From: an uncultured Myxococcales bacterium
GTDB taxonomy: Bacteria; Myxococcota_A; UBA9042
DNA length: 64,000 bases
Assembly: GCA_903842345.1 (NCBI GenBank)
Contig: CAIMLR010000014.1
Span: 248,001-312,000, forward strand
Direction: 5' to 3'
The notes under the pieces are model-generated. The model saw only the letters and a list, made by a program, of their open reading frames with translations, was not told the DNA's origin and made no database searches. The position numbers and the translations under genes were made by a program. Of this stretch, positions 1 through 64,000 are shown piece by piece (the stretch's first letter is position 1; every line of letters begins with the position of its first letter).

Positions 1-1767
1 CGGCACGGCGGTCAATTGGTGCACGGCGCGCGCGATGTCGTCGACCATCACCTGCGGACGTCCCGCCCGCCGCGTCTGCGCGCCCGCGCGATCCAGCACG
101 GCAATCGCCTTGTCCGGCAGGCAGCGGTCGGTGATAAAGCGCTTGGAGAGGTGCACCGCGCTCTGGATCGCCTCGTGACTGTACAGCACCTGATGGTGGC
201 GCGCGTACACCGGCGCCACGCCGCTCAGGATCGCAATCGCCTCCGACGGACTCGGCTCCGGCACATCCACGGTCTGGAAACGCCGCTCCATCGCCGGATC
301 TTTTTCGATGTGCCGCTCGTATTCCGTCCGCGTCGTCGCGCCGATGAGCGGAAATTTGCCGCGGGAAAGCGCGCTTTTCAAATCGTTCGCGGCGTCCAGC
401 GGCCCGTCGCCGGTGCCCGCGCCCATGATGGTGTGAATCTCGTCCATGAACACGAGGATCTGGCCCTCAGCCTTGGCCACTTCATCGCGCAGCTTGCGCA
501 TCCGCTCGGAGAACGCGCCGCGCAGCGCCGTTCCCGCCAGCAGGGACGACGTCTGGATCTCCATGATCACCGCACTGCCCAGCCGGCCATACTGCGCGAC
601 GTTGCCCGCCAGCCGCAGCGCCAGCCCCTCGACAACCGCCGTCTTGCCCACGCCCGCTTCGCCGATCAGGCACGGATTGTTGACCTGCTTCATCAGCAGC
701 ACGTCGATGACCGCGTCGATGATGACGTCGCGGCCAAAAATCGGGTCAATCTCGCCGTTGAGCGCCGCTTGCGTCAGGTTGCGGCCAATTTCGTTCAGCG
801 TCGGATAGTGCACCGGATCGACGACGAACACGCCGCGCTGCAGCGGCTTGGGCGCGGGCTTGGGCGGCTCCGCCTTGGCGACCGGCGGCAGCGTGACCGG
901 CTCCACGTGGCGCGGGGTCGGATGCTGTGGCGCGAGGTTCTGCGGCGCGAGGTTCTGGAAATTCTGCGGCGCGGCACTTTGCGGCGGCGGAACCGCAGGC
1001 GTCTCGCCCGTGCGCGAGACTTCCGGAAAACGCTGCTGTTCCGCCGGGCGCGGCGCGGCTTGTTGGCCCGTGACCAGCGGCGGACGCTGCGGATCCCGTT
1101 CGCGCAGGAGGTGCTCGATGGGCGCCTGCATCGGCAGTTGCAGCCGGCGCGTCTGGAGGCGCGGATCGGTCTCAGGCGCCGGCACCGGCGTGCGCAGGTC
1201 CAGCCGGCTCGTTCCCACGCCCATCTGCATATGCGTATCCAGCAGTTGCCGCGGCACCTGCCGCTGGCCCGTGATGCCCGCGCGGTCGTTGGCCAGCGTC
1301 AGATGGCCAATCAGCTTGGCGCGCAGCCCTGGCACGTTGACGCCCGCGGCTTCCAGCACCTTGCTCGCCAGCGCGTTTCGCACCCGGAGCATGGAGGCCA
1401 GCAGCACCGTGGACGTCACCTCGCGCGAGCCGACGTTCTCTGCCAGCCCTTCCGCGAGCCGGTGGATTTCCTTGAGCACTTCCGCGCCGTCCTCGCGCTC
1501 GCGCTCGTCCAGCCGGTCTTCCAGCCGCTCGTACGTGTCCAGCGCCGTCGCCTCGTCGATGCCCGCCTCAAGCAGCAGTTCGCGCGCCGGGCTCTCCACG
1601 AGCAGCGTGCCAATCAGGTAGTGGACGGAATTGCACTGCCGCTGCGTGCCACGCGCCACGGACTCCGCCTGCGTCCGAATCGCCTTGACCTCGCGCGACA
1701 ACGCCACGCCGCCTGTTGCGGTCGTGCGCGGGGCGGGATCAGGGCGCGGCGGCGGCTGGTCGGGCAT
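1..1767 (-). CDS. ClpA/ClpB-type AAA+ ATPase, C-terminus cut off by window edge
   Basis: A Hsp100/Clp-family ATPase that should form a hexameric unfoldase; 589 codons are visible and the rest lies beyond base 1. Residues about 20-165 look like a double Clp N-domain. A Pro/Ala/Gln-rich linker of about 100 residues follows, then the first AAA+ module with Walker A (GEAGVGKT, about residue 370), Walker B (LVFMDEIHT, about 440) and the GATTRTEYERHIEKDPAMERRF region typical of D1 of ClpA/B/C. The long, disordered-looking linker between N-domain and D1 is unusual compared with ClpB or ClpC. The start is the ATG at 1767. Whether a second AAA+ domain and a ClpP-binding loop exist cannot be seen, so ClpA, ClpB and ClpV-like (type VI secretion) assignments all remain open. 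Confidence 0.85.
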   Translation of the reverse strand, partial: MPDQPPPRPDPAPRTTATGGVALSREVKAIRTQAESVARGTQRQCNSVHYLIGTLLVESPARELLLEAGIDEATALDTYERLEDRLDEREREDGAEVLKEIHRLAEGLAENVGSREVTSTVLLASMLRVRNALASKVLEAAGVNVPGLRAKLIGHLTLANDRAGITGQRQVPRQLLDTHMQMGVGTSRLDLRTPVPAPETDPRLQTRRLQLPMQAPIEHLLRERDPQRPPLVTGQQAAPRPAEQQRFPEVSRTGETPAVPPPQSAAPQNFQNLAPQNLAPQHPTPRHVEPVTLPPVAKAEPPKPAPKPLQRGVFVVDPVHYPTLNEIGRNLTQAALNGEIDPIFGRDVIIDAVIDVLLMKQVNNPCLIGEAGVGKTAVVEGLALRLAGNVAQYGRLGSAVIMEIQTSSLLAGTALRGAFSERMRKLRDEVAKAEGQILVFMDEIHTIMGAGTGDGPLDAANDLKSALSRGKFPLIGATTRTEYERHIEKDPAMERRFQTVDVPEPSPSEAIAILSGVAPVYARHHQVLYSHEAIQSAVHLSKRFITDRCLPDKAIAVLDRAGAQTRRAGRPQVMVDDIARAVHQLTAVP

Positions 1768-1929
1768 GGGTGGCAGACCCTTGATCGCGTGAGGAGAGGG
1801 CAACGGGCCGGGCGGCGTGCGCGGATGCGGTGCACGCCCGTAGGTACGTCGGAGCCGACTATCTGTCAACTTTTTCGTGTGATAGCGCTGCAGCGACGGT
1901 CGCTGCGGCGACATCGGCTGCACTGCGGA

Positions 1930-2889
1930 CTACGGCTGATTCGCGGCCGCCGGCACGGGCAAATCACGCCACACAACAAGCCGCACGCGGGCCGCAGCTT
2001 CCAGTTCCACGCGCGCTTGCGGCGCCACGGGCAGGTCCTCGCCGTCCAGGACCACAACGTCGGCAACATCGCCGTTGCGCCACGCCAGGCGCGTCAGTTC
2101 ACCGTGCCACACGTGCGGCGGCCCCATCCGCCCCAGCAACAGGCCCGGCAGGCTCGCTTGGGTCGCCATCGGCCCCAGCTCGGAGAACACGGCGTGCACG
2201 CCCGTCTGGCTCAGACCCGTCACGCCCGGGAATGGATTCACCATGCCAAAGAAGCCGGGAAGCGCGCTCATCACGCCCGCAGTGAAGCCCGGCAGCGTCA
2301 GTTGCTCCGGCTCGGACTCAAACGGCCCGACAATCGCCTCAAAACGCTCTGGTCCAAGCGGCTGCATGGCCACCCTGCCCAGCAGTCCGGCAAGCCCGAC
2401 GTGGGCGCCGAGCTTCTGCGCGCGAATGTCGCGGTGCAGCCGACCCGGAACGCCCAGGCTCGCAGTCAGGCCCCACGCTTCCGGCAGGTCGCCGATCCGC
2501 GCGCGCAACACAGGCACCCGGCGAATCCGCCGCACGCCTTTGCCCCACGAGTACAGGATGCGCGGCAGCATCTTGGCGGGATTGTCCGTGCCAGTCAGCG
2601 CCGACGCGATCGTGTGCATGCGGCCAACCGGCAGGACCAGGAGCGGCGGCATCGCGTCGAGTTGGCCGGCGCGGGCGAAGCGCGTCACGATCTGGCTCAC
2701 GGTCCCGTCGCCGCCCGCGACGAACAGCAGTTCCACCGGGTGCTGCTGGAGATCGGCCACGAGCGCATCGATGGCGTCCGGATGATCCGCGACCGTCAGC
2801 CGCATCCGGGGACCTGCCGCGGCGAACGCTTCGCGCAAGTCAGCGGCTTGGGCGTTGCCAGCGTGCGGATTGAGGAGCGCTGCGAACAT
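1930..2889 (-). CDS. diacylglycerol/lipid kinase family protein (YegS/DagK-like)
   Basis: Probable lipid kinase that phosphorylates diacylglycerol or a related membrane lipid alcohol with ATP. The N-terminus (NPHAGN near residues 7-12) and the nucleotide-binding motif GGDGT at residues 59-63, followed by a proline-glycine-containing hydrophobic strand (LLVLPVGRMHTIA), are the hallmarks of the DAGK catalytic domain. The usual PxGTxNxxA motif is altered here to PVGRMHTIA, so substrate or activity may differ. The length, 319 residues, is normal. I start at 2889 because AAGGG lies six bases upstream and the protein then begins directly at the first beta-strand; an in-frame start at 2910 is possible. 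It lies about 160 bases from the divergently placed Clp-like gene's start. Confidence 0.75.
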   Translation of the reverse strand: MFAALLNPHAGNAQAADLREAFAAAGPRMRLTVADHPDAIDALVADLQQHPVELLFVAGGDGTVSQIVTRFARAGQLDAMPPLLVLPVGRMHTIASALTGTDNPAKMLPRILYSWGKGVRRIRRVPVLRARIGDLPEAWGLTASLGVPGRLHRDIRAQKLGAHVGLAGLLGRVAMQPLGPERFEAIVGPFESEPEQLTLPGFTAGVMSALPGFFGMVNPFPGVTGLSQTGVHAVFSELGPMATQASLPGLLLGRMGPPHVWHGELTRLAWRNGDVADVVVLDGEDLPVAPQARVELEAAARVRLVVWRDLPVPAAANQP

Positions 2890-3021
2890 GAAACCCTTGC
2901 ATCGGCACACGCATTTGCCAACGCCCGTCTACGCGCCCTGCCCGGCTCGCGTCAACTGCCGGCGCAACGGGCTTGTCACAAGCGGGCGTTTCAACAACCA
3001 TGACTGCGCGAGGAAAGGCTG

Positions 3022-3432
3022 ATGGACGACGATCTGGATTTCTTGGGCGAGGACACGGCGGAAACGGCTGCGGCGCTGGCGTTGGAGGCTGTGCGCTCAG
3101 AGCTGCTGGATTGGGCCGCAGGCGCGCTTGCGGCGCGGCATCCGCACCTGCGCGGGCAACGCGGGACGCAGCACCTCGCGCACGCCCGCCGCGATCTGGA
3201 CGCGCACACGCGGCACGTGCACAACGCGCTGGTGCGCGGCGATGCCGGGGAGCTGGAGACGTACCTGCGCTGGGCCGCCCAGCAACCCCTGCACGCCCAT
3301 CTGGCCGACGACGTGGCGATCCTGCTGGAAGCGATGCAACGCTTTGTCCCGCCGCCGCACGCCGCACAATGCTGTGAACTCTTGGGTTTCGCGCACCAGC
3401 GGACCGTTGCGAGCGCGCCGCTGAGAGGGTAG
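3022..3432 (+). CDS. small helical protein of unknown function
   Basis: I do not recognise this 136-residue protein. It begins with an acidic stretch (MDDDLDFLGEDTAE) and then looks all-alpha, rich in Ala, Leu, His and Arg, with two cysteines side by side near residue 116 and no signal peptide or membrane segment. AGGAAAG ends about seven bases before the ATG, which supports translation. Its stop codon TAG overlaps the likely -10 hexamer of the next gene. It is probably cytoplasmic and transcribed separately from the larger envelope gene downstream. Confidence rests on the ribosome-binding site and on the lack of a better frame here. Confidence 0.55.
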   Translation: MDDDLDFLGEDTAETAAALALEAVRSELLDWAAGALAARHPHLRGQRGTQHLAHARRDLDAHTRHVHNALVRGDAGELETYLRWAAQQPLHAHLADDVAILLEAMQRFVPPPHAAQCCELLGFAHQRTVASAPLRG

Positions 3433-3435
3433 TAT
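3407..3435 (+). promoter_or_regulatory. sigma-70-like promoter for the zinc-ribbon/GYF gene
   Basis: TTGCGA (3407-3412) and TAGTAT (3430-3435) are separated by exactly 17 bases and each match four of six consensus positions. The -10 hexamer overlaps the stop codon of the upstream small gene, and the predicted start would give a leader of about 50 bases before the ATG at 3493. Prediction only. Confidence 0.4.
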
Positions 3436-3492
3436 CGAACGCTTGTCCTCGCGTCCGTTCCAAGGCGCGCCCCCTCAGCATCAGGTCCATTC

Positions 3493-5787
3493 ATGAAGAT
3501 TACGTGCCCAGCCTGCAACGCCAGCTATCGGCTACCTGACGAGAAGATCCAGGGCAAGAACCGGATTTTCAAGATCAACTGCAAGCGGTGCGGCGCGGAA
3601 ATTCGCGTGCGTGGCGTTGAAACGGCTGAGGAATCGGGTCGCACGACGCTGCCGTTCGCGTTGAGCGAGTCCATGCCGATGCCGGCGACGCCAGCGCCGA
3701 TTTGGTTCTGCGGCATCGATGGCAAGCAGGTGGGGCCGCTGACGCAGGCTGAAGTCTCCGACCACATCATGGCGGGTCGGCTTGGGCCGGAAGACCTTGT
3801 GTGGCGCAAGGGTTTTGACGCGTGGAAGCCCGTGCGCAGCGTGGCGCCGTTTGAGGATCTCGTCGCGGGCTCGCCGGCAACGGCTGCGGCCGGCGTGCAT
3901 GGCCGCGCGCCGCGTCGCGCCCAGACGCTTGAATTGTCCTCGGCGATGATTGAGCTGCTGGTCAAGCTGGACAACCAGGGCACGGAGGCTCCGGCCGCCA
4001 AGGAACCCATTGCGGTGCCGCCCGTGCTGCCCGCGGAAGTCCCCGCGATTGTGGCGATGGCGGAAGCCGCGCCTGAACTGCCGCCGGCGATTCCGGAAGT
4101 GGCGGCGGCGCAACCGCCTGAAGTGCCCGCTGACCTCCCGACTGCGCCTCCGCCGGTGGCTGTGGTCAGCGAGATTGCCCCGGCCTTGCCGCCGCGGCAG
4201 ACGGGCGCTGCACCGAGCGGCGCGGCAAGCGCACGCGCTGTGAGCGAGAACATCAAGATCGGCGTCGCCAAAGCGGACGCACCCAAGGTGGAAGTCACGC
4301 CGGAGCCCGCGCCTGCGCAGCGCCCCGATCGGACGACGGTCGGCTACGGTGCTGGCGCGACGGCAACGGCGGAAACGCCCGCGACGCCGGCCAAAGCGGA
4401 TGCCGCTAAGGGCGGCAAGAGCGGCGACAAGAACGGCAAAGGCGCAGCGCCGGTTGTCGCTGGCAAGCCGGCTGACCCCGCGCCCAAGGGTGCGGTCGCC
4501 GCGAAGCCCGCTGTGGCGCCTGCCAAGAAGTCTGGTGGTTCCGGCGTGCTCATCGGCGTGGCGCTGGCGGTTGTCGCTGGCGTCGTCGGCGTCATCGCGG
4601 TGCGCAGCAACACGGGCGCGCCGGCAGCAACGACTGAAACGCCCGCGGCGGATATCGCGCCTCCGGCCGTTGCGGCCGTGACCCCGCCGCCGGCGCCTGC
4701 TCCACTGGCTCCGCCCGCAGCGCCGACCCCGACGGTTGCAGCTGCACCTGAAGCGGATGCCAGCGTTGCGTCGGCCGATGTTGGGAGCGACACGGCCGTT
4801 GCCGCGGCTGCGACTGCGGAAGCCACCGCGCTGGCCGAAAAGGCTGCCGCTGAAACCAAGGCGGCCGAGGCCAAGGAAGCCGAGAAGAAAGCGGCGGAAG
4901 CCAAGGAAGCGGAGAAAAAGGCGGCGGACGCCAAGAAGGCGGCGGAAGCCAAAGACGCCAAAGCCAACGAGAAGAAGGCCGTCACGGACAAGAAGGCCGC
5001 GGCTGAGGCCAAGCAGGCCGAGAAGAAGGCGGCGGCTGAGAAGGCTGCGGCGGACAAGAAGGCGGCGGCGGAAAAGGCGGCGGCGGCCAAGGACAAGTCC
5101 AAGGAAGCGTCGAGCAAGAAGCAATCTGCGGAAGACAAGAAGGCGGAAGCCAAGAAGGCCGCGGAAGAGAAGAAGGCGACGGCCAAGGCTGAGAAAGTCG
5201 CGGCGGCCAAAGCCGAGAAGAAGGCGGCCGCGGACAAAGCTGCGGCGGCCAAGGCGGACAAGGCGGCAAAGGCGGCGGACGCCAAGCGCGCGGCGGCTGA
5301 GAAGGCTGACTCGGCCAAGAAGGCGGCGGCGGACAAGGCGGAAGCGGCCAAGGCCGCGGACAGCGCCAAGAAGGCGGCCAAGCCGGCGGCGGGCGATGAC
5401 GATGAGATCGACGCGATCCTCGCCAAGCGCAACAAGGGCAAGGATGCGCCCAAGCCGGCCAAAGAAGCCGAGCCGGAGCCCGCCAAGAAGGAAGAGAAGG
5501 AAGGCCCGGCGCTGTCGCAGGGTCAGGTTGATGCGGTCGCGGCGCGCGCTTCGCAGAAAGTCATCCGCTGCTACATGCTGTACGCGGACGTGGACGGCGG
5601 TGAGGAGACAATCAAGGTGCAGGTCATGGTCAACTCGGACGGCTCCGTGGCGAGTTCCAAGGTCCAGGGCAAGCATGCGAGCGATCAGGTCGGAAAGTGC
5701 GTGTCCGAGGCCGTCAAAGTCCTGCAGTTCCCGCAGTCGAGCGGCACCGCCAAGAAGTACACGGTGCGCTACGGCGTTGGCGGTTAG
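3493..5787 (+). CDS. zinc-ribbon/GYF/single-TM protein with AgmX/PglI-type C-terminal domain (GltJ-like)
   Basis: A 764-residue inner-membrane, periplasm-spanning protein. In order: an MJ0042-type zinc ribbon with C5-x2-C8 and C30-x2-C33; a GYF_2 domain at about 71-125 (WF...GKQVGPLT...W...W); a Pro/Ala linker; one membrane helix at about 350-372 (GVLIGVALAVVAGVVG...). A very long Ala/Lys/Glu helix-former follows at about 447-633, then a C-terminal AgmX/PglI domain with CY...DGSV...CV...V..FP. This is the architecture of the myxobacterial gliding/polarity protein GltJ (AgmX), whose cytoplasmic ribbon and GYF domains bind regulators and whose periplasmic end acts in the envelope. None of the other Glt/Agl genes lie here, so a motility role is inference; many Myxococcota have non-gliding paralogues. 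No ribosome-binding site decides the start, but the ribbon begins at once. Confidence 0.8.
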   Translation: MKITCPACNASYRLPDEKIQGKNRIFKINCKRCGAEIRVRGVETAEESGRTTLPFALSESMPMPATPAPIWFCGIDGKQVGPLTQAEVSDHIMAGRLGPEDLVWRKGFDAWKPVRSVAPFEDLVAGSPATAAAGVHGRAPRRAQTLELSSAMIELLVKLDNQGTEAPAAKEPIAVPPVLPAEVPAIVAMAEAAPELPPAIPEVAAAQPPEVPADLPTAPPPVAVVSEIAPALPPRQTGAAPSGAASARAVSENIKIGVAKADAPKVEVTPEPAPAQRPDRTTVGYGAGATATAETPATPAKADAAKGGKSGDKNGKGAAPVVAGKPADPAPKGAVAAKPAVAPAKKSGGSGVLIGVALAVVAGVVGVIAVRSNTGAPAATTETPAADIAPPAVAAVTPPPAPAPLAPPAAPTPTVAAAPEADASVASADVGSDTAVAAAATAEATALAEKAAAETKAAEAKEAEKKAAEAKEAEKKAADAKKAAEAKDAKANEKKAVTDKKAAAEAKQAEKKAAAEKAAADKKAAAEKAAAAKDKSKEASSKKQSAEDKKAEAKKAAEEKKATAKAEKVAAAKAEKKAAADKAAAAKADKAAKAADAKRAAAEKADSAKKAAADKAEAAKAADSAKKAAKPAAGDDDEIDAILAKRNKGKDAPKPAKEAEPEPAKKEEKEGPALSQGQVDAVAARASQKVIRCYMLYADVDGGEETIKVQVMVNSDGSVASSKVQGKHASDQVGKCVSEAVKVLQFPQSSGTAKKYTVRYGVGG
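4831..5391 (+). repeat. low-complexity Ala/Lys/Glu-encoding repeat tract
   Basis: About 560 bases of imperfect repeats built from AAG, GCG, GCC and GAA codons encode KKAAEAK-like heptads (residues about 447-633 of the protein). Such a tract would form a single long charged helix or coiled coil, long enough to cross the periplasm. The near-repeats make length variation by slippage or recombination plausible. Confidence 0.8.
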
Positions 5788-5814
5788 AGCTTCACAGGCA
5801 ACGGGCTGATTCTG

Positions 5815-6450
5815 ATGGCGTTTTTTCCCCACCGTCCCGGCAGCCTGGAAGTCATCTGCGGCTCCATGTTCAGCGGCAAGAGCGAAGAGTTGATTCGGCG
5901 GCTGCGCCTTGCGCGCATCGCCCATCAGCGCGTGCAGGTGTTCAAGCCGGCGATCGACACGCGTTATGCCGAGGAAGAACTGGTCAGCCATAGCGATTTT
6001 CGCATCACGGCGCGCGCGGTGGCGACCTCGGGCGACATCCTCAGTCAGGTGCACGACCTGACGGTGGTGATTGGCATCGACGAAGTGCAGTTCTTTGACG
6101 CCGGCATCGTCGAGGTCTGCAACAAGTTGGCCAACCAGGGCAAGCGCGTCATCGTCGCCGGCTTGGATCAGGACTACCGTGGCCGGCCGTTTCCGCCGAT
6201 GCCGGACTTGATGGCGGTGGGCGAATACGTGACCAAGCTGCTGGCGGTGTGCTCCGTGTGCGGCGATCCGGCCAACCGCTCGCAGCGCATCAAGGGCGGC
6301 GACGCCGTTGTGGAATTGGGCGCCTCGGATCGCTATGAAGCGCGCTGCCGGCGGCATTTTGAGCCCGAGGAAGACCGCCAGATGGAACTGCTGAACGAGC
6401 GCGCGATGGCGCTGCGCCCACCGCAACGGAGTGGCAAGAAGCATGAGTAA
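5815..6450 (+). CDS. tdk: thymidine kinase
   Basis: Cytosolic type II thymidine kinase, which makes dTMP from thymidine and ATP for nucleotide salvage. The 211-residue length is normal. The P-loop GSMFSGKSEELIRR (about 17-30), the DEVQFFD segment (about 84-90) and the zinc-binding cysteines (CSVCGDPANRS...R and a later CRRH) are all in place. The lasso-type GGDAVVELGASDRYEARCR segment is also recognisable. The gene starts 28 bases after the previous stop and its stop overlaps the start of the next kinase gene (ATGAGTAA), so the two kinases are translationally coupled. Confidence 0.95.
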   Translation: MAFFPHRPGSLEVICGSMFSGKSEELIRRLRLARIAHQRVQVFKPAIDTRYAEEELVSHSDFRITARAVATSGDILSQVHDLTVVIGIDEVQFFDAGIVEVCNKLANQGKRVIVAGLDQDYRGRPFPPMPDLMAVGEYVTKLLAVCSVCGDPANRSQRIKGGDAVVELGASDRYEARCRRHFEPEEDRQMELLNERAMALRPPQRSGKKHE

Positions 6451-7114
6451 CGCACCTTCCGCGCAGCCTCTCGACAACCTGTTCATCGGCATCGCCGGCA
6501 TTATCGGCGCGGGCAAGTCCACGCTCGCCACCGCGCTGGGCCGCCACATGGGTCTGGACGTGTACTATGAGCCGGTCGAGGACAATGAGTACCTTGCCGA
6601 TTTCTACCGCGACACCAAGCGCTACAGCTTCGCCACGCAGATCTATTTGCTGAATCGCCGCTTCCAGCAGCACCAGGAGATCATCTGGCGCGGCCGGCCG
6701 GCCATTCAGGATCGGACCATTTATGAGGACGCGATTTTCGCCAAGATGCTCAGCGAGACCGGGCTGATGGAGCCGCGCGACTACCGCACGTACCTTCAGC
6801 TTTTCAAGCACATGTCCAACTTCATGTGCCGACCGAGCGCCATCATCTACCTGGACGTGAAGCCCGAGCTGGCGATGGAGCGCATCAAAGAGCGCGCGCG
6901 CGGCGTGGAATCCGGTATTTCCATTGCGTATTTGCAGGCGCTCTACGACGAATACGAGCGCTTTCTCTACGACATCTCCCACCGCGTGCGCACCATCCGC
7001 GTGAGTTGGGCGGAATACCGCGACGTCGATGAAATGGCGGAAGTCATTCGCCGGGAAGTCCAGCACGCGACCTTTCTGCGCGAAGTGCCGGCGTGGGATG
7101 CCCCGTCCCGCTAG
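6443..7114 (+). CDS. deoxynucleoside kinase (dGK/dAK/dCK family)
   Basis: Salvage kinase of the deoxyadenosine/deoxyguanosine/deoxycytidine kinase family, 223 residues. Walker A is GIIGAGKST. The DRT signature of the family follows in QDRTIYED, and the Arg-rich lid appears as IKERARGVESG. FMCRPSAIIYLDV precedes the lid as in dNK proteins. I use the ATG at 6443, which overlaps the tdk stop and has GGAG about ten bases upstream; a GTG at 6431 is an alternative. Together with tdk it would let the cell salvage both pyrimidine and purine deoxynucleosides. Which purine or pyrimidine base it prefers cannot be read from the sequence. Confidence 0.9.
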   Translation: MSNAPSAQPLDNLFIGIAGIIGAGKSTLATALGRHMGLDVYYEPVEDNEYLADFYRDTKRYSFATQIYLLNRRFQQHQEIIWRGRPAIQDRTIYEDAIFAKMLSETGLMEPRDYRTYLQLFKHMSNFMCRPSAIIYLDVKPELAMERIKERARGVESGISIAYLQALYDEYERFLYDISHRVRTIRVSWAEYRDVDEMAEVIRREVQHATFLREVPAWDAPSR

Positions 7115-7225
7115 CGCCAAATTCCGCGCAGATTTTTCGCCAAGCGCGCGCTGCCGTGACACACTCGCGGCGCGGCCAAGGGCGATCCCGCGCCGCGGCC
7201 ACGGGTCCAATTCAATGAGGCACTT

Positions 7226-8284
7226 GTGATTCAGTCTGCAGACATCATGCACGCCCGCATCCTGATGGTCGACGACCAGCCGTACAACATTGCCTTGCTG
7301 CGGATGATCCTCAAGGAAGCCGGCTACACCAATCTGGAAAGCACGACGGATCCGCGCGAGGCGCTGCCGATGTACGAGGCCAACAAGCCGGACATCGTGC
7401 TCCTGGACCTGCAAATGCCGCACATTGACGGCTTTGGCGTGATGGACCAGCTGCGGCACATTGAGGGCGACATCATTCCCGTGCTGGTGCTGACGGCGGA
7501 GACGGATCCGGAAGTGCGGTATCGGGCGCTGAAATCGGGCGCGCGCGACTTCCTGAACAAGCCGTTCGACAAGATTGAGACGCTGTCCCGCATTCGCAAC
7601 CTGATTGAGGTCAACCTCCAGTACAAGCAAATCCGCGCGCAGAACGAGGAACTGGAGCAGAAAGTCCGCGAGCGCACGACTGAACTGCGCAATACGCAGC
7701 TGGAAATCATCCACCGGCTGGGCCACGCGGCGGAGTACAAGGACAACGAGACGGGCTACCACATCATCCGCATGAGCCTGTACTGCGGGCTGATGGGGCA
7801 GGCGCTGGGCATGTCGGCGGCAGAGGTGGAGACGCTGCAGCGCGCCAGCCCGATGCACGACGTGGGCAAGATCGGCATTCCGGACCGCGTGCTGCTGAAG
7901 CCGGGCAAGCTGGACGCCGACGAGTGGAGCATCATGAAGACGCACGCGGCGATTGGCGCGGATTTGCTGTCGGGGTCGAATTCGCCGCTCATCCAGGCCG
8001 CGTCCATCATCGCGCTGACGCACCACGAGAAATGGGACGGCTCCGGCTATCCGCGCGGCTTGCAGGGCGAGACGATTCCGCTGAACGGCCGCATCTGCGC
8101 AATCTGCGACGTGTTTGACGCGCTGACGTCCGAGCGGCCGTACAAGAAAGCCTGGACGGTTGAGGACACGATGGCGGAACTGCACGCCGGCGCGGGCAAG
8201 CACTTCGATCCAGAGCTGATCACGGTGTTTGACGGCATCCTGCCCGATATCCTGGCGATTCGGCAGCAATACCAGGAAGACTGA
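7226..8284 (+). CDS. response regulator with HD-GYP phosphodiesterase output (RpfG-like)
   Basis: Soluble regulator expected to hydrolyse cyclic di-GMP when phosphorylated. A receiver domain spans about 10-125, with the acidic pocket D16-D17, phospho-acceptor D61 and K111. A coiled linker (about 135-158) follows, then an HD-GYP domain whose metal and catalytic residues are intact: H210-D211 in HDVGKIGIPD, the HHEKWDGSGYP motif at 265-275 and later EP/RPYKKAW segments. The start is a TTG with GAGG five bases upstream; an ATG at 7247 would also keep the whole receiver domain. It sits ten bases before the adenosine-deaminase-like gene, so the two are probably one transcript. No partner kinase is adjacent. 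Confidence 0.9.
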   Translation: MIQSADIMHARILMVDDQPYNIALLRMILKEAGYTNLESTTDPREALPMYEANKPDIVLLDLQMPHIDGFGVMDQLRHIEGDIIPVLVLTAETDPEVRYRALKSGARDFLNKPFDKIETLSRIRNLIEVNLQYKQIRAQNEELEQKVRERTTELRNTQLEIIHRLGHAAEYKDNETGYHIIRMSLYCGLMGQALGMSAAEVETLQRASPMHDVGKIGIPDRVLLKPGKLDADEWSIMKTHAAIGADLLSGSNSPLIQAASIIALTHHEKWDGSGYPRGLQGETIPLNGRICAICDVFDALTSERPYKKAWTVEDTMAELHAGAGKHFDPELITVFDGILPDILAIRQQYQED

Positions 8285-8293
8285 GGTCGCCCG

Positions 8294-9145
8294 ATGAGCG
8301 CGCTGCTGACGCTGCCCAAACTGGATCTCGGTCGGCGGCTCACGCGTGGGATCGCGCTTGCGGACCTGACCCAAACGGTCGCGGATGAGCGCATGCGCTG
8401 GCACGCGGATGGCGTGTTGCACGGCGAGCTGATTGTCGATTTGCGCGATTGGCCAGATCCCGTCGCGGCGCTTCAGGCCATCGACGCGGGGATGCAGCCG
8501 GAGGATCCGGCGACGCTGTGGTCGTACGCGCTGCTTGTGGCGATTGATCGACCTTGGCCGGAGCTGCCGGCGGTGATTGACGACGCGGAGGTGAGCGCCG
8601 TGCGCGGCGTGCTGGCGACGCTCGATGCCGACCTCGGCGCGCTGGAGGAGACTTGGCGCGCGGTGCAAACGGCGGGCTGGCGGCGGATGGTGCACGCGGA
8701 GACCGGCGCGCGGCTGAAACAGGCCTTCGCCCTTGGATTTGACCGGCTCGTCGGCGGTGTGGGCTTGCTGCGCGAGCCGGATTTGCTGGCGCACTTGCGC
8801 GTGCATCGGCTGCCGGTGCTGATGTCGCCGTCCGCGCAGTTGGCCGCCAAGGTCGTCCCGACGTGGGCGCAGCATCCCCTTCGGCTGCTGACCGAGGCGG
8901 GGATCACGACGGTGCTCGGCTCAGGCTGGCCGCAGGCTGTGGCGACGACGCTGAGCGCGGAGCTGGAGGCGGTGTCGCGGCACCACCACTGGAAGCTGGA
9001 ACAACTGCGGACGCTCATGACGCGGAACGCTGAAGCAGCGGCGATTCGGCCAGAGGCGCGCTTTGGGATCGCGCGGCAGATTGAGTCCTGGCGGCATCGG
9101 CCCCACGCGGCGGCGGCAGCGAAGGGCGACGGCTGGAGTCTCTGA
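8294..9145 (+). CDS. degenerate adenosine-deaminase-like protein (probable pseudoenzyme)
   Basis: The 283-residue protein aligns by eye along the whole adenosine deaminase fold but has lost most of its active site. The N-terminal PKxELHLHxEG motif reads PKLDLGRRLTRG (8-19), so both HxH zinc ligands are gone. HAGE is reduced to HAE (134-136). The IGHGV...EDPELL segment reads VGGVGLLREPDLL. The zinc-binding NSDDP motif is replaced by GSGWP (209-213). The surrounding framework (HPLRLL.EAGI..., AELEAVSR...L.LEQLR.L..NA.EA) is well kept. A non-catalytic binding or regulatory role is therefore likely. Its tight linkage to the HD-GYP regulator (nine-base gap) suggests a ligand-sensing or partner function, which is inference. 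Confidence 0.7.
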   Translation: MSALLTLPKLDLGRRLTRGIALADLTQTVADERMRWHADGVLHGELIVDLRDWPDPVAALQAIDAGMQPEDPATLWSYALLVAIDRPWPELPAVIDDAEVSAVRGVLATLDADLGALEETWRAVQTAGWRRMVHAETGARLKQAFALGFDRLVGGVGLLREPDLLAHLRVHRLPVLMSPSAQLAAKVVPTWAQHPLRLLTEAGITTVLGSGWPQAVATTLSAELEAVSRHHHWKLEQLRTLMTRNAEAAAIRPEARFGIARQIESWRHRPHAAAAAKGDGWSL

Positions 9146-9220
9146 AACACGCGCTGCGCGGCGCTGGCGGAACGCGTTGCCCCACTGGACATCCGCTCAC
9201 AGCTGCCGCACGATTCTGCC

Positions 9221-10702
9221 ATGACACACATGCTGGATGCCGATGCTACTGAACTCGCGCGTCGCCTGCGGGCTGGCGAGGTAACTTCCTCGGAACTCGT
9301 CGACGCGTCCATCGCGGCGATTGAGGCGGTCAATCCGCAGCTGAACGCGGTTGTGCATCGCATGTACGACGCCGCGCGGCTGGCGGCGCAGCAGCCGCTC
9401 CCGGACGCGCCGTTTGCCGGTGTGCCCATGGTCGTCAAGGACTTTGACGGGTTCGTGCAGGGCGAGCCGTTCACGGCGTCAACGCGCTTTCTGGACGGAT
9501 TCGTGCCCGATCACGACGCCGAGGCGATCGCGCGGCTGCGGCGGGCCGGGCTGCTGTTCCTGGCCAAGACCAACTTGCCTGAGCTGGCGATTCTCGGCAC
9601 CACGGAGTCGGAGTTCCGCGGCCCAGCGCACAATCCCTGGAATGTTGCGCACACCACCGGCGGCTCATCGGGCGGATCGGCAGCGCTCGTTGCTGCGCGC
9701 GCCGTGCCGGTTGCCCATGGCGGTGATGGCGGCGGCTCCCTGCGCATTCCCGCCAGCATCTGCGGCTTGGTCGGCCTCAAGGCCAGCCGGGGCCGCATTC
9801 CCACCGGCCCGGACATGGGCGAGGGCTGGGGCGGCTATGTCCAATTCGGCGTCCTGACCCGCAGTGTCCGCGACACGGCGGCGCTCCTGGACGTGCTGGC
9901 CGGGCCGATGACCGGCGATCCCTACGCGGCGCCGCCGCACGAAGGCACGTTCCTGGCTGAATTGTCGCGGCGCCCGGGCAAGCTGCGCATCGCGTTCACG
10001 ACGCGTTCGTTCTTTGGCAAGCATACGGACCCGACGTGCGCGGAAGCCGTCACGCGGACGGCGCAGTTGCTGCGGGATCTGGGGCATGAAGTGGAAGAGG
10101 CGCACCCCGCGTTTGACCGCGATGCGCTTGTGCGCGCGTATTTGGTGCAAGTCGGCGTGGGTACGGCCGCGGAGATCGGCGATTTTGCCCGCTGGACCGG
10201 CAAGACGCCGCGCGCAGCGGATTTTGAACCGGCGACGTGGTTCCTGCGGCAGGTCGGCCAGGCGATGGGCGGCGTGGACGTGCAACACGCGCGGGACGCG
10301 ATCCAAACGGCGGGCCGACAGATGGGCGCATTCCACAGGCGTTACGACGTGTTGCTGAGTCCGACGCTCGCGCACCCGCCCGTGCGCCTGGGCGAGCTGG
10401 GACTGAAACCCGCCGATCGCTTTGCCCTCGCGGCGTTGCGCGCCCTGCCCTTGCGGCCGGCGATTCTCGCGGCGCTCGCGCAGCTGGCGACCGACAATTT
10501 TGAGAAGACGCCCAATACGCAGATCTTCAACCAGACGGGCCAGCCGGCGATCTCCCTGCCGCTCCACATGAGCCCGGACGGCCTGCCGATCGGCGTGCAG
10601 TTTTCGGCGGCGTACGGCGACGAGGCGACCCTCCTGCAGCTCGCGGCGCAGTTGGAAGAGGCGCAGCCGTGGATCGACCGGCGGCCGACGGTCTGTGTCT
10701 GA
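9221..10702 (+). CDS. amidase-signature family hydrolase
   Basis: A 493-residue amidase with the Ser-cisSer-Lys triad: K73 in GVPMVVKDFDG, the GGSSGGSA loop at about 147-153 and nucleophile S173 in GGDGGGSLRIPAS. The family includes GatA, NylA and bacterial amide hydrolases. The variant GGDGGGS (usual GSDTGGS) and the VQGEPFTASTRFLDGF segment resemble 6-aminohexanoate-dimer-hydrolase-like members more than GatA. No gatC or gatB lies nearby, so a tRNA-amidotransferase role is unlikely. No signal peptide is seen, so it is probably cytosolic. No clear ribosome-binding site precedes the ATG. The real substrate is unknown. A second, unrelated-looking amidase of the same superfamily lies at 27297. 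Confidence 0.85.
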   Translation: MTHMLDADATELARRLRAGEVTSSELVDASIAAIEAVNPQLNAVVHRMYDAARLAAQQPLPDAPFAGVPMVVKDFDGFVQGEPFTASTRFLDGFVPDHDAEAIARLRRAGLLFLAKTNLPELAILGTTESEFRGPAHNPWNVAHTTGGSSGGSAALVAARAVPVAHGGDGGGSLRIPASICGLVGLKASRGRIPTGPDMGEGWGGYVQFGVLTRSVRDTAALLDVLAGPMTGDPYAAPPHEGTFLAELSRRPGKLRIAFTTRSFFGKHTDPTCAEAVTRTAQLLRDLGHEVEEAHPAFDRDALVRAYLVQVGVGTAAEIGDFARWTGKTPRAADFEPATWFLRQVGQAMGGVDVQHARDAIQTAGRQMGAFHRRYDVLLSPTLAHPPVRLGELGLKPADRFALAALRALPLRPAILAALAQLATDNFEKTPNTQIFNQTGQPAISLPLHMSPDGLPIGVQFSAAYGDEATLLQLAAQLEEAQPWIDRRPTVCV

Positions 10703-10853
10703 GCGCCGAACCAGACGGGAATAACGCGGATCCAGCGCATCTTGACCGTTTTTTTGCACGGGTACACACTGACGGACCGATTTGGCGACCTACACTGCGC
10801 TTGGTACACAATCCAGTGGCGTTTGGAAGTCAGCAGCCGTCAAGAGGAAGCCC

Positions 10854-13844
10854 GTGAGCCAAGCCCGCGCACTTGCCGCTTTGCCCCATCCGGACGGCTC
10901 CGCCGTTAGCGGTTCAGGCACTGCGTTCGGTGGCGGCTTTCCGATTGTCGGCATTGGCGCTTCGGCAGGCGGCTTGGCCGCGTTGGATGCATTCTTTGCG
11001 GCCATTCCGACCGACCGCTTTCCGGGCATGGCATTCGCGCTGGTTCAGCACCTCGCGCCCGATCACAAGAGCCTGCTCGGCGCGTTGATCCAGCGGCATA
11101 CCCAGCTCAAAGTGGTGGAGGTGACCGACGGAATGACCGTGGAGCCCAACTGCGCGTATGTCATCCCGCCCAACCGCTCGATGGCCTTTCGCAACGGCAA
11201 ACTGTACTTGCAGGAGCCGTCAGAACCGCATGGCCGGCGTCTGCCCATTGACTCGTTCTTCCGGTCCTTGGCCGAAGGCTGCCGCGAACACGCGATTGGC
11301 GTGGTCCTCTCCGGCACGGGCAGCGACGGCGCGTTGGGAATCCGCGCCATCAAGGCCGCGGGCGGAATGGCGATGGCGCAATTGCCCGCAAGCGCGGAGC
11401 ACGACGGCATGCCGACCAACGCCATCGCGACCGGCCTTGTCGATTACATTTTGCCGCCGGCGGAAATGCCCGCGCAATTGTTGGCCTACGCAGAGCAGGC
11501 CCTGGGCGACCCGCGGCATGGCGCGACGCTGCCCGATCCGCAGGCGCTGACGGCGCTGGAGGCGATCTTCGCGCTCCTGCGCGCGCGGACCGGCCACGAT
11601 TTTTCCGAATACAAGAAACGCACGATCCTGCGGCGCATCGAGCGGCGGATGGCGGTGCGGCAGTTGACGACGCTGGAGGCGTACGCCGAGGCCGTGCAGG
11701 AACACCCTGAGGAAGTCACCGCACTCTTTCGCGACCTGCTGATCGGCGTGACCGATTTCTTCCGCGATCCCGACGCCTTCGCGGCGCTGGAAGGCCCGAT
11801 TCAGCACGTGCTGCGCCACAAGCAGGACGGCGACACCTTGCGGGTCTGGGTGCCCGGCTGCTCTACGGGCGAAGAGGCGTACTCGCTGGCGATCGTGCTG
11901 CAAGAGCAGATGGAAGTGGCCAAACGCCAGCTCAAGCTCCAGCTTTTCGCGACGGACATCGACCCGGTCGCGATTGAACAGGCGCGAACCGGCCTTTATC
12001 CGGCAAGTGCGTTGGCGGACATGGCCGCCGCGCGGCGCACCCGGTACTTCGCGCTGGAAGGCGACGGCGGGCGCTACCGCATCCACAAGAGCCTGCGTGA
12101 AATGCTCGTCTTCTCCGAGCAGAACGTCATCAAGGATCCGCCGTTTTCGCGGCTCGATCTCATCAGCTGCCGCAACCTGCTCATCTACTTGGGGCCGGAG
12201 CTCCAGAGCAAGTTGATCCCGCTCTTTCACTACGCGCTCAATCCCGGCGGGCTCCTGCTGCTTGGCACGTCGGAGAGCGTCGGCAGTTTTGGCGATCTGT
12301 TCACCTTGCTCGATCCCAAGGCCAAGCTTTATGAGCGCAAGAATGACGTGAACGCCGTGCTGCGGCGCAACTCAGGGCTGCTCTTTCCCTCGATGTCCAA
12401 CTACCGAACGACCATTCGGCTTCCCGACAAGGCGCCCCGCATGCGGAAATATCCCCTTCGCGAACTGACCGAGCGCGCGGTGCTGCAGTACCACTCGCCA
12501 GCCGCGGCGCTGATCAATCCGCAGGGCGAGATTCTGTACTTGCACGGGCGCACGGGTCGGTATCTGGAACCGCCGCCGGGCGAGTCGAGCCTGAATATCC
12601 CGAAAATGGCGCGCGAGGGGCTGGCGCACGAACTCCGGTTGGCGTTGCTGGAGATTGCCAAGGGCGGCAAAGTCGTCACGCGGCCGCGCCTGCGGATTCG
12701 AACCAACGGGGACTACTCCTGGGTCAATCTGACAATCCGGTTCGTGGAAGTCGATCGCGACGCGCCCAGCAAAGTCGGGCTGTACCTCGTCGTCTGGGAG
12801 GAGATCCCGGAGCCGCAGTTGGACCCCGCGCCACTGGCGGCGAAGGCGGCTCCGGGAGACGTGGCCGAGGCGACGGCGCACGACCACCTCCTTGAGCTGC
12901 AACGCGAACTGCAGGCGCAGACCGATTCGCTGCGAACGATGACGGAGGACCTGGAAAGCTCCAACGAAGAGTTGCGCGCGGCGAACGAGGAGCTGCAGTC
13001 GGTCAATGAGGAGCTGCAGTCCACAAACGAGGAGCTGGAGACGTCCAAGGAGGAGCTGCAAGCGGTCAACGAGGAGCTGGCGACGGTCAACGCGGAGCTT
13101 CAGGCGCGCGTGGCGGAGTTGTCGCGCTCCAACAACGACATGAACAACCTGATGGCCGGGACGGGCGTGGGCACGGTCTTCGTCGACCATGAGCTGCGCA
13201 TCCAGCGGTTCACGCCGACCGTGACCGCGGTCATCAACCTGATTCCGAGCGACGTCGGGCGGCCGGTGGGGCAAATCGCCTCCAACCTGATCGGCTATGA
13301 CACGCTCGTCGCCGACACGCGCGGCGTGCTTGACACGCTTGTGCCCAAGGATCTCGAGGTACAGTCCGCGACGGCGTCCTACCTGATGCGTATCCGGCCG
13401 TATCGCACGCTGGACAACGTCGTCGAGGGTGCGGTCATTACCTTCACGGACATTACCGAACTCAAGCGCACAACGGACGCGATGCGCCGGCTGGCCGTTG
13501 TCGTGCGGGACTCCCGCGATGCGGTGATCGTGTACGATCTCGCGGGCCAGGTCCTCGCCTGGAACGCCGCGGCGGAGCGGCTGTACGGCTGGACCGAGAC
13601 GGAAGCGTTGCAGAAGAACATCAAGGACCTGCTGCCCGCGACGAACCAACCCGCCGCTCTGGCAACAATCGAACGGCTGCGCAACGCCGAGGTGCTGGCA
13701 CCGATGCGCGCGCAGCGTGTAACCAAGGACGGAAAGACCCTAACCATTGCGCTGACAGCGTCCGCATTGGTCAACGAAGCTGGCGCGGTGTACGCCATCT
13801 CCACGACCGAACGAGCCGAGCATGATGAAGACCAACAACGCTAA
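10854..13844 (+). CDS. CheB-CheR fusion protein with coiled coil and PAS domains
   Basis: A soluble 996-residue sensor/adaptor. An N-terminal CheB methylesterase domain has a complete Ser-His-Asp triad (S38 in GIGASAGG, H66 in LVQHLAPDH, D158 in GTGSDGALG) but no receiver domain. A CheR methyltransferase domain follows (about 225-490, with WVPGCSTGEEAYSLAI, the SAM-binding motif, and VFSEQNVIKDPPFSRLDLISCRNLLIY). About 85 residues of NEELQ-type heptad repeats (about 680-765) come next, then two PAS domains. The GTG at 10854 is preceded by AGAGGAAG and is preferred over a TTG at 10782. The 3' end overlaps the hybrid kinase by 23 bases. Such proteins are thought to act as signalling hubs rather than classic chemotaxis enzymes. 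Confidence 0.9.
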   Translation: MSQARALAALPHPDGSAVSGSGTAFGGGFPIVGIGASAGGLAALDAFFAAIPTDRFPGMAFALVQHLAPDHKSLLGALIQRHTQLKVVEVTDGMTVEPNCAYVIPPNRSMAFRNGKLYLQEPSEPHGRRLPIDSFFRSLAEGCREHAIGVVLSGTGSDGALGIRAIKAAGGMAMAQLPASAEHDGMPTNAIATGLVDYILPPAEMPAQLLAYAEQALGDPRHGATLPDPQALTALEAIFALLRARTGHDFSEYKKRTILRRIERRMAVRQLTTLEAYAEAVQEHPEEVTALFRDLLIGVTDFFRDPDAFAALEGPIQHVLRHKQDGDTLRVWVPGCSTGEEAYSLAIVLQEQMEVAKRQLKLQLFATDIDPVAIEQARTGLYPASALADMAAARRTRYFALEGDGGRYRIHKSLREMLVFSEQNVIKDPPFSRLDLISCRNLLIYLGPELQSKLIPLFHYALNPGGLLLLGTSESVGSFGDLFTLLDPKAKLYERKNDVNAVLRRNSGLLFPSMSNYRTTIRLPDKAPRMRKYPLRELTERAVLQYHSPAAALINPQGEILYLHGRTGRYLEPPPGESSLNIPKMAREGLAHELRLALLEIAKGGKVVTRPRLRIRTNGDYSWVNLTIRFVEVDRDAPSKVGLYLVVWEEIPEPQLDPAPLAAKAAPGDVAEATAHDHLLELQRELQAQTDSLRTMTEDLESSNEELRAANEELQSVNEELQSTNEELETSKEELQAVNEELATVNAELQARVAELSRSNNDMNNLMAGTGVGTVFVDHELRIQRFTPTVTAVINLIPSDVGRPVGQIASNLIGYDTLVADTRGVLDTLVPKDLEVQSATASYLMRIRPYRTLDNVVEGAVITFTDITELKRTTDAMRRLAVVVRDSRDAVIVYDLAGQVLAWNAAAERLYGWTETEALQKNIKDLLPATNQPAALATIERLRNAEVLAPMRAQRVTKDGKTLTIALTASALVNEAGAVYAISTTERAEHDEDQQR

Positions 13845-16071
13845 GCCCAGATCGGAGCGGCTGCGCGCCCGGGCGGAACGTCTGGTTGCCACGGCAAGGG
13901 ATGCCTCGGTACGGACACCGGGGGACGACGATGCCATTGCATTGCAGCACGAGCTGGACATCCACGGCTTGGAGCTGGAACTTCAGAACGACGAGCTGCG
14001 GGAGAGCCAGATTGCGCTGGAGGCGTCGCGGGCGCGGTATGTGGAGCTGTTTGACCTCGCGCCCGTCGGCTATTTGACCCTGGACAGCGCCGGCATCATC
14101 ACCGACGCCAATGCCACCGCCGCGCTGTTGTTCCGGACGACGCGCAGCGGCTTGGTGCGCCAGCCGTTTACGGCGTTTGTCCAGCCGGATGAACAGGACA
14201 CGTTCTACCTGCTGCGCAAGGAGCTGTTGGCGACCGCGGCGCCGCAGTGTTGCGAACTCACCCTGAGCCGGCGGGGGGCGCGGCCGTTCGCGGCGGGGCT
14301 GGACGCGCGCACGGTCGAGAACCAGGACGGGACGCCCGCGCTGCACATCACGCTCAGCGACATCAGCGCGCGCAAAGCTGCCGAGAAGGCCTTGCGCGCA
14401 GCGGCCGACGAACTGGAAGAGCGCGTGGTGAGCCGAACGGCGGATCTGGTGCGCTCGCAAGACGGCCTGCGCTCTGAGATCGCCCGGCGCGCGGAGTCTG
14501 AGCTGCGGCTGCAACAGAGTGAGGAACAGCTGCGGGCGATCCTGGACACGGCGTCGGAGGCGATCATCACGGCCGACGAGCACGGGTGCATCCATTTGTT
14601 CAACAACGCGGCAGTGCAGATGTTTGGCTGGGAGGCGGACGAGATCCGCGGCAAGAACGTCAACCTGCTGATGCCGCCGACCGAGCGCGAGCGGCACGAC
14701 GGGTACATTGCGCGGCATCTCCTCACGGGCGAGCGCAGGGTGCCTGGCCGGCCGCGCCTGGTCCACGGGCTGCGCAAGGACGGCACGGCGTTCCCGCTGG
14801 AGTTGAGCCTGAGCGAATTCCAAGCGGAGCCGGTCATCCAGTTCACGGCGATCCTGCGCGACCTGACGGAGCGGCAGCGGCTGGAGGACGAGTTTCGCGA
14901 AGCGCAGAAGATGGCCGCGATCGCCCGACTGGCCAGCGGCATTGCGCATGATTTCAATAATTTGCTGATGGGAATCATCGGCTGCTGCAACGTGGCGACC
15001 ACCCAGCTGCCGGCAGCACACGGCGCGGCGCTGGCGCTTGGCGAGATCAAGTCGGCGGCGGAGCGCGGCGCGGCGCTGACCCGGGAACTGCTGACTTTCG
15101 GCCGGCAGAAGGCCACGCCCGCGGCGCCGATGCCGCTCAATGGCAGCGTGCGCACGGTCGTTGGCATGCTGGGCAACGTGCTGGGCGAGGACATCAAGCT
15201 GGAGCTGGACCTGAGTCCGACCGAGCCGATCGTGCTGGGCGATCCCATGGGGCTCGAGCAGATTCTGCTGAATCTGGCCGTGAATTCCCGCGACGCCATG
15301 AAGGGCGGCGGCCGGCTGCGGGTCGCGACAACCGAGACGGAGCGGGCGACGGCCACGGCGACGCGGTCAGGCGTGCTGCCGGCGGGCCGTTATGTTGAGT
15401 TGGCGGTGGCCGATACGGGCTGCGGCATTGCGCCGGAGATCCAGGCCAAGGTCTTTGAGCCCTTTTTCACGACCAAGCCGATCGGCGAAGGCTCCGGCCT
15501 TGGGCTCTACAGCGTCTTTGGCATCGTGGAACGCTTTGGCGGCGCGGTGGAGCTGCGCAGCGAACTGGGGCGCGGAACGGAAGTGCGCATCGTGCTGCCG
15601 CATTTGCCATCCGCACCGGCGGCCCAAGCGGAAGAGCGCTCGCCGCGACGCGCGCCGAGTACGGCCGACTTCGGTCAGGCGCGCATGACGGTCCTGATGG
15701 TCGAGGACGAGCACCTGATCCGCCTGAGCGTGAAGCACATGTTGAGCACGGTTGCGTTCAACGTGCTCATGGCGCCGGATTGCGCGACCGCCGAGCGCAT
15801 CGCCGCGGAACAGGCTGGGACGATTGACGTCCTCCTGACGGACATCGTCCTGACCGACGGGAGTGGCGGCGCGCTCGCCGAGCAACTGCAGCTCACCTAC
15901 CCGGCGATGGCCGTCGTCTTCATGTCCGCTTACCCGACCGACATGCTGCTGCACCAGGAGCGGATTCCGCCCGGTTCGTCGAGCCTGCAGAAGCCTTTTG
16001 ACGAAGCGCAGTTGCGCGCCGCGCTGTACGCCGCCACGGCAACGGCCGCGGACGACCAGCCCGCTGCGTGA
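13822..16071 (+). CDS. hybrid sensor histidine kinase (PAS-PAS-HisKA-HATPase-REC)
   Basis: A soluble 749-residue kinase with no membrane segment. PAS domains sit at about 72-185 and 235-350, joined by a coiled coil with the RTADLVRSQ pattern. The dimerisation/H-box is ASGIAHDFNNLLMG with H376. The ATPase has N-box NLAVNSRDAM, G1 DTGCGI, F-box FEPFFTTK and G2 GSGLGL. A receiver domain closes the protein (about 625-745, with VEDE, acceptor Asp in LLTDIVL and KPF). Its start lies inside the CheB-CheR gene, so translation is coupled and the pair should work together: the kinase may phosphorylate its own receiver under control of the CheB-CheR hub. No output domain is present, so a separate phosphotransfer or regulator partner is expected elsewhere. 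Confidence 0.92.
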   Translation: MMKTNNAKPRSERLRARAERLVATARDASVRTPGDDDAIALQHELDIHGLELELQNDELRESQIALEASRARYVELFDLAPVGYLTLDSAGIITDANATAALLFRTTRSGLVRQPFTAFVQPDEQDTFYLLRKELLATAAPQCCELTLSRRGARPFAAGLDARTVENQDGTPALHITLSDISARKAAEKALRAAADELEERVVSRTADLVRSQDGLRSEIARRAESELRLQQSEEQLRAILDTASEAIITADEHGCIHLFNNAAVQMFGWEADEIRGKNVNLLMPPTERERHDGYIARHLLTGERRVPGRPRLVHGLRKDGTAFPLELSLSEFQAEPVIQFTAILRDLTERQRLEDEFREAQKMAAIARLASGIAHDFNNLLMGIIGCCNVATTQLPAAHGAALALGEIKSAAERGAALTRELLTFGRQKATPAAPMPLNGSVRTVVGMLGNVLGEDIKLELDLSPTEPIVLGDPMGLEQILLNLAVNSRDAMKGGGRLRVATTETERATATATRSGVLPAGRYVELAVADTGCGIAPEIQAKVFEPFFTTKPIGEGSGLGLYSVFGIVERFGGAVELRSELGRGTEVRIVLPHLPSAPAAQAEERSPRRAPSTADFGQARMTVLMVEDEHLIRLSVKHMLSTVAFNVLMAPDCATAERIAAEQAGTIDVLLTDIVLTDGSGGALAEQLQLTYPAMAVVFMSAYPTDMLLHQERIPPGSSSLQKPFDEAQLRAALYAATATAADDQPAA

Positions 16072-16168
16072 GCGCCGAGGCGGCGAACGGCGATAAAACT
16101 TGCCGCGCGCCCCGTTCGTCGCATGATGCCCTCGCGCGCGTGCCCTGCTGCCGCCGCCCCGAGGAAAC

Positions 16169-16852
16169 ATGCTGGACGTCCCCATTGTCGACACTTCCTA
16201 TGACGCGCTGCCGGTTTTTCCGCTGCCCAACTTTGTCATCTTCCCGCAGACCATGACGCGGCTGCACATCTTTGAGCCGCGTTATCGGCTGATGGCGGCG
16301 GAAGCCCTGTCGACGCAGCGGCTCATCGTGCTCGTGGGCCTCAAGGGCGGCTGGGAAGCTGACTACTACGGTTCGCCGCCGGTTCACGAGATCGGCTCGC
16401 TGTGCAAGATCGTCAATGAAGAGCGGCTGGAGGACGGGCGCTACAACCTGTTCGTGCACTGCCTCGCGCGCGTGGAGCTGACGACGCTGCATCGCCTGCT
16501 GCCGTATCGCACCGCGAGCGTGACGGTGCGGCCGGATCTGCCGGCGGACCCGGCGCGGCTCCTGGAGGCCTCGGATCGCCTGCTGTCGGTCGTGCGCGGC
16601 CTGATGGTGAAGCTCGGCGAACACGCGACGCTGCTCGCCAACGTGCTCGCGTCGACCAAGAAGCCGGTGATTCTTGTGAACCGCCTCGCCGCCGCGCTGG
16701 TGCCGGATCCGGCGGATCGCCAGGCGCTGCTGGAGACGACCGACCCGGTGTTGCGCGCCGAGCGGCTGTGCGACCTTGCGGGCGACCTGTTGCTGAATTC
16801 CGAGCAGCCGGCGATGTCGCTGGGCTCCGTCGACATGTCGATGGTGAACTGA
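16169..16852 (+). CDS. LON N-terminal (substrate-binding) domain protein
   Basis: A 227-residue stand-alone Lon N-domain (PUA-like beta barrel plus helical part) without AAA+ or protease modules. The opening LPVFPLPNFVIFPQTMTRLHIFEPRYR is diagnostic of the family, as is the GSLCKIVNEERLEDGRYNLFVHCLARVEL stretch. The family binds unfolded or specific proteins in Lon, while stand-alone members have no settled role. GAGGAA lies four to five bases before the ATG. The gene begins 98 bases after the hybrid kinase and may have its own promoter (TTGCCG at 16100, CATGAT at 16122). Confidence 0.88.
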   Translation: MLDVPIVDTSYDALPVFPLPNFVIFPQTMTRLHIFEPRYRLMAAEALSTQRLIVLVGLKGGWEADYYGSPPVHEIGSLCKIVNEERLEDGRYNLFVHCLARVELTTLHRLLPYRTASVTVRPDLPADPARLLEASDRLLSVVRGLMVKLGEHATLLANVLASTKKPVILVNRLAAALVPDPADRQALLETTDPVLRAERLCDLAGDLLLNSEQPAMSLGSVDMSMVN

Positions 16853-16962
16853 GCAAGATGCCGCCTGTTGCAAGCCAAGTCGTCGCGGTCCGTCCTGTTG
16901 CACGTCGGACCGGGACCGCAAATCGGGGACCGATGATCGCGAACTCCCATCGGGGTCTGTAG

Positions 16963-17388
16963 ATGCCCCTGTGGCTGCGGCGCATTTTGGGCGTGGCCGC
17001 GCTCCTGACCGGTCTCGCGGCGGCCTTTTGGCAGAGCCGCGAGCGCGCGCACACCGTGAACATGGCGTTGTTGCTCAATCACGTCGCGGTCAGCGTGGAA
17101 GGCGCGGTGCTCGATCGCGAGCGGCTGACCGCGGTTGGCTGGCGCGTCGCGGATCATGAGCCGCGGACGTGGAATTGGCAGCATTTTGCCGCGGGGCAAG
17201 CGCCGGAAATCACCGATCCGGTGACGGTTTCCCTGCCCAACGACGCGACGCAGTTGGAGATCGCCTGCCGGTTCCAGCTGCTCGCCGGCTCGCCGCCGCT
17301 GCGCACACTGACCCGCGTGCCGACGCCTGCGCGCGCGGACGGCGTGATTCCTGTCGACATCGAGAGTTGCGGCGCGATCACCCGGTAG
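16963..17388 (+). CDS. small membrane-anchored or secreted protein of unknown function
   Basis: I do not recognise this 141-residue protein. A signal anchor or signal peptide occupies residues about 8-23 (ILGVAALLTGLAAAF) after two arginines. The rest reads as an extracytoplasmic beta-rich domain with a WRVADHEPRTWNW stretch and two cysteines. No strong ribosome-binding site precedes the ATG. It converges on the ccmE-like gene with only six bases between stops. Confidence 0.5.
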   Translation: MPLWLRRILGVAALLTGLAAAFWQSRERAHTVNMALLLNHVAVSVEGAVLDRERLTAVGWRVADHEPRTWNWQHFAAGQAPEITDPVTVSLPNDATQLEIACRFQLLAGSPPLRTLTRVPTPARADGVIPVDIESCGAITR

Positions 17389-17394
17389 CGTGCG

Positions 17395-17919
17395 CTACTT
17401 GGGCGCCTGCTGCGCATCCAGGTGCTTCTTGTATTCCGTCCTGTAGTATTTCTGCTTGTCGGCGTCAGACATGCTCTCGGCATCGCCGTAACGGCTCGGA
17501 CACTTTACCGTCAGGCTGGACGCTTTCAGCAAGCGCTGCCCGTCCGCGTCGCGCTCCAGGCGCCCTGCGACAATCGCGTCGCGGCCTTCTTCAAACGGAT
17601 CAGGCAGCAGTTTCGCATAGGCAATCGTCAGCTTGTGGCCGGCGTTGTCCTCCACGTCAAAGCGGAAAGTGTCGCTCGCCGGCTGCCCGCGCACGCTGCC
17701 CTTGGCCACTTTGCCGGCGACCTTGATCTCTTTGCCGTCCACTTTTGCGCCGTTCCGCGCCAGTTGCGCCAGCGTGTAGTTGTACATCCCCGCGCCACCC
17801 GACGTGCTCGTGCCCACGACGGCGAGGCCAAGGACGATCACGGAAACGGCAATGGCGACGGGTGCGACCGAGCGCTTCTTGCGCACGACGGGCTCCGGCG
17901 GGGACGTCAGATGGGTCAT
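17395..17919 (-). CDS. CcmE-like haem chaperone of the CXXXY type
   Basis: A 174-residue membrane-anchored OB-fold protein similar to CcmE, which carries haem covalently to apocytochrome c in maturation system I. One helix spans about 18-36. The OB-fold signature follows (KVAGKVAKGSVRG...FRFDV.DNAGHKLTIAY..LLPDPFEEGRDAIVAGRLE). Where classical CcmE has HDENY, with haem-binding His, this one has CPSRY (C140, Y144). That CXXXY form is known from Desulfovibrio and archaeal CcmE. No other ccm genes lie in the window. I use the ATG at 17919, with GGAG about seven bases upstream, rather than a TTG at 17931. A Lys-rich tail of about 30 residues follows the haem site. Confidence 0.75.
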   Translation of the reverse strand: MTHLTSPPEPVVRKKRSVAPVAIAVSVIVLGLAVVGTSTSGGAGMYNYTLAQLARNGAKVDGKEIKVAGKVAKGSVRGQPASDTFRFDVEDNAGHKLTIAYAKLLPDPFEEGRDAIVAGRLERDADGQRLLKASSLTVKCPSRYGDAESMSDADKQKYYRTEYKKHLDAQQAPK

Positions 17920-17967
17920 CAACAACTCCAACCGCAGCGGCGGCGTGGGCAGTGTAGCAAATCGCCG

Positions 17968-18948
17968 CTAGTGCAGATTGGGAATCGGCGGCTGCTCGAC
18001 GGCGGGCAGGAACGCCAGCGGGTCAGAATAGCCCCAGACCTGCGTGATTTTGCCGTGCTCAACCCGCAGGACTTCCAGCGTGCGGACGTGCAGCAGCTCG
18101 TCGATCGGCGGCAACGGCACCACGGGCGCGCGCTGCCGCAGCGTCACTTCACGCTCCAACACCAGCCAGTCGCCGGCCGCGAACTGGCCAATCGCCTGGG
18201 TCGCCACAACCTCGAAGACGTCCTGAAACGCGCGAATCGCGGCTTGGTTGGCGAGCGCCGTCTTCGTCTCCGTCCCAGCCGTCGCGTCCCGGTACGTCAT
18301 GTCGAGCGCGACCTGCCCCGCTGCCGTCGCGTCCGTGGCCAGCAGCGCTGGATCAAACGCCGCGGCGAGCGTGGGCGCGGCAAAAGTCGCGGGTTCGGCC
18401 ACGTTGTCGACCGGCTCCGTCGCCGCCACGGGCAGCTGGGCCTTCGGCGCGTCGAGCGCATAGCGCCACGGCAGCGTGTTGGCATAGGCCCGCACCTGGA
18501 CGATTCGCCCGCCCGCCATGACCGCCACCGCGGCAAACGGGATGCGCCGCGGTCCAAGCTCCACAAGCCCTTGCAGGATCGCGACGTTCGGCGCCGGCTG
18601 CAGACGCCGCACGATGCGCCACTTCGTCTCCGCCAACGCGCCCGCGATCGCCTGCGCACACGCCTGCGTCCCGGTGCAAGCCTCGCCATTGGCCAGCGTG
18701 ACGCTCACGTCGTCGGCAAGCAGCGTCGCGAGCGTCGGCGTGTCATGGGCCGCGAGCGCCACAAGCAGCGCCTCGTCCACGCGGGACGGCGCTTCCGCAG
18801 TCGTCGGCGTCTGGGCCAGCGGCTCGACGACGGGCAGGACAGGCGGCGGCAACGGCGCAACGACCGGCGGCACTTGCGGCGGCGGGGGCGGCGGCGTGCG
18901 ACAAGCCACCGCGGCGACAAGGAACAGCATCAGCACGCGATTGGGCAT
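17968..18948 (-). CDS. lipoprotein with two NTF2/SnoaL-like domains
   Basis: A 326-residue lipoprotein: signal MPNRVLMLFLVAAVAC with the lipidated Cys at 16, then a Pro-rich linker (PPPPPPQVPP...). Two similar NTF2-like cone folds follow, at about 55-160 and 205-320. Each has the VDEALLVALAAHD / AIRAFQDVFEVVATQ helix and the terminal strands FAAVAVMAGGRIVQVRAY and RTLEVLRVEHGKITQVWGY. The tandem arrangement suggests internal duplication. Small-ligand binding or a ketosteroid-isomerase-type activity is possible; no catalytic set can be assigned. It overlaps or abuts the DUF5658-like gene upstream (gap of three bases), so they are co-transcribed. Confidence 0.6.
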   Translation of the reverse strand: MPNRVLMLFLVAAVACRTPPPPPPQVPPVVAPLPPPVLPVVEPLAQTPTTAEAPSRVDEALLVALAAHDTPTLATLLADDVSVTLANGEACTGTQACAQAIAGALAETKWRIVRRLQPAPNVAILQGLVELGPRRIPFAAVAVMAGGRIVQVRAYANTLPWRYALDAPKAQLPVAATEPVDNVAEPATFAAPTLAAAFDPALLATDATAAGQVALDMTYRDATAGTETKTALANQAAIRAFQDVFEVVATQAIGQFAAGDWLVLEREVTLRQRAPVVPLPPIDELLHVRTLEVLRVEHGKITQVWGYSDPLAFLPAVEQPPIPNLH

Positions 18949-18951
18949 CGG

Positions 18952-19344
18952 TCAGCTCCCGCCGGCAAAGTGTTGGAAAGCGAGCACGAGCGCCCCCAGA
19001 TGCCAAGCCAGCAGGAAATAGTACGCCAGGAACGCGATGAAGATCGACACGACCGCCAGCGGCCGATCGCGGTGCCGCCACAGCAGGAACGTTCCGCCGG
19101 ACACGAGCGCCGTCTTCACGATGACAAAACCCACCGGATGCTGCTGCGGCAGCTCGAAGATCAGCGGATTGCCCTCAGTCGCCTTGCGATCCGCGACCCA
19201 AAAGACGGTCATCACGGCGTCAACGACGTTGAGGACGAGCAGCACCTTGATGAGACTGTTCAGCCAACCGATCTCTTCCGGCGTGCCAATCCACGACGCC
19301 GGCTGCACGCCATCTTGCTCGTCAGGGCCAGGCTTGTACGGCAT
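18952..19344 (-). CDS. DUF5658-like membrane protein
   Basis: A 130-residue integral membrane protein with three hydrophobic segments (about 30-50, 72-88 and 95-120). The sequence LNVVDAVMTVFWVADRKATEGNPLI, a helix followed by an (E)xNP motif, is typical of the DUF5658 family, whose role is unknown. The N-terminus is soluble and acidic. It lies 12 bases after the end of the upstream lipoprotein gene and three bases before the next, forming a four-gene minus-strand run with the lipoproteins and the ccmE-like gene. Confidence 0.65.
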   Translation of the reverse strand: MPYKPGPDEQDGVQPASWIGTPEEIGWLNSLIKVLLVLNVVDAVMTVFWVADRKATEGNPLIFELPQQHPVGFVIVKTALVSGGTFLLWRHRDRPLAVVSIFIAFLAYYFLLAWHLGALVLAFQHFAGGS

Positions 19345-19356
19345 GGGCGACCGCGC

Positions 19357-20301
19357 CTATTTCGGCGGCAGCGCCAGCGCCACCTGACCCAGCGACGAGA
19401 CGATGGCGTCCTTGGAGACGCCTTGATCGATGGCGACTTCAACGCGCGTCCCGGCGATCTTCTTGACCTTGCCCTGGTACATCATGCCGACGTACGGGAC
19501 GACGACCTGCTGGCCCACTTTGAGCGTCGGCTTGAGCGGAATCGGCTGCAACTCTTCTTTCGGGAACGTCGCGACGCGGCCGGAGAACTTGCGCGCCAGC
19601 CATTTGTCGCCGTTCTCCGAGACAAGCAGCACGATGACCGGGCGGCCGTCATCCTGCGCAACCGCAAAGTTGCCCGGCGCGAGGCCTTCCTTCTGCTTGG
19701 TGACTTCCTTGGCCGTCTTGACCGCGACGAGCTTGTCCTCGCTCCAGCTATCGGGCAGATCCGTGTAGCGCACGGTAATCTTCTCGCCGTCGACCTTCTG
19801 GACAATCGCGTGCTTGAGCGAGGACGCCCATTCCGCGAGCACCATGTCGCCGGCCTTCACGTCGCTGGCCGCCTTGAGCCCCGCCGCGATGATGTACTGG
19901 CCGCCCACCTGGAACGAGCTGCCGTCGAGCTCCTTGATCGTCGCGACGTCGCCTTTGACCTCGCCGAGATCGTGGGCAAAAAGCTGGTAGATCGCCGCCG
20001 GATTGGTGTGGCTGCGATCCTTGCCCTGGGTCAGCAGGAAGATGCGGTCGCCTTCCTTGGCCGACGTACCGCGCGGCGTCAGGTTCCAACCGTTCTTCAG
20101 CGGATCGTCCGCGGGCGTCGCCGGAGCAGCCGCTTCAACCGCCGTCGCCGCCGCAGGTGGAGCCACCGCTTCAGCCGGCTTTGTCGCTTCCGCCTTGGGC
20201 GCTTCCGCCGGGGGCGTCTTTTTGCCACATGCCGCCGCCGCAAGGACCGTCGCCGCAATCACCAAGGGACCGCGCGCGCTGAGAAAAGTGTGCTTTGCCA
20301 T
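19357..20301 (-). CDS. lipoprotein of unknown function, beta-rich
   Basis: A 314-residue lipoprotein: a signal peptide ending in LAAAAC (Cys about 24), then an Ala/Pro/Glu/Lys linker to residue 65. A beta-rich domain follows with short repeated barrels (VKAGDMVLAEWASSLKHAIVQKV, LKVGQQVVVPYVGMMYQGKVKKI). These look like Tudor/SH3-like folds, but I cannot name the family. I start at the ATG at 20301, which gives a clean signal peptide; the frame stays open to 20445 without a better start. Confidence 0.6.
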   Translation of the reverse strand: MAKHTFLSARGPLVIAATVLAAAACGKKTPPAEAPKAEATKPAEAVAPPAAATAVEAAAPATPADDPLKNGWNLTPRGTSAKEGDRIFLLTQGKDRSHTNPAAIYQLFAHDLGEVKGDVATIKELDGSSFQVGGQYIIAAGLKAASDVKAGDMVLAEWASSLKHAIVQKVDGEKITVRYTDLPDSWSEDKLVAVKTAKEVTKQKEGLAPGNFAVAQDDGRPVIVLLVSENGDKWLARKFSGRVATFPKEELQPIPLKPTLKVGQQVVVPYVGMMYQGKVKKIAGTRVEVAIDQGVSKDAIVSSLGQVALALPPK

Positions 20302-20478
20302 GTCTATACGCTCCGACCGAAGTTCGAGATCAAACCGCTTCCATCCGCGGCGAGCCACCGGAGGCGCACGTTCGCCGATCCAGTCCGAAATGCAACGGGT
20401 CTGACCGGAAGAAGTGCGTGTTGGACATAGGTCAGCATGCTTCACTCCGTTCGCTTGTCGTTGGCTGCAGTGCCAAGG

Positions 20479-21126
20479 TCAGAACCGATCAATCTTCCAT
20501 ACGCCATTTTGCCGCAGCAGAATCGGCCGCAGTTCACTGCCGTCTGGCAGCGTCAAGTGCAGTTGCGCGCGTTCCATTTCCACGGATTCGACTTCAGTTT
20601 TGAATCCCGTGTCGACGGCGGAGACGTACTTTTCCAGGTGCCGCCACAGCCGATCGCCGTCTTTGGCCAGGAGCGGCGACAGCGCGTCGTACAGCCGCTG
20701 CGTAATGAACGGCTTGAGGCCTTCAAAATTGCGCGCCTTGGCCGGCAACTGCACGACCGCAACCAGCGCCTTCAGCTCCTCGTGCGTTGGCGCACCCGCG
20801 GGCAGCGGCGCGTTGTCCACCGCCTTGGCGGGCGGCGGCAATTTCTCCAGCGCGCGCACATCCAGCGCGAGCGGTTCCCGCGACGGCGGCCGCCCCGGCG
20901 CGCCCGGATCGAGCGGCGCCTGCAGAAGCCGCTGGCCCCCACGCGTGGGCGCGGGCACCTGAAGCTGCGTGCGCGTGGGCATCGGCAGGTGGGCCGCCTG
21001 CGGCTCCGGCGCGGCGAGGCGCGGGCAACGGCGCGGTTCAACCGTGCAGTCAACCGGCTCAGCGCACGCCGTGCCCAGGATCAGCCAACCCAATGCGGCG
21101 ACGTGCGCCTTGGCGTGTTTGGCCAT
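20479..21126 (-). CDS. lipoprotein of unknown function
   Basis: A 215-residue protein with signal sequence MAKHAKAHVAALGWLILGTAC, predicted lipid-modified at Cys 21. A Pro-rich, poorly structured stretch runs to about residue 105. A compact C-terminal domain (about 115-215) ends with strands typical of an NTF2 or cystatin-like fold (VESVEMERAQLHLTLPDGSELRPILLRQNGVWKIDRF). It starts five bases after the cyclophilin stop, so the two are likely co-transcribed from a promoter ahead of the cyclophilin. Confidence 0.6.
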   Translation of the reverse strand: MAKHAKAHVAALGWLILGTACAEPVDCTVEPRRCPRLAAPEPQAAHLPMPTRTQLQVPAPTRGGQRLLQAPLDPGAPGRPPSREPLALDVRALEKLPPPAKAVDNAPLPAGAPTHEELKALVAVVQLPAKARNFEGLKPFITQRLYDALSPLLAKDGDRLWRHLEKYVSAVDTGFKTEVESVEMERAQLHLTLPDGSELRPILLRQNGVWKIDRF

Positions 21127-21131
21127 TCTGA

Positions 21132-21707
<576 letters not shown>

Positions 21708-21759
21708 CGTGAGGCTCCTGAGGTTGCGGAACGAATGGGCCGCGATTCTACGGCAGGAC

Positions 21760-21788
21760 TTCGCGTACCTGCAAGACTTCGCTACACT
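21760..21788 (+). promoter_or_regulatory. candidate promoter with TACACT -10 next to the start codon
   Basis: TTCGCG (21760-21765), a 17-base spacer and TACACT (21783-21788) lie immediately before the GTG at 21795. If used, transcription would begin at or next to the start codon, giving a leaderless message, or a 27-base leader if the GTG at 21822 is used. Confidence 0.3.
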
Positions 21789-21794
21789 CGCCGC

Positions 21795-22751
21795 GTGCAG
21801 TTGCAGTCCCGCCAGCGCCATGTGAGCCAGATCGCCGTCCTGTTGGTGCTGCTTTCCTGTGGTCGCGGCCAAACGCGCGATCAGGCCGATTTCTGGCAAG
21901 AGGCGCTGCCAGAGCCGATCGCCGTGCTCGATCCGTGGCTCAGCACGCCGGTGAGCAACAAGGTGCGCGACGACGAATGGGTCGGCCATGTGCTCGAAAT
22001 CACGCCTTTTGTCGAAGGTCCCCAGGACGCCACCGGCGCGGAACACACCGTGCACATGCGCGACGCGTCGTCGGCCGAACGGCACCTGCACCTGCGGCTT
22101 GGCCACGGCGCCGCGCTGCCGCTGTTTCGCAATGAGGCGGTCAAGGTCCGCACGTTCGCCCGGCTGGGTGAGGACGGGACCGTGCAGCGCAGCCTGATCG
22201 TCTCCGCGCGTCGGCCCTTGGGGACGGGCGCCGACTTCAAGCCGGTCGTCATTGTCTCCCGCTACGACGATCTGATCCCGCAGGACGCGCTCCCGCACGT
22301 GCTCAAGGGGATGACGCGGACGGAACAGCTCGCCTACCGCGAGGCGCTCAAGGGCGAGGGCGACTGCACGCAGTCGACTTCCCACTACTTTGTCACGACG
22401 GGCGTCGACCTGCATGCGGTTGCGGCGCCCAATCGTCGGCGGGTCACGTATCCGCCGGGCGCGCACATTCGCCGTCAGGAGGGCGACGCCAACTACGACG
22501 TGACGCTGCACGACGCGCGGCGAACGAGTCTGGCGCCCTGCCCGGTGCCCGACCAGACCGCGCTGATCTGGTCCGCGGTGTGGGCAGAGGTGGACGCGAA
22601 GCTGATTCCCAAGCCGCTGCCGCCGATCCTCGAGCCGCTGCCGCTGCCTCAAGCGCCCACGCCGACGCACGTGCCGGGCGCGGCGCCGGTCCACAAGCCG
22701 CGCAAGGCCCACGAAGCGCCGGTGCACGAGCATCTCGCGCCGCGGCCGTGA
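21795..22751 (+). CDS. lipoprotein of unknown function
   Basis: A 318-residue putative lipoprotein. With the GTG at 21795 the signal reads MQLQSRQRHVSQIAVLLVLLSC, with a basic n-region and a lipobox LLSC; the GTG at 21822 would lack positive charges. The mature part is soluble, starts with a Trp-containing FWQEALPEP segment, has four further cysteines in the middle (SCGRG, DCTQST, LAPCPV) and ends in a His/Pro-rich tail. I do not recognise a family. It converges on the radical SAM gene with only three bases between the stop codons. Confidence 0.55.
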   Translation: MQLQSRQRHVSQIAVLLVLLSCGRGQTRDQADFWQEALPEPIAVLDPWLSTPVSNKVRDDEWVGHVLEITPFVEGPQDATGAEHTVHMRDASSAERHLHLRLGHGAALPLFRNEAVKVRTFARLGEDGTVQRSLIVSARRPLGTGADFKPVVIVSRYDDLIPQDALPHVLKGMTRTEQLAYREALKGEGDCTQSTSHYFVTTGVDLHAVAAPNRRRVTYPPGAHIRRQEGDANYDVTLHDARRTSLAPCPVPDQTALIWSAVWAEVDAKLIPKPLPPILEPLPLPQAPTPTHVPGAAPVHKPRKAHEAPVHEHLAPRP

Positions 22752-22754
22752 GCC

Positions 22755-24584
22755 TCAGCCCACGCGTCCAGCCCAGCGGTCCTCGCCTGGGCGCGTCGGT
22801 TCAAGCGTGACGGACTTCGCGCTGCGCAGCGATCCGCCGTGATCGCCGTCCTGCTCGGCACTCTGCGGCGGCATGTCCGTCCGTTCGACGAGCCATGCTG
22901 GCATCCACGTGACAAATTCCATCGGCCCATCCGCCAGCGCGTGGCGAAACAGCCGGTTATCCCACGACTCGGTCGCGACGAGCGTCGCCAACTGCGCCTC
23001 GAGCGCCGCCATCGGCGCGCCGCGCTCCGGGTCGATCTGCCGACTCGCCGCGGATAACGTCGCCAGGATCGGCGTGACGCCGGCTGCCTCGGCCGCCGTC
23101 ACCAGCGTCTGCATCATCGCCAGGTTCTCCGCCCGCTGCCGCTCGACGCCGGGCGGCTGCTGGCCCCGGGCGAAATTGGGCATCGCGAGCAGCAGTTCCG
23201 CCGGAGCGTCGCCCACCGCGCGCAGGAACGCCTTGACCAGCTGCGGCCACTGGCCCGCCAACACCTCGTCCTGGAGGAGCCGCAGGCTATCCGGAATGCC
23301 CAGCAACAGCCGCACGCGCGGGAGCGCCCGGCCGCGTTCGCGCTGGTCCGCCAGCCGCAACAGCAGCTCGCGCAGGGAATCCAGGTTGCCCTTCTCCAGC
23401 ACGCGCTGCACAAGAAAGCGCTGGTCCATCGGCTGGCCGAGCAACACAAGCTCCGCCAGATGCCCCGCCGCGTGCGCCGCTACCGCCAGATCCGCCAACT
23501 GCGGCCGGGTCGAGCGTTCGCTCGCGGCCGTGAGGAGCGTCAGCGGACCGTGGGTCGCGGCCAGCGTCGCCAGCGTTTGCGCCATCGTCTCGGGCGCCAG
23601 CAGTTCCGTCCCGCCGACAATCAACGGCGCGCCCGCCAGCGGCTCCGGTCGGAACGCGGCACCCGCGGTGACGATCGCCGCCGCCATCTGCGCTTGCGGC
23701 AGTTGCTCGATGCGGAACCCCGGGCACACTTCCTGGCACGTCTTGCACGCGTCGATGCGGAACCACTGCCGCGCCTTGACCGGGCGGAATTCACCGGCTT
23801 TTTGCTGCTCAAACTCGCGGAACACGGAGATGTCATAGAACTGCGGCTCGACGAACTGCTTGCCAAACGGCGTCAGCAGGCAATTGGGCACGTTGTACGG
23901 CTTGATGCGCGCGCCAAATTGCGCCAGCACGGGCAGCGCCGCCTCCACGCCCGCGACGATGGCGTCGTAGGGCACAAACCAGCGCCCCAGATCCGCGACG
24001 TTGGAGCGCTGCGCGATGAACGGCTGGATCATGAACAGGCGCACGCCTTTGGGCGCCAGCAACGCCACCATGTCCTTGATCTGCGCGGTGTTCTCCGGCA
24101 GCAGGATCTGGTTGTTCATCAGGTGCAGGCGGACGCCATGACGCTTGGCCGCGGCGTTCAGGTTGTCCAGCCCCAGCAGCGCTTGTTGCAGCGCGCCGGG
24201 CGCCACGGCGATCTTGTCGTGCAATTCCGGCGTCGCGCCGTGCAGGGAGAACGTGAAGCGGGTCAACCCGTTGGCGACCGCTTTGTCGGCGAATTTGGGG
24301 TACGCGAACATGCGGCCGTTGGTCGTAACGGCAATGCGTTCAAACCCGGTCTCGCGGGCAAACGCGATGAGGTCGAGGAAGTCCGGGCGGATGGTCGGCT
24401 CGCCACCGGAGAAGCCCAGCTCGTCATGGCCGTTGTTCTTGGCCCAAACGATGCGCGTGCGGATCTGCTCCGTGGTCAAGTCGAGTTGGTCGGCCTGCGG
24501 AATGACGCGGTAGTCCAACTGCGTGCAGTACTGGCACCGGCTGTTGCAGGTGAAACCGGTCTCGATACTCAGCAACTTGCCCAC
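22755..24584 (-). CDS. radical SAM protein with auxiliary cluster and long C-terminal extension
   Basis: A 609-residue enzyme. The N-terminal radical SAM core binds a 4Fe-4S cluster through CNSRCQYC (residues 13-20), with the GFSGGEPTIRPDF motif at about 58-70 and TTNGRMF at 86-92. A second cysteine set, NCLL...CKTCQEVCPGFR (about 250-305), looks like a SPASM/twitch-type auxiliary cluster. From about residue 310 to 560 is an unrecognised, helix-rich alpha/beta domain (LTLLTAASERST, RVRLLLGIPDSLRLL, ...ELLLAMPNFARGQQPPG), followed by a charged tail. This is about 280 residues longer than minimal radical SAM proteins. The start at 24584 puts the cluster motif 12 residues from the N-terminus. 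No precursor peptide or partner is obvious nearby. Confidence 0.8.
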   Translation of the reverse strand: MGKLLSIETGFTCNSRCQYCTQLDYRVIPQADQLDLTTEQIRTRIVWAKNNGHDELGFSGGEPTIRPDFLDLIAFARETGFERIAVTTNGRMFAYPKFADKAVANGLTRFTFSLHGATPELHDKIAVAPGALQQALLGLDNLNAAAKRHGVRLHLMNNQILLPENTAQIKDMVALLAPKGVRLFMIQPFIAQRSNVADLGRWFVPYDAIVAGVEAALPVLAQFGARIKPYNVPNCLLTPFGKQFVEPQFYDISVFREFEQQKAGEFRPVKARQWFRIDACKTCQEVCPGFRIEQLPQAQMAAAIVTAGAAFRPEPLAGAPLIVGGTELLAPETMAQTLATLAATHGPLTLLTAASERSTRPQLADLAVAAHAAGHLAELVLLGQPMDQRFLVQRVLEKGNLDSLRELLLRLADQRERGRALPRVRLLLGIPDSLRLLQDEVLAGQWPQLVKAFLRAVGDAPAELLLAMPNFARGQQPPGVERQRAENLAMMQTLVTAAEAAGVTPILATLSAASRQIDPERGAPMAALEAQLATLVATESWDNRLFRHALADGPMEFVTWMPAWLVERTDMPPQSAEQDGDHGGSLRSAKSVTLEPTRPGEDRWAGRVG

Positions 24585-24650
24585 GTGCGCCTCCCGCCCG
24601 GAGCGTAACAGGAAACGCCGGAGCCCGCCTGAGAACGCGACAACTGCCGG

Positions 24651-25607
24651 TCAATTCCCGTAGTTGCGGACCACGACTTCGTCGATGTCGCCGCGGCTCT
24701 CCGCCTTGCAGTTGATGGATCGCGCCGCGCGGATGGTGCCGACCTCAAAACCGCGGTACAGCTCACGCACGTAGCCGCAGTCGCTGTTGGACAGCAGAAA
24801 ACGGACGCCCTGGCGGTCGAGGCGGCGGCAGACGTCGGCGAGTTCGCCTTGCGCCTTGCCGGAAAATTGCCCGCCGCTGTAGGCGTTGAACGACGACGTC
24901 GTGCTGAGCGGATGGTACGGCGGATCGAGGTAGACGAACTCGATCTTCTGTTCCTGCACCAGCTCCGGCAGCGCCCGGAAGTCAGCTTGACGAATGTCTA
25001 CTCCCTGCAGCGCAAGGCTCGCGGCGTGCAGCTTGTCGGACTGCACGATGCCCGGATTGGGGTAGCGGCCATGCGGCGCGTTGAAGCGTCCCGCGCGGTT
25101 CTCCCGCCACAGCCCGTTGAAACACGTGCGGTTGAGAAACAGCATCCGCGCGGCGCGCTCGACGTCGTCCATCGGAAAGTCCGCGGGGTGGCGGTTGCGC
25201 ACGGCGTAGAAGTACAGCGCGCGATTCTCCTCGTTCTCGCCGAGGTAGTGCGCTTCGTGCGCATGGAGGCGCGTCAGCAGGTCGGGCAGTTGATCGCGGA
25301 CAACGCGGCACGCGCCCACGAGATCGCGGCCGACGTCGCAGAGCAGCGCGTGCTCCAGACGGTCCTCCGCGCGCAGGTCAAAGAAGACCGCGCCACCGCC
25401 GAGGAACGGCTCGGCGTAGCGGAACTTTCCGGCAGGCATCAACGGCCGCAGGGACGGCAGGAGCTTGCCCTTGCCGCCAACCCACTTGAGGAACGGCGCT
25501 GGACGCGCCACGTGCGGTTGCGGCACGACCCGGAGGTGCGACGCCCCAGATAGACGTTTGTCAAGCGCAGAACGGAGATTCGGACGGGATCGAACAGCAG
25601 CAGGCAT
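24651..25607 (-). CDS. DNA adenine methylase (Dam/D12 class)
   Basis: A 318-residue N6-adenine DNA methyltransferase of the D12 class (alpha group), the class that contains E. coli Dam. Motif X/I appears as FLKWVGGKGKLL (39-50) with FLGGGAVFF (68-76), motif IV as DPPY at 228-231, and the family's ARMLFLNRTCFNGLWREN segment is present. GAGG sits six bases before the ATG at 25607; an in-frame ATG at 25643 lacks one. No restriction endonuclease gene is adjacent, so it is probably a solitary methylase. GATC specificity is the commonest in the family but is inference. The upstream region contains four GATC sites. Confidence 0.88.
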   Translation of the reverse strand: MPAAVRSRPNLRSALDKRLSGASHLRVVPQPHVARPAPFLKWVGGKGKLLPSLRPLMPAGKFRYAEPFLGGGAVFFDLRAEDRLEHALLCDVGRDLVGACRVVRDQLPDLLTRLHAHEAHYLGENEENRALYFYAVRNRHPADFPMDDVERAARMLFLNRTCFNGLWRENRAGRFNAPHGRYPNPGIVQSDKLHAASLALQGVDIRQADFRALPELVQEQKIEFVYLDPPYHPLSTTSSFNAYSGGQFSGKAQGELADVCRRLDRQGVRFLLSNSDCGYVRELYRGFEVGTIRAARSINCKAESRGDIDEVVVRNYGN

Positions 25608-25699
25608 CGGTGACCTCGGCAACAAGCCAAGGCGATGCTCCATCAGGGCGGCGATCGCGCAAGTTTTTCGCTGGTTCGCGGACCTGCTGCGGCCTACTT

Positions 25700-25709
25700 G
25701 ACGATCGTC
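25700..25709. repeat. 10-bp palindrome with central GATC upstream of dam
   Basis: GACGATCGTC, a perfect palindrome, lies 91 bases upstream of the dam-like start codon. It contains a Dam-type GATC site. Three further GATC sequences sit nearby (about 25652, 25727 and 25748). GATC is common throughout the window, so significance is uncertain. Confidence 0.35.
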
Positions 25710-25843
25710 TAGCGGGCAAAAAGCCGATCTGCGTCAAGCAGTTGCGATCCGGCGGTCGGCTCCGGCACTGCGGAGCGAGGCGGGTGCGACAAAGCCCACG
25801 GCCGTGTCAGTTCATTGTTTTTACAGCCATTTTCACGAACAAG

Positions 25844-26551
25844 TCACAGCGCGATCGCGCTCACGTCCGCCAGCCCCAGGCGCGCCGCCGCGGCGAGAAA
25901 GTCCGCCGGCAGCAGCGCCTGGAACTGCAGCACCTCGCCCGTCACCGGGTGCGGCAGCGTCAAGCGCGCGGCGTGCAGCATCGGCCGCGGCGCCGGCAAG
26001 TGCCCGCCGTACGCCGCGTCGCCCAGCAGTGGCATGGCCAGCCCGGCGAGGTGCGCGCGAATCTGGTGGCGCCGCCCCGTGTGCAGCTCTGCCCGCCAGA
26101 GCACCGCGTCCTGACTCGCGGCCAGCACCGTCAGCACCGTCCACGCGCGATCACCGCCCGCGCGGACCGCAACCATCGGCGGACCGCGGCGGTCCTTGTT
26201 GGCGCCCAGGTGATTGCGCACGTCCAGCGGCGCATCCGGCAGCGGGTCCATGCGCCCCGTCAGCGCCACGTAGACCTTGCCCACGTGCCGCTGGGCAAAA
26301 TCCGCCGCCAGCTTCGCCGTCACGTCCGGGCGACGGCCCAGCGCGATGAGCCCAGACGTCCCGACGTCCAGCCGATGCCCCAGCCCCAGCTCCCCGACCG
26401 CCTCACCGCGCCGTTCCAGCATGCGCGCCGCCGCGAGCAGCAGGTGATCACGCCCCGGGTCCAGCGTCCCGTGCACGGGAAGTCCCGGCGGCTTGTCGAG
26501 GATCAGCAGCGCCTCGTCCAGGTACACAATGCTGTCATCCTTGAGTTCCAT
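25844..26551 (-). CDS. pseudouridine synthase, RluA family
   Basis: A 235-residue enzyme that should convert specific uridines to pseudouridine in rRNA or tRNA. The catalytic motif is GHRLDVGTSGL (about 57-67, with Asp in RLD). The family strands DEALLILDKPPGLPVHG at the start and HTGRRHQIRAHLA...LLGDAAYGG near 170 are clear. There is no S4 domain, so it is of the compact RluA/TruC type. Only seven bases separate a TAGACT hexamer from the ATG at 26551, an arrangement compatible with a leaderless message. Confidence 0.92.
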   Translation of the reverse strand: MELKDDSIVYLDEALLILDKPPGLPVHGTLDPGRDHLLLAAARMLERRGEAVGELGLGHRLDVGTSGLIALGRRPDVTAKLAADFAQRHVGKVYVALTGRMDPLPDAPLDVRNHLGANKDRRGPPMVAVRAGGDRAWTVLTVLAASQDAVLWRAELHTGRRHQIRAHLAGLAMPLLGDAAYGGHLPAPRPMLHAARLTLPHPVTGEVLQFQALLPADFLAAAARLGLADVSAIAL

Positions 26552-26665
26552 CCCCGCGAGTCTACCGCAAGCCCGCGGCGGCAGACACCTGACGGCTTCC
26601 TTTGACGTCCGCGCCAACCTCAGCCATGGTAGCCGCCGGATCTGGCTCGCCACGGGAGAATCGAC

Positions 26666-27280
26666 ATGTTGCAGTGGCTTCGCACGCATCTGGTTCCGCA
26701 TCGCATGTGGGCGCTTTCGCTGGTGTTGCTGGCGCTGCGGCTGACTTTGGGCATGGGCCTCGCGCTGCCGGGCAAGGCCAAGCTGGCGACGCTGATGGAG
26801 AAGTGCGCGGAAGACCCGCTTCCGGACTGCGAAAAAGACGACCCGCAGGCCAACTGTGCGGAAATGCGCGCGGCGGAGTGCAAGAGCAAGTCCAAGGACA
26901 AAATCGCGTGGTTTGGCGACCTCACGCTGTTTGGCCACAAGAACTGGAAGCTGCCCGGCGGCGGCAAGCTCCATTTTGCGGTCACGGCGGTGGCGGAAAC
27001 GGCGGCGGGCACTGCGCTGGTTGTTGGACTCGGCACGCGGCTCTTTGCCCTGCCGGCGGTGGCCGTGATGGCCGTGGCGATGGCGACTGCGCACTGGGAC
27101 ACGTTCAACTGGACCTTCGCGTTCACGGAAGAAACGGCGTTCCTGTACCTGTTGCTCTCGCTCGTGCTCGCCGCTTTTGGCCCGGGCGCACTCTCTTTGG
27201 ATGGTCTTTGGACGCGCGGCAGCGGCGGTGCGCCGGGCAAATCAGCCAAATCGGCCAAGCTGGCCAAAACCAAGAAATGA
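26666..27280 (+). CDS. DoxX-like membrane protein with cysteine-containing insert
   Basis: A 204-residue inner-membrane protein with four hydrophobic helices, at about 13-35, 102-122, 125-140 and 150-175. The spacing and the ending TFNWTFAFTEETAFLYLLL resemble DoxX/DoxD-type proteins, linked to redox or sulfur metabolism and membrane oxidative stress. Between helices 1 and 2 lies a hydrophilic loop (about 42-100) with four cysteines (KC, DC, NC, EC), absent from common DoxX. The C-terminus is Lys/Ala/Ser-rich. GGAG lies eight bases before the ATG. The amidase gene begins 16 bases downstream, so the two probably share a transcript. Confidence 0.65.
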   Translation: MLQWLRTHLVPHRMWALSLVLLALRLTLGMGLALPGKAKLATLMEKCAEDPLPDCEKDDPQANCAEMRAAECKSKSKDKIAWFGDLTLFGHKNWKLPGGGKLHFAVTAVAETAAGTALVVGLGTRLFALPAVAVMAVAMATAHWDTFNWTFAFTEETAFLYLLLSLVLAAFGPGALSLDGLWTRGSGGAPGKSAKSAKLAKTKK

Positions 27281-27296
27281 TCGACACCGGAGCGCC

Positions 27297-28742
27297 ATGA
27301 ATCCCCTGCTGCACCTCTCCGCGACGCAACTGGCCGCGCAAATTCGCCAGAATCAAGTGACTTCCCGCGAGGTTGTGCAGGCGCACATCGACCACGCGCG
27401 CGCCCACAATCCGCAGTTGAATGCGATCGTCATGGATCGCTACGAGGCGGCGCTGGAAGAAGCGGACGCGGCGGATCGCTTGCTGGCGGCGGTCGGTCCG
27501 GAAAATGTGCCGCAGTTTCATGGCGTACCGTGCACGATCAAGGAGAGCATCCAGGTGACGGGCATGCCGCACACGGCAGGTCTTGTGTCGCGCAAGGCGC
27601 TGCGGATGACCCAGGACGCGACCACGGTCGCGCGCATCCGCAAGGCCGGCGGCATCGTGATCGGCGTCACGAACACGTCCGAGCTGTGCATGTGGATGGA
27701 ATCCAGCAACAAGCTGTATGGCGTGACCAACAATCCCTATGATTTTGAGCGCATCGTCGGCGGGAGTTCCGGCGGTGAAGGCAGCATCATCGGCTCCGGC
27801 GCCAGTCCGTTTGGCCTCGGCGCGGACGTCGGCGGCTCCATTCGCATGCCGGCGTTCTTCAACGGCGTGTTTGGCCACAAGCCGTCGTCCAACATCATCC
27901 CGAATTCCGGCCATCATCCGGTCGCGACGCGGGGCTTGTCCCGGACGCTGACGACCGGCCCGCTGTGCCGCCGCGCCGAGGATCTCTGGCCGTTGGTGCG
28001 CCTGCTGGCGGGACCCGATGGCGACGACCCGGATTGCGTGAACGTGCTGGCGGGCGATCCCGCCGACGTCCGCATCGCCGACCTGACCGTTTGGTCCATC
28101 GAGGACAACGGCTTCCTGGAGGTCGATCCCGAACTCCGCGTCGCGCAACGCCGGGCCGCAGAAGCGCTGGCCAAGCTCGGCGCGACGGTCAAGACCGCGT
28201 CGATCGACAAGCTCCGGAATTCCTTTGAACTGTGGAGCGCGACGATGAGCGCGGGCAACGGCACGCCGTTCGTGGGCCTGATGGGCGGCGACAAGGGGCC
28301 CGTGAATCCGTGGACGGAATTCGTCAAGTGGAGCCTCGGCCACTCCGAGCACACGTTCCCGGCGATCGCGCTCGGCATCGGGGAAGTGCTGCAGCACGTG
28401 CTGCCGATGGGTCAGGACAAGTTTCTCGCCCAGGCCGCGGAACTGCGCAAAGAAATGACGGAAATGCTTGGTCCACAAGGCATTTTTCTCTATCCGTCCT
28501 ACACGCGTCCGGCGCCGCACCACAACGAACCGTTGCTGCGGCCTCTCGACTGGGTCTACACGGCGATCGGCAACGTGCTGGAAATGCCGATCACGCAGGT
28601 GCCGCTCGGCCTGAGCGTCCACGGCTTGCCGTTGGGCGTGCAGGTTGGCGCCATTTCCGGCAATGACGCGACGACCATCGCCGTAGCGATCGCGCTGGAA
28701 AACGCCTTTGGCGGCTGGATTCCGCCAAAGAACCTGCAATAG
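27297..28742 (+). CDS. amidase, fatty-acid-amide-hydrolase-like
   Basis: A 481-residue amidase-signature enzyme. The triad is K82 (GVPCTIKESI), the cis-Ser loop VGGSSGGEG (about 155-163) and the nucleophile Ser in GADVGGSIRMPAFF. The GGSSGGEG...GSGASPFGLGADVGGSIRMPA order closely follows eukaryotic and bacterial FAAH. Unlike mammalian FAAH it has no N-terminal membrane helix. GGAG lies five bases before the ATG at 27297. Which amide it hydrolyses (N-acyl lipid, aryl amide or peptide-like amide) cannot be told. Confidence 0.87.
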   Translation: MNPLLHLSATQLAAQIRQNQVTSREVVQAHIDHARAHNPQLNAIVMDRYEAALEEADAADRLLAAVGPENVPQFHGVPCTIKESIQVTGMPHTAGLVSRKALRMTQDATTVARIRKAGGIVIGVTNTSELCMWMESSNKLYGVTNNPYDFERIVGGSSGGEGSIIGSGASPFGLGADVGGSIRMPAFFNGVFGHKPSSNIIPNSGHHPVATRGLSRTLTTGPLCRRAEDLWPLVRLLAGPDGDDPDCVNVLAGDPADVRIADLTVWSIEDNGFLEVDPELRVAQRRAAEALAKLGATVKTASIDKLRNSFELWSATMSAGNGTPFVGLMGGDKGPVNPWTEFVKWSLGHSEHTFPAIALGIGEVLQHVLPMGQDKFLAQAAELRKEMTEMLGPQGIFLYPSYTRPAPHHNEPLLRPLDWVYTAIGNVLEMPITQVPLGLSVHGLPLGVQVGAISGNDATTIAVAIALENAFGGWIPPKNLQ

Positions 28743-28913
28743 CGCGACCGGTTGGCAACATTTTTGCGCGTTTTGACAAGAAATCGTCGCGATCGGCAGT
28801 TTCTTGCGCGAAACGCGTCTTGACCTGTGCAATCGCAAGTGCGACCATTTCGGTCCGTAATGACCAGCCTCCCGCATCTTGCGGCGCGCGGCCATCATCC
28901 TACCTTCAGGGTC

Positions 28914-28945
28914 CTACGGGCCTTGCTGCCGTAGCCACTTTTTTT
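28914..28945 (+). terminator. terminator-like hairpin in the peroxiredoxin leader
   Basis: CTACGG (28914-28919) and CCGTAG (28929-28934) form a six-pair stem with a nine-base loop. A run of seven T residues follows at 28939-28945. It lies 54 bases before the peroxiredoxin ATG and 170 bases after the amidase stop. It could end the amidase transcript or act as an attenuator if the peroxiredoxin promoter lies further upstream; TTGACC at 28820 with GACCAT 17 bases on is a weak candidate. Short stem, so moderate confidence. Confidence 0.4.
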
Positions 28946-28998
28946 CTGCCGGTGCCTGTTGTTCCGGCCCTTGCTTTCGCACCCACCCAAGGAGTCCC

Positions 28999-29595
28999 AT
29001 GAGCGTCCTCGTCACCAAGCCCGCCCCCGATTTTACCGCTGAAGCCGTTTTCGCTGACGGCAGCTTCGGCAACGTCAGCCTGTCGCAGTTCAAGGGCAAG
29101 TACGTCGTGCTGTTCTTCTACCCGCTGGACTTCACGTTCGTTTGCCCGACCGAGATCATCGCGTTTGATCACCGCATCGAGGAATTCAAGTCCCGCGGCG
29201 TGGAAGTCCTCGGCTGCTCGATCGACTCGAAGTTCAGCCACTGGGCCTGGCGCAACACCAAGGTCAAGGACGGCGGCATCGGCGAGATCGGCTACACGCT
29301 GGTTTCGGACCTGTCCAAGCAGATCGGCAAGGACTACGACGTGCTGTTTGACGGCATGAAGTGCCTGCGCGCCAGCTTCCTCATCGACAAGAGCGGCGTC
29401 GTGCAGCACCAGGTCGTCAACGCCCTGTCGCTCGGCCGCAACATCGACGAGATGCTCCGCACGATCGACGCGCTGCAGTTCAGCGAAGAGAACGGCGAAG
29501 TCTGCCCGGCGGGCTGGGAGAAGGGCAAGGCCGGCATGAAAGGCAGCGCCGCTGGCGTCGCCGAGTACCTGACCAAGAACGCGCGCAAGCTGTAA
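28999..29595 (+). CDS. 2-Cys peroxiredoxin (AhpC/Prx1 type)
   Basis: A 198-residue thiol peroxidase that reduces hydrogen and organic peroxides in the cytosol. The peroxidatic Cys is C49 in FYPLDFTFVCPTEI and the resolving Cys is C169 in GEVCPAGW, the typical 2-Cys arrangement. The GGIG segment (about 92-95) and a C-terminal tail with EYLTKN resemble peroxide-sensitive Prx1 enzymes, although the YF of the classical YF motif is YL here. AAGGAG lies five bases before the ATG. A strong intrinsic terminator follows, so the gene is transcribed as a single unit or as the last of one. The reductant (thioredoxin or AhpF) is not in the window. Confidence 0.95.
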   Translation: MSVLVTKPAPDFTAEAVFADGSFGNVSLSQFKGKYVVLFFYPLDFTFVCPTEIIAFDHRIEEFKSRGVEVLGCSIDSKFSHWAWRNTKVKDGGIGEIGYTLVSDLSKQIGKDYDVLFDGMKCLRASFLIDKSGVVQHQVVNALSLGRNIDEMLRTIDALQFSEENGEVCPAGWEKGKAGMKGSAAGVAEYLTKNARKL

Positions 29596-29614
29596 GCCTC
29601 GCGCACTGAACAGC

Positions 29615-29655
29615 CGAGCCGGTCAGATCGCAAGGTCTGGCCGGCTTGCCTGTTT
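29615..29655 (+). terminator. intrinsic (rho-independent) terminator of the peroxiredoxin gene
   Basis: A 13-pair stem (AGCCGGTCAGATC with GGTCTGGCCGGCT, two G-U pairs) closes on a GCAA tetraloop at 29628-29631. It is followed by TGCCTGTTTTT. It starts 20 bases after the stop codon and is the clearest terminator in the window. Confidence 0.9.
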
Positions 29656-29733
29656 TTGCCGCGTTGTCCGCTGACGGACCGGTCGCTGCGTCCGCCCGTG
29701 GACGCCGTCGACCATCTTCGCTACGGTCAGCCC

Positions 29734-30681
29734 ATGGACGACTGGCTGAACGACATCCAATTGGTGACCTTTGACGGCCCCGGCGTGCTCTTTGACTGGC
29801 GCGCCGGCCTCCAACGCGCGGGCGTGACGGCGGCGGACGACGTCGACCGATTCGTGGCGCGTTTGGGCGAGCTCGCGCTGGCGGAACCGTTCCGCCGCTG
29901 GAGCGAAGTGGTGCGCCAGGCGCTGACCGATGCGCGCGGCGATCTGCGCCCGGCGGCCAGTGGCATGTTCGCGGCGGATCTGGGCCGGTTGCCGACGTGG
30001 CCCGACGCGCTGCCGACGCTCCACAGCCTGCGGGATGTCGTGCAGATCGGTCTGGTGGCGAACGGCGACGCGCAGCACCATCTGGACGCCAGCCAGACCT
30101 GCAAGACGCGGTGGGACGTGTGCGTCAGCAGTGAGGAATTGCGCGCACACCTCCAGACCGATCGCGCGTGGGATGCGGCCGTGCGCGCGGGCGTGACGCG
30201 GGCGGCGGTGCCGCGGGACGCGTGGCTGCACGTGAGCACGTCTGAACAAACGCTTGAGTTGGCCAAGGCGCGCGGACTTCGCACGTGCCTGGTGCGGCGC
30301 CCGGGGACGGCGGGACAGGTGCAAGGCGAGTTGAAGGTCGCCGATTTGCACGAACTGACGCAGCGCATCCTGACCGCCAAGCAAGGTCCACTGCTCGTGG
30401 AAGTGCTGGTGACCGCGCCGGATGAGCAACGGGCGGCGCTGGGCGACTGGCTGCGCGACACGCTGTTGCCGACGATGCGGCGAGTGCCGGGCGTCCGCGC
30501 AGCGCGGCTCTACGAGCGCGAGGACGGCAGCCTCCTGGAGCAGTACACGTTTGGCAGTCGGCGTGAAGTGCGGCAATGGCAGATCACCTTTGCGGCCGAA
30601 CAGCGCGCGATGGTGCGGGAGGCGTTTGGCCCGGACGTCACGCGCGCGGTGCAAGTGGCTGTGTTGCGCGGCGGCGGCTAG
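29734..30681 (+). CDS. HAD-superfamily protein fused to a dimeric alpha/beta-barrel domain
   Basis: A 315-residue cytosolic protein. The N-terminal two-thirds reads as a HAD fold of the haloacid-dehalogenase subgroup: motif I is LVTFDGPGVLFDW (nucleophile D14), motif II is about residue 108 (LVANGDAQ, where the usual Ser/Thr is Asn), and HVSTSEQTLELAKARGLRTCLVRRPG is a late motif. The last 100 residues (LLVEVLVTAPDEQRAALGDWLRDTLLPTMRRVPGVRAARLYE...) look like an antibiotic-biosynthesis-monooxygenase/DUF4286-type ferredoxin-like domain. The combination is unusual. The start at 29734 is chosen because motif I then sits near residue 14. The stop TAG overlaps the TAG of the opposite-strand LuxE-like gene in the palindrome CTAG. 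Confidence 0.7.
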   Translation: MDDWLNDIQLVTFDGPGVLFDWRAGLQRAGVTAADDVDRFVARLGELALAEPFRRWSEVVRQALTDARGDLRPAASGMFAADLGRLPTWPDALPTLHSLRDVVQIGLVANGDAQHHLDASQTCKTRWDVCVSSEELRAHLQTDRAWDAAVRAGVTRAAVPRDAWLHVSTSEQTLELAKARGLRTCLVRRPGTAGQVQGELKVADLHELTQRILTAKQGPLLVEVLVTAPDEQRAALGDWLRDTLLPTMRRVPGVRAARLYEREDGSLLEQYTFGSRREVRQWQITFAAEQRAMVREAFGPDVTRAVQVAVLRGGG

Positions 30682-31787
30682 CGGCTGCCCATCTCCGCCA
30701 GCAGCGTCTCCACGTCCAGACCGCAGCCGCGCCAGTCCGACCCCGGCACGCGGCCCAGCAGTTCCAGCGCCTGCTGGCCGTTATCAAGCGATAACATCCG
30801 CCCCAAATCGGCCGTCAGCAGGAAAGCCGGCGTGTCCAGGTTGGCCAAATCGATGTGCGCAAGCATCCCAATCGCACCCGGCGCCACCGGTTCCTGCGTC
30901 GCGGGATTCAGGACGACCGTCCGCAGCCACGGCGGCCCGGCGTAGGCGCGCACCGCGGGCACGTCGCCCAGAAGCTTGGCCCGCAGCGTCGTTTCGTAGC
31001 GCGGGGTCGCCAGTTCAGTCATGCCAAATTCGCCGACCAGCAGGTCCGCGGCAAAACCGAACGTCTGGACGAGCCAGGCGTGCTGCTGCGCGCGGTCGGT
31101 CATCTGCGCGCGGCCCTTGGGCCCGCCCGTGTCCATCAGGCGCGAACCCGGCGGCAGCACCAGCAGTTCGCCCGGCGGCCAGCCGTCCAGCCACGCCTGG
31201 ATCGCCAACGACGTAGCCAAGACAAGCACCGGCACGCCATCGGCGATCGCCCGCAGCAGCGCGGCCCGCAGCCCGTCCACGTCAAGCGTTGGCCCGAGGA
31301 ACCAGCCGCCATGGCCGTCGTCCAGGTGCCGGAACAGCAGCTGGGTCATGTGCCCGAGCGAGGAATGCGGTCGGACGGCGGCGGTCGGCACGAGCGAGAT
31401 GCAGCGCAGGCGCAGGTCGGGCTCCGGCGCCATGAAATGGCGAAATCCGGCGAGCAGGCTGACGTCGTACGCCGTCGCGTCGAGCAGCCGGATTCGCCCG
31501 GGTTGACCGTCGCTGGTGCCGGACGTGTGGAACTCGATGGCAGCGTTCTCCGGCACGTAGTCCGCCGCCAGCGAAATGGCCTTGAAGGCAGTGACGGGGA
31601 CAAACGGCACGCGGCCGGCGGGACGCGCGCGGGCAAACGCGGCAAAGCCGGCGCTATGCGCGAGCTGCCAGTTGAGCAGCTGTGCTTGCGCCGCAGCAAA
31701 ACGCCCATCTGACCAGGCTTGCGCCCGACCCGCGCGCCAGTCATCGGCCCATTCTCGCAGCAATTCCAGCCAGTCAGCGCGAATCAC
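30678..31787 (-). CDS. LuxE-like acyl-protein synthetase
   Basis: A 369-residue protein of the LuxE/acyl-protein synthetase family, which activates a carboxylic acid with ATP and moves the acyl group to an enzyme Cys. The ATP-binding FHTSGTSDGQPGR (86-98), MDTGGPKGR (218-226) and GEFGMTEL (252-259) motifs are complete. C355 in DWRGCGLDVETLL lies where the acylated Cys of LuxE is found. The length equals that of LuxE (about 370). No LuxC reductase, LuxAB or LuxD is present. The GTG start at 31787 overlaps the aminotransferase stop (GTGA), so the two are translationally coupled and should act in one pathway, making an activated acyl group or an amide or aldehyde. The acid is unknown. Confidence 0.82.
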   Translation of the reverse strand: MIRADWLELLREWADDWRAGRAQAWSDGRFAAAQAQLLNWQLAHSAGFAAFARARPAGRVPFVPVTAFKAISLAADYVPENAAIEFHTSGTSDGQPGRIRLLDATAYDVSLLAGFRHFMAPEPDLRLRCISLVPTAAVRPHSSLGHMTQLLFRHLDDGHGGWFLGPTLDVDGLRAALLRAIADGVPVLVLATSLAIQAWLDGWPPGELLVLPPGSRLMDTGGPKGRAQMTDRAQQHAWLVQTFGFAADLLVGEFGMTELATPRYETTLRAKLLGDVPAVRAYAGPPWLRTVVLNPATQEPVAPGAIGMLAHIDLANLDTPAFLLTADLGRMLSLDNGQQALELLGRVPGSDWRGCGLDVETLLAEMGSR

Positions 31788-33172
31788 GCGATGGCCTCGT
31801 CCAGCGCCGTGCGCAGCGCCCGCACCACGCATTCCTGCTGCGCGGCCGACAGGCTCACCGGCGGCGTCAGCTGGATCACCTCGCCGTGAACGCCGCACGG
31901 CAACAGAATCACGCCCCGCCGCAGCGCGCCGGTGACGGTCCGCCAAGCCACGTCGGTGGCGGGCTCGTGCGAGCGCGGATCGTGCAACTCCACGCCAAGC
32001 ATCAGGCCGCGACCGCGGATTTCCCGCACCCAGGGGTGACCGTCCAGGTGCGTGCGCAGAAGGCCGAGCAGGTGTTCGCCGACGCGCGCCGCCTGCCCCG
32101 CCACGTCGTCGCGCTGCAGCACGTGAATCGTCGCGAGCGCCGCAGCCGCCGAGACCGGATGGCCGAGGAACGTCGACGTATGCAGCGCCTCGCCGCGGGA
32201 CACCGGCCACGCCGCCATCACGTGCGGCCGGCCCAGGCACGCGGCAATCGGCATGCCACCGCCCAACGCCTTGCCGATGCACAGCAAATCCGGCAACACG
32301 CCCGCAGTCTCGCACGCAAAGAGCGCGCCCGTGCGCCCACAGCCGGTGAAGATTTCGTCAAAGATGAGGAGCGCGCCGTGGCGATCGCAGAGCGTCCGCA
32401 GGCCTCGCAGGAAGCCTTCGGGCGGGACGATGACGCCGCCGCGGCCTTGAATCGGCTCAATCAGGATGGCGCCGATCGGCACGCCGCCCATCGCCGGATG
32501 CGCCAGCACTTGGGCCACGCGCTCCAGCGTATGGGCGCACAAATCGTGCGGCGCGACGCCCACCGGCAGACGCGCCGGATCCGGAAACGGCAGCCAGGTC
32601 GTGTTGCGCGCGAGCTGGCTGACAAAAGGCGCGCGGAAATCGCGGCGGCTCGTGGCGTCCAACGCGCCGTGCCCCATGCCGTGGTAGCTGCCGGAGAACG
32701 CGATCACGCCGGGCTTGCCCGTCGTCAGCAGCGCCGTCTTCTGCGCGACTTCCACCGCCTCCGAGCCGCCACCGCACAGGACGGCGTGGCCAAGATCGCC
32801 CGGCGCCAGCGCTGTCAGCGCTTCCAGGAGCGCGATTCGCACGGCCGGCGGGTGCACATCGCCCATGCCGTGCAGCAGTTTTCCCGCCTGATGCTGCACC
32901 GCCGCGACCACGTCGGGATGGCCGTGACCGATGAGCGCGACGCCAAACGCTGACGTGGCATCGACGTACGTGTTGCCGTCCAGATCGCGCACGGCGCAAC
33001 CGCGCGCTTCCTGCCAGACGACCGGAAAATCATCGGCAACGGCCGTCACATTCGGCGATTCGTTGGCTTTCAGCGTCGCCAAAGCCGCACGCGAGCGCGG
33101 GCCAGGCGGCGGCACGCGCACGTCTGGGAGCGCATCGGGCAACAGGGGCAGATTGTGCAGCAGGTCGTCCAT
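31784..33172 (-). CDS. class III PLP-dependent aminotransferase
   Basis: A 462-residue cytosolic transaminase of the acetylornithine/4-aminobutyrate/BioA class. The signatures are GGGSEAVEVAQKTALL (about 133-150), SYHGMGHGA (162-170), the cofactor-binding DEIFTGCGRTG with D272, and the PLP-binding Lys K301 in IGKALGGGMP. A Thr in HTSTFLGHP contacts the phosphate in relatives. Substrate specificity cannot be read. It forms a two-gene unit with the LuxE-like gene; an amino acceptor made by one may feed the other. No ribosome-binding site precedes the ATG at 33172, so a start further downstream is possible. Confidence 0.9.
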   Translation of the reverse strand: MDDLLHNLPLLPDALPDVRVPPPGPRSRAALATLKANESPNVTAVADDFPVVWQEARGCAVRDLDGNTYVDATSAFGVALIGHGHPDVVAAVQHQAGKLLHGMGDVHPPAVRIALLEALTALAPGDLGHAVLCGGGSEAVEVAQKTALLTTGKPGVIAFSGSYHGMGHGALDATSRRDFRAPFVSQLARNTTWLPFPDPARLPVGVAPHDLCAHTLERVAQVLAHPAMGGVPIGAILIEPIQGRGGVIVPPEGFLRGLRTLCDRHGALLIFDEIFTGCGRTGALFACETAGVLPDLLCIGKALGGGMPIAACLGRPHVMAAWPVSRGEALHTSTFLGHPVSAAAALATIHVLQRDDVAGQAARVGEHLLGLLRTHLDGHPWVREIRGRGLMLGVELHDPRSHEPATDVAWRTVTGALRRGVILLPCGVHGEVIQLTPPVSLSAAQQECVVRALRTALDEAIA

Positions 33173-33234
33173 CGCGCGCCGGTTGTAGCGATCGGCCGTT
33201 CAGGAAGCAAGCGCAACAAGACGGATCCATGCCT

Positions 33235-33263
33235 TTCGCGGATCGCGCGCATTCCGCTATGCT
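33235..33263 (+). promoter_or_regulatory. candidate promoter of the 33311 lipoprotein gene
   Basis: TTCGCG (33235), a 17-base spacer and TATGCT (33258-33263). The -10 sits in CCGCTATGCTTGG (33254-33266), which recurs exactly upstream of another lipoprotein gene at 46719-46731. The -35 match is poor. Prediction only. Confidence 0.3.
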
Positions 33264-33310
33264 TGGGGCACTGCAACCACACGCCTGTCGCAGGCTGGTG
33301 AGGAGTGACT

Positions 33311-35449
33311 GTGCCGATGCCCCGCTTTGCCCTGAAACCCGTCTCCTGCGCGCTGGCGCTTGGCCTGCTGCTGCTGGCGGCGTGCGGTCAAACGCCGACG
33401 ACGACGCCCGACACCGTGACGGACAACGACGCCTTGGACACGGCCTTTGGCTTTGAGGCCAAGGTGCAGGACGTGCCGGTGGTGGAGGAAGACCTGGGTC
33501 CCAAGCCCGACATCGCGCCCGACGTGCTTGTCGACACTGGGACGGCCACCGATGTGCTCGCGGTGGCGGCGCAGACGGCGCCGAGCGTCAAGCTCGGTGG
33601 AACCACGCTGCTGAAGGTCGTTGTCGATCACAAGATTGGCGTCGATGGCGCGCCAAAAGCCACAGAAATTGTTGTGTTTCAAGTCAACGGCAAGCCGCTG
33701 GCGCTGGGTGCCGCGATCGCCGCATCCGCCAAGGACCAGCCGCCGATCGCAATCTGGCAGACCGCCGACGCCGGTGACTACCAGATTGCGGGGGTGCGTC
33801 CCGGCACGGCCAAGCTGACGGTGACGGTCGACGGCGTCGCCAGCCCGGAGATCGCGCTGACGACCGACTGGCCCGATGGCCTCGTGCTGACCGGCGCGAC
33901 GGCGACATACGCCGGTTCGGCCCCGGCCAAGCGGGTCGATGAGGTCGCGCCTGACACGGTAAAGGTCCTCGGCCAACTCTTTGCGCCCGGCGGCGTTGAC
34001 GCGACCGTGCGCTTTCCGGCGAGCGCAGTCTCCGGCGACAGTTTTGAGCTCGGCAAGGCGCCCGCCAAGGGCTCGCTTTCCATCGGCCTCACCATCGTCT
34101 CGCCAGCCGGTCTCAACCAGCCCGCGACGCCGATCGCCGGCCGACTCTGGCTCGACCAGACCGACAAAGGCTACTTCAAGGGCACTTTCCTCGGCCGGAC
34201 GCTCGACCAGACGCCGATCGTCGGCGCGTTCGTCATCGAACGTGACGGCAACTACGGCATCGACGTGCTGGACGAGCCCACGCTCGTGGAGACGTCGAGC
34301 CTTGTCACGCCGGAATCCGATCTCCACGCCAGCCGCGTGTCGGTCAACGCAATCGGCAACGGCAAGGCGCTGCTCACGTGGCGGCGCATCAAGAACGTGA
34401 CGCAATCCGAGATCGCGATGTGGATCATCGACGCCAAGACGGGCCAGACCGTCACGACGTTGCCAGCGCTCGTGCAAGGCAATGTCGGTCCCAAGGGCCA
34501 GCCCAATCCGGCGATCGACCCCGTGTTCGGCTGGGTGACGGCCGCAGTCAGCAACAAGAAGACGCTGCTGGTCTGGGAAGGCAAGAACGGCAAGGACGGC
34601 TTCTCCGTGCCCGCGCCGACGGGCGTGTGGATGCGCGGCCTGGAGGCGGACGGTTCGCTGACCAACACCGGGACATTCGCCGCCAATCTGCCGATCGCCG
34701 TGGGCGACGACGCCTGCAACGGCACCTGCAGCCCGCAGATCGTGACCCTGCCCAATGCGCGCTTTCTCGTGATCTGGTCGCCCACCACGGGCGGCATCCG
34801 CGCCCGACGGGTCGAGGGCGATTTCAGCTTCACGGACAACAATCCGCTGCAGTTGGTCAATCCGCCGGCGACGACGGCGAGCGCGACAGTGCTCGATTCA
34901 ACAATGGGCCTCACGTGGCGCGATCCCACGCTTGGCGCGTTCATGCGCGTCTTCACGATCAACCCGACGGCCATCGGCTCCAGCAATCAGGAAATGACCG
35001 TCGGCGGGGTCACGGCTGACGCGCCCATGCCCGGCATCGGCATCTTTGGCGGCGGATCGCCCGGCTTCCTGGCGTTTGCCCTGGACGGATCGCCCGCGAC
35101 GAACTTGAAAATGCGCCGCGTCGACTTCTCCGGCACGCCCGTGGTCGGCGAGATCACGGTGGACAGCGGCATCGGCAGCATTCGCGCGATGGCCGGCGAG
35201 TCGCCGCAAGTCGTCGTGCTGCAGACCCAGGCCAATCCGACGGACGCCAATCCGCTGCGTGTGCGTAAATTCACGACAACTTCGCCGATCGACGGAGGCA
35301 GCGCGCTGGGACCGATCGTCAACCTCGGCGCCAAGACGACGCTGCCGATCTCGCCCTCGATCTGCTACGTGCCGGAAGTCGACATCTACATCGCGGCGTG
35401 GTCCGGCGACTTCAAATCTGAAGGCGTCTACTTCCAGCGGTTCAGATAA
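33311..35449 (+). CDS. large lipoprotein of unknown function
   Basis: A 712-residue lipoprotein: signal peptide with lipobox LLLLAAC (Cys about 23), then a Thr/Asp/Val-rich linker. An Ig-like beta domain seems to lie at about 70-180 (VKLGGTTLLKVVVDHKIGVDGAPKATEIVVFQVNGKPL). From about 325 on come repeated beta-blades (VNAIGNGKALLTWRR.., TAAVSNKKTLLVWEG.., TLPNARFLVIWSPTTGG..) that suggest a propeller of the kind with an L.VW motif. AGGAG at 33301-33305 lies five bases before the GTG at 33311 and 11 before an ATG at 33317; either could be used. Probably anchored to the outer membrane, as Myxococcota sort lipoproteins. Function unknown. Confidence 0.65.
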   Translation: MPMPRFALKPVSCALALGLLLLAACGQTPTTTPDTVTDNDALDTAFGFEAKVQDVPVVEEDLGPKPDIAPDVLVDTGTATDVLAVAAQTAPSVKLGGTTLLKVVVDHKIGVDGAPKATEIVVFQVNGKPLALGAAIAASAKDQPPIAIWQTADAGDYQIAGVRPGTAKLTVTVDGVASPEIALTTDWPDGLVLTGATATYAGSAPAKRVDEVAPDTVKVLGQLFAPGGVDATVRFPASAVSGDSFELGKAPAKGSLSIGLTIVSPAGLNQPATPIAGRLWLDQTDKGYFKGTFLGRTLDQTPIVGAFVIERDGNYGIDVLDEPTLVETSSLVTPESDLHASRVSVNAIGNGKALLTWRRIKNVTQSEIAMWIIDAKTGQTVTTLPALVQGNVGPKGQPNPAIDPVFGWVTAAVSNKKTLLVWEGKNGKDGFSVPAPTGVWMRGLEADGSLTNTGTFAANLPIAVGDDACNGTCSPQIVTLPNARFLVIWSPTTGGIRARRVEGDFSFTDNNPLQLVNPPATTASATVLDSTMGLTWRDPTLGAFMRVFTINPTAIGSSNQEMTVGGVTADAPMPGIGIFGGGSPGFLAFALDGSPATNLKMRRVDFSGTPVVGEITVDSGIGSIRAMAGESPQVVVLQTQANPTDANPLRVRKFTTTSPIDGGSALGPIVNLGAKTTLPISPSICYVPEVDIYIAAWSGDFKSEGVYFQRFR

Positions 35450-35462
35450 CACGGCTCGCCCC

Positions 35463-35490
35463 TCGACAATCTACAACACCGTACTATCTT
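35463..35490 (+). promoter_or_regulatory. sigma-70-like promoter of the Bat operon
   Basis: TCGACA (35463-35468), a 16-base spacer and TATCTT (35485-35490): five and four matches to the consensus hexamers. It is placed just after the upstream lipoprotein gene's stop and about 100 bases before moxR. Prediction only. Confidence 0.4.
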
Positions 35491-35589
35491 GCCGCCCGCG
35501 CGTGCGCACGCCGGGAATACCGGAACCGCGCTCTACGTTTGACCGCTCAGCGCCACGCTTTTGTTGGCGCCCAAGACAGCCGAGGATTC

Positions 35590-36576
35590 ATGCAGGACAT
35601 TCGCTCGCTCAACGAGATGATTCGCCAGGAGTCGCAGTTCGTCGACCAGTTGCTGGCTGAGACCGGCAAGATCGTCGTGGGCCAAACCCACATGATTGAG
35701 GGCCTGCTGATTGGCCTGCTGACCGGCGGCCACGTGCTGCTGGAAGGCGTGCCGGGCCTCGCCAAGACGCTGACGTGCAAGACGCTGGCGCGGGCGCTCT
35801 CCATCAACTTCCAGCGCATCCAGTTCACGCCGGATCTGCTGCCGGCGGACATCCTGGGCACCCAGGTCTACAATCCGAAAGATCAGACCTTCAAGGTCAA
35901 GCGCGGGCCGATCTTCACGAATCTGGTGCTCGCGGATGAAATCAACCGCGCGCCGGCCAAGGTGCAGTCGGCGCTGCTGGAGGCGATGCAGGAACATCAG
36001 GTGACGATCGCCGACGAGACGTACACGCTCGACGAGCCGTTCCTGGTGCTGGCGACGCAGAATCCGATCGAGCAAGAGGGCACGTATCCGCTGCCGGAAG
36101 CACAGGTTGACCGCTTCATGCTCATGGTGAAGGTCACGTACCCGACCCGCGCCGATGAATTGACGATCCTCAACAACGCGACGTCCGGCTACGTGCCGAC
36201 GCTGAATCCAGTGATCGACGGTCCCGGGCTGATGCGGGCGCGCAAGGTCGTGGAGGACATCCTGATCGACGACAAGCTGAAGCAGTACATCGTCGACATC
36301 GTGTTTGCGACGCGCGAGCCCAAGGCGTACGGCTTGGGGGATCTGAGCGAGTTCATCCAATTCGGCGCGAGCCCACGTGCGTCGATCTTCCTGACGCAGG
36401 CGGCCAAGGCCCACGCGTTCCTGCGCCACCGCGCGTTCGTGATTCCGGAGGACATCAAGGCCGTGGGCTTGGACGTGCTGCGGCACCGCGTCATCCTGAC
36501 GTATCAGGCCGAGGCGGAGAACCTGACGAGTGAAGACGTGGTGCAGCGGATCTTCGACCGCGTCGCCGTTCCGTAA
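35590..36576 (+). CDS. moxR: MoxR-family AAA+ ATPase
   Basis: A 328-residue MoxR-type AAA+ ATPase, first gene of a Bat-type operon and thought to act as a chaperone that activates or inserts the VWA-domain partners encoded after it. Walker A is LLEGVPGLAKT (50-60), Walker B is VLADEINRAP (about 115-125), and the MoxR signature ATQNPIEQEGTYPLPEAQVDRFM is complete. The C-terminal lid ends in VGLDVLRHRVILTYQAEAENL. CGAGG lies five bases before the ATG at 35590. An 80-base gap with two inverted repeats separates it from the next gene. Confidence 0.95.
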   Translation: MQDIRSLNEMIRQESQFVDQLLAETGKIVVGQTHMIEGLLIGLLTGGHVLLEGVPGLAKTLTCKTLARALSINFQRIQFTPDLLPADILGTQVYNPKDQTFKVKRGPIFTNLVLADEINRAPAKVQSALLEAMQEHQVTIADETYTLDEPFLVLATQNPIEQEGTYPLPEAQVDRFMLMVKVTYPTRADELTILNNATSGYVPTLNPVIDGPGLMRARKVVEDILIDDKLKQYIVDIVFATREPKAYGLGDLSEFIQFGASPRASIFLTQAAKAHAFLRHRAFVIPEDIKAVGLDVLRHRVILTYQAEAENLTSEDVVQRIFDRVAVP

Positions 36577-36578
36577 GT

Positions 36579-36593
36579 GCCATCGTCGATGGC
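36579..36593 (+). repeat. inverted repeat after moxR
   Basis: GCCATCG-T-CGATGGC, seven-base arms around one base, begins two bases after the moxR stop codon. It could be a protein-binding site or a mRNA hairpin (GCCAT-CGTCG-ATGGC) affecting relative expression of moxR and the downstream genes. No T-run follows, so it is not a terminator. Confidence 0.4.
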
Positions 36594-36604
36594 GATTGCG
36601 TTAG

Positions 36605-36615
36605 CTGTCTGACAG
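36605..36615 (+). repeat. second short palindrome in the moxR-DUF58 gap
   Basis: CTGTC-T-GACAG, five-base arms around one base, lies 41 bases before the DUF58 start. Together with the repeat at 36579 it makes the gap between these two operon genes look regulatory. Confidence 0.35.
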
Positions 36616-36655
36616 AGCCACCGCTCCAGCGCGTTCGGAAGGTTGCAAAGAGCAC

Positions 36656-37546
36656 ATGACATTGGCCCAGCAAGAGAAGTCGATTTCCCAGCGCGTCCGC
36701 GAGATCGAGATCATCGCGCGCCGTCTCGTCAGCAGCACGCTGGCTGGGCAATACCACGCCGTGTTCAAAGGGCGCGGCATGAGCTTTGACTCCGTGCGCG
36801 AATACCAGCCGGGCGACGACATCCGCACCATCGACTGGAATGTCTCGGCGCGCACCGGCGGCATCTTCGTCAAGCAGTACGTGGAGGAGCGCGAGCTGAC
36901 GGTGCTGCTCGTCGTGGACCTTTCCGAGTCGCAGAAATTCGGCAGCAAGGACAAGTCCAAGCGCGAGCTGGCCGCTGAAATCGCAGCAGTTTTGGCGTTT
37001 TCAGCGATTTCCAACAACGACCGCGTCGGCCTCATCCTCTACACGGACCGCATCGAGCGCTACATCCCGCCCAAGAAGGGCCGCGGCCACGTGATGCGCA
37101 TCGTCCAGGAATTGCTGCGGTTCCAGCCCGCCGGCAAAGGCACGCGCACGGACGTCGCGCTGGACTACGTGGCACGCATCGCCCGCAAGCGCGCAGTCGT
37201 CTTTGTGCTTTCCGATTTCCTCGGCGATGGCTATGACCGTTCGCTGGGCGTGCTCGCTGGCCGCCACGACGTCGTGCCGATTGTCACGGCGGACGAAGTC
37301 GACAAGAAGTGGCCGATTCTGGAAGGGCTGTGGCTGCTGGAAGATCCTGAAACGGCGGAGATTGTGCACTTTGACGCGAACAACGCCGCGAGCGTGCAGG
37401 ACCATTGGCGGCAATCGGCAGTGGCGGAGCGCAAGCGCGAGCAGCTGGCGCGCAAATTTGGCATGGAACCCATTCCGGCAACGGTCGGCATGGACTACCT
37501 GAAGAGCCTCGTGGCGTATTTCCGCCGAAGGGCGGCCCGCCAGTGA
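36656..37546 (+). CDS. DUF58 domain protein of the Bat operon
   Basis: A 296-residue DUF58 protein (VWA-like fold), the usual partner of MoxR in Bat operons. The conserved KGRGMSFDSVREYQPGDDIRTIDWNVSARTGG block, typical of DUF58, is at about 38-70. A VWA-like stretch with VVDLSESQKFGS follows, where the MIDAS pattern is D-L-S-E-S. The later FVLSDFLGDGYDRSL fits the family. No membrane segment. It precedes the BatD-like/RDD gene with a TGATG overlap, so translation is coupled. Role inferred from the neighbourhood: part of a MoxR-VWA assembly system. Confidence 0.92.
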   Translation: MTLAQQEKSISQRVREIEIIARRLVSSTLAGQYHAVFKGRGMSFDSVREYQPGDDIRTIDWNVSARTGGIFVKQYVEERELTVLLVVDLSESQKFGSKDKSKRELAAEIAAVLAFSAISNNDRVGLILYTDRIERYIPPKKGRGHVMRIVQELLRFQPAGKGTRTDVALDYVARIARKRAVVFVLSDFLGDGYDRSLGVLAGRHDVVPIVTADEVDKKWPILEGLWLLEDPETAEIVHFDANNAASVQDHWRQSAVAERKREQLARKFGMEPIPATVGMDYLKSLVAYFRRRAARQ

Positions 37547-39144
37547 TGCGAAACCTCATCTTCCTCATCGTTTTCGCCATCGCGACGCCTGTTTGGGCGG
37601 ACGCGCCTGCGCCTTTGCCAGCCGCCGCGAGTCCGACCTCGAATGCCGCGGACGCCGTGAAGGTTCAGGCCAAGCTGTCCACGACGACGCCGACGTTTGG
37701 CGATTCGCTGGAGCTCGTCGCGACGCTGCAGTATCCCAGCAACTACCGCGTGTTTTTTCCCGCGCGCCCCAACCTCCGGCCGCTGCTCGCGGATCCGGCC
37801 AATCCGGGCAAGTCTGAGCGTCAGGAGGCGGGCGGTCAGGTCACGGAGACGTTCCATGTGCCGCTGCTCGTGGTGCGCGCCGGCCTGCTGCGCACGCCGC
37901 CCATCGAGGTGCCCTTCCACATCGTGACGGCGGGCGGCGGTGCCGGCGAGAGCGGTACCGTGACGATTCCGTCGATGAAGATCGTCGTGAAGAGCCAATT
38001 TGCCAACGACAACAACGTGGCGCCGTCGCCGCTCCCGCAGCCGCGGCCGTTGATTGAAGAGAACGTGCCGCTGGAAATCGCCTTGCTCGTCCTGGCGATG
38101 ATGCTGCTGTCCGGCGGGCTGACCGCGCTGGGGCTGAAAGTCTACAAGCACCGCGCGGCGCTGCTGCGGCCCAAGGCGACGGTGCCGCCGCACATCGTGG
38201 CGATTGGCCGACTGACGGACCTGGAGCGTTCTGGCCGGCTGGCCAATGAGACGCCGCGCGTGGTGGTGGCTGAACTCTCTGAGATCCTGCGCGAATACCT
38301 GGGCGGCCGCTTCCGGTTCTACGCGTTGGACATGACGAGCACGGAACTGCTGGAGCGCGTGAAGGCGCTCGACCTCAAGCTCGTGCGCCTGGAGGAACTC
38401 CAGCGGTTTGCCGACACGTCCGATCTGGTGAAATTCGCCGGCCTTCCAGCGACGCCGGAGGAATTGGCGGAACTGCACCTGTTCGTCCAGGAAGTCGTGC
38501 AGAAGACGATGCAGACGGCTGAGGAGCTCGACCGGCTGCGCGCGGCGGAAACGGCGCGGCTTGCGCAACAGAAGAAGCTGCGGCTGCAGGTGATGGCGCC
38601 GACTGCGCTGCGGGTCCGCGCGTTGGCGATTGACCTGTTGGGCGGCTCGCTGGCGACCTGCGCGCTGGCGCTGCTGGCCATGCGGACGGGCCGGCAGGGC
38701 CTCTTTGACGCCGCGTATGTCCTCTGGTTTGTCTGGCTGGCGCTGCGCGACGCGGTGGGCGGATCGTCGCCTGGCAAGGCCATCACGGGCCTGGAGATCG
38801 CGGCGTTTGAAGTCGAGAGCAACGACGCGCGCCGCGCCTGGAACGACGACGCGCCGCCGGAGGACGCCTCGATTCTCATCGCCAAGATGGCGAGCTGGGG
38901 CGCCAAGCTCAAGCGCAACCTGCTGCTGGCCGTGCCGGGCGCGGGCTTTGTCGCGGAGATTTGGACCGCGCTGGCGCTGCCGGAACAGCGGCGGTTTGGC
39001 GACCAGTGGGCCGGAACGCGCGTAATCGACGGTCGCCACGGGATGCGCAAGGGCAAGCCGGCGTGGTGGCCCGCGGTCGTGGTCGTCCTGCTGGCGGCGA
39101 TCCTCCTGATGGCGCCGTTGGTGCTCGGAGGGCGGCCGGTATGA
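37546..39144 (+). CDS. BatD-like periplasmic domain fused to a membrane RDD domain
   Basis: A 532-residue membrane protein. It has a signal peptide (residues 1-18), then an Ig-like BatD-type periplasmic domain (about 30-170, with VQAKLSTTTPTFGDSLELVATLQYPSNYRVFFP). A membrane helix follows (about 183-205), then a cytosolic helical region with leucine-rich YLGGRFRFYALDMTSTELLERV (about 250-330), typical of the gene after DUF58 in Bat operons. Finally comes an RDD domain (about 360-510), recognised by RALAIDLLGG, VGGSSPGKAITGLEI and FGDQWAGTRVID, with three membrane helices. The RDD fusion is uncommon. Start overlaps the DUF58 stop (TGATG), and its stop overlaps the next start (ATGA). Confidence 0.8.
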   Translation: MRNLIFLIVFAIATPVWADAPAPLPAAASPTSNAADAVKVQAKLSTTTPTFGDSLELVATLQYPSNYRVFFPARPNLRPLLADPANPGKSERQEAGGQVTETFHVPLLVVRAGLLRTPPIEVPFHIVTAGGGAGESGTVTIPSMKIVVKSQFANDNNVAPSPLPQPRPLIEENVPLEIALLVLAMMLLSGGLTALGLKVYKHRAALLRPKATVPPHIVAIGRLTDLERSGRLANETPRVVVAELSEILREYLGGRFRFYALDMTSTELLERVKALDLKLVRLEELQRFADTSDLVKFAGLPATPEELAELHLFVQEVVQKTMQTAEELDRLRAAETARLAQQKKLRLQVMAPTALRVRALAIDLLGGSLATCALALLAMRTGRQGLFDAAYVLWFVWLALRDAVGGSSPGKAITGLEIAAFEVESNDARRAWNDDAPPEDASILIAKMASWGAKLKRNLLLAVPGAGFVAEIWTALALPEQRRFGDQWAGTRVIDGRHGMRKGKPAWWPAVVVVLLAAILLMAPLVLGGRPV

Positions 39145-40280
39145 ACACCTGGAGCTTTGAACATCCCTGGTTCCTGCTGAGCGTCCTCGCGGTCGCCGCC
39201 ATCGCCTGGGCCCGGACGCGCGCGCGGCCCGCAACCGTGCAGGTCTCCAGCGTGGCGATCCTCAAGCAGGTCAAGCCAACGCTGCGCACGCGGCTGCACA
39301 CCCTGCCCGATTGGCTGCGCGGCTTGGCGCTGTGCCTGCTCGTCGTGGCGCTGGCGCGGCCGCAACAAGTCGATACGGAGGAGCTGAGCGCGGAAGGCCT
39401 GGACATCATGATCGCGCTCGACCTCTCGGGCTCCATGAACGCGATCGACATGTCCGACGAGAACATCCAGAAGCTGCACGACGACGGCCGTGAACCGGAC
39501 AATCGCTTTGAGGCGGCGCGGAAGATCCTGAAGGACTTCATCCGCGGCCGGAAATCGGATCGCATCGGGCTTGTGATCTTCGGCTCGGAAGCCTACCTGC
39601 GCTTTCCGCCGACGCTCGACTACATCCGCCTGCTCAACGCGCTCGACCAGCTGGTGCTCGACGACGGCCGGCGCACCAACAACGACCGGCAGAATTGCCA
39701 CAACGACTGCACAATCAACGGCGGCGGCACGGCGATCGGCGACGCGTTGAACCGCGCGTGGATGCGGCTGGACACGTCGCTGGACAAGAACAAGCAGAAG
39801 TCCAAGTCGCGCTCGCGGATGCTGATTCTCATCACCGATGGCAAGCAGGAAGGCGGCAAGCTGGACCCGCTCACGGTGCCCAAATACGTCGCGTCGCTGC
39901 CGGAGAAGGACCGCGTGAAGATCTTCACGTTCCAGGTCGGCTCGGGCAAGGAAACGCGGCTGCCGGCGTATGACCCGATGCGCGGCGCGCCGATTGTCGA
40001 TCGCTTTGGCCACACCGTGTATCAGCGCCCGGAGCGGCCGTTCCCGACGGATCCGGAGCTGTTGGCGCAGATTGCCCAGTTGACCGGCGGACATTTCTAC
40101 GACAGCTACGATGCCAAGAAGTTTGCAAACGACTTCAAGGACTTGGAAAAGACCACGTTCAAGACCAAGGTGCGCACGCACCGCCGCGAGCTGTTCTGGC
40201 CGTGGCTTCTCGTCGGTCTTGGCCTGCTCGCGGTGGAAGTCCTGCTGCGGCGGACGTGGCTGCGGACGATTCCGGGATAG
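39141..40280 (+). CDS. batA: BatA-type VWA-domain membrane protein
   Basis: A 379-residue inner-membrane protein with a periplasmic VWA domain held between two helices (about 8-25 and 60-75, with another near the C-terminus at 352-372). The MIDAS site is complete: DLSGS at 94-98, with the later Thr and Asp in TDGKQEGGK. The family signature is N-terminal WSFEHPWFLL. Bat proteins are linked to aerotolerance and envelope integrity in Bacteroides and Leptospira. Start ATG at 39141 overlaps the previous stop. It should pair with the BatB-like protein that follows. Confidence 0.9.
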   Translation: MNTWSFEHPWFLLSVLAVAAIAWARTRARPATVQVSSVAILKQVKPTLRTRLHTLPDWLRGLALCLLVVALARPQQVDTEELSAEGLDIMIALDLSGSMNAIDMSDENIQKLHDDGREPDNRFEAARKILKDFIRGRKSDRIGLVIFGSEAYLRFPPTLDYIRLLNALDQLVLDDGRRTNNDRQNCHNDCTINGGGTAIGDALNRAWMRLDTSLDKNKQKSKSRSRMLILITDGKQEGGKLDPLTVPKYVASLPEKDRVKIFTFQVGSGKETRLPAYDPMRGAPIVDRFGHTVYQRPERPFPTDPELLAQIAQLTGGHFYDSYDAKKFANDFKDLEKTTFKTKVRTHRRELFWPWLLVGLGLLAVEVLLRRTWLRTIPG

Positions 40281-40307
40281 AAGCTCAACCGTTTCAGGAT
40301 CTTTGCG

Positions 40308-43300
40308 ATGATGTCGGACACCCTCACTTTTGCCAATCCTCAGTTGCTCTGGCTGCTCGCGCCGGTGCTGCTGCTGGCGGCATGGGCGACGGCGCAGCAC
40401 TTCTCAACGCGCAAGATCCTGGAACAGCTGCTCTCGGTGCCGATGATGGCGCGTTTGGCGGCAAGCTGGTCGCCGCAGCGCTCCGTGGCGCGCATCGTGC
40501 TCTGGACGCTGGCGGCGCTGCTGCTGGTGCTGGCGGCGGCGCGGCCGCGCTACGGCCTGCGGGAGACGGAAGTGAGCAACGCCGGGATCGACATCGCCGT
40601 CGTGGTGGACGCGTCCAAGTCCATGCTCGCCAAGGACGTCGTGCCCAATCGCCTCCAAGGCACCGTCCTGGAAATCTCGGCGCTGCTGGACAAGCTCGCG
40701 GGCGGCCGTGTGGCGCTGATTCCGTTCGCCGGCATCCCGTTTGTGCAGTGCCCGCTGACGGCCGATCACGACGTCATTCGCATGTACATGGCCGACCTGA
40801 AGCCGGAGGACTTGCCGGTGGGCGGGACCAATATCGGCCGGGCGATTGGCCTGGCGGTCGAGACGCTGACGGGCGAACGCGAGAAGGCCGAGGCGGAGTC
40901 CCGCGACAACCTGATGGCGCAGTTCCGCGGCTCCAAGAACAAGGCGATCGTGCTGTTCAGCGACGGCGAGGACCATGAAGGCGCAGCCGTGGAGGCGGCA
41001 CAGAAGGCGGCGGAGAAAGGCGTGCGCATCTTCACCGTCGGCGTCGGCACCGCGTCGGGCAATCCGGTGCCGATTCTCGGGCAGGACGGCTCGTCGGTCG
41101 GCTCGCAAAAGGACGAGCAAGGCAACCTGGTCTTCTCCGCGCTCAACATGGACCTGCTGGACAAGATCGCGACCGCGACGGGCGGCAAGTCGTTCCACTA
41201 CGACCGGCAGTCGATTGCGCAGCAGGTGTTCCTGAGCCTGGACGCGCTGGAGAAGGCTGAATACCAGGCGCAGTTCCAGCAGTTGGGCGAGGACCGCTTT
41301 CAGTACCTGCTGGGTCCCGCGCTGCTGCTCTTGCTGATCGAGTGGCTGCTGGGCTCCCGCAAGCGCATCCGCAAGCTGGCGCCGGCGCTGGCGTTGCTTG
41401 CGCTCGCGCTGCCAATGCCCGCCCACGCGCTGCCGTCGTGGCTGCAGCGCGAGAATCCCGATGTGCGCGATGGCCGCGAGCGGCTGGCGGAGAACAAGGC
41501 GGCGGAGGCCGTCAAGGCGTTCCAGACCGCGCAGATGACGCGGCCGGAGCACGCGCTGTTGTGGTACGGCCTGGGCTTGGCGCAGTCGGCGCTGGGTGCG
41601 CGGCAAGATGCGGTGACAAGCTTGTCCCGCGCGCTGGGCGCGGTGAAAGAGCGGGATGCCGCGCTGGAGGCGGACATCCACTATGCGCTGGGGACAACGC
41701 AGCTGCAGTGGGGCCTGACGCTGGAAAAAACCGCGCCCAAGCCTGCCAAGAAGGACAAGGACGCCGAGGAGAAGCCAGCGGAGCAGCCGGAAGCCGGCGA
41801 GGATCCGCTGCCGCACTACCGCGAGGCGGTGAAATCGCTGGAGACGGCGCTGCTGCTGGACCCCAAGCGGACGGAGACGCGCCGCAACCTGGAACTGGCG
41901 CGGCTCTCCGCGTTTCCGCCGTGCCGCTCGCGGGACAAGACCAATGAGCCCAACGACACGCCGGAGCAGGCGGCGCCGCTGGCGTTCGCGGCGGACCAAC
42001 GCGAGCAGGTGCTGGATTTGCGCGCGTGCCCGGAGGATCGCGACATCTTCCGCGTGGAATTGCAGCCGGGCGATCGGTTCAGCGCGACGTTGAAGACCAA
42101 GGCGGACACCAGCCCGGCGGCGGAACCCGATGACCCGCAAGGCGGCGCGACGCCGCCCAAGCTGGGCGTATGGCTGATTGGCCCGGACGGGAAGACCGTG
42201 CTGCGTGGCGCGCCGGAAGGGCAGGCGCCGCTGGACGCGGTGGATTTGGGCAAGGTGGAGCAGGCGACGCCGGTGATGGTCGACGTGCGCAACATCGCGG
42301 AAGTGGAGACGACGTACGACCTGACGCTGAAGCTGCTGCCGGCGTGCGCGCGGATTGAGGATCGCTACGAGCCCAACGACACGTTCGCGACCGCGCGGGC
42401 GGTGACGCTGGGCGAGCCGCTGAAAGGTCGGCTGTGCCCGCTGAACGACGACAACTTCGCGGTGGATCTGCAGCCCGGCCAGGGTCTGATGGTCAAGGCG
42501 AAGACCAAGGTGGACATCGGCGCGGATGCCGTGGTGCTGACGGTGCTCGGTCCTGACGGGCAGCCAGTGGCGGTGAGCCGCAAGAGCCAGGACGGCCAAG
42601 CGGTGCGGTTCGCCCGCGCGCTGGTGGGCGGGCGCTACGTGCTGCAGGTGCGCGGCGGACTGGATACGGAAGCGGATTACGAGGCGGAAGTCGCCGTGCT
42701 GCCGCCGTGCCAGCTGCGCGACGACGCGTACGAGGACAACGACCAGGCGGCGCAGAGCAACCCGCTCGCGACGGAATCGCTGCAGGCGCCGCTGGAAAAC
42801 CTGCAGCTGTGCCCGGGCGACGACGACTGGTACGCGGTGGAGTTGAAGGCAGGCGAGAGCCTGTTTGTCGATCTGGTGGCAGACGTGAAGGAGCTGCCGG
42901 ACGCGCAGGATCTCGCGGGCGCGCTGACCGTGGAAGTGTGGGACGACAAGGGCCAGATTTGGGGGCAGGCGATCGGCGGGCCGGGCGGTGAAACCGTCTC
43001 GCGCACGGCCGCGGTGCTGGCGCCGCCTGCGGGCACCTACCGTGTGCGCGTGACGGGTGGAGGCGTGGCCCCGCCGCATTTCCCGCTGCCGACCCTGCCG
43101 CCGGGTTCAGTCCAGATGGGGCCGGCGCCGCAGCCGCCGCCGGGGCCGAGCATGCCGCAGCCGCCGGGCATCCGCGCGGTGCCCATGCCGCAGGGCCAGC
43201 CGGGCGCGCCACCGATGCCGACAGGCCAGATGCCGGGACAGCCGCCGGCCGCAGCGCCGACGCCCATTGCGCACGTGATGCTGCCGGCCAATCTGCCCGC

Positions 43301-44033
43301 GCCCATCGTCGACCAACGCGCCGCGCGGCTGGACCTGCCGTACACGCTGAAGCTGCGCATCCTGCCGCCCTGCCCCAAAGGCAACGACGAGTATGAGCCG
43401 AACGACAGCGCGGCGGCGGCCAAGCCGCTGGAAATGGACGGCGAAAAGCTGATGCGGATCTGCAAAGGCGATCAGGATTGGCTGGCGATCAACCAGAAGG
43501 CCGCGCAGAACCTGCAGATTACCGCGCGCTACGATCTGTCCCACGGGCCGGTGGAGCTGGAGCTCTTTGACGAAAGCGGCAAGACGAGCCTGGCAAAAGG
43601 TCAGCGGCAGGGCGCGGAGGGCAAGAAGTCCGTGGCGCCGATTGACGACTCGCCAGCGGCGCGCAAAGGCCGGACCGCGGTGACGGGCGTGGCGATCGAG
43701 GGCGACAAGAAGGACCGCGTGATCAAGCTGCGCGCGTGGGCGGACAAGGACGTGGAGAATTTCTACGTGCTGCAGATCCAGGAACCGCCGCCGCCGTCTG
43801 ACAAGGGTGACGAGAAGAAAGAGCAGGACGAGAAGGACAAGGACGACGAAAAGAAGGATCAGGACAAGAAAGACCAGGAGAAGAAAGACGAGGAGAAGAA
43901 GGAGCCGCCGCCCGACCAGCAGGCCCTGGAGCAGCAGATGCAGCGCGCGGACCACAATCCGACCAACCTGGAAGCGGAGGAAGCGCTGCGGAAGTCGCCT
44001 TTCAAGAACCAGACGCCGACGAAGGACTGGTAA
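40308..44033 (+). CDS. BatB-type VWA protein fused to TPR and four PPC-like domains
   Basis: A 1241-residue fusion. Residues 1-350 form a BatB-like unit: two N-terminal helices, a VWA domain with MIDAS D101-A-S103-K-S105 and a Thr in GGTNIGRA, and a closing helix at about 327-343. A second hydrophobic segment (about 356-372), which may insert or act as an internal signal, is followed by a TPR block (about 385-520) equivalent to BatC. Then come four domains marked by EPNDT/YEPNDT/YEDNDQA/YEPNDSA, the opening of PPC (pre-peptidase C-terminal) folds. The third contains a Pro/Met-rich insert. The tail is Lys/Asp/Glu-rich. The PPC repeats suggest binding of extracellular surface or wall components. 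I have not seen this combination described. Confidence 0.85.
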   Translation: MMSDTLTFANPQLLWLLAPVLLLAAWATAQHFSTRKILEQLLSVPMMARLAASWSPQRSVARIVLWTLAALLLVLAAARPRYGLRETEVSNAGIDIAVVVDASKSMLAKDVVPNRLQGTVLEISALLDKLAGGRVALIPFAGIPFVQCPLTADHDVIRMYMADLKPEDLPVGGTNIGRAIGLAVETLTGEREKAEAESRDNLMAQFRGSKNKAIVLFSDGEDHEGAAVEAAQKAAEKGVRIFTVGVGTASGNPVPILGQDGSSVGSQKDEQGNLVFSALNMDLLDKIATATGGKSFHYDRQSIAQQVFLSLDALEKAEYQAQFQQLGEDRFQYLLGPALLLLLIEWLLGSRKRIRKLAPALALLALALPMPAHALPSWLQRENPDVRDGRERLAENKAAEAVKAFQTAQMTRPEHALLWYGLGLAQSALGARQDAVTSLSRALGAVKERDAALEADIHYALGTTQLQWGLTLEKTAPKPAKKDKDAEEKPAEQPEAGEDPLPHYREAVKSLETALLLDPKRTETRRNLELARLSAFPPCRSRDKTNEPNDTPEQAAPLAFAADQREQVLDLRACPEDRDIFRVELQPGDRFSATLKTKADTSPAAEPDDPQGGATPPKLGVWLIGPDGKTVLRGAPEGQAPLDAVDLGKVEQATPVMVDVRNIAEVETTYDLTLKLLPACARIEDRYEPNDTFATARAVTLGEPLKGRLCPLNDDNFAVDLQPGQGLMVKAKTKVDIGADAVVLTVLGPDGQPVAVSRKSQDGQAVRFARALVGGRYVLQVRGGLDTEADYEAEVAVLPPCQLRDDAYEDNDQAAQSNPLATESLQAPLENLQLCPGDDDWYAVELKAGESLFVDLVADVKELPDAQDLAGALTVEVWDDKGQIWGQAIGGPGGETVSRTAAVLAPPAGTYRVRVTGGGVAPPHFPLPTLPPGSVQMGPAPQPPPGPSMPQPPGIRAVPMPQGQPGAPPMPTGQMPGQPPAAAPTPIAHVMLPANLPAPIVDQRAARLDLPYTLKLRILPPCPKGNDEYEPNDSAAAAKPLEMDGEKLMRICKGDQDWLAINQKAAQNLQITARYDLSHGPVELELFDESGKTSLAKGQRQGAEGKKSVAPIDDSPAARKGRTAVTGVAIEGDKKDRVIKLRAWADKDVENFYVLQIQEPPPPSDKGDEKKEQDEKDKDDEKKDQDKKDQEKKDEEKKEPPPDQQALEQQMQRADHNPTNLEAEEALRKSPFKNQTPTKDW

Positions 44034-44036
44034 GCC

Positions 44037-46667
44037 GTGCCGCGTATGCGCCAGTTCACCCGTGCGGCCCTCGTGCTGCTCCTGACCACCCTGCCCGCGC
44101 TGGCTTGGGCGGCGGCGCGCGTGACGCTGGAGGTCAATACCCAAAAGTTGTCGCTGGACGACGAACTGCGCCTCACCGTGCGGGCGAGCGGCACGTTTGA
44201 CGAGATGACCGAGCCGGAGATCGAAGGCTGGACAGTGCAGCGGACGGGCCAGCAGCAGCAATTGAGCGTGATCGGTGGGTCGATGCAGCGGACGGAGACG
44301 CTGATGTACACGGCGACGCCGTCGCGGGCGGGGTCGTTCCGCATTGGCCCGGTCGTGGTCCTGGATGGCAGCAACGTCGTGGCGAAGTCGGACACCGTGA
44401 CCGTGCAGGTCATGGCGCCGGTGGAGACGGAACGCGTTGAGAAGCCGGAAGTCGCGACGGATCTGAACGCGTACGTCGGGCAACCGTATTTTGTCCACCC
44501 GACGCTGTCGACCAATCAGCCGTTCGTCGGGCAGCCGTTCGTCGTGTCGTACGCGCTGTATTGGACGCGGCAGCGGGCGACCGCGGGCATCCGGCCGTTG
44601 GCGGAGCCGAACTATGGCAAGTTGACGCCGGAGAGCCTGCGCGACGACGCCATGGCGCGCGCGGAGTCGATCGTGCTCTCCGGCCAGCCGTACCAGCGCC
44701 AGACGACCCACCGCGACCTCCTGGTGGCATCGACGCCGGGACCGGTGCGGCTCGAGGGGCCGCGCTATCGCATCGAGACGCTGAATTCCCGCGCGCAGAA
44801 GGTGAGCGCGTCGACAATCGACTTGCAGGTGCGGCCAATCCCGACGCAGGGAAGGCCCGAGGGGTTCGTCGACGGCAACGTGGGACGGCTGCACATCGCC
44901 GCGACGCTGCAGACCGCGGGCGCGACCGGTGCCCAGCGCGGCGGGACGCTGGAAGTGCAAACGGGCGAGCGGCTGCTGTTCACCGTGACGGTCAGCGGCG
45001 ATGGCAATCTGCTGGGCTTGAAGCCGCTGACGTTGCCGGCGCTGGACGGAATGACCGCGGAGATGCTGACGAAGCGCGACGACGCCGGCGTGACGCGCAA
45101 CGCCAACGGCGTGCAGGGCACCCGCACGTGGCAGTGGATGCTGAGCTTTGCGCGACCGGGCCACGTGGAACTGCCGGCGATCGCCTGGGCGGCGTTTGAC
45201 CCGTATCAGGAGCGGTTTGACGCGCAGTCGCTCGGGCCGTTTGCCCTGGAAGTGCGCGGTCAGGCGCTGGCGGCGGCGGCGACAGCCACGACGGAAGGGA
45301 CGGTTCCCGGCGCGCCCGCGGCGATCCATGCGCGCGAGGGCCTGCGTGCGAATGCCGCGGAGGCCAAGCTGGCAGCGAGCGATGGCCGGTCCTGGACGCA
45401 GTCGTGGCTGTTCCACGTGTTGCTGCTGTTGCCGTGGCTGGCGGCGCTGGCGACGTTGGCGGTCTACGGCGCAAGGCGGCGCAAGGCGCGCGCGGCTCCC
45501 GAGCAAATGCGGCGCGCGGCGTTGCCGGAAGCGCAAGCGCGCCTGCAGCAGGCTGCCGCGACCGAGCCGAGCCAAGGGTATGGTCAGGCGCGGCAGGTCG
45601 TGACGGAGTACCTGGCGCAAGTTGCATTGCTGGAAATTGGCGGCCTGACGGAGCAAGGCGTCGTGGAGGAATTGCAGCGCCGCGGCGTGCCACAGGACGT
45701 GGCGCGGGAACTGGCGGCGGATCTGCAGCACTGCGACTTTGGCCGCTTTGCCCCCGCGGGCGATCGCCAGAGCGATTTGGTGCAGACGACCGGCCGGCTG
45801 GCTGAGCGCGTGGCGCAAATCGACGCCGTGCTGCTGCGTTCCGCGCTGCCGGTGGTGGCGAAGTCGGCGGTGGTGCTGTTGGCGCTGCTCGGCGCGGCGC
45901 TGGTTCCGCACAACTGTCAGGCCGCGACGCTGGACGAGACGTTCACCACCGCCAATCAGGCCTATGCGCAGCACGACTACGTCAAGGCCCGCGACCGCTA
46001 TGAGTCGCTCCTCAGCCACGAGCTGCCAGTCGCGGCGGTTCACTACAATCTGGGGAACACGCTGGTGCAACTCGGCCAGCTCGGCCGCGCGGTGGCGCAG
46101 TATCAGGTCGCGCTGCAACTGCGGCCCGATGCGCCGCTCAAAGCCGACATCGCGGCCAACCTTCAGGCGGTGCGCGCGGAACTGACGGATCGCGCGCGAC
46201 GGCACCACGCGACGCTGCACGTGTTTGACGAGTCGGCTTCGCTGGACGTGATCTTTGCGCAGTCCGCGCCTCGTGGTTTCCTGGGCGCGCTGGCGCTGCT
46301 GGCCGGCATGCTGGCGAGCGGCCTTTTGGCGTGGCGACTGCTGGGCCGTGGCGCCACGTCGCATCCGCGGCGGACCACGGCGCTGTTGGCGATGGCGGGC
46401 TCCGTGCACCTGCTGGCGGTTGGCGCGCTCCTGTGGGCGAACGCAGAACGCCAGGCGCTGGTGCTGGCCGTCGTCGTGGAAGAGGACGCGCAACTGACGA
46501 CGTGCCAAGGCCAATCCGACGTCGACGATCTGGGCCTGCCCGAGGGCCTGGAAGTGCACAAGCTGGCAGAGATGGCGGATGGCCGGGTCCAGGTGCGCCT
46601 GCCCAATGGCCGGCAGGGCTGCTTGCCCGCCGCGGCGCTGGAAGTGGAAGCAGCCGTCGCCCGTTGA
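44037..46667 (+). CDS. BatD-BatE-type fusion (BatD domain, TPR, SH3-like)
   Basis: An 876-residue membrane protein that joins two Bat functions. A signal peptide (about 1-26) leads into a long periplasmic BatD region (about 27-450: VTLEVNTQKLSLDDELRLTVRASGTFDEMTEPEIEGW, QPYFVHPTLSTNQPFVGQPFVVSYALYW). Helices follow at about 460-480 and 603-620, then TPR units (about 625-715: AVHYNLGNTLVQLGQLGRAVAQYQVALQLRPDAP). Two helices (about 743-760 and 780-798) come before a C-terminal SH3-like domain (VHKLAEMADGRVQVRLPNGRQGCLP). BatE normally has the TPR and SH3 parts. A GTG at 44037 is used; the ATG nine bases later would also fit. Three bases separate it from the previous stop. Confidence 0.85.
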   Translation: MPRMRQFTRAALVLLLTTLPALAWAAARVTLEVNTQKLSLDDELRLTVRASGTFDEMTEPEIEGWTVQRTGQQQQLSVIGGSMQRTETLMYTATPSRAGSFRIGPVVVLDGSNVVAKSDTVTVQVMAPVETERVEKPEVATDLNAYVGQPYFVHPTLSTNQPFVGQPFVVSYALYWTRQRATAGIRPLAEPNYGKLTPESLRDDAMARAESIVLSGQPYQRQTTHRDLLVASTPGPVRLEGPRYRIETLNSRAQKVSASTIDLQVRPIPTQGRPEGFVDGNVGRLHIAATLQTAGATGAQRGGTLEVQTGERLLFTVTVSGDGNLLGLKPLTLPALDGMTAEMLTKRDDAGVTRNANGVQGTRTWQWMLSFARPGHVELPAIAWAAFDPYQERFDAQSLGPFALEVRGQALAAAATATTEGTVPGAPAAIHAREGLRANAAEAKLAASDGRSWTQSWLFHVLLLLPWLAALATLAVYGARRRKARAAPEQMRRAALPEAQARLQQAAATEPSQGYGQARQVVTEYLAQVALLEIGGLTEQGVVEELQRRGVPQDVARELAADLQHCDFGRFAPAGDRQSDLVQTTGRLAERVAQIDAVLLRSALPVVAKSAVVLLALLGAALVPHNCQAATLDETFTTANQAYAQHDYVKARDRYESLLSHELPVAAVHYNLGNTLVQLGQLGRAVAQYQVALQLRPDAPLKADIAANLQAVRAELTDRARRHHATLHVFDESASLDVIFAQSAPRGFLGALALLAGMLASGLLAWRLLGRGATSHPRRTTALLAMAGSVHLLAVGALLWANAERQALVLAVVVEEDAQLTTCQGQSDVDDLGLPEGLEVHKLAEMADGRVQVRLPNGRQGCLPAAALEVEAAVAR

Positions 46668-46700
46668 TCGCGCGGTCCGGGCCAAGTCCGCGGCCTTGGG

Positions 46701-46728
46701 TTGCTTCAACGCGGGCCCCCGCTATGCT
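46701..46728 (+). promoter_or_regulatory. candidate promoter of the RND-like lipoprotein gene
   Basis: TTGCTT (46701-46706), a 16-base spacer and TATGCT (46723-46728). The -10 lies in CCGCTATGCTTGG (46719-46731), identical to the element at 33254-33266 before another lipoprotein gene. The -35 matches poorly. Prediction only. Confidence 0.35.
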
Positions 46729-46763
46729 TGGCGCGGCAAATTCAGGTAATGAAGGGAGGCAGA

Positions 46764-48743
46764 ATGCGAGACTTGGTGGCCCAGCGGAAGCGCGCGTGGC
46801 GGGTGGTGCTGCTGGCGTTTAGCGCCGTGACGCTTGTGGCGGGCTGCAACCGGGACGCGGAGACGGCCAAGCCCCATGCGCCGGGGCATGACCAGGCGAC
46901 GGCTGCCAGCTCGGCCGTGAAGCCCGCCGCGCCGCGCCCGCCCGCCGACCCGCGGTTGCAGCGCTGGCAGGGCGTGCTGGCGCCGGCAAAGTCGTGGCGG
47001 CCCAACGTGGCGACCGATGTGCTGCTGCTGGCCAACGCGCCCGGCCTGGATGCTGAGTCCGTGGATGCCGCGCTGCGACCGCTCGCCGCCGCGCTGCGGA
47101 CGTTGCCGGGCGTCGAACTCGTCGTGACGCGCGCGCGGCCCGGTGAAGCGCGCGCCGTTGTGCGGTTTGCCGCGACCGCCGCCAAAGGCTCAGCCGCTGT
47201 GGATGCGGTGCTGGACGCCTGGCAAGCCGCACCGCCTTCCGGGATGGCAGAACCGGTCGCGGAAGCCATTGCCCGCGGGGCCCGGGCGATTGCGGCGCTG
47301 GAGATGGTGGCGATGGGTGGCCGCCTGGAGGCGACGCGCTATGCGGATGCGCACGCGAATGCGCTCCAGCAGGTCTCCAAGTTCGCGGTGCGCACGCACC
47401 TGACCGGTGCGGTCCGGCCACTGCTGGCCCTGCGCGTGATGCCGGTCGCGCTGGCGGCCAACGGCATCGCGCTGAATGACGTTGTGGAGGCGGCGCGGGG
47501 CTGGCTGGCCAAAACCGTTGCCATGGACCCGCTGCCCGCCCTGGACGAAGCGCGCAATGTGCTGGCGGAAATCAAGCTGAAACGGCATTGGACGGCGAAC
47601 GGCGAGGCGCTGCCCGCGGTGCCCATGGACCGCCTCGTCGACGTTTCGGTGGAACAAGGCGAGCCGACGCGGGAAGCGCGCAATGGCCATTTGCCGACGA
47701 CGTTCTGGATGGTCGACGCGCCGGTGACCGGCGAGGCCACTGACATTGACAGCGGCCTGCGCACGGTCGCGCAGGAGAGCAAGAGCGTGTTCCGGCCCAC
47801 GGTCCAGTCGCTCGGCGCGGCCTACCGGTTCATCCTGAGCGTGCCAGAGGGCAAGGAACCGGAGACCCAGGACGACCTGAGCAAGCGGCTGCAGGCGATT
47901 CGCGCCGCGAATGAGTCGCTTGTCGCGGTCAATGCGATCGCCGGGCAGGATGGCGTGCCGGAGGCGCTGGACGTGGACGCGCGCAACGGCCGCCGGTGGA
48001 CCGTGTGGGTGTCGATCGCGACCGCCGACACCGGTTCCGTGATCTTCGCGGTGCGCGAGGCGCTGCTGGCGGGCGGCTGGGACGTCCATGTGCTGTCCGA
48101 CCAGACCGATACCGCGCTTTCCTGGGTGCTGGACGCGTGGGGCACGGGCGGCGCGCTGATTTCCGCGGAGGATGCCGGCGCGCTCGGGCCAAACGTCGGC
48201 AGCTTGGCGCAGCGCGCGCTTTCCGGACGCGAGAAGGCCGGGATGCGGCAGGGTCCGCAGCCGGGTCTCGCACCGCTGGCGTACCGAAAAATCGACCCGA
48301 AACAGCTGCATGCCACCCAGCTTGCGCCGACGGCCGCGCAGCGCTTTGTTGCCGTCGTGGGCGGGCTGCAACCGCTGGGCTGGTGGCATGACACGCCGGT
48401 CTGGCTGGGCTTGCCGGCGGGTGACGGCGCGGCCACGGTGGGTCAGCTGCCGCTTGAGTGGCAGGGCACCGCGGGGACGGGGCCGAACCACGCGTGGCTG
48501 GCGAACGACGTGTTGCGCGTTGCCGACCCGGCGCCGGTGATCGAGCGCGTGCGCGTGAACGGCCGCCCCGCGCTGTGGGCCGTGCCGGAGGACTTTGCCG
48601 ACGCGCCGGCGGCGGTCGCCGCGAGCTTCTGGCGGCTTGTGGAGGCGACCGTTGAGATGCGGACGGGCATGCGTGTGGAATCGCTGGACCTGCGGGAGCG
48701 GCCGTTGGTCGCCGAGAGCCCGAGCGAGCCTCCCGCGCCGTAG
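46764..48743 (+). CDS. lipoprotein made of RND-type porter domains, without membrane domain
   Basis: A 659-residue lipoprotein (signal with lipobox LVAGC, Cys 28) that appears to contain both porter halves of an RND efflux subunit but no transmembrane helices. N-half: NAPGLDAESVDAALRPLAAALRTLPGVELV (91-120) matches the PN1 opening of AcrB/CusA-type pumps (APGADAEEVE..V..PLE.AL..LPGV), and VMPVALAANGIALNDVVEAARG (225-246) the PN2/DN segment. VPMDRLVDVSVEQGEP (286-301) matches the conserved VPL..LA.V. C-half: DPKQLHATQLAPTAAQRFVA (511-530) and RVADPAPVIERVRVNGRPALWAV (585-607) repeat the pattern. AAGGGAGG lies four bases before the ATG at 46764. It follows the Bat operon by 96 bases. It may be a soluble decoy, adaptor or substrate-binding relative. 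Confidence 0.65.
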   Translation: MRDLVAQRKRAWRVVLLAFSAVTLVAGCNRDAETAKPHAPGHDQATAASSAVKPAAPRPPADPRLQRWQGVLAPAKSWRPNVATDVLLLANAPGLDAESVDAALRPLAAALRTLPGVELVVTRARPGEARAVVRFAATAAKGSAAVDAVLDAWQAAPPSGMAEPVAEAIARGARAIAALEMVAMGGRLEATRYADAHANALQQVSKFAVRTHLTGAVRPLLALRVMPVALAANGIALNDVVEAARGWLAKTVAMDPLPALDEARNVLAEIKLKRHWTANGEALPAVPMDRLVDVSVEQGEPTREARNGHLPTTFWMVDAPVTGEATDIDSGLRTVAQESKSVFRPTVQSLGAAYRFILSVPEGKEPETQDDLSKRLQAIRAANESLVAVNAIAGQDGVPEALDVDARNGRRWTVWVSIATADTGSVIFAVREALLAGGWDVHVLSDQTDTALSWVLDAWGTGGALISAEDAGALGPNVGSLAQRALSGREKAGMRQGPQPGLAPLAYRKIDPKQLHATQLAPTAAQRFVAVVGGLQPLGWWHDTPVWLGLPAGDGAATVGQLPLEWQGTAGTGPNHAWLANDVLRVADPAPVIERVRVNGRPALWAVPEDFADAPAAVAASFWRLVEATVEMRTGMRVESLDLRERPLVAESPSEPPAP

Positions 48744-48746
48744 CCC

Positions 48747-51700
48747 TCACATCCCCGGGTCGACGTAGACTTCGACGTACTCGTAGACAAAGTTGTTGGT
48801 CCCAGCCGCGTCGGCGAATTCGCTGATGTACGGGCCGTTGACCTTGCCGGGCGCCTCGCCCGCACCGGGAGTGGCGTTGGTCTTGACGTTGTAGTCGCTG
48901 GCAGTCCAGACGGCCGCGACGCCGGCGCCCTGCGTCGGATCCACGCGGTTGAAGATGAACTTGCCACTCGCCGTCATCGGCACCGTCGGTCCGTCAACGA
49001 CCGTGCCGTCCGCGCGCTTGAGCGTGTAGCTTTCGTCACCGTTGATCTGCGGGCACGCCGTCGTCGCGCTGGCGAGCGCCGCCGACTGCACGAACGTCAC
49101 GTTCGCCGCAAGCGTCACGCCCCAAAAAGCCTCAAAGTCAGCCTTGGCTGACGCGCGGGACAGAATCACGTAGCCGCCGCTCGGGACGGTCGTACCCGCC
49201 GGGAACGTGTACGACTGCGTGCTCAGCGTCTGCTCGATTTTCCACCCGCTGATGTCGATGGCGCTCGCGCATTTGCCGCTGACGGCACCCGCGGCGCTGC
49301 AGTTCGCCGCGCTGCCGGCGCCCTGGAGCGCGTAGGTTGCGCGGCATTGCAGGCTGTTGCCCGTCGTCGCGCCGGTCACGCCATTGGCGGGCATGGCCGC
49401 GCAAGCGGTCTGGCAATCCGTCGCGCTCGCGTACGCGCCCGGGCAGCTGTGGAGCATCAAGTCGCAGTAGCCGTCGCACTGGGAGCCACAAACGCCGCCG
49501 CCGCTTGGGCCCGCCGGGCCGCAGAACGTCACGGGCGCCAAAGCGGCGGATGTTGCCTGCGTGTACCGGCACGCCGCGGTGTCGCCGGCGCTGTCGCCCA
49601 CCTTGCCCACGGCCCACGCTGCGTTGGTCTTGCAGGTGGCCTGGCACGTCGCGAGGTCGGCGTACTGCTGGTTGCCGCCGTTGCAGTTGGCGGTGACGGC
49701 TGCGCAGTACAAGTCGCACACCGCGGCACAGGTCTTGCCGTCGCCGATGTAGCCGGGGTTGCAGGCGCAGACGTAGCTGCCTTCCGTGTTGCCGCACGTC
49801 GCGTTGCCGTCGCAAATCGCGGTGCCTGCGGTGCACTCGTTGGTGTCCGTGCAGGTCTTGCCGGTGCCGCTGTACCCGGGGTTGCAGGTGCAACTGAAGC
49901 TGCCCTCGCTGTTGGCGCACTTGGCGTGGCTGTCGCAGCCGGCGGTGCCCAGCGCGCATTCGTCCACGTCGGCGCAGCTCAAGCCTGACCCGCTCCAGCC
50001 GCTCTTGCACGTGCAGTCGTACCCACCGTCGCTGTTCAGGCAATCGGCGTGGACGTCGCACGCGTTCAGCGCGGGGTCGGCGCACTCGTTGACGTCCGCG
50101 CAGCTCGTGCCGCTCCCCTGCCAGCCCGCGTTGCAGTTGCACGTGAACCCGCCGATGTTGTTGGTGCAGGTCGCGTTGCTGTCGCAGTTGGCGGTCTTGG
50201 TCGCGCACTCGTCGACGTCCGCGCACTGTTGGCCGCTGCCGCCGTAGCCCGGCAGGCAGGTGCAGGTAAAGCCGCCGTCGGTGTTGGCGCACGTCGCGAG
50301 CTTGCTGCAATTGTCGGTCTTGTCCTTGCATTCGTTGACGTCGGTGCACTTGAAACCGTTGCCGGTGAAGCCGCCGACGCAGCTACACGAGAAGCTGCCC
50401 AGGCTGTTGACGCACTTGGCGTTGACGTCGCACGGGTTGCCCGCGCACTCGTCGATGTCCTGGCACGTCTTGCCGTCGCCGAGCCAGCCGCCCTGGCACG
50501 TGCACGGCGGCGTCAACGTGCCGTCGTCCTTGCAGGTCGCGTGGGCGTCGCAGGTCCACCACGGCGTGCCGCACACGGGCGCGCCGACGATCGCGTAGCT
50601 CTGCTTCGTCACCGTCGCCGCGCCGTCGCTGTCCACCGCCGTCACGCTCAGCTGCAACTCCCCCGGCACCAGGTGCTGGCCGTTGACGAGCACCGTCGGC
50701 ACGGACAGCGTCGCCGTCTCCCCGATGAGCTGGCCCTGCCACGTCCAGGCGAAGGTCGTCGTCAACGGGTCGCCGTCCGGGTCGCTGCTCGCCGTCAACA
50801 CGGTCGCCGTCACGGTCCCGGTCAAATCGACCGTCGCCGGCTCCGCGCTCAGGACCACGGCGGTCGGCGCGCTGTTGGCAATCACGATCTCCGCCATGCC
50901 AAGCGGACCCGCCGCGTGACCATCGGACGCCACCGCCGTAACCGTCCACTTTTGGCCCTTCTTCAGCCACTGGGCCGGCACGGTCGGGGTCGTGAACGTC
51001 GTCGGCTGGCCGTCCAGCAACCACGTCCAGGTCCACGTCAGCGCCGTGCCTTCCGGGTCGATCGACGGCTGCGCGAGGCTCGCCTGCAAATCCGTCTGCA
51101 CCGTCGCGGGCGCGGGCGCTATCGCCAGCTGCGGCGTGCCCGTCGGCGCCAGATTGCCCACGATCTGCGCGGTCTTCTGCGCCACGAGCACGCCGTCCTG
51201 CCAGATCCCCAGCGTCACGGTCTGGAGCCCCGCTTGGACAACCGTCGCGAGCATCGTGTGATTCAGCGGCAGCGCGTCAAACGCCTCGGTCGCCGTCGCA
51301 CCCGCGCCCAGCGCCACGGTCACGGCCCACTGCCCCGCGGGCTGCGGTGCTGTCACCGCAAAACTGACCGCCAGCACATCACCCACGTTCACGATGGCGC
51401 CCTCGGCAGGCGCGGTCAGCGTGACGGCAGTGTTCAGGCCAAGCGGCGTCGGTCCAGCGTCCACGTCGGGCGCAGCGGCGTCCGCATCAGACCCATCAAC
51501 TGCGGCGTCCACAGCCGGCGCGTCGGCATCCGCGGCGTCCGCAACGGCGTCGTCGAGTCCGGCATCCGTTGCCGCTGCGTCCTCGTCGGTCGCGTCGCCA
51601 TCGTCGGCATCGACGCCCGCATCTGCAGCGGTATCCGTCGCGGCATCGACCGGCACATCCAGCGCGGCGGCGTCCGTTGCGGCGTCCGCGGCAGCAGCAT

Positions 51701-51875
51701 CCGTGCCATCCTTGCCGGACGCATCCTCCGCGGCGCCATCGGCGGTCACGTCCAAGGGCGGTGCGGCGTCAGCCGTCGCGTCGGTTGTCCCGCCACCATT
51801 GGATGTTGCCGTTGGCCCACCGCAAGCAGCAAACCACATCAGGGGCATGACAATCCAAACGGAACGACTTCGCAT
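48747..51875 (-). CDS. lipoprotein with seven EGF-like modules and a lamin-tail-like C-terminus
   Basis: A 1042-residue surface lipoprotein: lipobox WFAAC (Cys 18), an Asp/Ala-rich linker to about 142 and two or three PKD/Ig-like domains (about 148-430; [11 protein letters not shown].., [31 protein letters not shown]). Seven EGF-like modules span about 435-717, six cysteines each, most opening with a D-V/I-N/D-E-C calcium-binding motif. A Cys-rich region follows, then a lamin-tail-domain-like end (about 860-1042) with DISGWKIE..., GYVILSR and [12 protein letters not shown]. This mix is typical of Myxococcota outer-surface proteins and suggests calcium-stabilised adhesion or contact functions, which are inference. 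Convergent with the RND-like gene (gap of three bases). Confidence 0.85.
49725..50573 (-). repeat. array of seven EGF-like coding repeats
   Basis: Seven tandem 36-41-codon modules with six cysteines each (residues about 435-717 of the protein), six of them with the pattern D-x-N/D-E-C...C...C...C-x-C...C. The first is a divergent module with no D-x-N/D-E-C opening. DNA identity between modules is high enough for misalignment or copy-number change. Confidence 0.85.
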
Positions 51876-51927
51876 CGAGCCTCGCGCGCAAACTAGCCAA
51901 ATGTATAGTTGACAGATAATCCGGAAA

Positions 51928-53226
51928 TCACGGACCGCCGATCGGCACGGTCGGCATCACGAAAAGGCCGGTCTTGGTCTGCGGCGGCGTCTGGCTGTCC
52001 GTGACCGTCGCCGAGAAGAAAAAGCCGCTGACCGACGGCAGCTTCAGGATGCTGAGGTCGACCGTCACCACGAGGCTCGGATCGGTCACGGCGCCGGAGA
52101 ACGTGCCGTTGTCCTGCAGCGTCAGCCCCGCCGGAATGCCGGAATTCTTGATGAAAGACTTGACGACGCTGGGCATCGGCACTTCCTTCCAGTGGTACGG
52201 CTTCTTGCCGCCCGTCGCTTCCAACTGCGCCGAGTACGGCACCGGCAGCGCCTTGGCGACGACGATCAGCGGGAGCACGATCAGCTTGGCGATGAACAGG
52301 TCAACCTGCTGCGTGCCGACGATGTCAAGCGGCGCGAGCGCGACGTTCATGTCAAAATGCTTGGTGGCCTTGAGCGTATTGGCGCCATTGTCAAAGACGC
52401 GGATGTCAAAGCCGAAAGTGCCGTCGCCGTTGATGGTGCCGGCAAGCTTGCCGTCCGATCCGAGCGTCAAGCCCGGCGGGACGGAGCCGCTGTTGGGCGC
52501 GAGTCCCCAGAAGTACGGCGGGGTGCCACCCTGCGCAGCGAAGGTGACGGTGTAGGGCTGGCCATCGGTGCCGTTCTTGAGCGGCGACGCGGTGGTGATC
52601 ACGAGCCCGGCGTCGACAATCTTCAGCGCGAACTCCTTGGAATCCGTCGTGGCGGCCTGATCCTTGACCTCGATCGTGACCTTGGCGTCCATGCCAGCCG
52701 TGGGCGTGCCCGCGAGCGCGCCCGTGCTGCCATCGAGCGTGAGCCCAGGCGCCAACGCACCCTTGATGACGGTCCAAATGTACGGCGGTTTGCCGCCCGT
52801 CGCGAGGAGGTCCACTTTGTACGGCGCGCCGACGAGGCCGCTGGCCAGCGCGTCGGTCGTGAGCGTGAGCCGGTCCGCTTTGCAGACGCCCTCGACGTTG
52901 CAGACGCCGCCGTCGGCGCAGTCCTTGTCGGTCACGCACTGGACGCAGTTGCCGCTGTCGCAGAACGTCCCGGTGTCGCATGGCTTCTTGACGAATGCGG
53001 AGCCGTCCGCGGTGCAGATGTAGCGGTCTTTGCCGCTGCAGCCCGTGACGTTGGGGACGCAGGCTTGCGTCACCGAGGCGTCGTTCGCCAGGCCAAGGCC
53101 GTCGCCGTTGCCGGTGTCGATGGCCCCGGCGTTCCCGGAGGAATCAGACGCCAGGCCATCGCCACATGCGGCGAGAAGCAGGGCGAGCAGAAGGCTGAGG
53201 ACATGGAGCAGGCGAAAACGGGACAT
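51928..53226 (-). CDS. Ig-like-domain lipoprotein
   Basis: A 432-residue lipoprotein (lipobox LLLAAC, Cys about 18), followed by a Gly/Asp/Ser linker and a small Cys-rich block (about 40-110: [30 protein letters not shown]). At least three putative-Ig (He_PIG-type) repeats come next, each with a K.PYxW.....G.LPPGLTL...G.LSGTP-like pattern ([51 protein letters not shown]). These folds are common in cell-surface adhesins. GAGG sits six bases before the ATG at 53226. It is transcribed in the same direction as the EGF lipoprotein 52 bases downstream and divergently from the 53309 gene. Confidence 0.8.
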
Positions 53227-53308
53227 CAGATACCTCGCAAAACCGGCAAATAGAGTAGACTTATCGGGGGAAGCGGGCAAGTGATCTTGCGTGAAGGGAG
53301 AGAGTGTC

Positions 53309-53731
53309 ATGCGCGTGCAAGCTTGGGTTGCCGCTGGGCTCGTTCAGGTTCTCAGCGGATGCGGAGAAATCGCAAGCGGCATCGGTGAAGACGCGCCCGC
53401 TGCCGATGCGGCCGACGCTGCGCTGGACTCGCTGGATTGCGCTGCGACGATGACGCATCTGCAGGACGCGATTGCCGCGCTCGCCGCCAGCCGCCAGGGG
53501 TGCCAGCACGACGCCGAATGCACGACCGTCAGCACCTCGACCGCGTGCATGGGCGCGTGCGGGATGGGCCTGAACGCCAGCTTCGCCGGCGAGTTCGCCG
53601 CCGGCCTTACGGCGATCGACGACAAATACTGCAAACAAACCAACTACGCGGCCCTGTGCGGCTACGCGACGCCCAAGTGCATCGCGCCCGCTCCCGGCTG
53701 CGTCAACAACAAGTGCGTGTACAAAAAATGA
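53309..53731 (+). CDS. small cysteine-rich lipoprotein
   Basis: A 140-residue lipoprotein with signal MRVQAWVAAGLVQVLSGC (Cys 18), an Ala/Asp linker and eight further cysteines arranged in pairs (CQHDAEC, CMGAC, YC, LC, KC, GC.NNKC). It resembles other Myxococcota secreted proteins with CxNNxCxY endings, but I cannot name it. GGGAGAGAG precedes the ATG at 53309; a GTG at 53291 is less likely. Its stop overlaps the MogA start (ATGA), an odd pairing of a lipoprotein with a cofactor enzyme. Confidence 0.65.
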   Translation: MRVQAWVAAGLVQVLSGCGEIASGIGEDAPAADAADAALDSLDCAATMTHLQDAIAALAASRQGCQHDAECTTVSTSTACMGACGMGLNASFAGEFAAGLTAIDDKYCKQTNYAALCGYATPKCIAPAPGCVNNKCVYKK

Positions 53732-54261
53732 ACGACATCCGCATCGGCATCGTGACGATCTCTGACCGCGCAAGCCAAGGCATCTATGAGGACCTGGGCG
53801 GCCCGGCGATCGCGCAGTACTTTCAGGAAGTGCTGGATTGTCCGTGGCAGCCGGTGACGCGCCTCATCGCGGACGATCAGCCGACGATCGAGGCGACGTT
53901 GAAGGCGCTGTGCGACGACGCGCACTGCTGCCTCGTCGTGACGACGGGCGGCACAGGGCCGGCGCTCCGCGACGTGACGCCGGAAGCGACGCTGGCGGTG
54001 CTGGACAAGGAGTTGGCCGGCTTTGGCGAGCAGATGCGCGCGGTGTCCCTGCAGAAGGTGCCGACGGCGATTCTCAGCCGGCAGACGGCGGGCGTGCGCG
54101 GGCAATCGCTGCTGATCAACCTGCCGGGCAAGCCCAAGGCGATCGCGGAGTGCCTCGACGCGGTGATGGCGGCGGTGCCGTACTGCATTGACCTGATCGG
54201 CGGGCCGTTCCTGACGACGCGGCCGGAGCGGATTGTCGCGTTTCGGCCCAAGGCGAAATGA
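53728..54261 (+). CDS. mogA: molybdopterin adenylyltransferase MogA
   Basis: A 177-residue cytosolic enzyme that adenylates molybdopterin before molybdenum insertion. The MoCF-biosynthesis fold is clear: IGIVTISDRAS (6-16), the nucleotide/MPT-binding TTGGTGPALRDVTPEAT (about 73-89), GFGEQMR and NLPGKPKAIAECLDAVMAAVPYCIDLIGG, all matching MogA rather than MoaB. The start ATG overlaps the previous stop. No other moa/moe genes are nearby, so its molybdoenzyme partner lies elsewhere. Confidence 0.93.
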   Translation: MNDIRIGIVTISDRASQGIYEDLGGPAIAQYFQEVLDCPWQPVTRLIADDQPTIEATLKALCDDAHCCLVVTTGGTGPALRDVTPEATLAVLDKELAGFGEQMRAVSLQKVPTAILSRQTAGVRGQSLLINLPGKPKAIAECLDAVMAAVPYCIDLIGGPFLTTRPERIVAFRPKAK

Positions 54262-54267
54262 AGTCGG

Positions 54268-55152
54268 CTACTTGAGCGACGGCGCGCCCGGCCGGGTCAC
54301 CGAGGTGCCAAACAGCAGCGAGATTTCCGCGACGGTCGGCTGGGTCGGCGAAGTCGGCCGCAGGCACAGGCGCGCGAGCGCGGCGGTCGCGGGCGCCACG
54401 GACTTGGGCGCCTGCCACGTGCAGCAGCGCTCCTTGCATTGCGGCTCGCCCAGGATGATCAGCGGAATCCCCGCGCTCTCCGGCCGCACCATGTCAAAGC
54501 GCGACGCGACCTTCAGCAGCATCGTTTGCCCCAGCAGCGGCCGGTGTTGCGGCTCGCGCTTGGCCGCGTCCGTGCAGTCCGGGCACGCGCGGACGAGGTC
54601 GAACGGCATCGTGATGTGCGCGTACTTGCCGACTTCATCTGGCTTGCCATTTTGCATCGCCGTGGCGAGCGACTTGGCCCACTGCGCGTACGGCAGCGGC
54701 GTCTCCGCAACGTCCGCGAGCAGCGCGTGGCCCTCCGCGGATTGCACAAGCCGGGAAAAAGCCTTGTCCTGCTTGACCTTCTGCAGGAATTCGAGGCACC
54801 AGCCACAGTCTTTTTGGTGCTCAGCCAGCGGCGCGATCAGCTTGAGCGCGACTGAACCGCGCCCCGCCGCCAAAAACGTCTGCGCCAACAACCAGCGCGC
54901 CTGCTCGTGGGAACCGTCGACCGTGAGCGCTTCCGTCAGCAGCGGAATCGCCGTCTTCAGGTCGTGGCGAGCCAGCGAAACCGTCGCCTCGTTGGCCAGT
55001 TCCGTGGCACGAAAGACGACGCTCGCGGCGATCGGCTCCTGCACGAAGACCGGCAGGGACGTCGGCACGCGCAACGTCGGCTCCGCGTCATCCAGCTTGG
55101 GACGACACGCAACCAGCAGCAACAGCAGACCCAGAAATAGCGATTGACGCAC
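54268..55152 (-). CDS. TPR-like lipoprotein
   Basis: A 294-residue lipoprotein (lipobox LLVAC, Cys 16). Residues about 45-100 look like TPR helices (ATELANEATVSLARHDLKTAIPLLTEALTVDGSHEQARWLLAQTF). A longer region has cysteine pairs (CGWC, CPDC, CKERCC) and no family I recognise. The GTG at 55152 is chosen because GGAGGT lies six bases upstream, the strongest ribosome-binding site near here. Convergent with mogA (six-base gap). Confidence 0.65.
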   Translation of the reverse strand: MRQSLFLGLLLLLVACRPKLDDAEPTLRVPTSLPVFVQEPIAASVVFRATELANEATVSLARHDLKTAIPLLTEALTVDGSHEQARWLLAQTFLAAGRGSVALKLIAPLAEHQKDCGWCLEFLQKVKQDKAFSRLVQSAEGHALLADVAETPLPYAQWAKSLATAMQNGKPDEVGKYAHITMPFDLVRACPDCTDAAKREPQHRPLLGQTMLLKVASRFDMVRPESAGIPLIILGEPQCKERCCTWQAPKSVAPATAALARLCLRPTSPTQPTVAEISLLFGTSVTRPGAPSLK

Positions 55153-55192
55153 CCGGCACCTCCATGGCCAGTATTGAACCTGCACGCCCGAC

Positions 55193-55221
55193 TTGCCAAG
55201 CCCCGCGCGCAAACCTAAACT
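55193..55221 (+). promoter_or_regulatory. sigma-70-like promoter of the 55255 gene
   Basis: TTGCCA (55193-55198; five of six), a 17-base spacer and TAAACT (55216-55221; four of six) end 33 bases before the ATG at 55255. The context TAAACTCGCC resembles TACACTCGCC at 21783 and TAGACTCGCG before the RluA-type gene. Best promoter match in the window. Confidence 0.5.
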
Positions 55222-55254
55222 CGCCCGCCCTACGAGAGATTGACCGGAGAGACC

Positions 55255-55770
55255 ATGAGCGAGAATCAGCAGCCGAATCCAGAAGCCACCAGCGAGCGCA
55301 ATGACGACAAGGACGCGATTGACGCGATCAAAGAGTTGTCGCCCAAGCTGTTTGCCCGCATGACCCGCCGCCTGCCCCTGCGCACGTTCCTGGCGGAACT
55401 GGAGCGCTTGGATCGCGCCGTGTTCTACCGCCACTTCAAGGGCTACCGCCCGCAGAAGATCGACGCCGCGCACTTGGAGCGCGTGCTGAAGAAAGAGATC
55501 TTCGAGATCGGCAACGGCCTGCTCGCGCAGCTCGTGATCTACAACTGGGACGAAGCGGAGTACAAGCTGTACGGCGAGTTGCAGAAGGCCGTCAAGGCCA
55601 TCAACGAGGACGTGGAAGCCATCGAGAAGATTACGGACGAGGAAGGCAACGGCATCCTGGATCCGCTCGAGGCTCTGTTCGACAAGCGGGACGTCTGCAT
55701 CGCCACGATCATCAACGGCGTGCGCGTGACTCCGGAATACCGCAAGGCGCGCTTCGCCGACGTGAACTGA
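55255..55770 (+). CDS. acidic helical protein of unknown function
   Basis: I do not recognise this 171-residue protein. It has an acidic, disordered-looking N-terminus (about 1-25) followed by charged amphipathic helices with LPLRTFLAELERLDRAVFYRHFKGYRPQ and EDVEAIEKITDEEGNGI, and no membrane segment. A well-formed promoter and GGAGAG before the ATG at 55255 support it as a real gene. Probably cytoplasmic. Convergent with the PhoR-like gene. Confidence 0.6.
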   Translation: MSENQQPNPEATSERNDDKDAIDAIKELSPKLFARMTRRLPLRTFLAELERLDRAVFYRHFKGYRPQKIDAAHLERVLKKEIFEIGNGLLAQLVIYNWDEAEYKLYGELQKAVKAINEDVEAIEKITDEEGNGILDPLEALFDKRDVCIATIINGVRVTPEYRKARFADVN

Positions 55771-55868
55771 GTCGGTCGCCCTGGCCATTGCGGACCGGAC
55801 CGCGCGCGTGCCCACTCAGAGGCGCGCCGCGGTTCCCGAATTTCTGAGTCCCGGCTTCCGTCCGCGCG

Positions 55869-56960
55869 TCACTTCGCCATCGGCAGGAGCACCGTGAACC
55901 GCGAACCCTGGCCAATCTGGCTGGTCAGTTCGATGCGTCCGCCCATCGCCAGCACCAGCTCCCGCACGAGCGACAGGCCCAAGCCCACGCCGCCCATGCG
56001 CCGACTGCGGCCCGGATCGACGCGGTAGAACCGCTCAAACACGCGCGCCTGATCTTCCGCGTTGATGCCGATGCCGCTGTCGATGACCGCGATCGCCACG
56101 CTCGCCGGATACGGCCCCTGCGCCTCGACTTGCCGCGCACGCACCTCAATCCGCCCACCGCCCGGCGGCGTGTACTTGATCGCGTTCTGCACGAGGTTGC
56201 CCAGCACGATGTCCAGCGCGCCCGCGTCCGCCAACACCCTGGGCAGCGTCGCCGGCACCTGCACCGTCACCGAGAGCCCGGCATCCGCCGCCACTTCGCG
56301 CAGCCCTTCCAGCACGGTCTGCACCAGCGGGCCGACTTCCACGGGCTGCAGGTCCAACTGCCACGTGTGCGCGTCCAGGCGCGAGAGGTCCAACAGCCGA
56401 TTCACAAGCGTCGTCAGGCGCTGCGCGTGACGGTACAGCGGCTCCGTGAACTTCTTGAGCGATTTCAGATCTTTGGGCGGCAAGTCGATAAGCGTCTCCG
56501 CATAGCCAAGGATCGCCGTCACCGGCGTGCGCAGCTCGTGGCTCGCGTTGGCGATGAAGTCGCGCAGCACCTGCTCCAGCGCCCGGCGCTCCGTCACATC
56601 GCGAAAGACCGCCAGCGCGCGATGCCCCCACACTTCGTGGTCCGGCAGCGGCGTCACGAGCACGTCAAAAGTCCGGCGCTGGAGGCCGCGGTGATCGAGC
56701 TCGATGTTGCGCGCCGGATCGCCGTCCAGCGCCTTCTGGAACGCCTCGCGCAGGCGCGAATCCGGGAGCACGCGCGCCAGAGGCTGGCCTTCCGAACTCG
56801 GCGGCAGGATCAGCAATTCGCGCAGCGCCCGGTTGGTCACGACGACGCGGAGGCGATCGTCCACGACCATGACGCCGTCGGTCATCGTATTGAGCACCGC
56901 AAAAAACAGGTTCGCCTTGGCCTGCGGGCGGCGCTTCTCCAGACTCTCGATGTCGCTCAC
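55869..56960 (-). CDS. PAS sensor histidine kinase (PhoR-like)
   Basis: A 363-residue soluble kinase. PAS domain at about 15-120 (TDGVMVVDDRLRVVVTNRALREL), HisKA with H141 in NASHELRTPVTAILGYAETLID, then HATPase with N-box NLVQNAIKYTPPGGG, DSGIG, FERFYRVD and GVGLGLSLVREL. The sequence is of the PhoR/ResE type but lacks the N-terminal membrane helices of E. coli PhoR, so it may sense a cytosolic or Pst-linked signal. Its start overlaps the stop of the PhoB-like gene (ATGA), so the pair is coupled. Phosphate sensing is inferred from similarity and from pstCA about 4 kb upstream on the same strand. Confidence 0.88.
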   Translation of the reverse strand: MSDIESLEKRRPQAKANLFFAVLNTMTDGVMVVDDRLRVVVTNRALRELLILPPSSEGQPLARVLPDSRLREAFQKALDGDPARNIELDHRGLQRRTFDVLVTPLPDHEVWGHRALAVFRDVTERRALEQVLRDFIANASHELRTPVTAILGYAETLIDLPPKDLKSLKKFTEPLYRHAQRLTTLVNRLLDLSRLDAHTWQLDLQPVEVGPLVQTVLEGLREVAADAGLSVTVQVPATLPRVLADAGALDIVLGNLVQNAIKYTPPGGGRIEVRARQVEAQGPYPASVAIAVIDSGIGINAEDQARVFERFYRVDPGRSRRMGGVGLGLSLVRELVLAMGGRIELTSQIGQGSRFTVLLPMAK

Positions 56961-57649
56961 GCGTTGTCCTGGATGCGGAAGCAGTAGCCGACGCCGCGGA
57001 CCGTCTCAATGTGATCGCCCGCCGGCCCAAGCCGCTCGCGCAGCCGCTTGACGTGCGTGTCCACCGTGCGCGTCTGCAGGTCCGGGGACAGGCCCCACAC
57101 GTCTTCCAGGAGCACCTGGCGCGTCTGCACGCGGGCGCGGCGCTGCATCAACGTCGCGAGCAGGCGGAACTCCAGCGCCGTCATCTTCACTTCTACGCCG
57201 TCGACAACCACGATGTGCCGCGCCGAATCGACCGTGATACCGCCGCCCGTGATGAGGTCGCTCTCCTGCGGGGTCGTCTGATCGCGCCGCCGCAGCACCG
57301 CCCGCACGCGCAGGAGCAGCTCGCGGGTCGAGAACGGCTTGGGCACGTAGTCGTCCGCGCCGGCTTCAAAGCCCTGGACGCGATCGCCCTCCGCGGTCTT
57401 GGCCGTCAGCATGATGATGGGCGTCGTCGCGGTCGCCGGATCGGTCCGCAGCCGTTTGCACACTTCCACGCCCTGCAGGTCCGGCAGCATCAGGTCCAGC
57501 AGGATGAGGTCGGGCTTCTTGCTGCGCGCCAACGCCAGGCCTTCATTGCCCGTCGCCGCCTGCAGCGCGATCATGCCCGCCGCTTCCACGTGATGCGCGA
57601 CAAGTTCGCGCAAGTCAGCTTCGTCTTCCACGATGAGGATGGTCGTCAT
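56957..57649 (-). CDS. OmpR/PhoB-family response regulator
   Basis: A 230-residue DNA-binding response regulator. The receiver has E8-D9 and phospho-acceptor D52, with K101 in VPKPF. The winged-helix output (about 130-230) has LEFRLLATLMQRRARVQTRQVLLEDVWG and RTVDTHVKRLRERLGPAGDHIETVRGVGYCF, as in PhoB. GGAG lies seven bases before the ATG at 57649, preferred to an in-frame start at 57667. Likely controls a phosphate regulon or an envelope response; the DNA site is not identifiable here. Confidence 0.92.
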   Translation of the reverse strand: MTTILIVEDEADLRELVAHHVEAAGMIALQAATGNEGLALARSKKPDLILLDLMLPDLQGVEVCKRLRTDPATATTPIIMLTAKTAEGDRVQGFEAGADDYVPKPFSTRELLLRVRAVLRRRDQTTPQESDLITGGGITVDSARHIVVVDGVEVKMTALEFRLLATLMQRRARVQTRQVLLEDVWGLSPDLQTRTVDTHVKRLRERLGPAGDHIETVRGVGYCFRIQDNA

Positions 57650-57676
57650 TGCAGGCTCCGTGAGCAAAAGAAATCT

Positions 57677-58528
57677 TTAGGGCCGACGCGGGGAAGTCGC
57701 AGTCACGGCCTCCGGCAACGTCAACGCGGAGACTTGAACCGGGAATTTGCGCGACAGCGGAACAACCGCCACGTGCGCCTGACGCAGCGGACCACTGTCC
57801 GCATGAATCACCAGCGCCAAGAGACGGTGGCTGAGATCTTCAAAAGCCATGACATCCACCCGGCTGGCAGATCCCCGAATCGGCCAACGGGCGATAGGTT
57901 CATACGAACGGTGGTTTTTTTCCAGTATGGCCGCAACGGAACTGCGCCCCGGCCGGACCACGACCGCGAACATGCGCCCCGTGGAAGTCTGCAGGAGCAC
58001 GTCGCGATCGGTCTTGCGCTCGACAAACAGCGGTTCCGTAGTGCGAATATGCCGCGTTTTGAGCGCCACGGCTGGGTTTTCCCGCTGGTGGAGGTGTGTC
58101 ACGACATTGCCACGGTCATCCAGGCGGGCGATCTCGATGGGCGTCCCGGGCAGCATCTGCGCCCATTCCGGACCTTGGCGCCACGCCAGGCGATGGCCGT
58201 CGTCCGACCAGCCCAGCCACTGGATCCACGCCGGCGGTGAACTCGGATTGGGCCACGCGACGTGCTCCAGCGTGGCCGCGAGCGGCAGATCGACAGGAAG
58301 CTGCGGCGCCTCAGGCGCTTGGGCGGACGTCCGGGTCGCGGCATCGGGCAACCCCACGCGCTTCAGCTTCGGCATCACCCGCGGCAATTCCACCGGCGTC
58401 GCGGCAATCGGCAGCGGAACCGGGCTCTGGGCAACCGCGACGTTGGGCAGCGTCAGCAAGGCCGACAGGAGGAGGCCAAGCCTCTTCGCGCCGCTCGTCA
58501 GTCGTTGTCGCAGCGCGCCCGGTCGCAA
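57677..58528 (-). CDS. secreted protein of unknown function
   Basis: A 283-residue protein with a signal peptide (about 1-34, ending ...LPNVAVA-Q) and no lipobox Cys. The mature part starts with a Pro-rich stretch. It then reads as beta strands with WIQWLGWSDDGHRLAWRQGPEW and similar segments suggestive of a propeller or beta-sandwich; I do not recognise a family. The TTG start directly follows the upstream stop (TGATTG), with GAAGG seven bases upstream, so translation is coupled to the PilZ-like gene. It ends 27 bases before the PhoB-like start. Confidence 0.55.
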   Translation of the reverse strand: MRPGALRQRLTSGAKRLGLLLSALLTLPNVAVAQSPVPLPIAATPVELPRVMPKLKRVGLPDAATRTSAQAPEAPQLPVDLPLAATLEHVAWPNPSSPPAWIQWLGWSDDGHRLAWRQGPEWAQMLPGTPIEIARLDDRGNVVTHLHQRENPAVALKTRHIRTTEPLFVERKTDRDVLLQTSTGRMFAVVVRPGRSSVAAILEKNHRSYEPIARWPIRGSASRVDVMAFEDLSHRLLALVIHADSGPLRQAHVAVVPLSRKFPVQVSALTLPEAVTATSPRRP

Positions 58529-59974
58529 TCAAAGACCTTCGCCGCCGAGCGCCGGCTCCATTTCGCTCATCAGCTGACGCAGGCGCGCCATGGTCATCGG
58601 ATCGTTGGAGCCGCTCATCTTCGCGTCAAACGACTGCTCGCCGCCTTCCGTTTCAGCCGCGCGAATCCGCGTGACCTCGCAGCGAATCGCCACGGACTCC
58701 TTGCCGCCGCGCGGTGCCGGCAGGTGGATGACAATCCGCTCGTACAGCGTCGGCAGGACGGGCGCGCGCACCCGCACTTTGGTCTCAGCGAGACGCAACA
58801 CGGTTCCCTGGCGCTTTTTCTTGGCCGACTCAAACGTCACCGGGCGATCCGTGCGCACCGCGTGGTCGACCGTGAACAGCTGCTGCACGGCGACGAGCGA
58901 GCCGGAAACCATGCCGCGCCCCCCCTGCTGCTGGCGCACGGGCTGGTCCCACACGGCCGTCGGGTCGCGCGGCTCGATGTCCACTTGGGTCTGCGGATGC
59001 GCGGCTGGGTGCGTGGCGCTCTCGCCCACGGACTTGTCGCCAAGACCAAAAAGCCGCGCCACGAGGCCTTTTTTTGGCGCCGCTTTGGCCTGAGGCACGG
59101 TCAGCACCGGCCGCGGCTGGCTGTCGGTCAGTTCCACGGTCTCGACGAGAATCGGCCCTTCGTCTTCGATACTGCCCGACGGCGACGTCGCCGGCGACAG
59201 GTCAACCTGCGTTGTCGCAGCGGGCATCCCCGCCGGGGCAGCAGCGACTGACGCGGAGGAAACGGTTTGGCGCTCCTCGCCGGTCATCCGCTCCACGCGC
59301 TGATCGAGCATGTCGAGCATGCTGCGCAGTTCTGAATCCACGTCGGTGAACCCGATGTCCGGCATGGCAGCCTGCGGGAGCCCGCGCGGGGTCGGCGGCA
59401 CGTCCTGACCGGCGAGCGGCAGGCGCGGCGCAAACGAGGAGACCGGCGCCGTGATCGGATCGCGCCGCGACGCCACCACGCCGCGAATGGGCTCCAATGG
59501 CAGGGACTCGCCCGTGCGCGGCGTCTCCAGGAACACCGCCGCCGGCTGGCCAGGGCGCGCGAGCTGCGGCGCAACGCGCGCGCCGGCGTGTGGGAGCGTG
59601 TACACAAAGCGCTTGATTTCAGGATTGTCGCGGTTCTTGCCGACTGCGACCGTGCCACCGCGCGCGATCTGATGCTGCTCAATGAAGTCGCGCAGCGCCG
59701 TCGCGGACGTCGTCGTGCCCACCCGGGCAATCGCCACGTCGACCTCGAACTCGCCCCATTCGCCGTCACGCGCCGCCACGCAGACGCCGTCGATGGCGAT
59801 CGTGTCCGTCGGACCGTCGCCTTCCAGCCGCAGGAAGCATTCAACGCCGACGTCAGGCGTCCGCAGCGCCGTCACCGTCGCCACGCGCTCGCCCAGATGC
59901 ACGAGCGTCGCGACGGTGCGCGTCTCCGCCCACTCGAGGGTCACTGTGGTATCGATCGTGTCCAGAACGCTCAC
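58529..59974 (-). CDS. protein with N- and C-terminal PilZ-like domains
   Basis: A 481-residue cytosolic protein. The first 110 residues (VATLVHLGERVATVTALRTPDVGVECFLRLEG...VDVAIARVG) and the last 130 (TFESAKKKRQGTVLRLAETKVRVRAPVLPTLYERIVIHLPAP...VTRIR) look like PilZ beta barrels. Neither has the c-di-GMP-binding RxxxR and DxSxxG motifs in standard form, so binding is doubtful. The middle is Pro/Ala/Thr-rich and probably disordered (about 130-340). It lies between the Pst-like and Pho-like genes. A role as a receptor-like adaptor in signalling is inference. Confidence 0.55.
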   Translation of the reverse strand: MSVLDTIDTTVTLEWAETRTVATLVHLGERVATVTALRTPDVGVECFLRLEGDGPTDTIAIDGVCVAARDGEWGEFEVDVAIARVGTTTSATALRDFIEQHQIARGGTVAVGKNRDNPEIKRFVYTLPHAGARVAPQLARPGQPAAVFLETPRTGESLPLEPIRGVVASRRDPITAPVSSFAPRLPLAGQDVPPTPRGLPQAAMPDIGFTDVDSELRSMLDMLDQRVERMTGEERQTVSSASVAAAPAGMPAATTQVDLSPATSPSGSIEDEGPILVETVELTDSQPRPVLTVPQAKAAPKKGLVARLFGLGDKSVGESATHPAAHPQTQVDIEPRDPTAVWDQPVRQQQGGRGMVSGSLVAVQQLFTVDHAVRTDRPVTFESAKKKRQGTVLRLAETKVRVRAPVLPTLYERIVIHLPAPRGGKESVAIRCEVTRIRAAETEGGEQSFDAKMSGSNDPMTMARLRQLMSEMEPALGGEGL

Positions 59975-60003
59975 AATCAGCTACTCCCTACGTCACGACT
60001 CGC

Positions 60004-60768
60004 TCACAGGCTGGGGCAGAAGCCATAGCCGCTGCCGTCGACATTTTCGCACTTCGTCGTCGGTGGATCGCAATCCAGCTTGACGCTCGGACTGCAGACG
60101 GGACGGCAGACGCCCTTGGCCGTTGTGCCCGCGCCCACACACGTGAGGCCCGGCAAACAGTCGTTGGGCAAGCTGCACAAGTCCAGCTTGGCGCCGGTGC
60201 CTTTGTCCAGGCAGACCGGCCCCTGCCCCGTGCCAGTGTAGCACGCCTGGGCGGCGTTCTTGCAGGTGATGACCTCGATCTTGCACGCCTCGTAGGAGCA
60301 CCAGTCGCACGCTTTGTACTTCTGATCGGTGATCTGGTTGCAGCTCTGGCCCTTGCCGCAATTGGCCTCGCTGATGCAGAAGTTGGCGCACACGCTCTTG
60401 CCGGTGGGGCAGCCGAGGCAGAGGCCTTCGGCGCAGTCGTCGGGGTTGTTGCACGATTCGCCGAGCTTGGCGGTGCCGCCGACCACGCACGCGGGCTTGC
60501 CGTCGTCGCCATAGCCGCATTTGGGCAGCGCAGGATCGCTGCAGCCCGTGTTCTGCAACGGGTTGCACGCGGGCTTGGACGCATCCGCTTTGCTGTCGGA
60601 CTTGCTGGTATCGATCGGCCCGGGATCCGTGCCGGTGTCGCTGCCCGCGGCGGCGTCGTCAAGGGCATCGTCTAGCGCGACGGCGGCGGAATCCGCGCTT
60701 CCGGTCTTGCTGGAGCAAGCCCAGGAAGTAGCGAGCGCGGCCACGAGGAGCAGGCGCGTGTGATGCAT
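60004..60768 (-). CDS. cysteine-rich lipoprotein
   Basis: A 254-residue lipoprotein (signal MHHTRLLLVAALATSWAC, Cys 18) with an Asp/Ala/Ser linker (to about 60) and about 20 cysteines after it, in short Cys-x2-9-Cys spacings (CNNPDDCAEGLCLGC, CDWCSYEACKIEVITC, CSLPNDCLPGLTC). The repeated C...D-C...G-L-x-C blocks are common in Myxococcota surface proteins. GAGG lies five bases before the ATG at 60768. Disulfide-rich, extracellular; function unknown. Confidence 0.75.
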   Translation of the reverse strand: MHHTRLLLVAALATSWACSSKTGSADSAAVALDDALDDAAAGSDTGTDPGPIDTSKSDSKADASKPACNPLQNTGCSDPALPKCGYGDDGKPACVVGGTAKLGESCNNPDDCAEGLCLGCPTGKSVCANFCISEANCGKGQSCNQITDQKYKACDWCSYEACKIEVITCKNAAQACYTGTGQGPVCLDKGTGAKLDLCSLPNDCLPGLTCVGAGTTAKGVCRPVCSPSVKLDCDPPTTKCENVDGSGYGFCPSL

Positions 60769-60849
60769 GAGAGCCTCGCGCGCCATCAGGCGCCGCCACG
60801 TATCTAGCACGAAACGGCGCTGCGGGACAAACCGCTCGCAACGACGGGG

Positions 60850-61764
60850 CTACGCCGCGCGAATGCGCGCCCGCACGACCACCGCCGCGAGGTTCAGCGT
60901 GAACGTCAGCCCCAGAAGCACGGCGACCGTGGCATAGAGAATCGGCGTCGACGCATCGACGTCGGCGCTCTGCGTCGCCATGACGTAGACGTGGTAGCCG
61001 AGGTGCATGAACTGGCTGTCGAGGCTCTTGGGCAGCTCCGGCAGGAAGTACGCCGCACCCGTGAACAGAATCGGCGCCACTTCACCCGCGCCGCGGCTCA
61101 CCGCCAGGATGCCCCCGGTCAGGATGCCCGGCATCGCCTGCGGGACGAGCAGCCGAAAAACGACCTCAAAGCGGGACGTCGCCAGCGCGTACGCCGCCTC
61201 CCGCTGCGCCGCCGGAATCTGCCGCAGCGCTTCTTCCGTCGCCACGATTGTCGTCGGCAAGGTCAGCGTCGCGAGCGTCAGCGCCGCCCACAGCAGCCCG
61301 GGCTGGCCCCAAACGAGCTTGCCGTCGTGCAGCGCCTTGTCCAGCCCGCCGCCGACGAACTGCACGAAGAAACCCAGGCCAAAGAGGCCAAAGACGATGC
61401 TGGGGACGCCCGCGAGGTTCTGCACGGCCATGCGCACGGCGCGGGTCCACAGGGCGTCGGCGCGTGCGTACTCATGCAGGTAGATCGCCGTCGCGACGCC
61501 GATCGGCACGCTGATCGCCGTCATGAGCAGCACAAGCATCGCGGTGCCGAGGATCGCCGGAAAGATGCCGCCGGCCATCATGCCGTCTTCCGGCGACTTG
61601 CTGAGGAACGTCCAGGAGAGCTTCTCGTGGGCGTGAACCGCGACGTCCCCGAGCAGGAGCGCCAACGCCAGGAGCAGCAACAGCACCGCCGACAGCGTCG
61701 CGACGACCATCGCGGCATCGCCGAACTTGGCGCGCATGGAGCGGGATTTGGGCGTGAGTGTCAT
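60850..61764 (-). CDS. pstA: phosphate ABC transporter permease PstA
   Basis: A 304-residue inner-membrane permease with six predicted helices. The transporter EAA loop is present (EEALRQIPAAQREAAYALATSRFEVVFRLLVPQAMPGILTGGILAVSRGAGEVAPILFTGAAYFLP). The N-terminus carries LSWTFLSKSPEDGMMAGGIFPAILGT and GVATAIYLHEYA, as in PstA. It begins three bases after the pstC stop. No pstB ATPase or pstS binding protein is adjacent, so the ATPase must be supplied from elsewhere. The Pho-type two-component pair is about 3 kb downstream on the same strand. Confidence 0.93.
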   Translation of the reverse strand: MTLTPKSRSMRAKFGDAAMVVATLSAVLLLLLALALLLGDVAVHAHEKLSWTFLSKSPEDGMMAGGIFPAILGTAMLVLLMTAISVPIGVATAIYLHEYARADALWTRAVRMAVQNLAGVPSIVFGLFGLGFFVQFVGGGLDKALHDGKLVWGQPGLLWAALTLATLTLPTTIVATEEALRQIPAAQREAAYALATSRFEVVFRLLVPQAMPGILTGGILAVSRGAGEVAPILFTGAAYFLPELPKSLDSQFMHLGYHVYVMATQSADVDASTPILYATVAVLLGLTFTLNLAAVVVRARIRAA

Positions 61765-61767
61765 GCG

Positions 61768-62805
61768 CTACCTCGACTTCACTTTGGCTTTTTGCGCGTC
61801 GATGACGCGGCCGCCAAGCAGGTTCAGGACCGACGTGAACACGAACAGGAGCAAGCCCAGGTAGAACAGCACCGCGTAGTGCGCCGAACCAAAGACGACT
61901 TCACCCAGCTCCGACGCGACCGTCGCCGACAGCGTGCGGACCGAGTCGGCTGGATTCCAGGAGGTGATCGCGGCGTTGCCGGACGCCATCAGGACGATCA
62001 TCGTCTCACCGACTGCGCGGCCAAAGCCGAGGGCAATCGCCGACGCGATCCCGGGCGCGGCGGTGGGCAGCACGACTTTGAGGATGGTTTGCCATTTTGC
62101 CGCGCCGAGCGCGGTCGACGCCTCCACGTAGGTCGCGGGCACGGCGCGAATCGCCTCCTCGCTGATCGTGAACACCACAGGCACAATCGCCAGCGACAGC
62201 GCGACGCCCGAGACGATCGCGTTGAGGCGCGAATCAAACCCGAAGGTGTCCTGCAGCCACGTCGCCAGCGAAATCAGCGCGAAAAAGCCGAGCACGACCG
62301 ACGGAATGCCAGCCAGCAACTCCAGCGTTGGCTTGAGGATTTCCTGCGTCCGGCCGCGCGCATAGAACGCGACGAACACAGCCGCCGCGACGCCCAAAGG
62401 CCCAGCGATCGCCATCGACACGATCGTGCTCTTCAGCGTGCCCGTCACCAGCGGCCACAGGCCAAACTTGGGAATCTCAGAGACGGGCTGCCACACGTTC
62501 TGCGGCGTGTCGTAGCCCGGCCACAGGGTCGCAAACCACATCTGCGCCTGCGTGACTTCCTTGCGCACTTCCGCGGACGTCCACATCGGCAGCGCCGACT
62601 TCACGAGGAATCCGAAGATCAGGACGATGGCCAGCACCGCGATCATCGCCATCGCGCGGACCAGCCATTCCAGCGGCGCGTGCCATTTGGGCGGCTGGCG
62701 AATCGGCAGGCCGCGGGTCGGCACTTGCGTATCTTCAGGCAGTTCACGCCGCGGACGGCTGGCAATGTGCTGCAGCGGCATCGGAATGGAGTTCTGGGTC
62801 GACAT
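61768..62805 (-). CDS. pstC: phosphate ABC transporter permease PstC
   Basis: A 345-residue permease with six helices. The conserved signatures are GIPSVVLGFFAL, the EAA loop RAVPATYVEASTALGAAKWQTILKVVLPTAAPGIASAIALGFGRAVGETMIVLMASGNAAITSWN and C-terminal FVFTSVLNLLG. A cytosolic N-terminal extension of about 50 residues (Pro/Arg-rich) precedes the first helix, and helix 1-2 encloses a longer periplasmic loop with WFATLWPGYDTPQNVW. The ATG at 62805 is preferred to a TTG at 62865. Heads a transcription unit with pstA. Confidence 0.92.
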   Translation of the reverse strand: MSTQNSIPMPLQHIASRPRRELPEDTQVPTRGLPIRQPPKWHAPLEWLVRAMAMIAVLAIVLIFGFLVKSALPMWTSAEVRKEVTQAQMWFATLWPGYDTPQNVWQPVSEIPKFGLWPLVTGTLKSTIVSMAIAGPLGVAAAVFVAFYARGRTQEILKPTLELLAGIPSVVLGFFALISLATWLQDTFGFDSRLNAIVSGVALSLAIVPVVFTISEEAIRAVPATYVEASTALGAAKWQTILKVVLPTAAPGIASAIALGFGRAVGETMIVLMASGNAAITSWNPADSVRTLSATVASELGEVVFGSAHYAVLFYLGLLLFVFTSVLNLLGGRVIDAQKAKVKSR

Positions 62806-62907
62806 GGCGGTCTCGCGGCGCGTCCGGTGACGGCAGGACGCCAAGATGCCCGCGAACTGTGACAATTGGATGAAGGGCGCGAAACGGTTGTAGGGAGGCG
62901 GCGTCGC

Positions 62908-63732
62908 TCAGAGGTAGACGTGGACGAGCGGCACGACTTCCCCGCACGGGCGGCACATGGACGACGGCAACCCCGTGTTGCGGCGGCTGCGCCCGGCAAC
63001 GGCCTTGAAGACGTCGCCGCTGGCCTGTTCGTCGCATTGCAGGCACGCGTTCAGCGAACCGTCGGCATTGTTGTAGGGCGCGGTCAAGTTGGCGAGGCAG
63101 ACCGCCAGGCAGTTCGCCTTGGTGTTCAACGTGTTGAAATACCAGACCTGGGCGCAGGGCAGATCAAAGCCCAGCGCCTGCAAACAGGCGATCGCTCCAG
63201 CCTTGTCCGCCATCATGCCGCATTGCCGCACCGGATCGGTCAGGTCCGGATGGCGCATGTACACGGCCAGGTCGACCAACGGCGAGCACACGCCGCACGC
63301 ATCGCTGTGGGTCATTTGGCCGCCCGCCGCGACCGCCGCGTCGGCGTTGGCAAACGTCTGCAGCGTGTAGGTGTGCTGACCCGCGGGTCCCGGCATGAAC
63401 GCGCACACCTTGCCGTGGTCGGGCACATGCGCCTCTGGGTGGGCGTACGGGTCCTCGGTCACTTCTTGGGGCGGGTTGCTGAGCTGCCAGGTCAGGAGCG
63501 CTGCGGCGTCGGCGTCCGTGTACGTGGGCGGCGTAAAGTCCTTGCCCTCGCAGGTGCACGACGGCCGGCACTGGGCGGCGGTGAGCCCGGTTTTGTCGTT
63601 GGGCACGCCAAACAGCACGGTACAGAGCGTCGTGTCTGCCGTTTGGCCGGCGTCGGCAGGCACCGCGACGGTGGCGGCAGGCTCCTGACACGCGACGAGC
63701 ACACTCAACAGAGGCAGCAATCGCAACAACAT
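62908..63732 (-). CDS. cysteine-rich lipoprotein
   Basis: A 274-residue lipoprotein (lipobox LSVLVAC, Cys 15) with an extracytoplasmic domain containing many cysteines (CRPSCTCEG, DACGVCSP, CLAVC, CLQCDE, CRPCGE). The spacing suggests several disulfide-bonded loops, possibly a ligand- or metal-binding domain of unknown type. GGAG lies four bases before the ATG at 63732. It is 102 bases upstream of pstC on the same strand and might serve as an accessory to the transporter, but it does not resemble PstS. Confidence 0.6.
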   Translation of the reverse strand: MLLRLLPLLSVLVACQEPAATVAVPADAGQTADTTLCTVLFGVPNDKTGLTAAQCRPSCTCEGKDFTPPTYTDADAAALLTWQLSNPPQEVTEDPYAHPEAHVPDHGKVCAFMPGPAGQHTYTLQTFANADAAVAAGGQMTHSDACGVCSPLVDLAVYMRHPDLTDPVRQCGMMADKAGAIACLQALGFDLPCAQVWYFNTLNTKANCLAVCLANLTAPYNNADGSLNACLQCDEQASGDVFKAVAGRSRRNTGLPSSMCRPCGEVVPLVHVYL

Positions 63733-64000
63733 GGCGCTCCGCGGCGGCCACGTCGGCCGCACAACCGCGCCGACCGTACGCGCGCGGACCCGCGGGAGCA
63801 AGGGGAGTTGACCGCGCTGCCGCCCGCCGACGACGACTTTCGCTTGCTCAAGGCAATCAAGCCGGCGCTCCGGGCCGAGTCACCGCAATAAACCCGAAAC
63901 AACCCTACGCAATGCTGCGCAACGTTTCATACCAATGCATTCTTGCACGCGTTGACCGAACAGCGGTTAATCCATGGACTCGGTCTATCCGGTCCGATTG
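63733..64000. other. intergenic region to window end
   Basis: No convincing coding sequence is seen in these 268 bases. The last 110 are less GC-rich than the neighbours and hold a weak plus-strand promoter-like pair: TTGACC at about 63953 and TGGACT 17 bases later. That could serve a gene starting beyond the window. Confidence 0.3.

Follow-up and report, generated by a model that had tools for sequence, protein, structure and literature searches.

The gene directly downstream of batD in the window (the 64,000-nucleotide stretch of myxococcal DNA analyzed here) encodes a lipoprotein that descends from an RND pump of the HAE-1/HME type. The periplasmic loops of the pump form one soluble chain, and the whole membrane domain has been lost (Table 1). 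This porter lipoprotein fails to qualify as an RND permease, lacking both the helices and the proton relay, yet it is clearly homologous to part of one. We consider it almost certain that the homology covers both periplasmic loops, PN1-PN2/DN followed by PC1-PC2/DC, in a membrane-less architecture. Because its parent family is known and the fold has been kept, the protein is not categorically new. RND porters are regarded as inseparable from proton-driven membrane domains, and the only other membrane-less RND porter that we know of was made in the laboratory for a study of drug binding. Our searches of the open-licence literature turned up no naturally occurring RND porter that lacks a membrane domain. 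A first-pass annotation of this DNA had proposed an RND porter domain made as a stand-alone lipoprotein, a proposal supported by the alignment to AcrB, the AcrBper fold, and the lipobox.

Table 1. Coordinates of the porter lipoprotein gene, its parts, and the upstream Bat genes in the window
Feature	Position	Strand	Basis
MoxR-type AAA ATPase, Bat operon	35539..36576	+	Pfam AAA_3, 3e-67
DUF58 protein, Bat operon	36656..37546	+	Pfam DUF58, 8e-76
batA	39141..40280	+	Pfam BatA, 6.6e-12, and VWA_2, 2.9e-14, on ORF from 38961
batB-like VWA protein fused to TPR and pre-peptidase-like repeats	40308..44033	+	Pfam VWA, 1.4e-13
batD with TPR, directly upstream of porter gene	44037..46667	+	Pfam BatD, 1.4e-16
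RND-porter-like lipoprotein gene	46764..48743	+	659 aa plus stop; ATG start, TAG stop; ORF and translation
Signal peptide and lipobox, residues 1-28 (Cys28)	46764..46847	+	Cys28 invariant in 16/16; AlphaFold2 helix 3-25
Disordered Pro/Ala-rich tether, residues 29-75	46848..46988	+	pLDDT < 50 at 26-60; length varies among relatives
PN1-like subdomain, residues ~83-155	47010..47228	+	hhalign to AcrB 40-115; RND_permease_2 over 90-244
PN2/DN-like part, residues ~164-345, DN loop shortened	47253..47798	+	hhalign to AcrB 127-319
Junction in place of pump TM2-TM7, residues ~343-348	47790..47807	+	hhalign mapping
PC1-like subdomain, residues ~350-445	47811..48098	+	hhalign, C half versus RND C-porter, E 1e-4; full alignment, 2.5e-13
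Conserved G-x-D-G-x-P segment (AcrB switch loop counterpart), residues 390-403	47931..47972	+	Aligned to AcrB 610-618
PC2/DC-like part, residues ~460-640	48141..48683	+	hhalign to AcrB ~680-870; AlphaFold2 and Foldseek

Homology to the RND periplasmic loops

Scanned alone, the window protein had a sole family match, NCBIfam RND_permease_2 (NF033617), over residues 90 to 244 with an E value of 0.0055, far below the curated cutoff. Our full-length set comprised 16 members, the window protein included, with 25 to 65% identity to it. Pfam ACR_tran (PF00873) matched 10 of these 16 (best E value, 2.1e-9), and RND_permease_2 matched 9 (best E value, 8.6e-5). The window's own draft genome (G000; 5.8 Mb in 50 contigs) encodes at least 10 full RND pumps. 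Profile-profile comparison with eight of these pumps placed the N-terminal half (residues ~77 to 347) on the first periplasmic loop with an E value of 4e-11. With the halves compared separately against the same eight pumps, the N half reached an E value of 3.9e-12 and the C half, matched to the second loop, one of 1.1e-4.

We also prepared a membrane-excised target by cutting the membrane regions from an alignment of E. coli AcrB with the own-genome pumps and compared the family profile with it by hhalign. This gave one collinear alignment of 520 columns spanning residues 75 to 624 (probability, 98%; E value, 2.5e-13), although identity with AcrB and the pumps was only ~13%. Control alignments to AcrB, using reversed profiles on either side or the unrelated lipoprotein 2 family (see below), had probabilities below 1%, which rules out a chance resemblance to RND. 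At the level of motifs, NAPGLDAESVDAALRPL of the window protein corresponds to AcrB PN1, ALAANGIALNDVVEA to AcrB NKFQLTPVDVITA, VPMDRLVDV...GEP to AcrB VLLRDVAKIELGGENY, KIDPKQLHATQLAPTAAQ to AcrB KIDIDQEKAQALGVSIND, and ERVRVNGRPALW to AcrB PRLERYNGLPSM. The first-pass annotation had read the motif order of an RND half twice over. Both halves are real and the motifs lie where it placed them, but the second set represents the C-terminal loop (PC2/DC), not a repeat.

When the family profile served as the query, matches outside the family fell almost entirely in long frames of pump size and covered PN1-PN2; a few weak N-terminal matches fell in short frames. A sequence-profile search of the PDB returned designed ankyrin repeats on top (E value, 5e-6), which we rejected as spurious since they arose from one 24-residue stretch repeated four times; the next matches were CusA at 0.025. 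A single-sequence phmmer search of the PDB yielded only antibody noise. Outside RND, the single PD module is common (PMC8277102). The RND identity is instead based on the whole collinear set of subdomains together with sequence homology.

The AlphaFold2 model, built from the 16-sequence alignment, had a mean pLDDT of 85 and a pTM of 0.85, with disorder confined to the tether (residues 26 to 60) and the last residues. The predicted structure contains the PN1/PN2/PC1/PC2 porter fold plus the DN and DC insertions, the DN loop being reduced. In a Foldseek search of the PDB with this model, the first 16 matches were all AcrBper (E values, 5e-24 to 3e-22), followed by CusA (about 1e-20) and by MexB-type, CmeB, and AcrB entries. 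The first-pass annotation had let its reading stand or fall with this fold, and the prediction agrees with it.

In AcrBper, both periplasmic loops of AcrB have been fused in the laboratory; the product is soluble and trimeric and binds drugs without the membrane domain (PMC8617272). As the best structural match, AcrBper (from E. coli AcrB; PDB 5EN5, 7B8R, and others) shares with the porter lipoprotein the order PN1-PN2/DN plus PC1-PC2/DC and the membrane-less state. However, AcrBper is man-made and unlipidated, whereas the porter lipoprotein is natural, carries a lipobox, is ~13% identical, and has a shorter DN loop as well as conserved G-x-D-G-x-P and W-T-V-W motifs of its own. The TM-score over the whole chain was moderate (about 0.5 to 0.6); therefore, the arrangement of the subdomains may differ from that in RND structures. 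In AcrB, the DN loop has a long hairpin that links protomers (PMC8277102). AcrB residues 220 to 222, 225 to 229, and 235 to 242 of this loop have no counterpart in the hhalign alignment, and a loop reduced in this way argues against an AcrB-type interlock of protomers. The mapping sets the junction of the halves at residues ~339 to 348, where F343-x-P345 aligns on AcrB F563-L-P565.

The HAE-1/HME RND permeases (AcrB, MexB, and CusA; PF00873), whose periplasmic loops are homologous to the porter lipoprotein, are ~1,040 residues long compared to ~660 here and differ in having TM1 to TM12. None of the 16 members has these twelve transmembrane helices. The AcrB proton relay residues D407, D408, K940, and R971 sit in TM4, TM10, and TM11 (PMC8277102), and the segments that hold them are absent from the porter lipoprotein. 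With no membrane helices, and hence no proton relay, the porter lipoprotein cannot pump, as had been argued at first pass for a detached copy on its own.

Lipid anchor, distribution, and selection

The lipobox of the window protein reads LVAG-C28, at the cysteine named in the first-pass annotation, and a lipobox is likewise found in each of the 16 full-length copies. Together with the signal peptide and the +1 Cys, this predicts a bacterial lipoprotein; the Pfam LPAM_1 model matched the window protein only below its cutoff. By Kyte-Doolittle hydropathy (19-residue window), no membrane helix was evident after the signal peptide in any of the 16 full-length members, which confirms another early claim. 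Beyond residue 60, the highest mean was 1.64 in the window protein and at most 1.84 in any relative. In Myxococcus, Lys at +2 sorts a lipoprotein to the inner membrane and Ala at +7 makes it extracellular (PMC3222651). With Asn at +2 and Thr at +7, the window protein would go to the outer membrane by default under these rules, and Lys at +2 in 3 of 16 relatives blurs which membrane anchors the family. AcrA-type adaptor lipoproteins are similar in being lipid-anchored and periplasmic and in their efflux context, but their fold is unrelated, and no adaptor family matched in any family scan.

We searched 53 relatives at the protein level and the 52 genomes of the class with a profile. Of the 22 genomes in the window's taxonomic family, 18 carried the gene, 2 of them as fragments. 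Other families of the class had none among these 52 genomes, and no further members emerged when the search was widened to 379 genomes of the phylum. A single-protein search placed a near relative in a metagenome-assembled genome, "uncultured Myxococcales bacterium" (L076, CAIYBN010000100.1). Among congeners, dN/dS was 0.24 to 0.31 (0.31 for G000 versus G004), indicating purifying selection.

These data refute a decaying RND pump pseudogene or an assembly artifact, to which we give practically no credence. The missing membrane domain is the sole point in its favor, while the architecture and lipobox are shared by 16 relatives down to 25% identity, the frames are intact, and selection persists. 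A sequencing error that left the membrane domain in another frame had been named at first pass as a way for the reading to fail. It is not a sequencing error, because relatives at 25 to 65% identity are equally membrane-less. The shared architecture and the purifying selection likewise rule out a frameshifted or broken pump.

Genomic neighborhood

A complete Bat operon lies upstream in the window and encodes MoxR, DUF58, a protein of unknown family, BatA, a BatB-like VWA-TPR protein, and BatD. At 1,241 residues, the BatB-like protein is extended; it carries TPR and repeats of a pre-peptidase-like domain and ends in a charged tail. The batD stop at 46667 is followed by the porter gene ATG at 46764, so the gene does sit right after the Bat operon, as had been noted. 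This arrangement recurs with batD directly 5' in 11 of the 14 loci with a readable upstream side, in several genera. In the three exceptions (G010, G012, and G021), the porter gene lies beside the genes for lipoprotein 2 and FadL. One further genome (G008) has Bat and no porter gene. What the porter gene shares with the Bat operon (MoxR, DUF58, BatA, BatB, and BatD) is genomic vicinity, often immediate; to our knowledge, the RND porter fold occurs in no described Bat component.

On the other side, a gene for a second lipoprotein, lipoprotein 2, follows the porter gene in 15 of 17 loci (in G015, it was assigned by position and start motif only). A FadL/TodX-type outer-membrane barrel gene comes after lipoprotein 2 in nearly all of the 15, and three barrels that we tested matched PF03349 with E values of 5e-12 to 7e-11. 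At least seven loci have a 4-nucleotide NTGA overlap between the porter stop and the lipoprotein 2 start. Such a stop/start overlap is a usual sign of co-translation. The FadL/TodX channel (PF03349), two genes downstream in most relatives, is a beta barrel and thus a possible partner, not a homologue. Lipoprotein 2 (L031:8322-9458, minus strand, and relatives) has ~375 residues with five invariant cysteines, one of which is the lipid Cys, and is predicted to be all-helical (pLDDT, 82). It gives no hint of function, because nothing in Pfam matched it and no PDB structure matched significantly.

Neither the window's genome (G000) nor G004 has lipoprotein 2 or the matching barrel. The pair looks precisely lost in G000, because the next gene there is the one that follows the barrel in G002. 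Since both genomes keep the porter gene, a FadL partnership is not obligatory. The reverse case is G008, where Bat, lipoprotein 2, and the barrel are kept and the porter gene is lost; about 1 kb without a match lies in its place between batD and lipoprotein 2 (L111:7202-11997). Elsewhere in the class, other families have the lipoprotein 2/FadL pair with no porter gene or Bat alongside. A QueD/6-pyruvoyl-tetrahydropterin synthase-like gene ("FGSAHFL..G..EELHGHNY") lies near the pair in several genomes of those families (L113 to L117). The window itself also encodes, at 48747-51875 on the minus strand, a predicted lipoprotein that combines some seven EGF/calcium-binding EGF modules with a lamin-tail domain at its C terminus, an unusual make-up for bacteria.

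ORF sequences and selected Pfam scans revealed no gene of RND, adaptor, or TolC type beside the porter gene in any locus read. The absence of adaptor and outer-membrane-factor genes nearby further separates these loci from those of HAE-1/HME permeases. The survey of homologues for Bat or RND genes, proposed at first pass, thus returned the former and not the latter.

Possible function of the porter lipoprotein

In the 16-member alignment, G394, D396, G397, and P399 are invariant in 16 of 16 (G394-x-D396-G397-x-P399), as are D85, R134, G172, R174, R355, W412, W415, W439, D449, and P498. R171-R174 aligns with AcrB S134-L137 around F136, and W412-W415 aligns with AcrB 627-630 beside F628; the aromatics of the AcrB pocket are not conserved as such. 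For AcrB, we used deep-pocket, switch-loop, and access-pocket positions that we take to be the established ones. Deep-pocket/switch-loop columns were more conserved than the rest (mean, 0.64 versus 0.54; permutation p of 0.004, with three site sets tried), while access-pocket columns showed no significant difference. This preferential conservation of the binding-cleft columns is suggestive only, because the sites are presumed, three sets were tried, and an alignment at 13% identity is uncertain.

We propose that the porter lipoprotein may act as a passive, lipid-tethered binding protein or scaffold in the periplasm. Its PN2/PC1 cleft, which is most like the AcrB deep binding pocket plus switch loop, would bind a hydrophobic or amphiphilic molecule. 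Within the periplasm, the protein would then hold this ligand or hand it on, the likeliest source or recipient being the FadL/TodX-type outer-membrane channel. The gene for this channel is, with that of lipoprotein 2, probably co-translated with the porter gene in most cases. The Bat complex would act as an additional partner, the sole one remaining in the window's own genome. A carrier or scaffold is suggested because the substrate-binding part has been kept while the proton relay is gone. We regard it as the likeliest and simplest mechanism, and as quite possible if short of probable, that this is a passive tethered porter that binds hydrophobic ligands and serves a FadL-type channel or the Bat complex. 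Somewhat more tentatively, an RND head without its motor may have been reused as a lipid-anchored carrier on a path with the FadL-type channel, lipoprotein 2, and possibly the Bat complex. Of the roles listed at first pass, a substrate-binding scaffold or a lipoprotein relay is the better option, because the conserved neighbors are Bat, lipoprotein 2, and FadL and not RND. A decoy role and docking on an RND trimer found no support, with no RND, adaptor, or TolC-type gene adjoining in the loci read.

The porter lipoprotein could instead be mainly a periplasm-facing subunit or client of Bat. In that case, it would cooperate with BatD/BatB (VWA and TPR proteins) and MoxR in the assembly of envelope proteins or in stress, its porter fold serving as a scaffold that binds proteins and not a small molecule. 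The adjacency to batD in several genera speaks for this, as does the retention of the gene beside Bat in G000 and G004, under continued purifying selection, after lipoprotein 2 and FadL were lost. We nevertheless find it rather doubtful, given that G010, G012, and G021 have the gene with lipoprotein 2 and FadL away from batD, that G008 has Bat without it, and that Bat function is itself unsettled. Deletion of bat in Leptospira biflexa gave no growth or stress phenotype (PMC3557215).

Two other readings would have the porter lipoprotein work as an oligomer or within one. It is improbable that it forms an AcrBper-like trimeric passive conduit between an inner-membrane partner and the FadL-type barrel: AcrBper does trimerize without membrane helices (PMC8617272), the funnel parts are partly kept, and a FadL-type neighbor is present, but the DN loop is reduced and the cluster has no inner-membrane pump. 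It seems very unlikely that the porter lipoprotein docks on one of the cell's own canonical RND pumps and, as a decoy or a regulatory subunit, replaces or blocks a protomer. The many full pumps in the genome and the retention of both porter halves would permit it, but pump, adaptor, and TolC-type genes are absent beside every locus read, the loop that locks protomers is largely missing, and identity with the pumps is low.

A natural, conserved membrane-less porter would show the porter fold doing useful passive work and would offer a soluble natural system for studying ligand binding in porter clefts. It would also give an entry into two poorly understood neighbors, the Bat operon and the FadL-type barrels of Myxococcota. 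If the proposed carrier role is true, the porter lipoprotein would be a new kind of envelope transport component, an RND porter without a proton-driven membrane domain.
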